Assembly (NCBI GenBank): GCA_028692535.1
Contig: JAQUXD010000001.1
Span: forward strand, 1 to 34,509
Source: Eubacteriales bacterium
Lineage (GTDB): Bacteria; Bacillota; Clostridia; Peptostreptococcales; Anaerovoracaceae
DNA length: 34,509 nucleotides
Direction of reading: 5' to 3'
Numbering within the stretch: the stretch's first letter is position 1; every line of letters starts with the position of its first letter. The notes under the pieces are model-generated. The model worked only from the letters and a program-made list of their open reading frames with translations. It ran no database searches and was not told where the DNA came from. Of this stretch, positions 1 through 34,509 are shown piece after piece. Position numbers and translations under genes: made by a program.

Positions 1-2276
1 TCCAGCGTCTGTTCCTCAACAGAGAAGCTGCGCGATTGATCAAGCGCTGCAATGATTTCGGTGCCGGCGGCGTATCGGTGGCCGTAGGAGAACTGGCCGA
101 CGGATTGTCTGTGGATCTGAATGCCGTACCCAAAAAATATGAAGGCTTGGACGGCACAGAGCTGGCCATCAGCGAATCCCAGGAGAGGATGGCCGTGGTG
201 GTAGACCCGGCGGATCAGGAGCAATTCTGCCGTCTGGCGGCAGAGGAAAACCTGGAAGTGACGCCCATTGCCCGGGTCACCGAGGAGGCCCGTCTGGTGA
301 TGTTCTGGAACGGTCGCAGGATCGTGGACATCGATCGCGGTTTTCTGAATACCAACGGCGCGCCAAAGAAGGCGGAAGCCCGGGTGGAAGCGCCGGCGTC
401 GTACGGGAAGGACGTGAACGATGATTTCGCCGGCAGTTTCAGGGCTCTGGTCCGGGATCTGAATGTATGCTCGAAAAAAGGGATGGTGGAACTTTTTGAC
501 GCTTCCGTTGGCGCCGGAATGGTCCTGGCGCCCCTGGGCGGCATCTCCAAGCGCACGCCGACCCAGGCCATGGTCCAAAAGGTTTTCGACCCTCTGCGGG
601 ACGTTCAGACCTGCTCGCTGATGGCTTGGGGCTATAATCCGTATATCTCTGAAAAGAATCCCTATCACGGCGCTTATCTGGCCGTGGTGGAGTCGGTGGC
701 CAAACTGATCGCCGCAGGCGCGGATTTCAAAGAAATCTATTTGTCTTTCCAGGAATACTTCGAGAAATTGGAGAAAGAGCCGTCCCGGTGGGGCAAGCCG
801 CTGGCATCTTTGCTGGGCGCCTTCCGAGCGCAGAAGGATCTGGATCTGGCCGCCATCGGCGGCAAGGATTCCATGAGCGGGACTTTCGAAGATATTCATG
901 TGCCGCCTTCGCTGATCTCTTTTGCCGTTACCACAGAATCCCTGGACCGGATCCTGTCTCCTGAATTCAAAGAGGCCGGCAGAGAGGTCTATTGGATCCG
1001 CCCGCAGCTCAACGCGGAAGGGCTGCCGACTGCAGGTTCACTGAAAAAGATCTTTGCCGCGATCTCGGAATGGGGCCGTCAGGGGATCCTGAGCGCTGCG
1101 GCGACTCCGGGCTACGGCGGCGCGGCCGAAGCCGTGTATAAAATGGCCCTGGGGAATCGGTTGGGCTTTGCCTTTGAACCGGAATGTCCCGTTGCGGAAT
1201 TGTTCGGCTACAGCTACGGTTCCTTCGTCTTGGAAACACATCGGCCTCCCGAAGCAGTACCGGAAGGTGTGCGTTGCACGAAGCTGGGCCGCACGCTGTC
1301 CGAGCCCACACTGATTCGGGGCAAGGAGAAGCTTTCCGTGGAGGAGCTGGCAGCTTCTTCGGAGGAAGTACTGGAAGGCATCTTTCCCTGCAAATATACT
1401 TCGGAACAGCCCAAAGCCTCTGTGGAAACCTATGCATTCAGAGCGAGCGGTCGTATAAAGCCCTCTGCGCGCGTTGCCCGGCCCAAGGTGCTGATCCCGG
1501 CATTTCCCGGCACCAACAGCGAATATGATTCGGCCAAAGCCATGGCCGCGGCCGGCGCGGATCCCCAAATCGCGGTGATCCGAAATCTGACCGCCTCCGA
1601 TGTCCAGGAATCCGCGCTGCAGTTCGCCCGGCAGCTGAAGCAGGCAAATATGGTCTTTATTCCCGGAGGCTTTTCCGGCGGAGACGAGCCTGACGGCTCC
1701 GGAAAATTCATCACCGCTTTTTTCCGCCATCCGGCAGTGCAGGAGGAAACGGAGCGGCTGCTGGAAGAGCGGGACGGCCTTATGATCGGTATCTGCAACG
1801 GATTTCAGGCGCTGATCAAGCTGGGGCTGCTTCCCTGGGGAAAGATTCTGCCGATCACAGAGGAATCGCCGACCGTCACGTTCAATGCCATCGGTCGCCA
1901 CAAAGCGGATATCGTACGTACCCGGATCGCCTCGGACAAGAGCCCCTGGCTGGCCGGAACCGGCGTGGGAGAGATCTACAGCGTACCCATATCCCATGGA
2001 GAGGGACGTTTCGTCTGCAGTCCCGAGCTGATGCGGCAACTGGCGGAGAACGGTCAGATCGCAGCCCAGTACGTGGACGAAAGCGGAGCGCCTACTATGG
2101 CGTTGCCTTTCAATCCCAACGGTTCGGCTTATGCCGTGGAGGCGATCACTTCACCTGACGGCAGGGTGCTGGGTAAAATGGGGCACTTCGAACGCAGCGG
2201 CAACGGCGTGTTCATCAACGTGCCGGGCCGTTACGACATGAAGCTGTTCGAGTCGGCGGTGGCATATTTTAAATAA
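1..2276 (+). CDS. purL: Phosphoribosylformylglycinamidine synthase, PurL with fused C-terminal glutamine amidotransferase (5'-truncated by the window)
   Basis: The frame stays open upstream of the listed ORF start (codons from nt 3: QRLFLNREAARLIKRCNDFGAGGVSVAVGEL). PurL motif GGKDSMSGTFE; C-terminal class I GATase with PGTNSEYD, PGGFSGGDEPDGSGK and nucleophile motif GICNGFQAL. Confidence 0.96.
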   Translation, partial: QRLFLNREAARLIKRCNDFGAGGVSVAVGELADGLSVDLNAVPKKYEGLDGTELAISESQERMAVVVDPADQEQFCRLAAEENLEVTPIARVTEEARLVMFWNGRRIVDIDRGFLNTNGAPKKAEARVEAPASYGKDVNDDFAGSFRALVRDLNVCSKKGMVELFDASVGAGMVLAPLGGISKRTPTQAMVQKVFDPLRDVQTCSLMAWGYNPYISEKNPYHGAYLAVVESVAKLIAAGADFKEIYLSFQEYFEKLEKEPSRWGKPLASLLGAFRAQKDLDLAAIGGKDSMSGTFEDIHVPPSLISFAVTTESLDRILSPEFKEAGREVYWIRPQLNAEGLPTAGSLKKIFAAISEWGRQGILSAAATPGYGGAAEAVYKMALGNRLGFAFEPECPVAELFGYSYGSFVLETHRPPEAVPEGVRCTKLGRTLSEPTLIRGKEKLSVEELAASSEEVLEGIFPCKYTSEQPKASVETYAFRASGRIKPSARVARPKVLIPAFPGTNSEYDSAKAMAAAGADPQIAVIRNLTASDVQESALQFARQLKQANMVFIPGGFSGGDEPDGSGKFITAFFRHPAVQEETERLLEERDGLMIGICNGFQALIKLGLLPWGKILPITEESPTVTFNAIGRHKADIVRTRIASDKSPWLAGTGVGEIYSVPISHGEGRFVCSPELMRQLAENGQIAAQYVDESGAPTMALPFNPNGSAYAVEAITSPDGRVLGKMGHFERSGNGVFINVPGRYDMKLFESAVAYFK

Positions 2277-2299
2277 GGACTTCGCTTTTTCGGACATCC

Positions 2300-2335
2300 A
2301 AAAAGCGCTCCGGCCGATCGGGCCGGAGCGCTTTT
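2300..2335. terminator. Bidirectional Rho-independent terminator between convergent purL and bactofilin genes
   Basis: Near-perfect inverted repeat AAAAGCGCTCCGGCC-GATCG-GGCCGGAGCGCTTTT with T-rich flanks on both strands. Confidence 0.9.
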
Positions 2336-2350
2336 GTTCTGAGCAGATGC

Positions 2351-2797
2351 TTAGAGTTTCTTCGTTTCTTTATTTGCAGGAGCTGTCGGCTCGGCCGCCG
2401 GTTTGGGCTTGGCCGGTTTTTTGATTTTAAGATTACCTTCGAATACGGCATCGTCGCTCATGATGAGCCTTGCAGCCTGCAGCTCCCCTTCGACTTTGCC
2501 CTCGCCGGCGATCTCTACAGTGCTTTTACACCGGATGCTGCCTTGCGCAACCCCTGCAACGATCAGGTTTTCGGTAGTGATATCTCCTGTATATTGAGCT
2601 TTTTCCGTGAATGTGACGTTGCTGGTGGATTTAATGTTTCCTTGTATGCTGCCGTGGATCAGCATTGGTTCATTCGACTGGAAATCGCCCTGAAACAATA
2701 CGCCTTCTGCTAAAACGGTATTGGCTTTGTCCGGCTCTGTTTCGGGGCTTTTTTGAGTGACCGGCTCCGCGGGTTCCGCTTTCTTTTTGAGTATCAT
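2351..2797 (-). CDS. Bactofilin family protein (polymer-forming cytoskeletal), copy 1
   Basis: 148 aa with repeated short beta-helix rungs (GVLFQGDFQSNEPMLIHGSIQGNIKSTSNVTF...GDITTENLIVAGVAQGSIRCKSTVEI..GKVEGELQAARLI), flanked by low-complexity K/P/A/E tails. Confidence 0.88.
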   Translation of the reverse strand: MILKKKAEPAEPVTQKSPETEPDKANTVLAEGVLFQGDFQSNEPMLIHGSIQGNIKSTSNVTFTEKAQYTGDITTENLIVAGVAQGSIRCKSTVEIAGEGKVEGELQAARLIMSDDAVFEGNLKIKKPAKPKPAAEPTAPANKETKKL

Positions 2798-2827
2798 GTG
2801 GGTGGTTCCTTTCTGGTGAAATAACGT

Positions 2828-4336
2828 TTAGAGAGATAATTCTCCAAGCTTTTCCTCTATCAGGATCTTACGGTCTTCCAAAAGAAGAATTTCGCTGTAC
2901 TTATCATACAACAAACTGCCGAAATTTGAAATGAATTTTGCACTTTTCGGATCGGTCGTCAGCTCAGTAATAGCCAGAAGCATCTCTTGATCCGCGCCGT
3001 AGACGGCTTCGATCATCTCCAGTGCAGACTCCAGTCCGGACGAAACGGCTTGACCTTTGGCCCGAAGGGCGCCGGATAATTCGTTGAATCGGATACGCAT
3101 GACATCAAAGGACGCTTCCGGTGTGTCGCCGCCTTCCATCAGGACACTTTTCTTCAACGAGTGGAGCAGCGCTTCGACGGCCTTGAACCGGTCTTTTTTT
3201 TCTTTGGAAAGATTGTGGGCGGAAGCCGCGCTTTGCAGCGATTCCTGTTGATGCAGGATTTTTCTGTCCAGAGCCTTTGCGATATCCGAACCGCTTTCCG
3301 CTTCCTGGCGCACCTGTTTCAGGATCGGCAGGGCCAGATTTAGAATTTCCCGATCTTCTGCGATCATCCGAATCTCTTCCAATGTGCGGTCCAAAAGCAT
3401 GTGGACTACTGCGATCCTTTCGTCGAACCGGGCTGCCTTCATCTGACGGATCAGATCTTCGTTCAAATCCTCTTTTCTGAAATCTCGGTCGGCATACAGC
3501 TTGCGGTATTTATTGAACAATTCATAATAGAGCGTAAACGCCCGGGCAACCCTCTCGTTCCGGATATACTGGCTCACCAGATTGTCTTCCACCGGCAATT
3601 GCTCTTCTTCCATCAGATACAGGATCTGGGACAGGTCTTCCCAGCCTCTGGCCGTTACGTAGGATTTTTCCCCGGCATCGATCTCCACGCTGTAGAAGTC
3701 TTCCCGATTGGCGTCCAGATAGCCGGTGACAGACCGATGTATGTGATTGGCCGAAGCGTAGTGACGCCAGGCGTCGTAATCTGAATCCACTTCGATCACC
3801 TTGAGCCGGTCCAGCGTGACGATATCCAGGTTTCTGGCGGAGCGATTGTATTCCGGCGGGTTTCCTGCGGTAACTACGACCCAGCCGTCCGGCACCTTGT
3901 GTTCGCCAAAACGCTTATACTGCAGAAACTGGAGCATGGAGGGCATCAGCGTTTCCGAGATACAGTTGATTTCGTCCAGAAACAAGATCCCTTCCCGGAT
4001 GCCGCTTTCCTCGATGGTCTGATGGATGGATCCGATGATTTCACTCATGGAATATCGGCAGACTGTGTACTCCCGGTTGTCGAAGGTTTTCTTCTCGAGA
4101 ATGGGCAATCCCAGAGCGCTCTGGCGCGTGTGGTGCGTCATGGAGTATGACACGATGGCGATACCCATTTCCTGGGCGATCTGTTCCATGATGGCACTTT
4201 TGCCGATGCCTGGCGGTCCGATCAGAAAGATTGGTCTCTGACTGGCCACGGGGATCCGGTATTCTCCGTAATCGTCCTTTTTTAAGTAGATTTGAACCGT
4301 ATTTCGGATTTGCTGTTTGACGTCGTTGATGAACAT
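2828..4336 (-). CDS. MoxR-like AAA+ ATPase
   Basis: Walker A GPPGIGKS, Walker B GILFLDEINCIS, sensor-1-like VVTAGNPPEYNRSA. 502 aa with a long helical C-terminal region. Confidence 0.9.
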   Translation of the reverse strand: MFINDVKQQIRNTVQIYLKKDDYGEYRIPVASQRPIFLIGPPGIGKSAIMEQIAQEMGIAIVSYSMTHHTRQSALGLPILEKKTFDNREYTVCRYSMSEIIGSIHQTIEESGIREGILFLDEINCISETLMPSMLQFLQYKRFGEHKVPDGWVVVTAGNPPEYNRSARNLDIVTLDRLKVIEVDSDYDAWRHYASANHIHRSVTGYLDANREDFYSVEIDAGEKSYVTARGWEDLSQILYLMEEEQLPVEDNLVSQYIRNERVARAFTLYYELFNKYRKLYADRDFRKEDLNEDLIRQMKAARFDERIAVVHMLLDRTLEEIRMIAEDREILNLALPILKQVRQEAESGSDIAKALDRKILHQQESLQSAASAHNLSKEKKDRFKAVEALLHSLKKSVLMEGGDTPEASFDVMRIRFNELSGALRAKGQAVSSGLESALEMIEAVYGADQEMLLAITELTTDPKSAKFISNFGSLLYDKYSEILLLEDRKILIEEKLGELSL

Positions 4337-4363
4337 GGATGCACACTCCTGTATTTCGGTCTG

Positions 4364-5686
4364 TTATTCGAATTCCACTTTCGTCGCCCAGGCAGGGGCC
4401 TCGGACGCGTTATTGTTTCCTTTGACAAAGGCGAAGACGGCTTCGCAGGGCGGCGCCCAATCCGGGTATGTTCCGAATCCGTCAGTGAAGTAGATGAGTC
4501 CTCTCAGATTTCGAAGTACGCCCAGACGAATTTGATCTTCCACCCATTGAAACACCGGCCGAAAATCCGTATCGCCGAATCCTGTCAGCTTTTCATTTGC
4601 CAGGTAGTCTTCCATGTCCCGGTCTCCGGTGATCAGCCGGCAGGAGCGAATCCTGTCGTCTGCCTGGATCAGATAAAGACGGGTCTTTTGGGTAATGCTC
4701 CGGGCATTCTTGATTATATCATAAGTCCGGGTCAGAAAGGCGCGGATCGGTTCTCCTTTGCAGGAGCCCGAGGTGTCCAGGGCGATGACGAATTCCCGGA
4801 TTTTTTCGTTCTCGCGGTATTCCAGAGGTTCTACCAGCGGCATGTTGCCGTAGAGTGACATGCCGTAGGTGTACAAGCCGAAATCGTATGCATCGGGATC
4901 TTCACGCAATTCTTCGTCGGTGACGGCGAAGCGCTTTAAAAAGGCGTCGTAGCGGTTTTTCTGATGCTGATTGCATTCCGGCATCTGTTGGATCAAGGCG
5001 ACGGGCAGTGTTTCCAGGCTGCCACGTGTCTTTTCTATTTCCATGCGCAGGATCCGGCTCCATTCTTTCCGCAGCTCGGCCTGACGACTGCCTTTCCCTT
5101 CGGACCCCAGGTCATTCCGGTCTTCCTCGTCGATCCCCTGCCACAACCCGTGATCATCCCGGAAAAACCAGGCCGCCGGACCGGCAAGCTCCGAGGCGGC
5201 GATTCCGGCGTCCCGGTATCGCGCATAAAGAAATTCTGCAGTGAGCGCGGGCATTTCCTGCGCAAGACCCGAAAGCATGGAGGCTCTGCGCCCGGCTTCG
5301 GGTCCGGTATCCGCGGGAAGCGGCAGTTCCCTCAGAATGCCTTCCACCTCCAGGTCCGCACAGAAATTCCAAAGGCTTTCTTCTTTGCCGAAGGCCCGGA
5401 AAGGGTGTCCCAGCAGGCAGTGCAGCACCGTGTGCAGATAAGCTCGCTGAAGACTGACGGGATCCTTTCGATAACAGCGGATGATCCGGTCCGGATCAAA
5501 ATAAAGGGTATCGCAGTCCGTGGCCATGCCGTTGGTCTGCGGGCGGCAAGTCAAAGTGAGGCGCCGGAATGCCATACTCAGGTATTTCAACGTTACAGTC
5601 AGTTCATCCCGGGCAAGTCCGAGGATGTCCAGAGCCACTTCACATTTCATGTCATCTTTGCGGATCGTCATGGGCCTTTCCTTCAT
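4364..5686 (-). CDS. VWA-like protein with N-terminal DUF2201-type putative metallopeptidase domain
   Basis: C-terminal MIDAS-like residues DTSGSC...GFGDTDFRP...YFTDGFG; N-terminal LHTVLHCLLGH motif. Start overlaps the upstream LRR stop (TAATG). Confidence 0.82.
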   Translation of the reverse strand: MKERPMTIRKDDMKCEVALDILGLARDELTVTLKYLSMAFRRLTLTCRPQTNGMATDCDTLYFDPDRIIRCYRKDPVSLQRAYLHTVLHCLLGHPFRAFGKEESLWNFCADLEVEGILRELPLPADTGPEAGRRASMLSGLAQEMPALTAEFLYARYRDAGIAASELAGPAAWFFRDDHGLWQGIDEEDRNDLGSEGKGSRQAELRKEWSRILRMEIEKTRGSLETLPVALIQQMPECNQHQKNRYDAFLKRFAVTDEELREDPDAYDFGLYTYGMSLYGNMPLVEPLEYRENEKIREFVIALDTSGSCKGEPIRAFLTRTYDIIKNARSITQKTRLYLIQADDRIRSCRLITGDRDMEDYLANEKLTGFGDTDFRPVFQWVEDQIRLGVLRNLRGLIYFTDGFGTYPDWAPPCEAVFAFVKGNNNASEAPAWATKVEFE

Positions 5687-6720
5687 TAAAGCGTAAGATC
5701 GTCGTAACGAGGCGTAGTCTGCTGCTGTCTGTTCCGGATGAGCCAGGCAATACAGCGGGCATCGCCTTTCCTGTTGACTGCGTCAAACAAGGCGTTTGCC
5801 TGTTCGCGCCGCAGGAGTTCCCGGGCAGAGAGCAATTCCAGCAACATCCATCGATGGTCGTCTTCCACAGATTCCACGCTCTCGACTGCGTGCCTTCCCA
5901 GCCACGACAGATAACGTTCTTCGGCGGCACGGGTCAAATCCCGGGGATACAGCAGCCGATACAGGGAGACTTTCGTTTTGTCTTCTTTTGAGACCATCGT
6001 CGGAAAGAGGTTGTCGTATGCCTCCAGGTTCAGTTGTCCGTCGGGAGACCACAGCTCCATCAGGGCGTCCAGATAGCTTCTTTGCTCGGCCCTTGAGGCC
6101 ATCCATAGGATGTACTGCGTCTTTGCTGAATCGACAGCTCGAAAAGAGATAAAATGTCCTTTGAAGCGGATACTGTCCGCCCAGTGCCCCGATTTCTTGT
6201 CCGGATCGTACAGCGCCCGGCCCAGCATCGGCGCACGCAGTGTCTCTGCTGCCAGGAGACCTCTGCAGCCCCAGAACGCGCCTTCTCCCAGTCGAACCAA
6301 TTCCCGGGGCAGGCGGACAACACCGTCTTCGCCCTTTGCTCCTTCTCCGCTGCCGAAGCTCCAGGAAAAAGCATAGTCGCCGATTTCCCGCAGAGCATCC
6401 GGAAACGCAGGCATGTGCAGAAGGCTGCAGTCCGCAAAGGCGAAGGCGCCGATGGACTGCAATCGGGGTCCCCAAAGGACCTCTTGCAGGGACGGGCAGG
6501 CAAAAAATGCTCGATTGCCGATGTGTTCCACACTGTCGGGAAAAACAACTGCCCGAAGGGAGGGGTTCCGCAGAAACGCTTCGTCAGCGATGTGCCGAAT
6601 CCCTGCGGGAAGGACCAGGTGGGTTTCCCGGCCGGTATAGGTGATGAGGCGATCTTCTTCGATCACGTAATGTCCGCTGTGATCGCCGGTGCGGGCACAG
6701 GATGATCCTTTCATGGGCAC
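5686..6720 (-). CDS. BspA-type (LRR_5) leucine-rich repeat protein
   Basis: Repeats such as GIRHIADEAFLRNPSLRAVVFPDSVEHIGNRAFFACPSLQEVLWGPRLQSIGAFAFADCSLL, typical of LRR_5/BspA. Confidence 0.85.
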   Translation of the reverse strand: MPMKGSSCARTGDHSGHYVIEEDRLITYTGRETHLVLPAGIRHIADEAFLRNPSLRAVVFPDSVEHIGNRAFFACPSLQEVLWGPRLQSIGAFAFADCSLLHMPAFPDALREIGDYAFSWSFGSGEGAKGEDGVVRLPRELVRLGEGAFWGCRGLLAAETLRAPMLGRALYDPDKKSGHWADSIRFKGHFISFRAVDSAKTQYILWMASRAEQRSYLDALMELWSPDGQLNLEAYDNLFPTMVSKEDKTKVSLYRLLYPRDLTRAAEERYLSWLGRHAVESVESVEDDHRWMLLELLSARELLRREQANALFDAVNRKGDARCIAWLIRNRQQQTTPRYDDLTL

Positions 6721-6752
6721 CTCTTTGGGAGCAGTCAGTGCTGGAGTAGAAA

Positions 6753-6778
6753 CAGAGCACTCGAAACCGAGTGCTCTG
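6753..6778 (-). terminator. Hairpin (terminator or attenuator) downstream of bactofilin 2, upstream of the LRR gene
   Basis: Perfect inverted repeat CAGAGCACTCG-AAAC-CGAGTGCTCTG. On the minus strand it is followed by TTTCT, a short and imperfect T tract. Confidence 0.6.
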
Positions 6779-6840
6779 ATGTTTGCATGATAACGGAACG
6801 CTCTTTCAAAGCTTTCGAACGCAAGGTTGCTTTCGCATCC

Positions 6841-7320
6841 CTACATATTGTCGAATACGCTTTCGTCGATGGTTCTTTCCGATGTGCTTTGGATCTCGCC
6901 GCGTACGGCAGCCCCGGTCTCCATACCCACTGTGAAGGATCGGATATTCCCGGCTACCAGGGATTCGCTGCGGAGGGTCACCACTTCTTCGATGATCAGG
7001 TTGCCCTTGCATTTCCCGTTGAAGTCGATATTCTGTCCGGACACATCGCCGATGATTACCGATTCGGTGTTCGCCTTGATATCTCCTTTGGCAAGAATAT
7101 CTCCCTTGATCCGACCGCCCACCAGGATAATGTCCTGGCCGGACACGTTGCCTACAACGGTGCCGGTGATGCGTATATCGTTGTCAGACGAAAGATTTCC
7201 GTTGATCCTGCCGTCTAACACGATGCTGTTTTCCGCGCTGATCGAGCCGGTGATCTGAGTCGTGGGACTAATATAGGTTTCACTTTTTTGTGAAGCCGCG
7301 ATGGATCTGTCGTCTTTCAC
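6841..7320 (-). CDS. Bactofilin family protein, copy 2
   Basis: Repeats GSISAENSIVLDGRINGNLSSDNDIRITGTVVGNVSGQDIILVGGRIKGDILAKGDI. GTG start at 7320 preferred over TTG at 7338 because of a GGAGGA RBS at suitable spacing. Confidence 0.88.
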   Translation of the reverse strand: MKDDRSIAASQKSETYISPTTQITGSISAENSIVLDGRINGNLSSDNDIRITGTVVGNVSGQDIILVGGRIKGDILAKGDIKANTESVIIGDVSGQNIDFNGKCKGNLIIEEVVTLRSESLVAGNIRSFTVGMETGAAVRGEIQSTSERTIDESVFDNM

Positions 7321-7486
7321 TGGGGAATCCTCCTTCAATTGTTCAGCATGAATGTATCAATTTGTTTCAACACACAATCAATTTATCATTTCAAAGGGGT
7401 TAATGCAAGTATTTTAAGAGAAATGAGATGATCCGGGAGGCGCGCCGGAGGATAATAGTCGAAAGCCTGGTTGTTCAGATTTTTAG

Positions 7487-7515
7487 TTGTCATCTTTCCT
7501 AATAAATGGGATAAT
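7487..7515 (+). promoter_or_regulatory. Sigma-A-type promoter for the EAL-Mrp transcription unit
   Basis: TTGTCA (7487-7492), 17-nt spacer, GATAAT (7510-7515), about 32 nt before the ATG at 7547. Confidence 0.65.
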
Positions 7516-7546
7516 AAAATATGCTTGTGCAAAACAAGGGAGACAT

Positions 7547-9454
7547 ATGAAATACGAATTCGGTTACGCGGTCTGTTCGCTGGCGTTCCTTACCGTCGTC
7601 GCAGTCCATTATTTTCAAAAGAAAAGTTACCCCAGTCTTCAGAATCACATTTACGGCAAGGTGATGCTCCTGGCGCTGGCGGACCTGATCTTGGATATCG
7701 TCGGTTCCTGGACGATCATGCATGCCCAAACGCTGCCTCCCTGGATCAATTATGCCATTAATACGCCTTTTTATATCATCCAGACTATCCTGCCGGTCGC
7801 GTTGTTCATGTACGTGCTGGCCGTTGCCGAAGAACTCCGCGCCCGGAAGCGTCTTTTGATGGGCGCAATACTGTTGCCTGCGGCGATCGGTGTGTTGGCG
7901 CTTCTGAGCAATTACGCAACACGCTGGATTTTTTATGCGGATCCGGGCCAGACTTATACAAGAGGACCTTATTTTTATTGGCTCTATGGAAGCGTTGCTT
8001 TTTATCTGATTCTAACGCTGCTGGCGCTGTTGCATTATCGAAAAAACTTCATTAAGGTGCAATTTACTACTATACTGCTGTTTTTGATCTTTGTGGCTGC
8101 AGGCGTGTATATACAATATCTGTTCCCGGAGTATCTGCTCAGCAGCATGGTGATCGCGCTGGCCATTACCATGATGTTCTTCGCCATGCAGATCCCCGAA
8201 GATATGCTGGATGCGGTGACCGGCGTTTTTAACCACGCGGCGTTGATGCGATACATCGACAGCGGTGTCCGGCACAGGAGAAAAATGCTGGGGTTTGCCG
8301 TGAGCATCGAAGGTTTGCTGCACCAAGGCCAGCATCTTTCTCTGAGCGCCATGAACGAGGCGGTGAAGCAAATGGCCGATTATCTGGAGCGGCTGTGTCC
8401 GAAGGGCTGGGTCTTTCGCATGAGCGCTTCGGTATACGTGATGCTTACGGAAGACGCAGCGTGTTACGAAAAAGCCGCTGAGGAACTCAAAGAGACCGAG
8501 CTGTTTCATTATGAAACTGCGGGATCCATCATGAGGCTTCCGCTGGCGGTATGCGCATTTTCCGAGGGTGGATTGGTCACCTCGTCTACGAATTTTACCC
8601 GGCTCGTGGAAACGGCCTTTCAGAAGGCGAAAGCTTTGGGGCAAAAGGGCCTGATCCAAATCGATCCGGAGACCATAGCCGATTTGAATCGTTACGCCGC
8701 CGTGGAAACGGCCATAACAAAAGCCCTGCGTCAGGATGACTTCGAGCTGCGCTTCCAGCCGATCTACTCGCTGGGAAAAGAACGGTTTGTTTCCGCGGAA
8801 GCTCTGATTCGTCTCAGCGACCCGGGTCTGGGAGACATCCCCGCCCAAGAGATCGTTTCCATTGCGGAAGCCAACGGGACCATTGTTCAGATCGACCGAC
8901 AGGTATTGAGACGCGCCTGCCGGTTCATCCGGGAGCACGGACCCCTCGGACGATACGGTTTGGATATGATCACAGTGAACGTTTCCACCGTGGATCTGCT
9001 GCAGGATGATCTGTACGAGAGCATTATCAGCATCATTTTGGATGAAGGCATTCCTTTCGATGCCATTGGCTTGGAGATCACCGAAACGGTGTCTGCTGCT
9101 TTCAGCGATGACCTGATCGTACGGCTGCAGTCTTTCGCGCAGAAAGGCATCCGCCTGTTGCTGGACGATTTCGGCGCCGGTTATTCCAATCTGTACAGAA
9201 TCGCGAATCTGCCGCTCTACGCCGTCAAAATGGATCACAGCATGTTTTCCGCTTATGAATCCGGGACCCAGAGCGCGGTACTGTTCGAGGAGATGATCCA
9301 CCTGTGCAAACAGCTGGGATTCCTGGTGATCGTGGAAGGGATCAACCGGCCTGCGCAGATCGATGAGCTCCGACGGCTGGGTGTAGACCGGATCCAGGGC
9401 TTTCATTACTCCAAACCGCTTCCGGCCCGAGAGTTTTTGGGGCTGTTTCAGTAG
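7547..9454 (+). CDS. Membrane protein with degenerate GGDEF and intact EAL domain (putative c-di-GMP phosphodiesterase)
   Basis: N-terminal multi-TM region; degenerate GGDEF (LDAVTGVFNHAALMRYI...RMSASVYVML). EAL signatures: SAEALIRL, TVNVSTVDLL, LEITETV, LLLDDFGAGYSNL, VKMDHSMF, VIVEGIN, IQGFHYSKPL. ATG at 7547 preferred over the listed start. Confidence 0.9.
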   Translation: MKYEFGYAVCSLAFLTVVAVHYFQKKSYPSLQNHIYGKVMLLALADLILDIVGSWTIMHAQTLPPWINYAINTPFYIIQTILPVALFMYVLAVAEELRARKRLLMGAILLPAAIGVLALLSNYATRWIFYADPGQTYTRGPYFYWLYGSVAFYLILTLLALLHYRKNFIKVQFTTILLFLIFVAAGVYIQYLFPEYLLSSMVIALAITMMFFAMQIPEDMLDAVTGVFNHAALMRYIDSGVRHRRKMLGFAVSIEGLLHQGQHLSLSAMNEAVKQMADYLERLCPKGWVFRMSASVYVMLTEDAACYEKAAEELKETELFHYETAGSIMRLPLAVCAFSEGGLVTSSTNFTRLVETAFQKAKALGQKGLIQIDPETIADLNRYAAVETAITKALRQDDFELRFQPIYSLGKERFVSAEALIRLSDPGLGDIPAQEIVSIAEANGTIVQIDRQVLRRACRFIREHGPLGRYGLDMITVNVSTVDLLQDDLYESIISIILDEGIPFDAIGLEITETVSAAFSDDLIVRLQSFAQKGIRLLLDDFGAGYSNLYRIANLPLYAVKMDHSMFSAYESGTQSAVLFEEMIHLCKQLGFLVIVEGINRPAQIDELRRLGVDRIQGFHYSKPLPAREFLGLFQ

Positions 9455-9466
9455 AAAGGTGCAACC

Positions 9467-9937
9467 TTGCTTGTAGTCCTCTTCGCTTTATGGCTGATAT
9501 TCAACGGACGGGTGACGCCGGAGATCTTTGTCTTCGGGCTTCTTTTTGCGAGCCTGCTTCTGGGCTTTGCCTGCCGCTACATGGACTACAGTATCGAAAA
9601 AGAGCGCCGCGTCCTCTCTCTCGCCTTGCAAGTGGTTTTATATGTGGGCGCGCTGATTGCAGAGATCTGGAAAGCAAACCTGGCTACCATTCCCTATATT
9701 TTTGATAAAATACGAAAACCCGCGCCCCGGATCATTCGTTTCCGGACGGCACTACGCACGGAAACAGCCCGGGCGGTCCTGGCCAATTCCATTACTTTAA
9801 CGCCCGGAACCATTACAGTTTCTCTGGATAAGGAAGTGTTTACGGTCCATTGCCTGGATGCATCGCTGGCCAAGGATATCGAAGCCTCCCGGCTGGTTCG
9901 GCGCCTTCGGCGGATGGAGGAGGTGAGCGGGCGATGA
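9467..9937 (+). CDS. mrpE: Na+/H+ antiporter subunit MnhE/MrpE
   Basis: Membrane N-terminus followed by ANSITLTPGTITVSLDKEVFTVHCLD, the MrpE signature. TTG start 12 nt after the EAL stop. Confidence 0.9.
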   Translation: MLVVLFALWLIFNGRVTPEIFVFGLLFASLLLGFACRYMDYSIEKERRVLSLALQVVLYVGALIAEIWKANLATIPYIFDKIRKPAPRIIRFRTALRTETARAVLANSITLTPGTITVSLDKEVFTVHCLDASLAKDIEASRLVRRLRRMEEVSGR

Positions 9938-10302
9938 CATTTGTCCACACAGGCCTGCAAAAGGCTTTTGAACTGATGCTTACCGGCGCGCTTTTCCTGC
10001 TTGCGATTCTGCTGTTATTTTGTATTCTGCGCACCATCCGGGGACCCCGGATCGCAGATCGGATCTTATCGGTCAACATGGGTGGCACCATGACGATCAC
10101 CGCTATCACGATCATGGCGGTGCGCCTGAACGAAGCGTACTTGGTGGATATCAGCCTGCTCTACGCTATGATCAGTTTTCTGGCAGTCGTGATCCTGTCC
10201 CGGATCTATCGGGGCGTGTATCTGGCCCATAAGGACGCCGCCCGTCACGCGGAAGCGGATACTGCTTGCCGCAAAGAGAGGAGGGGGCCGGATGCTTCTT
10301 GA
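9934..10302 (+). CDS. mrpF: MnhF/MrpF antiporter subunit
   Basis: LFCILRTIRGPRIADRILSVNMGGTMTITAITI motif. ATG at 9934 overlaps the mrpE stop. Confidence 0.9.
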   Translation: MTFVHTGLQKAFELMLTGALFLLAILLLFCILRTIRGPRIADRILSVNMGGTMTITAITIMAVRLNEAYLVDISLLYAMISFLAVVILSRIYRGVYLAHKDAARHAEADTACRKERRGPDAS

Positions 10303-10627
10303 GATTCTGCAATTTGCAGCGGGAACTTTATTTTTCCTGTCCGGTCTGATCATCTTTGTGATAGAGATTTACGGAAATTACCGATTCACCTATGTGCTCA
10401 ACCGGATGCATGCCGCATCCATCGGGGACAGTCTGGGCATCGTATTGTGTCTGATCGGACTGATGATTTTCAGTGGATTTACATTTGTGACACTAAAATT
10501 GGCGGCTGTGACGGTCTTTCTTTGGTTTTCCACACCGGTCTGCAGCCATTTGGTAGCCAAACTGGAAACCGAGACCAATGACGAACTGGAACGGGAATGC
10601 GAGGTGGATCGGGAATGCAGGGGTTGA
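10292..10627 (+). CDS. mrpG: MnhG/MrpG antiporter subunit
   Basis: Three-TM small protein with YRFTYVLNRMHAASIGDSLGIVLCLIGLMI; overlaps the neighbouring genes. Confidence 0.9.
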   Translation: MLLEILQFAAGTLFFLSGLIIFVIEIYGNYRFTYVLNRMHAASIGDSLGIVLCLIGLMIFSGFTFVTLKLAAVTVFLWFSTPVCSHLVAKLETETNDELERECEVDRECRG

Positions 10628-10926
10628 TCGCGATATTATTGGCGTTGCTCGTACTGGCTGCGCTTGCCGTTTCGGCGTCTCGGAAGCTGCTGCCGGCAGT
10701 CATTATTTTCATGTCTTACAGTTTGGTGATGTCCATGGTGTGGATGTTGCTGCAAGCGCCGGATCTGGCCATCACAGAAGCCGCCGTAGGCGCCGGCATC
10801 ACTTCGGTCCTTCTCTTTATCGCTTTAAAGCGTATCGGTGAATTGGAGCGAGATCTGGAAGAATCCGAAGAAGAGATCCATTTATCCTCAGCGCGCGGCA
10901 AGCAGGAAGATCAGAGCGATGTATAA
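10615..10926 (+). CDS. DUF4040/MbhD-like hydrogenase/antiporter subunit
   Basis: SYSLVMSMVWMLLQAPDLAITEAAVGAGITSVLLFIALKRIGE matches the MbhD/DUF4040 (MrpA C-terminal) signature. ATG at 10615 preferred. Confidence 0.85.
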   Translation: MQGLIAILLALLVLAALAVSASRKLLPAVIIFMSYSLVMSMVWMLLQAPDLAITEAAVGAGITSVLLFIALKRIGELERDLEESEEEIHLSSARGKQEDQSDV

Positions 10927-11686
10927 AGGAACCCGGATCCAAACATTATATAATCTTCTGAGTATCGTATTCACCATACTCTTGATCGGCATACTCCTTT
11001 ACACCGTATCGGAATTGCCGGTCATGGGGGATGCGCTTCATCCGGCCAACAATGAAGTGGCTGCCCATTATCTGGTCCACGGCGCCCGGGAGACGGGTGC
11101 GCTCAACGCAGTGACTGCCATGATCCTGGATTACCGCGCTTTTGATACGCTTGGCGAGCTGTGCGTACTCTTCGTGTCGGCTTGTTCGGTCTATATATTG
11201 TTGCGTGTGGATGCCGGTCGAAAAGAAGAAGAGGTGGAAGCCCTCGATCGGCGCTACGAACCCTGGAACGACGCGATACTGAGCAAGGCATTCTTATTCC
11301 TGGTGCCGGCTGTATTTCTCTTCGGGATCTATATTACCCTTACAGGACACCTTTCGCCCGGCGGCGGCTTTTCCGGCGGCGCCATTATCGGAGCAGGTCT
11401 GCTGCTGTATCTGAATGCTTTCGGACTGGAAAAAACGGAGCGTTTTATGAATCGGATCCGGTACAGACGACTGAATTGCGGCGCGCTGGGTTTCTATTTC
11501 CTGGCGAAAGGGTATTCGTTTTTTGTGGGGGCGAATGACATCAAAAGCGTGATTTCCGTCTCGGATCAGGGGAATATCCTGTCTGCAGGACTCATCATGC
11601 CGCTGAATGTCTGCGTTGCCATCGTTGTATCCACCACGGTCTATGCCGTGTATCTGATGTTCCGGAAGGGAGGATTCAATATATGA
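10919..11686 (+). CDS. mrpB: MbhE-like domain fused to MnhB/MrpB domain
   Basis: N-terminal half carries TGALNAVTAMILDYRAFDTLGELCVLFVSACSVYILL (MbhE-like). C-terminal half carries LFGIYITLTGHLSPGGGFSGGAIIGAGLLLY (MnhB signature). Confidence 0.85.
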   Translation: MYKGTRIQTLYNLLSIVFTILLIGILLYTVSELPVMGDALHPANNEVAAHYLVHGARETGALNAVTAMILDYRAFDTLGELCVLFVSACSVYILLRVDAGRKEEEVEALDRRYEPWNDAILSKAFLFLVPAVFLFGIYITLTGHLSPGGGFSGGAIIGAGLLLYLNAFGLEKTERFMNRIRYRRLNCGALGFYFLAKGYSFFVGANDIKSVISVSDQGNILSAGLIMPLNVCVAIVVSTTVYAVYLMFRKGGFNI

Positions 11687-12069
11687 ACAATTATATTGTA
11701 ACGAATCTTCCCGAGGTGGCGGCCATCATATTGTTCGGCATCGGTTTTTCAAACCTGCTGCTGGCCAGGAATCTGATTAAAAAAATCATCGGTCTGAATA
11801 TCATGGATACCGCGATTTATTTATTCTTGGCGGCAAAGGGGTATGTAGACAATGCCGTTGCTCCCATCGTGCCGCCCGGAGCAGTCGATCCGGACCTTTA
11901 TGTGAACCCGGTCCCCAGCGGGCTGGTTCTCACGGGCATCGTGGTGTCCGTTTCGGTCACTGCCGTATTGCTTGCGCTCACGGTCCGGCTGTACGAAGAA
12001 TTCAACACCCTGGATATTGATGAGATCGTTCATCAGCTCAGGGTCAAAGATAAGGAGGCGATACGATGA
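11683..12069 (+). CDS. mrpC: MnhC/MrpC (NuoK-like) subunit
   Basis: NuoK-like 3-TM protein; DPLPQALVLTGIVV-type motif seen here as NPVPSGLVLTGIVVSVSVTAVLLALTVRLYEEF. Confidence 0.9.
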   Translation: MNNYIVTNLPEVAAIILFGIGFSNLLLARNLIKKIIGLNIMDTAIYLFLAAKGYVDNAVAPIVPPGAVDPDLYVNPVPSGLVLTGIVVSVSVTAVLLALTVRLYEEFNTLDIDEIVHQLRVKDKEAIR

Positions 12070-13601
12070 GCCTGCTTTACAATGTTCCGGCTTTTTCCAT
12101 CCTCCTTCCGATGCTGGCAGGCGTGATCTGCCTCGTGTTGCCGGCCCGGGCCTCACGCCGCCTGACCAACGCAGTGATCATCGTGCTGGCTCTGTTGTCC
12201 TTCCTTTTGCTGAACAGCTTTTTGGACGGCGCGCCCACATTTACGTACCGCATGGGCCATTACGGTGCGCCCGTCGGCAACGAAATACGGGCAGGAGAGC
12301 TGGAATCGGCTATGGCGATGATGTTTTTGGTCGTGATGATGCTGTCGCTCATGGGCGGGCGGAACCATCTGCGCAGTGATATCGGACGTTCCAAGGTCAA
12401 TCTGTATTACATTTCTGTACTGTTTCTGCTCAGTTCCATGCTGGCGCTTACGTATACCAACGACCTTTTTACCGCTTACGTGTTCGTGGAGATCAACACG
12501 GTCACCGCATGCGGGATCATCATCAGCAAAGAAGACGGCTATACCCTGGCGGCTTCCATGCGCTATTTGATCATGAGTCTGCTGGGCTCCGGCCTGTTTT
12601 TGATCGGCATTTGTCTTGTGTACGGCCTTACGGGCCACTTGCTGATGCCCAACATCCAGGAAGCAGTGAACCAGCTGGTCCGGAACGGACATTTCCAGGC
12701 GCCGCTGCAGGTGACTATTGCCCTTTTTGCCGTAGGTCTGGCCCTGAAGAGTGCCCTGTGGCCATTCCATTCCTGGCTGCCCGACGCCCACAGCAGCGCT
12801 TCCGCGGCTTCCAGCGCGATCCTCTCGGGCCTGGTGCTCAAATCTTTCATCTTTCTGATGATCAAGATTTTTTTTCGTACCGTGGGGCCCGATGTAATGA
12901 CCGGTCATGCGATCCTGAATCTGCTTCTGGTCTTTGGCATTCTGGGGATGCTGCTTGGTTCTGTCAATGCGCTGTTCGAAAAGGATATCAAACGCATGCT
13001 GGCTTTTTCCAGCGTCAGCCAGATCGGCTATATTTTCTGTGGGATCGGACTTGGGACCATTGCCGGAGTCTCGGCAGCCCTGGTACAGGTGGTCGTCCAC
13101 GCTGTGACGAAGGCGATGCTGTTCATCGCTGCCGGGGGTCTGATGGATGCTTCCGACGGAAAGAAGGATTTCAATGCCCTTCAAGGTTCAGGAAAGCGTG
13201 ATGTCGTTGCCGGGGCGGCGTTTGTCGTGGGTACGATGTCCATGATCGGTCTGCCGTTTTTTGCCGGATTCATCACAAAACTGACCCTGGTGACCGCTGC
13301 GGCGGGAGCCCACGACTGGAGGGCATACCTATCCCTTACTGCAATCGTTTTGTCCACCATTCTGACAGCGATCTATTATATCCGGATCTTATCCTTGATC
13401 TTTGGCAAAAACGGATCCGAAGATCAGGATGGGGAAGTCCGGAGCCGGCGGTTCCTGTCCGCTCATTTCCGCAGACATCTGAGCATGGATACAGAATACA
13501 TCCTGGCCATCCTGGCGTTTATCGGCATCAACCTCTGGATCGGGCTCCGGTCCGATGTGCTGGTGGATATCATCAATGTCGGTCTGTCCACGTTCCAATA
13601 A
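12066..13601 (+). CDS. MrpD/NuoN-like proton-conducting antiporter subunit 1
   Basis: AYVFVEINTVTACGIII (TM5 Glu), ALKSALWPFHSWLPDAHSSASAASSAILSGLVLKS, KRMLAFSSVSQIGYIFCGIGLG. Confidence 0.92.
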   Translation: MSLLYNVPAFSILLPMLAGVICLVLPARASRRLTNAVIIVLALLSFLLLNSFLDGAPTFTYRMGHYGAPVGNEIRAGELESAMAMMFLVVMMLSLMGGRNHLRSDIGRSKVNLYYISVLFLLSSMLALTYTNDLFTAYVFVEINTVTACGIIISKEDGYTLAASMRYLIMSLLGSGLFLIGICLVYGLTGHLLMPNIQEAVNQLVRNGHFQAPLQVTIALFAVGLALKSALWPFHSWLPDAHSSASAASSAILSGLVLKSFIFLMIKIFFRTVGPDVMTGHAILNLLLVFGILGMLLGSVNALFEKDIKRMLAFSSVSQIGYIFCGIGLGTIAGVSAALVQVVVHAVTKAMLFIAAGGLMDASDGKKDFNALQGSGKRDVVAGAAFVVGTMSMIGLPFFAGFITKLTLVTAAAGAHDWRAYLSLTAIVLSTILTAIYYIRILSLIFGKNGSEDQDGEVRSRRFLSAHFRRHLSMDTEYILAILAFIGINLWIGLRSDVLVDIINVGLSTFQ

Positions 13602-13632
13602 AGACACGCTGCAAGCCTGAAGGGAACAAAAA

Positions 13633-14955
13633 ATGCAAGAAGCTCCATTTGTACTTCTGACACTCACAGAGTCATTGACGCTCGCCTTTCGGGCGGACAT
13701 CCTGGGGTCGGCTTTTCTGACGCTGGCGCTGTTGATGTGGATCGCTGTGGGGATTTACGCGCTGCGGTACAAAGATCACCAGGAAAACAACGGACGTTTT
13801 TTTGCCTTTTATATTCTGACATTGGTCATGCTTTTAGGTTTATCGTTCGCAGCAAACTATATGACGATGTATCTGTTTTTCGAGATGATGACGCTCTGTT
13901 CGGTCCCGCTGGTGCTGCACAACGGCTCAGCGAAAGCCAATTCCGCCGCAAAAAAATACTTGTTCTACTCTATTTTCGGTGCGACACTGGGACTTATAGG
14001 ACTCTTTTTCATCCATGCGTACTCGGTTTCTTCGGATTTTCTGCCCGGTGGCGTGCTGGATGCGGCAAAGATCGCCGGCAATGAAGAACTGCTGCGTACA
14101 GTGGCTTTTTTCGCAGTGATGGGCTTTGGCGCCAAAGCCGGACTCTTCCCGCTTCACGCCTGGTTGCCGGCTGCCCATCCTGTGGCGCCCTCGCCGGCCA
14201 GCGCCGTCCTGTCGGGGGTTATTACGAAAGCCGGCGTCTTCTGTATCATCCGGGTGATCTATTTTCAGTTTGGCGCAGATTTCTTGCGGGACACGTGGGT
14301 ACAGCGGTCCTGGATCGCCGTGGCGTTGCTGACAATCCTGATGGGTTCGCTGATGGCGTTTCGGGAAAAACAACTGAAAACCCGGCTGGCGTATTCCACC
14401 GTGAGTCAAGTCTCTTATGTCTTGCTGGGTCTCTTTTTTCTGAACGAAGCTGCTTTTGCCGGCGCTTTGCTTCATGTGCTGTATCACAGCGTTTTAAAAG
14501 ACGGACTGTTTCTTTCCGCCGGAAACATCTTGTACCAGACCCGCCTGGAATATGTGGGAGATTTGAAAGGTCTGGGTCGGCAGATGCCTCTGACGCTGAG
14601 TTGCTTTGCGATATTTTCCCTGGGTTTGACGGGCATACCGCCTTTTGCGGGCTTTTTGAGCAAATGGGAGCTGGCCACAGGTGCTCTGAGTTCAGGGCTT
14701 CTGCCCTACGCGTGGCTTGCGCCTGCTGTCCTGCTGATCAGTGCCATGCTGACGGCCGGGTATCTTTTTCCCATCGTCATCCACGGATTTTTTCCTGGGC
14801 GGGCGTATCGCAGTGAAGGGCCAGACACCGGCGAGGCCCCGGTCGCAATGGTAGGCGTGGTGGGCGTGCTGGCTGCGGCCACAGTTGTTCTGGGACTTTT
14901 CGGCGGCCCCATACTGAAGTTCTTCCTCGATCTGGCCGGGACGGTACTTTTATGA
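13633..14955 (+). CDS. NuoM/NuoN-like proton-conducting antiporter subunit 2
   Basis: LFFEMMTLCSVPLV, GFGAKAGLFPLHAWLPAAHPVAPSPASAVLSGVITKAGVFCIIRV, KTRLAYSTVSQVSYVLLGL. Confidence 0.92.
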   Translation: MQEAPFVLLTLTESLTLAFRADILGSAFLTLALLMWIAVGIYALRYKDHQENNGRFFAFYILTLVMLLGLSFAANYMTMYLFFEMMTLCSVPLVLHNGSAKANSAAKKYLFYSIFGATLGLIGLFFIHAYSVSSDFLPGGVLDAAKIAGNEELLRTVAFFAVMGFGAKAGLFPLHAWLPAAHPVAPSPASAVLSGVITKAGVFCIIRVIYFQFGADFLRDTWVQRSWIAVALLTILMGSLMAFREKQLKTRLAYSTVSQVSYVLLGLFFLNEAAFAGALLHVLYHSVLKDGLFLSAGNILYQTRLEYVGDLKGLGRQMPLTLSCFAIFSLGLTGIPPFAGFLSKWELATGALSSGLLPYAWLAPAVLLISAMLTAGYLFPIVIHGFFPGRAYRSEGPDTGEAPVAMVGVVGVLAAATVVLGLFGGPILKFFLDLAGTVLL

Positions 14956-14968
14956 AGAGCGGTGAACG

Positions 14969-16447
14969 ATGATGTCCGGATACTGGATTCCCATTGCGAT
15001 ATTCCTTCCCATACTCGGTGGTGTTCTGATCCCTCTGATCGGGTTTTCTCGTGCAAAGACCAGAGAAATCTACGTGATGTCCGTCGTTCTGGCCACCAGT
15101 TTCCTGTCCGCCGGCTTGATGGTCGCGCCGCCGGAGGGCGCCGTTTCCGTGGTGAGCATCACACGAACCATCGACATCGCATTTTATGTGGATGGATTGG
15201 GCACGGTGTTCGGCGTTCTTGTGACGTTTCTGTGGCCCTTGGCTACGCTGTATGCTTTTGAATACATGGCCCACGAGCATCGCAGGAACACGTTTTTCGC
15301 TTATTACACAATGACCTATGGACTGACCCTGGGAATTGCTTTTTCCGCCAATTTGATCACGATGTATCTCTTCTGCGAGTTGCTCACTCTGGTCACGCTG
15401 CCCCTAATCACACATACGCGTACAAAGGCAGCTTATGTGGCAGGCGTTAAGTATCTGATCTATTTTGTAGCCGGCGCCACGGCTGCCTTTGTGGGAATCA
15501 TTCTGTTTTTTGTGAACGGCGGAGGATTGGATTTCGTTCCCGGCGGGCTGTCTGCCGGCACTGCGGACATAGCCCCCGGCATCCTGGGCGCCTCGTTCCT
15601 TCTGATGTTTTTCGGCTTCGGCGCCAAGGCCGCCATTTTCCCGGTCCAGGACTGGCTGCCTTCCGCCGGCGTGGCGCCCACGCCGGTCACGGCTCTTCTC
15701 CATGCGGTGGCTGTGGTCAAATCCGGCGTCTTTGCCATTGCCCGGCTTACGTATTACAGCTTCGGCGCTGCACTGCTGGAGGGGACGCTGGTTCAGAAGA
15801 TCGCTTTGTCCTTTGCCATATTCACCATACTATACGGTGCGATCATGGCCTGGAAAGAAGTACATTTTAAAAGACGGCTGGCCTATTCCACCATTTCCAA
15901 TCTCTCTTATATGATCTTTGGCATCTTGCTCCTGACGCCGGCCGGATTGGTGGCCGGCCTGCTGCACATGTTGTTCCACGGAATCATGAAGATCGCCCTG
16001 TTTTTTGTGGCCGGCGCCGTAGCCTGTCAGAGCGGTCTGCACAACGTGACGGATCTTCGGGGCTACGGCCGTCGAATGCCCCGGACCTTTGCAGTCTTTA
16101 CGATGGCATCACTGTCCCTCATGGGAGTCGCACCCCTTTGCGGTTTTATGAGCAAGTGGTATCTTGCTCAGGCTGCGGTAGCCCGGGGCGGGATGTATGC
16201 CTATCTTGGATTGGTCGCGATTCTGATCGCGGCTGTGTTTACGGCCATTTATCTGCTGACCATCGTGCTGCGGGCGTATTTCCCTCCCAAGGGATATGAA
16301 CCTGCGGGACAGACCGAAGCAAAAGATCCCGGTCTTTATATGCAGATCCCCTTGGGCCTATTCGCCCTGGCTGTGGTCCTGCTGGGCTTGTTTGCCTGGC
16401 CGGTGGCCGAGTGGATCCGCAGTGCCGTAGCCGGTACATTTTTGTAA
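14969..16447 (+). CDS. NuoM/NuoL-like proton-conducting antiporter subunit 3
   Basis: LFCELLTLVTLPLITH, GFGAKAAIFPVQDWLPSAGVAPTPVTALLHAVAVVKSGVFAIARL, KRRLAYSTISNLSYMIFGI. Confidence 0.92.
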   Translation: MMSGYWIPIAIFLPILGGVLIPLIGFSRAKTREIYVMSVVLATSFLSAGLMVAPPEGAVSVVSITRTIDIAFYVDGLGTVFGVLVTFLWPLATLYAFEYMAHEHRRNTFFAYYTMTYGLTLGIAFSANLITMYLFCELLTLVTLPLITHTRTKAAYVAGVKYLIYFVAGATAAFVGIILFFVNGGGLDFVPGGLSAGTADIAPGILGASFLLMFFGFGAKAAIFPVQDWLPSAGVAPTPVTALLHAVAVVKSGVFAIARLTYYSFGAALLEGTLVQKIALSFAIFTILYGAIMAWKEVHFKRRLAYSTISNLSYMIFGILLLTPAGLVAGLLHMLFHGIMKIALFFVAGAVACQSGLHNVTDLRGYGRRMPRTFAVFTMASLSLMGVAPLCGFMSKWYLAQAAVARGGMYAYLGLVAILIAAVFTAIYLLTIVLRAYFPPKGYEPAGQTEAKDPGLYMQIPLGLFALAVVLLGLFAWPVAEWIRSAVAGTFL

Positions 16448-16475
16448 AATTTCTTCAGGAAAGGAGGGATCGCCG

Positions 16476-18287
16476 ATGCAATATGGACTCTGGGGCCCGA
16501 TGCCGTCATTTTCGGACGGACAATTCCAGCTGCTCTACGGACTTATCGCTACGATCATGTGGATCTGCGCGCTGTTGTTTTCGAAAGAATATATGCATCG
16601 CCGACTTCATGGGGGGCGCTATTACGTCTTTATGGGCATTACGTATCTGGCTACCATGGGAGTGTTTTTATCTGCCGATCTCCTGACGCTGTTCGTATTC
16701 TTTGAGATCATGTCCTTTTCCTCTTATGTGCTGGTGGTCCAGGAGGAAACGCCGGAGGCCCTGGAGGCCGCCGGTCTTTACCTGGCTGTCTCCGTGGCCG
16801 GAGGCATGGCTCTGCTCATGGGGCTGTTTTTGCTCCAGGACACACTGGGAACGCTGGAATGGACCCGGTGGGCCGAAGCGGCGGCCTCTCTGCCGGACAA
16901 AAGCAGACTTTATGTGGCCGGCGGCTTTGCCGCAGTCGGGTTTGGCGCCAAAGCCGGTCTGTTTCCGCTGCACATTTGGCTGCCGAAAGCCCACCCTGTG
17001 GCGCCTGCGCCTGCATCGGCCCTGCTGTCCGGAATATTGACAAAGGCCGGAGTCTTCGGCTTGATCATTTTGTCGGTCTTCCTTTTTGAGGGCGATAACG
17101 CCTGGGGAACCGTGTTGTTGATCCTGGGCTTGATCACAATGCTTCTGGGGGCCGTGCTGGCCTTGTTCTCCGTGGATCTGAAGCGCACGCTGGCTTGTTC
17201 CTCCGTGTCTCAGATTGGATTCATTACGCTGGGTCTTGCCATGGTCTGCATTCTGGGCACCCACAACGCTATCGCTGCCCGGGGGGTGATCCTCCACATG
17301 GTGAATCATTCGTCTATCAAGCTGCTGCTCTTTCTCTGCGCCGGAGTCATCTACCTGAAAACCCACCATCTGGGATTGAATGAGATCCGGGGCTTCGGAC
17401 GGAAAAAGCCGCTGCTGGGCCTTTTTTTCCTGACGGGAGCCGCTTCCATCGCCGGCCTGCCTCTGACCAGCGGATATGTGAGCAAGACACTGCTGCACGA
17501 AGCGATCGCAGAACACCTGGCGGCCGGGATCTTTCCGGAAGGGGCCGAAGTATTATTTTCCGCGGCCGAGTGGATCTTTCTCCTTACCGGCGGCTTGACG
17601 GTTGCTTATATGGCAAAACTGTTTGTCTGTATTTTTCTTGAGAAAAATGCGGATCAGGAGCGTCAGGCCGTCTATGAACAAGCTGATTCGCAGTTTGCCC
17701 GGCCTGCGAGTTTGCTCGCTCTGATTGTGCCGGCGATTTTTCTGGCAGCGGCCGGGGTGGCTCCCTACCGGATCCTGAATGTTCTTGCTGACGGGGTCCA
17801 GAGCTTTGTGTCCCTTCACCCGCTTGAACATTCTCTGCATTATTACACTGCCGTCAATCTGTCCGGCGCCTTGATTTCGATCGGTATGGGATCGGTGATC
17901 TACGGTTTGATCGTTCGGAAGTTCCTGATGAAATCCAACGCTGCCGGCCAGAAAATGTACGCAGATCGCTGGCCGCCGGCCTTGGATCTGGAGCGTCTTG
18001 TTTTTCGGCCTTTGGTCCGGGGGATCACCTGGGTCGGCGTCGTTTTTATAGGAATCGTCTTTGCCCGGTCTGTGGATCTGCTCATCGCCAGCATGGAAAA
18101 CGATCTCTTCCGGCAGATCCACTCCGACGAAGAGCGTTTTTCTCCGCTGGAATGGATGCGAAATCATCCCATGGCGGATTTCTGGAGACGCACCCAGGAG
18201 ACGTATGCGGCGTTTTCGCAGAGTCTTTCCTTCGGTCTGTTGGCTACGGTAATCGGCCTTTGCGCCGTGCTGATCTATCTGCTATAA
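16476..18287 (+). CDS. NuoL/MrpA-like proton-conducting antiporter subunit 4 (long, C-terminal extension)
   Basis: VFFEIMSFSSYVLV, GFGAKAGLFPLHIWLPKAHPVAPAPASALLSGILTKAGVFGLI, KRTLACSSVSQIGFITLGL. About 600 aa with extra TM segments and a soluble stretch at the C-terminus. Confidence 0.9.
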   Translation: MQYGLWGPMPSFSDGQFQLLYGLIATIMWICALLFSKEYMHRRLHGGRYYVFMGITYLATMGVFLSADLLTLFVFFEIMSFSSYVLVVQEETPEALEAAGLYLAVSVAGGMALLMGLFLLQDTLGTLEWTRWAEAAASLPDKSRLYVAGGFAAVGFGAKAGLFPLHIWLPKAHPVAPAPASALLSGILTKAGVFGLIILSVFLFEGDNAWGTVLLILGLITMLLGAVLALFSVDLKRTLACSSVSQIGFITLGLAMVCILGTHNAIAARGVILHMVNHSSIKLLLFLCAGVIYLKTHHLGLNEIRGFGRKKPLLGLFFLTGAASIAGLPLTSGYVSKTLLHEAIAEHLAAGIFPEGAEVLFSAAEWIFLLTGGLTVAYMAKLFVCIFLEKNADQERQAVYEQADSQFARPASLLALIVPAIFLAAAGVAPYRILNVLADGVQSFVSLHPLEHSLHYYTAVNLSGALISIGMGSVIYGLIVRKFLMKSNAAGQKMYADRWPPALDLERLVFRPLVRGITWVGVVFIGIVFARSVDLLIASMENDLFRQIHSDEERFSPLEWMRNHPMADFWRRTQETYAAFSQSLSFGLLATVIGLCAVLIYLL

Positions 18288-18297
18288 TAGGTGCATT

Positions 18298-18999
18298 ATG
18301 TTTGGTATTTTTTCCGGAACGATTGTCAATGCCCTGCTGGTGATCGTGGGGACGGCTGCAGGATTGATCTTTAAAACGGATCGGCTGCAATCCATCGGGG
18401 AACGCATTTTTCAGGTGTTCGCCCTTTTTGTCCTGGCCATGGGCGTCAACGGCGCTTCGGATCTGTCCCGGCCGGTGTTCATCCTGCTTTCTGTTACCGG
18501 CGGCGTAGCGCTGGGCGAGATCATCGATTTGGACGAAAAATTCAATCGTCTGGGCAGAAGCCTGCAAAAACGGTTTGCACGGTCCGACGACAGTCATTTT
18601 GCCACGGGTTTTATCCAGGCCTCTCTTCTCTTCTGCGTGGGATCCATGACCGTGGTAGGAGCCCTTCAGTCCGGCATGGACGGCAATCACAGCGTGCTCT
18701 ACGCCAAGAGCCTGATCGATGGCGTGTCCGCCGCTACGCTGGCCATGGGCTTTGGGATCGGCGTGGGATTTTCCGCCATTTCCGTGCTGATCTACGAGGG
18801 GTTGCTGACCCTTGCTGCCGGCGCCATCGCACCCGTCATGAGCGCGGAGATCATAGCATTGAGCTCTACCATCGGCAGTCTTTTTCTGATCGGGATGGCC
18901 TTGAACATGCTCAAACTCACAGAATTGAAGATCGCAAACTTTCTGCCGGCCATGTTCGTTCCCATCTTTTATGAAGCCGTCAGGCTTCTCCTTTCGTGA
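18298..18999 (+). CDS. DUF554 family membrane protein
   Basis: N-terminal GTIVNALLVIVGTAAGLIFK, VNGASDLSRPVFILLSVTGGVALGEIIDLDEKFNRLG, FIQASLLFCVGSMTVVGALQSGMDGNHSVLYAKSLIDGVSA. Confidence 0.85.
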   Translation: MFGIFSGTIVNALLVIVGTAAGLIFKTDRLQSIGERIFQVFALFVLAMGVNGASDLSRPVFILLSVTGGVALGEIIDLDEKFNRLGRSLQKRFARSDDSHFATGFIQASLLFCVGSMTVVGALQSGMDGNHSVLYAKSLIDGVSAATLAMGFGIGVGFSAISVLIYEGLLTLAAGAIAPVMSAEIIALSSTIGSLFLIGMALNMLKLTELKIANFLPAMFVPIFYEAVRLLLS

Positions 19000-19043
19000 A
19001 CAATATCCTTGCCGGCCGGCTTTGTCGCGCCGCGTCGTTTGCC

Positions 19044-19071
19044 TTGCATGAAATCAAGAATCAGGTATAAT
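19044..19071 (+). promoter_or_regulatory. Sigma-A-type promoter for the sensory-hydrogenase operon
   Basis: TTGCAT (19044-19049), 16-nt spacer, consensus TATAAT (19066-19071), about 52 nt before the ATG at 19123. Confidence 0.65.
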
Positions 19072-19122
19072 TAGTATTGCATACAACAAGTTTCATCCTG
19101 CAGTGTGCCACGGGGAGGAATT

Positions 19123-19467
19123 ATGAGAATTCAAAGAGTAAGAGAAGTGCTGGACGCGTCGGTGCTCTGCGGAGAAGAACTGCTGGACAGGGAGATCCTT
19201 TCCGCCTGCGCGGCGGATCTGATGAGCGATGTGCTGGCTTACGTCAAGACCGAAGCATTGCTGCTTACCGGTCTGACCAATACGCAGGTTATCCACACGG
19301 CAGATATGATGGACATCAACTGCATCGTCTTTGTACGAGGCAAAATGCCTTCGCAGGAGCTGATCGAATACGGACGGAAGCACGACATGGTTTTACTCAG
19401 CACTCCCCACAAAATGTACTATGCCAGCGGCTTGCTCTACAATGCCGGTCTCGGCGCCTGCAGGTGA
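19123..19467 (+). CDS. DRTGG-domain protein (copy 1)
   Basis: MRIQRVREVLDASVLCGEELLDREILSACAADLMSDVLAYVKTEALLLTGLTNTQVIHTADMMDINCIVFVRGK, DRTGG-like fold pattern. ATG at 19123 with GGGGAGG RBS. Confidence 0.75.
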   Translation: MRIQRVREVLDASVLCGEELLDREILSACAADLMSDVLAYVKTEALLLTGLTNTQVIHTADMMDINCIVFVRGKMPSQELIEYGRKHDMVLLSTPHKMYYASGLLYNAGLGACR

Positions 19468-19470
19468 CTC

Positions 19471-19896
19471 ATGGAAAAACTGCACTTGCATTACGATGTG
19501 GAAGGCAACGATTTTATCGCCGCCGGAGAGGCCTCCGGCCAGGTGAAGCGCGCGCTTCGGCAGCTGGGCATTGATTTTGAAGTCATTCGCCGCTGCGCCA
19601 TTTGCATGTATGAAGGAGAGATCAACATGGTGGTCCATGCCGACGGCGGCACGGCCGACGTGATGGTTGAGAAGGACAAGGTAACCATCATCCTGGAGGA
19701 TCGGGGTCCGGGTATTTCGGATATGGAGCTGGCCATGCAGGAAGGTTATTCCACGGCGTCTCAGGATGTACGGGAGTTGGGCTTCGGCGCAGGCATGGGT
19801 CTTCCCAACATGAAGAAATATTCCGACTCGCTGGAAATCAACAGCGAAGTGGGAAAAGGAACAAAGGTCACCATGGTGATCCATATCCCCGGCTGA
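19471..19896 (+). CDS. Anti-sigma-factor/HATPase_c-type ATP-binding protein
   Basis: N-box-like region (YEGEINMVVHADGG), G1 EDRGPGISD, G2 GFGAGMGLPNMKKYSD. No dimerisation/phosphoacceptor domain. Confidence 0.85.
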   Translation: MEKLHLHYDVEGNDFIAAGEASGQVKRALRQLGIDFEVIRRCAICMYEGEINMVVHADGGTADVMVEKDKVTIILEDRGPGISDMELAMQEGYSTASQDVRELGFGAGMGLPNMKKYSDSLEINSEVGKGTKVTMVIHIPG

Positions 19897-19944
19897 CTGT
19901 CCGAAAATCCATAGACTGTTTCAGCGCAGATCGGAGGGTGCACA

Positions 19945-21285
19945 TTGAAGCATTCGGTAACACTGGATAAAGATAAATGCAAAGGCTGTACGACCTGTAT
20001 CAAACACTGCCCCACGGAAGCCATCCGGGTTCGGCGCGGTATTGCTCATATTACCGAAGAGCGTTGTATCGATTGCGGCAACTGCATTCGGGTATGCCCT
20101 CATAAAGCGAAAAAAGCGGTATGCGACGATTTCGATCGTCTGAAAGAATTCGAATACAACATCGCGCTGCCGGCGCCGTCTCTCTACGGCCAGTTTCGCA
20201 ATCTCACCGATGTCAATCAGGTCCTCACGGCGTTTTTGCATATCGGATTCGACCATGTGGAAGAAGTGGCCCGGGGTGCCGAGCTCGTGTCCAGCCTCAC
20301 CAAATATGAGATGGAAAGCGATCCGAACCTGCCCAAACCCCTGATCTCTTCGGCTTGTCCGGCTGCCGTGCGGTTGATCTGCCAGCGATTCCCCAAGCTG
20401 ATCCCCCATATTTCAAAGGTCAGCGCGCCCTTCGAGATCGTAGCGATCCTGGCGCGCCAAGAGGCCGTGGAGCGGACCGGATTGCCACCGGAGAAAATCG
20501 GTGTGTTTTTCATTACGCCCTGTCCGGCCAAAGTGAGCGCCGGAAGAAATCCGGCCGGCTTGGAAACGCCCGTTGTGGACGGATTTTTCGCGATTTCCGA
20601 CATCTATAAACGTTTGATCAATGCGATGAAAAATATCGACGAACCTCAGAAACTGGCTCATTCCGGCCTGATCGGTGTGGGCTGGGCCCACTGCGGAGGC
20701 GAATCCAATGCCGTTTTCCAGGGACAGCATCTGGCTGTGGACGGCATAGACAATATCATCGAGGTACTGGAGGACCTGGAGGACGGTCTGCTGCCTCAGA
20801 TCGATTTTTTGGAGTTGAATGCCTGCAATCAGGGCTGTGTGGGGGGCTGCCTTACCGTGGAAAATCCCTATGTGGCCCAGACGCGAATCAAACAGCTGAT
20901 TCAGCACATGCCCATCAGTATGAATAAGGTGTCCACGGAGCCCAAGCCTCCTTCCTATATGTTTGATGATAAACCGCTGGAAGCTTCGCCGGTGAACGTG
21001 TTGGATGACGATATCGAAGTGGCGATGCAGAAGTATGCCCAGATCGAAAAGCTGGTGGAAACACTGCCGGGGCTCGACTGCGGCAGCTGTGGCGCCCCCA
21101 CCTGCAAAACGCTGGCCGAGGACATCGTTCAGGGTCTGGCCTCGGAAGACGACTGCATTTTCCGCATGCGGGAACGAATGCAATATCTGATGGGTATGGG
21201 CGATGCGGATGAATATCTCCCTCTGCCTTTCCGGCGGCGGGACGAAGAAGCTGAAAAAGCAGAGCAAGAAAGGAACGAACCATGA
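19945..21285 (+). CDS. [FeFe]-hydrogenase large-subunit-like Fe-S protein, putative sensory (HydS-like, probably group D)
   Basis: N-terminal 2x[4Fe-4S] ferredoxin (CKGCTTCIKHCPTEA, CIDCGNCIRVCPHKA). H-cluster-like loops SSACPAAV, ITPCPAKVSA, ELNACNQGCVGGC. C-terminal 4Fe-4S domain GLDCGSCGAPTCKTLAEDIV. Confidence 0.85.
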   Translation: MKHSVTLDKDKCKGCTTCIKHCPTEAIRVRRGIAHITEERCIDCGNCIRVCPHKAKKAVCDDFDRLKEFEYNIALPAPSLYGQFRNLTDVNQVLTAFLHIGFDHVEEVARGAELVSSLTKYEMESDPNLPKPLISSACPAAVRLICQRFPKLIPHISKVSAPFEIVAILARQEAVERTGLPPEKIGVFFITPCPAKVSAGRNPAGLETPVVDGFFAISDIYKRLINAMKNIDEPQKLAHSGLIGVGWAHCGGESNAVFQGQHLAVDGIDNIIEVLEDLEDGLLPQIDFLELNACNQGCVGGCLTVENPYVAQTRIKQLIQHMPISMNKVSTEPKPPSYMFDDKPLEASPVNVLDDDIEVAMQKYAQIEKLVETLPGLDCGSCGAPTCKTLAEDIVQGLASEDDCIFRMRERMQYLMGMGDADEYLPLPFRRRDEEAEKAEQERNEP

Positions 21286-21611
21286 CAGTAGCCGAAGTAG
21301 CAAAGAATTTGAATCTGACCTGCCATGTAGCCGCTGACGGAAAGCGAGAAGTGGAAGGAGGATATGTGGGAGACCTGCTCAGCTGGGTCATCGGTCGGGC
21401 CGGGCAGGGCGGCGCATGGGTCACCATCATGTCCAATCCCAACGTGGCCGCCGTAGCCATGCTGGCGGATACGTCCATGATCATCCTGGCCGAGGGCGTT
21501 CAGCCCGACGAAACGCTTCTGGCCAAAGCAAAGCAGCATCGGTTGAATCTATATACGGCAACCGAAGGGGCGTATGAGCTGGCTTGGCGACTGCACGAGC
21601 TGATCGGCTGA
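21282..21611 (+). CDS. DRTGG-domain-like protein (copy 2)
   Basis: MTVAEVAKNLNLTCHVAADGKREVEGGYVGDLLSWVIGRAGQGGAWVTIMSNPNVAAVAMLADTSMIILAEGVQPDETLLAKAKQHRLNLYTATEGAYELAWRLHELIG. ATGA overlap with the HydS-like gene. Confidence 0.75.
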   Translation: MTVAEVAKNLNLTCHVAADGKREVEGGYVGDLLSWVIGRAGQGGAWVTIMSNPNVAAVAMLADTSMIILAEGVQPDETLLAKAKQHRLNLYTATEGAYELAWRLHELIG

Positions 21612-21641
21612 CGTTTTCGGGCGCCGGCACAGGAGACGCCG

Positions 21642-22373
21642 ATGAAACTGTTCTATGACCTTCACATCCATTCCTGCTTATCCCCCTGCGGAGACAGCGA
21701 GATGACGCCTGCAAATATTGCCGGCATGGCGTACCTGGCCGGCTTGAATGTGGTTGCGATCTCGGATCACAACACTGCCCGTCACTGCCGGAGCTTTTCG
21801 AGTTGGGCGGAACGTTATCATCTGCTGGCGGTGCCTGCCATGGAACTGAATACCAGAGAAGAAGTCCATATCCTCTGCCTGTTTCCCGAGCTGGAAGCGG
21901 CAGAGGATTTTGATGCATATGTTCGAACGAAGCTGCCCGATATCAAAAATCGCCCGGATTTCTTCGGTCCGCAATTGATCCTGGACGATCAGGACCGGGT
22001 GATCGGTCAGGAAGACCGGCTCCTCACCGTAGGAACGGAGATCAGCATCTATGAGATATCAAGCCTGATGAAACCCTACGAAGGTCTGGCGATCCCGGCC
22101 CACATCGACAGGGATTCCAATTCGGTGCTGGCCAATCTGGGTTTTGTGACGACGGACATGGGCTTTACTGTTTCAGAGATTACCCGGCGGGGCGATCTTC
22201 CGGCGATCCGCGCGGAGAATGCAGCGCTGCGAGGCAAACCCTATGTCACAAATTCCGACGCGCATTATCTGGGAGATATTTTTGATGCCGAGTTCACCCT
22301 GGAAACCGAGGACTGGTCCTCTCGGGGGGTGGTCGATGCCATCCGAAAAGGAAATGGTTTAGGACGATTGTGA
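21642..22373 (+). CDS. PHP-domain metal-dependent phosphoesterase
   Basis: Metal-ligand motifs DLHIHSCLSPCG, ISDHNTA, ELNTREEVHILC, PAHIDRDSNS, TNSDAHYLGDI. Confidence 0.88.
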   Translation: MKLFYDLHIHSCLSPCGDSEMTPANIAGMAYLAGLNVVAISDHNTARHCRSFSSWAERYHLLAVPAMELNTREEVHILCLFPELEAAEDFDAYVRTKLPDIKNRPDFFGPQLILDDQDRVIGQEDRLLTVGTEISIYEISSLMKPYEGLAIPAHIDRDSNSVLANLGFVTTDMGFTVSEITRRGDLPAIRAENAALRGKPYVTNSDAHYLGDIFDAEFTLETEDWSSRGVVDAIRKGNGLGRL

Positions 22374-22433
22374 ATATTTAGACAAAAAACCGTAATTATT
22401 AAGCCGATATTCCAATTTACGCTACAGGTTCGG

Positions 22434-22462
22434 TTTACATTGGATGTACGCTATGTTAAAAT
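22434..22462 (+). promoter_or_regulatory. Sigma-A-type promoter for the hyd operon
   Basis: TTTACA (22434-22439), 17-nt spacer, TAAAAT (22457-22462), in an AT-rich intergenic region about 68 nt before the ATG. Confidence 0.6.
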
Positions 22463-22529
22463 TGTGACGAACTAATAACGTTTCGTTTTTTTTGTTATTT
22501 ACTATAGAAGTACAAGGAGGTTCTGACAC

Positions 22530-23024
22530 ATGCCCAATCTGAAAACGCTCATCCCGTTTGCTGGGACCAAAGAGCAGGAAGATCGGCTGAGAGAAGCGAT
22601 CGCCAGATACAAGGGAGAACTGGGAGCGACCATGCCGATCATGCAGGAAGCCCAGGAAATCTACGGGTATCTTCCCGAAGAAGTACAGGTGATCATTGCC
22701 GAGGAACTCGGTGTTCCTCTTACGGAGATCTATGGAATTTCTTCATTCTACGCCCAATTCACCCACAATCCAAAAGGGCAGAACCAGATCAATGTCTGTC
22801 TGGGAACGGCCTGCTATGTCAAGGGCGCCGGCAACATATTGGACAAGGTCTGCGAAGTGGTCGGATGCAAAGAGGGAGAAATCACGGAAGACGGTAAATT
22901 CTCCATCGATGCGACCCGCTGTGTCGGAGCCTGCGGTCTGGCTCCCGTTATGATGATCAACGGCGATGTTTACGGCCGGCTCACACCGGATAAGATCGAT
23001 GCGATCATCGCCAAATACAAGTAG
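22530..23024 (+). CDS. hydC: HydC/NuoE-like [2Fe-2S] subunit of multimeric [FeFe]-hydrogenase
   Basis: YGISSFYAQFTHNPKGQNQINVCLGTACYVKGAGNILD and DATRCVGACGLAPVMMINGDVYGRLTPDKID. Confidence 0.93.
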   Translation: MPNLKTLIPFAGTKEQEDRLREAIARYKGELGATMPIMQEAQEIYGYLPEEVQVIIAEELGVPLTEIYGISSFYAQFTHNPKGQNQINVCLGTACYVKGAGNILDKVCEVVGCKEGEITEDGKFSIDATRCVGACGLAPVMMINGDVYGRLTPDKIDAIIAKYK

Positions 23025-23033
23025 TCCGAAGGA

Positions 23034-23585
23034 ATGAAAGAACTTTCGCTGAACGTGTTGGACTTGGCTCAGAATTCATTGTCGGCAGGAGCCCGTCACA
23101 TCACGATAGAGATCTGCGAGTCCGAAGAAAAGGACAGCCTGCACATTCGCATTGTCGATGACGGCGCCGGCATGGATCCGGATTTTCTGAAACGGGTCAC
23201 CGATCCATTCGTCACCACACGGACCACCCGTCCGGTGGGTATGGGGATCCCCCTGATCAAGATGGCGGCGGAAATGGCGGACGGACAGTTCAGTATCCAA
23301 AGCCGGAAGGGCGAAGGGACGGAACTGAATGCATCTTTTCGGCTGTCCCACGTGGATCGGATGCCCATCGGCGACATTGCCGGGACGGTCACCACATTGA
23401 TACAGGGCGCGCCGGAAGTGGACTTTATCTACATTCGCAGGACAGATAGCGGAAGTTTTGAATTCGATACCGGTCAGATACGGGGATTGATGGAGGGTAT
23501 ATCCCTTCGGGAACCCGAGGTTCTGGGCTGGATCCGAGAATATATCGCCCAGGGAGAAGCCGGGGTGATGGCACAAGAAGTGTAG
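23034..23585 (+). CDS. HATPase_c ATP-binding protein (hydE-position gene)
   Basis: N-box LNVLDLAQNSLSAGARHITIEI, G1 DDGAGMD, G2 PVGMGIPLIKMAAEMADG. No histidine phosphotransfer domain. Confidence 0.85.
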   Translation: MKELSLNVLDLAQNSLSAGARHITIEICESEEKDSLHIRIVDDGAGMDPDFLKRVTDPFVTTRTTRPVGMGIPLIKMAAEMADGQFSIQSRKGEGTELNASFRLSHVDRMPIGDIAGTVTTLIQGAPEVDFIYIRRTDSGSFEFDTGQIRGLMEGISLREPEVLGWIREYIAQGEAGVMAQEV

Positions 23586-23596
23586 TAATCGAGAGG

Positions 23597-23977
23597 ATGG
23601 ATGAAAAAATGAAGACCATAGAAGATCTCCAGAAAATCAGAGAAGAAATGCAGTCTAAGATCAGCCTCCGTAAAGATGATGGCGACAGTATCCGCGTTGT
23701 CGTGGGTATGGCCACCTGCGGAATCGCCGCCGGCGCGCGGCCTGTCCTGGAAGCCCTTGTCGACGAGGTTGGACGCAGACAGCTTAAAAACGTGATCGTT
23801 ACACAGACCGGATGCATTGGTGTATGCCGCCTGGAGCCGATCGTAGAAGTGTTCGAAAAAGACAAAGAGAAGGTCACTTATGTCAAAATGGATCCGGAAA
23901 TGGCCCGGACCCTGGTAAGTGAACATCTGGTCAACGGCAGGGTGGTACAGGCTTGGACCATCGGCGCTTCGGAATAA
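23597..23977 (+). CDS. Thioredoxin-like [2Fe-2S] ferredoxin (hydD-position gene)
   Basis: VVGMATCGIAAGARPVLEAL and VTQTGCIGVCRLEPIVEVFE (four-Cys thioredoxin-like 2Fe-2S pattern). Confidence 0.85.
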   Translation: MDEKMKTIEDLQKIREEMQSKISLRKDDGDSIRVVVGMATCGIAAGARPVLEALVDEVGRRQLKNVIVTQTGCIGVCRLEPIVEVFEKDKEKVTYVKMDPEMARTLVSEHLVNGRVVQAWTIGASE

Positions 23978-23989
23978 GGAGGTTACAGG

Positions 23990-25783
23990 ATGAATTTTGT
24001 TAGATCGCATGTTCTGGTCTGCGGAGGAACCGGTTGCACTGCCTCCAAAAGCCCGGAAATCATTGCTGAATTCAATACACAGCTTAAAAACTGCGGGCTG
24101 GACAGCGAGGTCCGCGTGGTTCAAACCGGGTGCTTCGGACTGTGCGCGCTGGGACCCATCGTGGTGGTATATCCCGAAGGGACCTATTATGCGCAGATCA
24201 AGGTGGAAGATGTCAAGACCATCGTGGAAGAACATCTGCTCAAAGGGCGGATCGTTCAGGATCTCCTCTTTAAAGAGGCCGATGCTCACGGTGTGGAGCA
24301 GTCGCTGAACAACACCGATTTTTATCTTAAACAACATCGTATCGCTCTTCGCAATTGCGGCGTCATCAATCCCGAAGAGATCGATGAAGCCATCGCTTTC
24401 GATGCATATAAAGCGCTGGGTACCTGTCTGACGGAAAAAACCCCCCAGGAAGTCATCGAAATCATCACCGAATCGGGACTTCGCGGCAGAGGCGGCGCCG
24501 GATTCCCCACAGGGATCAAGTGGAAGTTTGCAGCCGCATCCCCGGGGCCCGTCAAATACGTTTGCTGCAACGCTGACGAAGGAGATCCCGGCGCATTCAT
24601 GGATCGTTCCGTGTTGGAAGGCGATCCCCATACTGTTCTGGAGGCTATGGCCATCGCAGGATACGCCATCGGCGCAAGCCAGGGATATATTTATATTCGT
24701 GCGGAATACCCGTTGGCTGTCAAACGGCTGGAGATCGCCATTGCGCAGGCCAAGGAATACGGCGTAATCGGGAAGAACATTCTGGGTACCGGTTTTGACT
24801 TCGACCTGGAGATTCGTCTGGGCGCCGGCGCATTTGTCTGCGGCGAAGAGACGGCCCTTATGACTTCCATCGAAGGGCACAGAGGCGAACCCCGTCCCCG
24901 TCCGCCTTTCCCCGCAGTCAAGGGTTTGTTCCAGAAACCTACTATTTTGAACAACGTCGAAACCTATGCAAACATCGCCTGGATCATCAATCACGGTCCC
25001 GCGGCGTTCAACTGCATGGGAACAGAAAAATCCAAGGGCACGAAGGTTTTCGCCCTGGGCGGAAAAATAAAGAATACAGGACTGGTGGAGATCCCCATGG
25101 GGACTACGCTTCGCGAAGTTGTGGAAGACATCGGCGGCGGTTGCCCGGATGGCAAGAAATTCAAGGCGGCACAGACCGGCGGTCCTTCCGGAGGCTGTAT
25201 TCCCGCATCCCTGATCGATACCCCCCTGGATTACGAGAGCATGGCGGCCATCGGCTCCATCATCGGTTCCGGCGGACTGATCGTCATGGACGAAGACAAT
25301 TGTATCGTGGACATTGCCAAGTTCTTCCTGCAGTTCACCATGGATGAATCCTGCGGCAAATGCTCGCCCTGTCGGATCGGTACCAAGAGAATGTACGAAA
25401 TACTGGATAAAATCACACAGGGCAAAGGCACGTTGGAAGATCTGGATATCCTGGAGGAACTGGCGCTTCACGTCAAGGAAAATTCTCTTTGCGGTCTGGG
25501 TCAGACAGCGCCGAATCCGGTCCTGTCCACCCTTCGTTACTTCCGCGACGAATACGAAGCCCACGTAGTGGACAAGAAGTGTCCGGCCGGCGTGTGCAAA
25601 GGTCTGGTTGAGTATAAGATCCTGTCTGACAAATGCATCGGCTGCACAGCCTGTGCCAGAGTCTGTCCGGTAGATGCCATCAGCGGGAAAGTCAAGGAAG
25701 TCCATTCCATCGACCCGTCTTTGTGCATCAAGTGTGGTTCGTGTATCGCAGCCTGCAAGTTCGGTGCAATCATCGTAGAATAG
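23990..25783 (+). CDS. hydB: HydB/NuoF-like NAD(P)H/FMN-binding subunit with extra Fe-S domains
   Basis: N-terminal 2Fe-2S (CGGTGCTASK...QTGCFGLCALGP), GRGGAGFPTGIKW, CNADEGDPGAFMDRS, ESCGKCSPCRIGTKRM, C-terminal 2x[4Fe-4S] (CIGCTACARVCP, CIKCGSCIAACK). Confidence 0.95.
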   Translation: MNFVRSHVLVCGGTGCTASKSPEIIAEFNTQLKNCGLDSEVRVVQTGCFGLCALGPIVVVYPEGTYYAQIKVEDVKTIVEEHLLKGRIVQDLLFKEADAHGVEQSLNNTDFYLKQHRIALRNCGVINPEEIDEAIAFDAYKALGTCLTEKTPQEVIEIITESGLRGRGGAGFPTGIKWKFAAASPGPVKYVCCNADEGDPGAFMDRSVLEGDPHTVLEAMAIAGYAIGASQGYIYIRAEYPLAVKRLEIAIAQAKEYGVIGKNILGTGFDFDLEIRLGAGAFVCGEETALMTSIEGHRGEPRPRPPFPAVKGLFQKPTILNNVETYANIAWIINHGPAAFNCMGTEKSKGTKVFALGGKIKNTGLVEIPMGTTLREVVEDIGGGCPDGKKFKAAQTGGPSGGCIPASLIDTPLDYESMAAIGSIIGSGGLIVMDEDNCIVDIAKFFLQFTMDESCGKCSPCRIGTKRMYEILDKITQGKGTLEDLDILEELALHVKENSLCGLGQTAPNPVLSTLRYFRDEYEAHVVDKKCPAGVCKGLVEYKILSDKCIGCTACARVCPVDAISGKVKEVHSIDPSLCIKCGSCIAACKFGAIIVE

Positions 25784-25800
25784 GCGGAAGGAGAAAATCA

Positions 25801-27576
25801 ATGAGTACTGTTAAAGTAAAAGTTAACGGCATGCAGATCGAATGTCCGTCCGATGCCACCGTGCTGGAAGCTGCACGCCAGGCCGGATTCCGGATCCCGA
25901 CGCTTTGCTATTTGAAAGGCATCAACGAAATCGGAGCCTGCAGAATGTGCCTCACGGAAGTGAAGGGCGCCAAGGGTCTTGTGGCTGCTTGCGTTTATCC
26001 CGTGGCCGAAGGCATGGAGATCAACACCAACTCGCAAAAAGCATACGACGCGCGCAAGCGCACCCTGGAACTCATTTTGTCCAATCACCGGATGGAATGC
26101 CTTACCTGCGTGCGGAACCAGAGCTGTGAACTGCAAGCTTTGGCCGAAGAATACGGCATGGAAGAGGTGCGTTTCGGCACACCCAAAGAAATGCAGCCCG
26201 ACATCGAGCAGTCCACACCTCATCTGATCCGGGACAACTCGAAATGTATTTTGTGCCGCCGCTGCGTAGCGGTTTGCAAAAATTTGCAGCACGCTGCGGT
26301 GATCGGACCCAACGACAGAGGCTTCAGCACCCATATCGGTTCGGCTTTTGACCGGGATCTGGGCGAAGTGGCCTGCATCAACTGCGGGCAGTGCATCAAC
26401 GTTTGTCCTACCGGAGCCCTCACGGAAGTGGATTCCACTTACAAGGTGTGGGAAGCGCTGGCAGACCCCAAGAAGCATGTGGTCGTAGGTACCGCTCCGG
26501 CCGTTCGCGCTACGCTGGGCGAGGAATTCGGCGATCCCATCGGAACCAATGCCCAGGGAAAAATGGTCGCTGCGCTGCACCGGCTGGGCTTCGACGGTGT
26601 TTTCGATGTGGATGTCACAGCAGACCTGACCATTCTGGAAGAAGGAACGGAATTTATTCATCGCCTGCAGAATGGCGGAACGTTGCCTCTGATCACATCC
26701 TGTTCTCCCGGTTGGATCCGGTTTTGCGAACAGTATTATCCCGAATTTATTCCGAACCTTTCCTCTTGCAAGAGTCCGCAGCAGATGTTCGGCGCTATGA
26801 TGAAGAGTTATTATGCAGACAAGCTGGGACTGAACCCGGAAGATGTCTTCGTGGTGACGGTCATGCCGTGTACCGCCAAGAAGTTTGAGATCAGACGGGA
26901 TGATCAGTCTGCCGTGAACGGTCTGTGGGATATGGATGAAACCATCACGACTCGGGAACTGGCCAGAATGATCCGCAAGACCGGGATGGACTGGTCTGCT
27001 CTGCCCGAAGAAGATTTTGATCCGGACTTCGGAGAATTCTCCGGTGCGGCGGTTATATTCGGCGCTTCCGGCGGTGTTATGGAAGCTGCCCTGCGTACTG
27101 TGGTGGAGATCCTTACCGGCGAAGAACTGGCTAAGCTGGACTTCGTGGATGTGCGCGGAATGGAAGGTATCAAGGAGGCCAGCTATGATGTAGCGGGCAC
27201 ACTGGTCAAGGTCGCCGTAGCCAGCGGCATGGAAAATGCGGCCAAATTGCTCGATAAGATCAAAGCCGGCGAAGCCGAATACCACTTTGTGGAAATCATG
27301 GGCTGCCCCGGCGGCTGCATCAACGGCGGCGGTCAGCCGATCCAGCCCGGCAATGTCCGCAACTTTGTGGATATCCAGACACTGCGGGCCGGCGCGCTGT
27401 ATTCAGAGGATGCGCTCATGAAAATGCGCAAGAGCCACGAAGTTCCCCTTATCAAGAAGATTTACAGCGACTACCTGGGCGAACCGGGCAGCCATCGCGC
27501 CCACGAACTGCTCCACACCAGCTACAAAGCATCGCCCAAATATCCGGGCCTGGAAGCAGACAAGAAAAAGAACTGA
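25801..27576 (+). CDS. hydA: [FeFe]-hydrogenase catalytic subunit HydA (NADH-dependent / bifurcating type)
   Basis: N-terminal 2Fe-2S; His-ligated cluster HRMECLTCVRNQSC; CILCRRCVAVC, CINCGQCINVCP; H-cluster motifs TSCSPGW, MPCTAKKFE, EIMGCPGGCINGGGQP; C-terminal small-subunit-like tail. ATG at 25801. Confidence 0.95.
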   Translation: MSTVKVKVNGMQIECPSDATVLEAARQAGFRIPTLCYLKGINEIGACRMCLTEVKGAKGLVAACVYPVAEGMEINTNSQKAYDARKRTLELILSNHRMECLTCVRNQSCELQALAEEYGMEEVRFGTPKEMQPDIEQSTPHLIRDNSKCILCRRCVAVCKNLQHAAVIGPNDRGFSTHIGSAFDRDLGEVACINCGQCINVCPTGALTEVDSTYKVWEALADPKKHVVVGTAPAVRATLGEEFGDPIGTNAQGKMVAALHRLGFDGVFDVDVTADLTILEEGTEFIHRLQNGGTLPLITSCSPGWIRFCEQYYPEFIPNLSSCKSPQQMFGAMMKSYYADKLGLNPEDVFVVTVMPCTAKKFEIRRDDQSAVNGLWDMDETITTRELARMIRKTGMDWSALPEEDFDPDFGEFSGAAVIFGASGGVMEAALRTVVEILTGEELAKLDFVDVRGMEGIKEASYDVAGTLVKVAVASGMENAAKLLDKIKAGEAEYHFVEIMGCPGGCINGGGQPIQPGNVRNFVDIQTLRAGALYSEDALMKMRKSHEVPLIKKIYSDYLGEPGSHRAHELLHTSYKASPKYPGLEADKKKN

Positions 27577-27599
27577 TCCGGAATCGAATCCGGCACAAC

Positions 27600-27625
27600 A
27601 AAGGGACGCCTCCGGGCGTCCCTTT
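27600..27625 (+). terminator. Rho-independent terminator after hydA
   Basis: Perfect 11-bp inverted repeat AAAGGGACGCC-TCCG-GGCGTCCCTTT just downstream of the hydA stop; only a short T-run. Confidence 0.8.
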
Positions 27626-27687
27626 GTACATTGACAGATTTGACGGTGGCAAGTAGGATGAACTAAAAAGAGCAGGAGGAACAGAGA

Positions 27688-28368
27688 ATGAAGCTTGGCG
27701 TGATCGCAGGTACCCGAACAGACACATTACTGGGCGTTCAATACGTAGAGTCGAAAGGATATGCTGCAGTGGGCCGACCTTGCAGCGAGGATGCCACGCA
27801 GCAGTTGGACATGCAGCTGCATCATAAAGAGGCGCTTGCAGATCGGGTCGTGGAGCTTTCGGCGGAAATGCTGTCCGAAGGCGCCGAAGCGATTTATATT
27901 TACTGTAATTCTCTCAGCACAGCCATCGACTTGGAAAATGTAAAAAGCAGGATTCCGGTACCGGTCGTGACGCCATTGGATGTTTATGAGGAGTGCGCCG
28001 GCCTCTATAAACACATCTTTGTGATCGCCGCGAATTGTCAGGCTCTGGCAGGAATCGAACGGGTGATCAAGAAGCACAATCCCGAAAGTTGGTTGTCGGG
28101 CGCCGCCCTCCAGGCGCTGGTGTATCAGATCGAGGATCTGCTGCCGCCCGAAGAGATCGCGGAAGACCTGAACGTGAGGGAGTTTCTTCGGTATTTTACG
28201 GAGATGAAAGCGGAAGTGCTGATTCTTGGCTGTACGCACTTCCCCTATATTTACGAACAGATCCGAGACGCTGTCCGTGTTCCGATCATCGACCCGGGGG
28301 CACGCATGCTGGAACTGCTGGAGGATGCGTTCAATCCAGCGCGCCCGGCGGAACTTCCGAGGGGTTGA
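27688..28368 (+). CDS. Aspartate/glutamate racemase family protein
   Basis: LGVIAGTRTDTLLGV, AIYIYCNSLSTAID, EVLILGCTHFPYIYEQI: racemase-like Cys motifs. Confidence 0.8.
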   Translation: MKLGVIAGTRTDTLLGVQYVESKGYAAVGRPCSEDATQQLDMQLHHKEALADRVVELSAEMLSEGAEAIYIYCNSLSTAIDLENVKSRIPVPVVTPLDVYEECAGLYKHIFVIAANCQALAGIERVIKKHNPESWLSGAALQALVYQIEDLLPPEEIAEDLNVREFLRYFTEMKAEVLILGCTHFPYIYEQIRDAVRVPIIDPGARMLELLEDAFNPARPAELPRG

Positions 28369-28957
28369 TCAGGCGGGAACGATAAATTTTATACTCTTCG
28401 GCGGTTTCTTCTGTCCCGCCCATTTCCCGCAGTTTGTCCAGCACGGCAGTGGTAAGACTTCTTTTCAGTAAGGTAAAGGCTTGTAATGACAGCGCTTCCT
28501 TCTCTTCTGCCGACAGCAGCGCGCCTGCTCTGCCCCGGATTTCTTCGGGATAGCCGCCGGGCGGCTCTGTCAAGTTGATTCCCACCCCCAGGACCACGGC
28601 GCCGGGATGTCCTGCATCGTCCACGATGGCTTCGGCCAGGATCCCGGCGATCTTTCGGCCGTGGAGGAGCAGGTCGTTCACCCATTTCACCTCTGTTACG
28701 TATCCGGTCACTTCCTCGATGGCTTGCATCACAGCGACAGCGGCACGGACCGTGAGCCGTTCCGTATCCCGGTAAGGGAGAAGGATGCTCAAATAGATTC
28801 CTCTGCCCCGGGGGGAGTGGAAGTTGTGACCGTATCGGCCGCGTCCCTGGGTTTGGGCTTCCGCGATCACCGCATCGCCGAACACGGCGGTTTTGTCGCG
28901 GTAATACTCTTTGAGCACGTCTTGGGTCGAAGGGATCTCGTCGAATCGATAGAGCAT
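28331..28957 (-). CDS. birA: Biotin--[acetyl-CoA-carboxylase] ligase, catalytic domain only
   Basis: EIPSTQDVLKEYY, EAQTQGRGRYGHNFHSPRGRGIYLSILL, VKWVNDLLLHGRKIAGILAEA, VLGVGINL. Confidence 0.9.
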   Translation of the reverse strand: MLYRFDEIPSTQDVLKEYYRDKTAVFGDAVIAEAQTQGRGRYGHNFHSPRGRGIYLSILLPYRDTERLTVRAAVAVMQAIEEVTGYVTEVKWVNDLLLHGRKIAGILAEAIVDDAGHPGAVVLGVGINLTEPPGGYPEEIRGRAGALLSAEEKEALSLQAFTLLKRSLTTAVLDKLREMGGTEETAEEYKIYRSRLINPSEVPPGALD

Positions 28958-29041
28958 GAGCGCCTCCTTTGGTCAAAATCAGTCTGGTCATTTACCTTCT
29001 GTTAGTATATAATATTACAATTACAAACAGGAGATTTTTTT

Positions 29042-29962
29042 ATGGACAAAAAGCGAATATTGGGAAATACCATGCTCCTGCTCACCGCGTTGATCTGGGG
29101 AATGTCCTTCGTTTTCCAGCGGGTGGGCATGGATCACATCGAACCGCTCACATTCGGTTCAGCCCGTTCTGTTCTGGCGGCTTTTGCTCTCTGGATCCTG
29201 GTGATGATCACGGATCGCCGGAAGAAGAAAAAAGGTCTTGCGGAAGGACTCAGCCCCCGGGAAGTGGCCGATTACCGGAGAAACACCCTCCGGGGAGGGA
29301 TATTCTGCGGAGTTTTCCTGACGCTGGCTGCTTCCTTTCAGCAGATGGGCATCGTCTATACCACAGCGGGGAAAACCGGATTCATTACGGCTTTATATAT
29401 CGTTTTCGTTCCGGTGATCGGCTGGTTGTTTTTAAAAAAGAAGATCACTTGGCTCATCGGTGTCGGTGTGGTGCTGGCCACTGTGGGGATGTACTTTCTT
29501 TCCATCGGAGAAGAATTTGTCCTGACCAAAGGAGACACCCTGGTTTTCATCTGTGCGATCTTTTTTGCGTTGCACATCCTGAGCTGTGATCACTTTGTGC
29601 AAATCGCCGATCCGCTCAAGATGTCCATGATCCAGTTTGTTGTCTGCGCGATCCTGTCGGGAATAGCAGCTCTGGCTTTTGAAGCGCCTACCACTGCCAA
29701 GCTGATTGCTGCGGCGATCCCCATTCTTTACTCCGGTATTTTCTCCGGCGGTGTGGGGTATACGCTGCAGATGGTGGCGCAGAAGTTCACCGACCCTACA
29801 GTAGCCTCCCTGTTGTTGAGCCTGGAAGCGGTGTTCGGTGTGCTGGGTGGATGGCTGATCCTGAACGAAGTAATGACGCCCCGGGAAGTGCTGGGCTGCG
29901 CTGTGGTCTTTGCGGCCATCATTCTGGTGCAGATCCCGCTGCCCGAAAAGAAGAGAGGATAA
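29042..29962 (+). CDS. EamA/DMT family transporter
   Basis: Ten-TM pattern with LLTALIWGMSFVFQRVGMDHIEPLTFGSARSVLAAFALW and the C-terminal repeat VASLLLSLEAVFGVLGGWLILNEVMTPREVLGCAVVFAAIILVQ. Confidence 0.9.
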   Translation: MDKKRILGNTMLLLTALIWGMSFVFQRVGMDHIEPLTFGSARSVLAAFALWILVMITDRRKKKKGLAEGLSPREVADYRRNTLRGGIFCGVFLTLAASFQQMGIVYTTAGKTGFITALYIVFVPVIGWLFLKKKITWLIGVGVVLATVGMYFLSIGEEFVLTKGDTLVFICAIFFALHILSCDHFVQIADPLKMSMIQFVVCAILSGIAALAFEAPTTAKLIAAAIPILYSGIFSGGVGYTLQMVAQKFTDPTVASLLLSLEAVFGVLGGWLILNEVMTPREVLGCAVVFAAIILVQIPLPEKKRG

Positions 29963-29966
29963 TATT

Positions 29967-30599
29967 TTGAAGTGGATATTCGTGCGCCATCCGGAAACGG
30001 AAGCGTTGGTTCATAAAATTATATACGGCCAGACCCATTCTCCTTATACGGATAAGGGAAAGAAGAGCGTGCACTGGGTGCGCTCCGAGCTGGCTTCGGA
30101 AGAGATCGCAGCAATTTATTCCAGTCCCATGGAACGGACCAAGACTTTGGCCGACGCCATTGCTTCGGCCCACCGCGGACTTCGAGTGCAGACCGATGAA
30201 CGCATCAAGGAAATGGGCGTGGGTGTGTTCGAGCAGATGACAGTGGCCGAAGCCGAGGCGGCGCATCCGGAACATTTACGACCGTTTCTGGATGATTTCG
30301 GCAACTACAGGGCACCCGGAAGCGAGTTGTTTTCCGAGGTGAAAAGTCGCGTGTCCGAATTTCTCAAAGAAGTCATCCGGAAGGAAGACGAAGCAGGAAA
30401 GGAGGGGCATCCTGAGAGACCGATCGTAGTGGTCTCTCACTCCATGGCCATCCGCGGCGCCCTGGCTTGCCTGTTTGACGCCAGCCTTTCGGACCTGTGG
30501 CACATCCGGATTCATCCGGCAGCCATCATCAAAGTTCAATACCGGGACGGTTTCGCGATTCTGGAAGGGATGCGGGATCCTCACGATATCATTGCATAA
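29967..30599 (+). CDS. Histidine phosphatase (phosphoglycerate mutase-like) family protein
   Basis: WIFVRHPETEAL (RHG-like motif), IYSSPMERTKTLADAIA, VVVSHSMAIRGAL. TTG start at 29967 after an AGAGAGG RBS. Confidence 0.85.
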   Translation: MKWIFVRHPETEALVHKIIYGQTHSPYTDKGKKSVHWVRSELASEEIAAIYSSPMERTKTLADAIASAHRGLRVQTDERIKEMGVGVFEQMTVAEAEAAHPEHLRPFLDDFGNYRAPGSELFSEVKSRVSEFLKEVIRKEDEAGKEGHPERPIVVVSHSMAIRGALACLFDASLSDLWHIRIHPAAIIKVQYRDGFAILEGMRDPHDIIA

Positions 30600-30636
30600 G
30601 ACCGGTTCCCATTCGAATCGGCAGAAGGAGCACACC

Positions 30637-32571
30637 ATGGAAAAGAAAAAAACATTTTACATTTCCACACCCATCTACTATCCCAGCGACAACCTGCATA
30701 TCGGTCATACCTATTGTACCGTCATGGCCGACGCCATGGCGCGCTTCAAGCGGCTGGCCGGCTACGATGTGATGTTTTTGACCGGCACCGACGAGCACGG
30801 CCAGAAGATCCAAAAAAAAGCGGAGGCAAAGGGCGTGAGCCCGATCGCTTATGTGGACGAGATCGTTGACAATATCCTAGAGCTTTGGAAAACCATGGAG
30901 ATCTCTTACGACGACTTTATACGCACCACGGAACCCCGCCACGAGAAGCGGGTCCAGGAGATCTTTCTTAAAATGTACGAAAAGGGAGACATCTACAAGT
31001 CCGAGTACGAGGGCTGGTACTGTACACCCTGCGAAGCGTTTTGGACCGAGAACCAACTTCATGACGGCCTGTGCCCCGACTGCGGCCGGCCTGTGGAAAA
31101 GGCCAAGGAGGAAGCTTATTTCTTCCGCCTTTCCAAATACGCCGACAAACTGATAGAATTGTTCAAGACCACAGACTTTCTGCAACCCGAGACCCGGGTC
31201 AACGAAATGCTGGCTTTTATAGACCAAGGCCTGGAGGATCTTTGCATCTCCAGAAGCAGCTTTGACTGGGGTATTCCCGTACCCATCGACGACAAGCACG
31301 TGATCTATGTCTGGCTGGATGCGCTGTCCAACTACGTGACAGCCCTAGGCTTTCCGGAACTTCCGGGCGAAAGCAGTGAGAAATACCAGAAATACTGGCC
31401 CTGCGATGTCCATCTGGTAGGAAAAGAGATCGTCCGTTTCCACGCCATCATCTGGCCGGCGATGCTCATGTCCATCGACGCGCCTTTGCCCAAGCACGTC
31501 CTGGGGCACGGCTGGATCCTTCTGGAAGGTGGAAAGATGTCCAAATCCAGAGGCAATATCGTGGACCCCGTCAAGCTGATTGAACGCTACGGCGTGGATG
31601 CCCTGAAGTATTTCCTGCTCCGCGAATACACCTTCGGACAGGATGGTCTGTTCACCAACGAGGTGATGCTCAACCGGTTGAACTACGACTTGGCCAACGA
31701 TTTGGGAAATCTCCTTTCCCGGACCGTGTCCATGATCGAAAAATACAACGAAGCGCAAGTGCCCCCGGCAGGGCCCTCGAAGGGGACGGATCAGGCTTTG
31801 AAGGATTTGGCGCTGGGCTGCTATGCACGCGTTGCAGAACATATGGATCACTTCCGCTTCAATCAGGCGCTGGAAGAGATCTGGGTGCTGATTCGTCGGA
31901 CGAACAAATATATCGACGAGACCGCCCCCTGGATCCTGGCGAAAGAGGAAGCCTCCAAGTCCAGGCTGGATGCTGTGCTCCACAATTTGGCCGAATCTCT
32001 GCGCATCGTGTCGATCCTGATTTACCCCTTTATGCACACCACTGCAACGGAGATCCGCAGTCAGCTTGGTCTGTGGTATGCCGAGCCGGAATGGAAGGAT
32101 GCTGCAGTCTTCGACTGCATGAACGGAGAGATCGTCAAAAAAGGAAAAGCTATTTTCCCCAGGCTGGACATCGAAGAGGAAATCACCGCCTTGGAGGCGA
32201 TGAAGGAAAGCGAAGAGGCGCAAACAGATCTACCGCCGGAAATTCCCTACAAAGAACCCATCGATTTTGCGGATTTTGACAAGATCGACCTTCGAACCGG
32301 CGTCATCCTGTCGGCGGATAAGCATCCCGATGCCGACAAGCTTTTGGTTTTCCAGGTCCGCATGGGCCGGGAGGTTCGGCAGATCATTTCCGGCGTGGCG
32401 GAAAGCTACAAGCCGGAAGACTGCATAGGTCAGCAGGTGATCGTGGTGGCCAACCTGAAGCCGCGTAAACTCCGAGGGAAGGAATCCAACGGCATGCTGC
32501 TGTTTGCCAATGACCGGGACAAGTTTACGTTTGCGCTCACGAAAGCCCGGGACGGAGAGGTCGTCAGCTGA
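30637..32571 (+). CDS. metG: Methionyl-tRNA synthetase with C-terminal tRNA-binding domain
   Basis: FYISTPIYYPSDNLHIGHTYCTVMAD, TGTDEHGQKIQ, Zn Cys pairs CTPC...CPDC, GGKMSKSRGN, C-terminal FDKIDLRTGVILSADKHPDADKLLVFQV. Confidence 0.97.
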   Translation: MEKKKTFYISTPIYYPSDNLHIGHTYCTVMADAMARFKRLAGYDVMFLTGTDEHGQKIQKKAEAKGVSPIAYVDEIVDNILELWKTMEISYDDFIRTTEPRHEKRVQEIFLKMYEKGDIYKSEYEGWYCTPCEAFWTENQLHDGLCPDCGRPVEKAKEEAYFFRLSKYADKLIELFKTTDFLQPETRVNEMLAFIDQGLEDLCISRSSFDWGIPVPIDDKHVIYVWLDALSNYVTALGFPELPGESSEKYQKYWPCDVHLVGKEIVRFHAIIWPAMLMSIDAPLPKHVLGHGWILLEGGKMSKSRGNIVDPVKLIERYGVDALKYFLLREYTFGQDGLFTNEVMLNRLNYDLANDLGNLLSRTVSMIEKYNEAQVPPAGPSKGTDQALKDLALGCYARVAEHMDHFRFNQALEEIWVLIRRTNKYIDETAPWILAKEEASKSRLDAVLHNLAESLRIVSILIYPFMHTTATEIRSQLGLWYAEPEWKDAAVFDCMNGEIVKKGKAIFPRLDIEEEITALEAMKESEEAQTDLPPEIPYKEPIDFADFDKIDLRTGVILSADKHPDADKLLVFQVRMGREVRQIISGVAESYKPEDCIGQQVIVVANLKPRKLRGKESNGMLLFANDRDKFTFALTKARDGEVVS

Positions 32572-33389
32572 TGCTCTTCGACTCTCATGCGCACATCAGC
32601 GACCGGCGGTTCGACAAGGATCGCCGGGGTCTGTATCAACAAATCCGGGATGCGGGACTGGTCGTTGTGATGGACGTGGGTTCGGATCTGGCCACGTCTT
32701 TGGATGCGACGCGCGCAGCGGAAGAAAACGATTTTTGCTACGCAGTGGTTGGCTGTCATCCGCACGAGGCCAAGAGTTTCGACGAAGATCAGCTGGCACT
32801 GATCAAAGGTTTGACAAAAAAACCTAAGGTGAAAGCCATCGGTGAGATCGGACTGGATTATCACTACGACTTTTCCGACCGGGAAAGCCAGCGATTTTGG
32901 TTTGCCCGTCAGGTGGGGCTTGCCGTGGATCTGTACATGCCTATTGTGATTCACGACCGGGAGGCCCATGAGGATGTGTTGAGCATCCTGCGGGAAAACG
33001 GGGCGTTTTCCCGAGACCGGAAAGCGCGCTTTCCGGCGCGTCCCGACGGGACGCCGGATGCCCGGGTGCTCTTGCACTGCTATTCGGGCGGCGCGCAGAT
33101 GGCGGAGCAATATGTAAAGCTGGGCGCCACCCTCAGCATCGCCGGTCCGGTCACTTACCGCAATGCCAGGCGGGCCCGGGAAGTGGTGGAAGCCGTGGAT
33201 TTGATGCATTTACTGGTAGAGACCGACGCGCCCTATCTGGCGCCGGAACCCTTCCGGGGCCGGACCAATATCCCGCCCTACGTGGAGCACACCGCTCGCA
33301 AAGTGGCCGAGATCAAAGGCACAACCTACGAAGAAGTGGCGCTGCAAACCTGTCGAAACGGGTGTCGGTTCTTCGATATCGAACTGTAA
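32571..33389 (+). CDS. tatD: TatD family metal-dependent hydrolase/DNase
   Basis: LFDSHAHISDRRFDKDR, AIGEIGLDYHYDFSDRESQRFWFARQV, VIHDREAHEDVLSIL, HCYSGGAQMAEQYV, LLVETDAPYLAPEPFRGRTNIPPYV. Confidence 0.95.
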   Translation: MLFDSHAHISDRRFDKDRRGLYQQIRDAGLVVVMDVGSDLATSLDATRAAEENDFCYAVVGCHPHEAKSFDEDQLALIKGLTKKPKVKAIGEIGLDYHYDFSDRESQRFWFARQVGLAVDLYMPIVIHDREAHEDVLSILRENGAFSRDRKARFPARPDGTPDARVLLHCYSGGAQMAEQYVKLGATLSIAGPVTYRNARRAREVVEAVDLMHLLVETDAPYLAPEPFRGRTNIPPYVEHTARKVAEIKGTTYEEVALQTCRNGCRFFDIEL

Positions 33390-33401
33390 AGGAGATCGAG
33401 A

Positions 33402-34509
33402 ATGCACTGTGTAAAGAAATTGATGGACGACATGTACTGGGTCGGCGCAAGTGACCGGAGACTGGCGCTGTTCGAAAACCTGTATCCGATTCCTGCCGGT
33501 ATTTCCTATAATTCCTACCTGGTCCTGGATGAGAAGACCGTTCTGATCGATACTGTGGACAAGGCTGCGACGGGAGTCTTTTTTGAAAATCTTAAGCATG
33601 TTCTCTCGGGCCGGCCGCTGGACTACCTGATCGTCAACCACGTGGAGCCGGATCATGCAGCCGCTTTTGCGGATCTGATCTGCTGTTATCCGAATCTGAA
33701 GATCGTGAGCAATGCCAAAGGGCTTGATATGATCCGCCAGTTCTTTGATTTCGACGTAGACGCCTGCTCTATCACGATTAAAGAAGGTGAAGCGTTGGCT
33801 ACCGGACGCCACAGCTTCCGGTTCTTTATGGCGCCTATGGTCCATTGGCCGGAAACCATGGTCACCTACGACGAAACAGATCACATCCTCTACTCGGGAG
33901 ACGCTTTCGGAACCTTCGGCGCCATTAACGGAAATCTCTACGCGGACGAAGTGGACTTCGAACAGCATTGGCTGCCCGAAGCTCGGCGCTATTATGCCAA
34001 TATCGTAGGGAAGTACGGCGCTCAGGTGCAGTCGTTGCTAAAGAAAGCTGCCGGTCTTCAAATCGAACAGATCTGCTCCCTTCACGGACCGGTCTGGCGG
34101 AAAGACCTGGCGTGGTTCATGGAAAAATACCAACGCTGGAGCTCCTATCAACCGGAAGATAAGGCTGTGATGATTGCCTACGGCTCGATTTACGGGCACA
34201 CGGAAAATGCGGCTGATATACTGGCCTTTGCGCTGGGAGAGGCCGGCGTCAGAAACATTGTCATGTACGATGTTTCTTCCACCGACGTATCCCATTTGGT
34301 GGCCGAGGCCTTCCGGTGCAGTCATTTGGTACTGGCCGCTTCCACCCACAATGCGGAAATCTTTCCGCCCATGCATCATTTCCTGTTGGATCTGAAGGCC
34401 CATAATATGCAGAACCGGACTGTGGCGCTGATCGAAAACGGTACCTGGGCCGCCTCTTCGGGCAAGTTGATGGCGCAGATCGTATCGGGCATGAAAGAAA
34501 TGGATTTGA
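33402..34509 (+). CDS. FprA-type flavodiiron protein (A-type flavoprotein), 3'-truncated by the window end
   Basis: Not in the supplied ORF track (no stop in window). Open frame from ATG 33402 after a GGAG RBS: diiron motifs NHVEPDHAAAF, MVHWPETM, YSGDAFGTFG, SLHGPVWR; flavodoxin motif AYGSIYGHTENAA. Confidence 0.93.
   Translation, partial: MHCVKKLMDDMYWVGASDRRLALFENLYPIPAGISYNSYLVLDEKTVLIDTVDKAATGVFFENLKHVLSGRPLDYLIVNHVEPDHAAAFADLICCYPNLKIVSNAKGLDMIRQFFDFDVDACSITIKEGEALATGRHSFRFFMAPMVHWPETMVTYDETDHILYSGDAFGTFGAINGNLYADEVDFEQHWLPEARRYYANIVGKYGAQVQSLLKKAAGLQIEQICSLHGPVWRKDLAWFMEKYQRWSSYQPEDKAVMIAYGSIYGHTENAADILAFALGEAGVRNIVMYDVSSTDVSHLVAEAFRCSHLVLAASTHNAEIFPPMHHFLLDLKAHNMQNRTVALIENGTWAASSGKLMAQIVSGMKEMDL

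Follow-up and report, generated by a model that had tools for sequence, protein, structure and literature searches.

A group D-type putative sensory [FeFe]-hydrogenase encoded in a conserved module with DRTGG-fold proteins, GHKL ATPases and a PHP enzyme

Among the closest described counterparts of the locus considered here are two putative sensory [FeFe]-hydrogenases, TamHydS and TmHydS, both of which have low activity and were proposed to be sensors (PMC8163306). TamHydS, the group D (M2e) enzyme of Thermoanaerobacter mathranii, has no PAS domain, carries two N-terminal [4Fe-4S] motifs and a C-terminal Cx2Cx4Cx16C motif, and has its gene grouped with those of a group A bifurcating hydrogenase and of an ATPase resembling histidine kinases; the other flanking gene was reported as an AraC-family regulator (PMC8163306, PMC13104023). 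TmHydS, of group C and likewise a putative sensor of H2, neighbors a bifurcating hydrogenase; it has a C-terminal FeS domain, an altered H-cluster pocket and an output through a PAS domain on the same chain (PMC10055695). How a group D enzyme relays its signal without a PAS domain was left as an open question in the first characterization of such an enzyme (PMC8163306). A further HATPase, HydE, lies within the hydABC operon of Acetobacterium woodii and was described as a lone protein to which no role was assigned (PMC3315566). The pairing of HydS with an ATPase neighbor is therefore already known. The DRTGG and PHP partners, gene fusions and input swap described below have no description in the literature that we searched, a weak negative in that subscription papers were thinly covered, and DRTGG and hydrogenase appeared together there only in an unrelated context. 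The reports on TamHydS contain no DRTGG protein, PHP enzyme, fusion or CBS swap (PMC8163306, PMC13104023).

The present locus lies in a 34,509-nucleotide stretch of DNA from a Eubacteriales bacterium, referred to as the window (Table 1). We read it as a module that reports H2 or the redox state of the ferredoxin pool to ferredoxin/NAD electron-transfer complexes through a kinase-DRTGG-PHP switch, and we give this reading a probability of roughly 0.55. A preliminary description of the window had listed five open reading frames (DRTGG, HATPase, HydS-like, DRTGG-like and PHP), all of which are recovered by ORF and domain scans. The HydS gene uses a TTG start codon with a GGAGGG ribosome site, and its reading frame overlaps that of DRTGG2 by 4 bases. 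The two operons said to bracket the module are also present, as profile scans identify Mrp/Mbh-type antiporter genes upstream and a bifurcating hydrogenase operon downstream, except that a DUF554 gene (18298-18999) intervenes on the antiporter side. The TATAAT hexamer previously taken as a promoter exists, preceded by a weak -35 element (TTGCAT at 19044-19049, three of six matches); the promoter scan makes no call there and promoter-like sites in the region are not in excess, so a sigma-70-type promoter at 19066 was rejected.

Table 1. Positions of module genes, neighboring hydrogenase genes and candidate sites in the window
Feature	Position	Strand	Basis
TATAAT -10-like hexamer, upstream of DRTGG1	19066..19071	+	sequence
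DRTGG1, stand-alone DRTGG-fold protein	19123..19467	+	ATG start; Pfam, AF2, Foldseek, conservation
HATPase1, SpoIIAB-like GHKL ATPase, putative Ser kinase	19471..19896	+	structures, TIGR01925, motifs
HydS, group D-type putative sensory [FeFe]-hydrogenase	19945..21285	+	Pfam, ligands, group D literature definition
DRTGG2, second DRTGG-type protein	21282..21611	+	family profile, conservation, fusions
PHP-fold metallophosphoesterase	21642..22373	+	conserved ligands, AF2, Foldseek
Candidate Rex operator TTGTGAATATTTAGACAA, 2 mismatches	22368..22385	+	sole match in window
Promoter-like site before hydrogenase operon, TTTACA-17-TAAAAT, extended TG	22434..22462	+	promoter scan; total sites not above chance
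NuoE/HydC-like [2Fe-2S] subunit, hydrogenase operon gene 1	22530..23024	+	domain profiles
HATPase2, second GHKL ATPase (Acetobacterium HydE type)	23034..23585	+	profiles, locus comparison, PHP fusion
Small [2Fe-2S] thioredoxin-like protein (HydD-like)	23597..23977	+	domain profiles, literature
NuoF/HydB flavoprotein subunit	23990..25783	+	Pfam
HydA, catalytic group A6 NADH-dependent [FeFe]-hydrogenase	25798..27576	+	NCBIfam NF040763, 870 bits

A Pfam scan of HydS returned Fe_hyd_lg_C (9e-28), two Fer4 domains and a C-terminal FeS domain and found no PAS domain, which sets the protein apart from group C. The cysteines of the two N-terminal [4Fe-4S] motifs (C12/15/18/22 and C41/44/47/51) and of the C-terminal Cx2Cx4Cx16C motif (C379-x2-C382-x4-C387-x16-C404) are invariant, and the [4Fe-4S]H ligands and bridging Cys of the H-domain are conserved in all 76 sequences compared (C138, C193 and C294) or in 75 of them (C298). 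Around these ligands the active site has changed, as had been claimed from the altered loops: the position of the proton-transfer residue C299 of CpI is Ala in 75 of 76 sequences, that of M353 is Thr, Ser or Ala in all 76, and that of M497 varies among Asn, Leu, Ala, Ser and others. TamHydS and TmHydS have such active-site substitutions in common with HydS, and TamHydS has likewise lost C299 and replaced both methionines, although at M497 TamHydS has Leu where HydS has Asn, and at M353 it has Ser where HydS has Thr. Judged by the features of the literature definition, HydS matches a group D (M2e) type putative sensory hydrogenase, which agrees with the sensory type first suggested for it. A HydE-like gene, which bears on H-cluster maturation, was seen; neither HydF nor HydG scored above the cut-off in the host MAG (94% complete), so that assembly of the H-cluster is only presumed in this host.

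The gene preceding HydS encodes an ATPase (HATPase_c, 3.5e-11) whose nearest solved structures are SpoIIAB. Its N, G1 and G2 motifs are invariant in 74 sequences and its catalytic Glu is invariant too (E48, N52, D77-x-G-x-G and G104-FGAGMG in the window copy); it scores 8e-16 against TIGR01925, under the cut-off, and fails the equivalog scores of both SpoIIAB (58 bits versus 135) and RsbW (23.5 versus 145). We call HATPase1 SpoIIAB-like and a putative Ser kinase. Members of the SpoIIAB family phosphorylate a Ser of a partner protein, and a partner-switching system such as SpoIIAB-SpoIIAA-SpoIIE or RsbW-RsbV-RsbU comprises a Ser kinase, a STAS antagonist, a PP2C phosphatase and a sigma factor. 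The module has only the kinase type, in which the N and G boxes and the catalytic Glu are retained, and has DRTGG and PHP proteins in place of a sigma factor or PP2C enzyme. A scan of the host MAG, 94% complete, gave no STAS match at all, and a canonical partner switch was rejected on that ground.

Where a phosphoacceptor might then lie is suggested by the DRTGG proteins. Both domains named in the preliminary description are borne out, DRTGG1 by the Pfam gathering score (1.7e-7, 31.4 versus 25.2 bits) and DRTGG2 by a family profile that recognizes it clearly, its window copy falling below the Pfam threshold (20.5 versus 25.2 bits). The AF2 model of DRTGG1 (pLDDT 90) resembles AF1212 (2ioj, TM 0.85) and the DRTGG domain of CBS-PPase (3l2b, 0.75) in Foldseek. 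The module shares this fold and an association with CBS domains with CBS-PPase, AF1212 and the HPr kinase N-domain, but its two members are stand-alone paralogues that do not keep the "DR" and "TGG" residues and that carry a family-specific D-x-x-S (D32-x-x-S35 in DRTGG1, D31-x-x-S34 in DRTGG2), present in every DRTGG1 and DRTGG2 examined whether or not HydS accompanies them. The earlier picture of a kinase-like ATPase without a phosphoacceptor thus calls for a qualification, since both DRTGG partners have an invariant Ser. In the AF2 model, S35 of DRTGG1 falls in a low-confidence loop preceding a helix. We know of no phosphorylation of a DRTGG domain elsewhere, and the D-x-x-S is missing from AF1212 at the position that aligns with it, so this Ser could instead be structural or ligand-binding.

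The genes had been proposed to form one pathway, and they do travel together. All five occur in unchanged order in 48 of 55 testable loci. A phylum-wide sample of 300 genomes has HydS and PHP together in 112, HydS alone in 8, PHP alone in 4 and neither in 176; for HydS and DRTGG1 the corresponding numbers are 107, 13, 9 and 171 (Fisher p about 1e-66 and 1e-54, values that ignore genome kinship). HydS, DRTGG1 and PHP co-occur nearly exclusively, in 100 of the 300 genomes and 40 of 46 HydS-bearing families, and PHP is missing from some of the genomes surveyed. A lack of conserved co-occurrence, named in the preliminary description as an outcome that would refute the pathway, was thus looked for and not seen. 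Four kinds of fusion join the products: DRTGG1~HATPase1 (seven genomes, two families), HATPase1~HydS (one case), HydS~DRTGG2 at the HydS C-terminus (two genera) and PHP~HATPase2 (one locus, with long PHP frames in six further genomes of its family). The five genes are accordingly a unit, as first described, but not a complete one. HATPase2, separated from PHP in the window by NuoE, is a sixth module gene, joined to PHP by fusion and adjacency in relatives. It resembles A. woodii HydE by description and by its position in a hydABC operon, and differs in being tied to PHP. One family encodes DRTGG1-DRTGG2-PHP-HATPase2 (L119/L120) apart from HATPase1-HydS (L131), and in one genome HydS is broken and HATPase1 missing. 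Three families have HydS-less modules with the order DRTGG1-[CBS2~HATPase1]-DRTGG2-PHP-HATPase2. Because such HydS-less relatives exist, several with a CBS pair on HATPase1, HydS has the look of an input that can be swapped for another, the alternatives numbering at least two, HydS itself and the CBS pair.

The genes, their intact catalytic motifs, their co-occurrence and fusions, the input swap and the neighbors suggest a relay of five steps. HydS, as a slow-turnover hydrogenase, would shift conformation with the state of its H-cluster, and its C-terminal [4Fe-4S] domain would pass the change to DRTGG2 and the adjacent HATPase1, a relay that would need a conformational route. DRTGG2 would fill the place that the PAS domain holds in group C sensors, so that DRTGG2 and HATPase1, separate or fused, are proposed in place of the same-chain PAS output of TmHydS. 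HATPase1, with DRTGG1, would phosphorylate the D-x-x-S Ser of DRTGG1, DRTGG2 or both, in a partner switch with DRTGG replacing the STAS protein. PHP, coupled to HATPase2, would remove the phosphate or a phosphate-derived nucleotide. Finally, the DRTGG state would act through HATPase2 to tune HydABC, or Rnf in other hosts, at the level of activity or of expression, alongside Rex.

The PHP step admits a second reading. PHP falls below the Pfam threshold (20.9 versus 26.4), and its identity is certain from the conserved metal ligands (H8, H10, D42/H43, E68, H76, H154, D206 and H208) and an AF2 model (pLDDT 97) that Foldseek places with EndoQ, TM0559 and RNase AM; consistent with the preliminary description, it looks catalytically intact. 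The nearest PHP structures, EndoQ, RNase AM and 2yb1 with AMP among them, work on nucleic acids or nucleotides rather than on phosphoproteins. In this second reading an adenine nucleotide might bind to the DRTGG and CBS domains, as their pairing in a nucleotide-regulated pyrophosphatase (3l2b/3l31) and the fusion of a CBS pair with HATPase1 where HydS is missing would suggest, with the HATPases as nucleotide-controlled switches, no protein phosphorylation, PHP hydrolyzing a nucleotide messenger or damaged nucleotide, and HydS gating by H2 or redox state. We consider this unlikely, as the invariant D-x-x-S and the SpoIIAB-type catalytic Glu fit kinase chemistry and the module contains no nucleotide synthase or cyclase.

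The genomic neighbors tie the phospho-switch that we favor to ferredoxin/NAD complexes generally (Hyd, Rnf, Rex and one case of Nfn among relatives) and not to hydrogenase or antiporter alone. hydABC lies no more than 10 kb away in 25 of 34 long loci, the module is found within the hydABC operon in four loci, Rnf follows the module or its parts immediately 3' in four others, and a Rex gene stands immediately 5' of DRTGG1 in five families; the Rex-like site in the window is within chance, since 34.5 kb of sequence should hold roughly one match of that quality. Among neighbors clustered from related loci, Mrp did not recur and was set aside as a part of the system, and no AraC-type output gene was found. 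Since DRTGG genes hold the corresponding place in the loci examined, the AraC annotation beside TamHydS deserves rechecking. FolC/ValS and SerC also recur as neighbors in some loci. CheW and a nitrilase, neighbors only in four divergent loci, were rejected as module members. The four modules within hydABC operons could also mean that HATPase chaperones with DRTGG and PHP helpers build or protect HydABC and Rnf, HydS being a scaffold or quality control and not a sensor; A. woodii HydE, of the HATPase2 type, is absent from the enzyme as purified and was suggested to have a possible role in assembly or signaling (PMC3315566). We hold this to be improbable: HydS retains its H-cluster ligands and loses the proton-transfer Cys, like the characterized putative sensors, the CBS input swap and the SpoIIAB-type ATPase point to signaling, and CheW adjoins HydS/HATPase1 in the four divergent loci. 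Joint inheritance without joint function is very hard to credit, for although gene order can persist by descent alone, as the recurrent FolC/ValS and SerC might illustrate, it would have to explain how the genes co-occur almost exclusively over 40 families, are fused in four different ways, have decayed together in one genome and persist as a unit at different chromosomal sites.

For group D enzymes, the fusions point to a likely relay, direct coupling of HydS to DRTGG2 and the SpoIIAB-like ATPase, which is testable with two purified proteins. Only tentatively do we extend the phospho-switch reading to a previously undescribed bacterial class, in which a SpoIIAB-like Ser kinase would act on DRTGG instead of STAS, PHP would reset the switch, and interchangeable H-cluster or CBS nucleotide inputs would tune the ferredoxin/NAD complexes of anaerobes to H2, redox and energy state. 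The CBS-bearing modules without HydS suggest that the system may regulate ferredoxin/NAD balance more generally, in anaerobes both fermentative and acetogenic, and this, if true, would bear on H2 production, syntrophy and the engineering of acetogens.

The five open reading frames of the module, listed below with other features, are borne out in the window sequence, and Pfam and family searches upheld the domain assignments of the preliminary description, with a qualification for DRTGG2 and PHP. Taken singly, these two fall below the Pfam curated cut-offs in the window. DRTGG2 was identified from family alignments and invariant residues, and PHP from both together with an AlphaFold model (mean pLDDT 97) whose closest solved structures are the PHP proteins EndoQ, TM0559, and RNase AM. 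The proposed TATAAT promoter has its hexamer but a poor -35 element. Among the scanned loci, the DUF554 gene that separates the Mrp/Mbh-type operon from the module is common only to the window and its nearest relative, L001.

Coordinates of the module and of other features (L, locus from a related genome or the host genome G000)
Feature	Location	Positions	Strand	Bases to next gene
DUF554 membrane protein	window	18298-18999		
DRTGG1	window	19123-19467	+	3
HATP1 (HATPase)	window	19471-19896	+	48
HydS	window	19945-21285	+	-4
DRTGG2	window	21282-21611	+	30
PHP	window	21642-22373	+	156
NuoE (first hydrogenase operon gene)	window	22530-23024	+	
HATP2 (HATPase)	window	23034-23585	+	
Second sensor-type hydrogenase (Fe_hyd + FeS domain, 567 aa) with overlapping SpoIIE-type phosphatase	L168 (G000:C95)	2152-5020	-	
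HydE-like radical SAM gene	L169 (G000:C103)	4841-5839		
HydS remnant	L118	4560-5127		
[FeFe]-hydrogenase-like protein fused to MCP domain	L131	2934-4847	-	
Lone DRTGG1 paralogue	L125	4823-5227		

That the module genes form a functional unit is near certain because of their co-occurrence, fusions, and exchange of input. Scanning the genome collection for HydS gave 79 loci, and the expected neighborhood conservation was found: all five genes are present, in unchanged order, in 48 of the 55 loci with adequate flanks. Two loci hold only DRTGG1-HATP1-HydS, that of Desulfotomaculum copahuensis lacks PHP, and three have CheW and nitrilase neighbors. To counter the bias of starting from HydS, profiles of HydS, PHP, and DRTGG1 were run against 300 genomes spanning the phylum. 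Whole HydS copies scored at least 438 bits and other [FeFe] enzymes at most 214, with the few intermediate fragments counted as HydS. HydS was present in 120 genomes and DRTGG1 and PHP in 116 each; HydS and PHP occurred together in 112, HydS only in 8, PHP only in 4, and neither in 176. The p values of about 1e-66 (HydS-PHP) and 1e-54 (HydS-DRTGG1) ignore relatedness, and the safer figure is the family count: all three genes are found in 100 genomes, from 40 of the 46 HydS-bearing families.

In relatives, single reading frames join DRTGG1 to HATP1 (seven loci), HATP1 to HydS (one), HydS to DRTGG2 (two genera), and PHP to HATP2 (one, with PHP matches in frames of 380-441 aa in six more genomes of that family). 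Where HydS and DRTGG2 are fused, DRTGG2 comes after the C-terminal FeS domain, a position taken by PAS in group C sensors. HATP2 also lies immediately 3′ of PHP, with NuoE elsewhere, in 11 loci. The fusion and this adjacency make HATP2 a sixth member, so the module described as five-gene was one short. By description and position, HATP2 is of the same type as Acetobacterium woodii HydE (PMC3315566).

Three families lack HydS and instead encode DRTGG1, a CBS pair fused to HATP1 (Pfam 6e-32 in L115), DRTGG2, PHP, and HATP2. At L118 the HydS frame is broken, its N-terminal part gone, and HATP1 is lost as well, with the rest retained. One family carries DRTGG1-DRTGG2-PHP-HATP2 (L119, L120) separately from HATP1-HydS (L131), a split that points to separate sensor and effector halves. 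The L131 pair adjoins CheW and a possible H2 chemoreceptor, in which an [FeFe]-hydrogenase-like protein is joined to a methyl-accepting chemotaxis signaling domain. The lone DRTGG1 paralogue of L125 lies by multihaem-cytochrome-like genes, away from that genome's main module.

As proposed earlier, HydS keeps its Fe-S ligands (CpI numbering: C298 in 75/76 sequences, the others in 76/76) and has an altered active site, with C299 replaced by Ala in 75/76, M353 by Thr, Ser, or Ala, and M497 by Asn and others, matching characterized sensory [FeFe]-hydrogenases (PMC8163306). SpoIIAB structures were the only structural matches to HATP1 at E ≤ 1e-4, and the alignment shows no variation in its catalytic Glu, N-box Asn, G1, or G2. 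D-x-x-S occurs in 69/69 aligned DRTGG1 and 69/69 DRTGG2 sequences and in every copy from loci added later, whether or not they encode HydS; the two sequences that the pattern missed, DFLSD and DLMSE, do contain the motif. The DRTGG1 model places its Ser (S35) in a flexible loop preceding a helix. The motif is absent from AF1212, a DRTGG protein that is not part of the module. PHP appears intact, with all metal ligands conserved in alignment. A signaling rather than an assembly role is likely. Read most economically, the invariant residues would make HATP1 the kinase that phosphorylates Ser in the DRTGG proteins, with a resetting role for PHP. The main rival to this reading has the module working through a nucleotide signal.

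No STAS protein was found in the host MAG. Its sole SpoIIE-type phosphatase overlaps the second sensor-type hydrogenase, next to PEP carboxykinase. The partner of one sensory hydrogenase is thus of Ser-kinase type, whereas that of the other is of Ser-phosphatase type. This MAG encodes three [FeFe]-type H-domain proteins but yielded neither HydF nor HydG above cut-off, which points to missing contigs or to unusual maturation. A radical SAM gene resembling HydE is present.

Already known are the putative sensor role of group D HydS, with an adjacent HK-like ATPase (PMC8163306), and a HATPase within the hydABC operon (PMC3315566). The literature searched contained no description of the DRTGG and PHP partners, fusions, CBS swap, or Rnf/Rex association. 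The AraC-family gene published as flanking TamHydS (PMC8163306) may be a DRTGG protein under the wrong name.

FolC lies just 5′ of DRTGG1 in nine HydS-less or Rnf-linked loci, some also with ValS or a small membrane protein there, a setting that could be the module's earlier place on the chromosome. In seven loci, a NuoF/HydB frame of about 800-1020 aa also matches NfnA/GltD, which suggests that HydB is fused to an NfnA-type part and that the hydrogenase may be NADPH-linked. In 25 of 34 long loci, bifurcating hydABC is no more than 10 kb from the module, whether downstream of it, divergent, or surrounding it. An Rnf operon directly follows the module in three loci and RnfC in a fourth, and Rex is immediately 5′ of DRTGG1 in five families, often with a 4-base overlap. 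The sole Rex-operator-like site in the window (two mismatches) falls between PHP and nuoE and is only suggestive, since chance alone would give about one match of this quality per 34.5 kb. The shared theme of the module's neighbors is the ferredoxin/NAD(H) pool.
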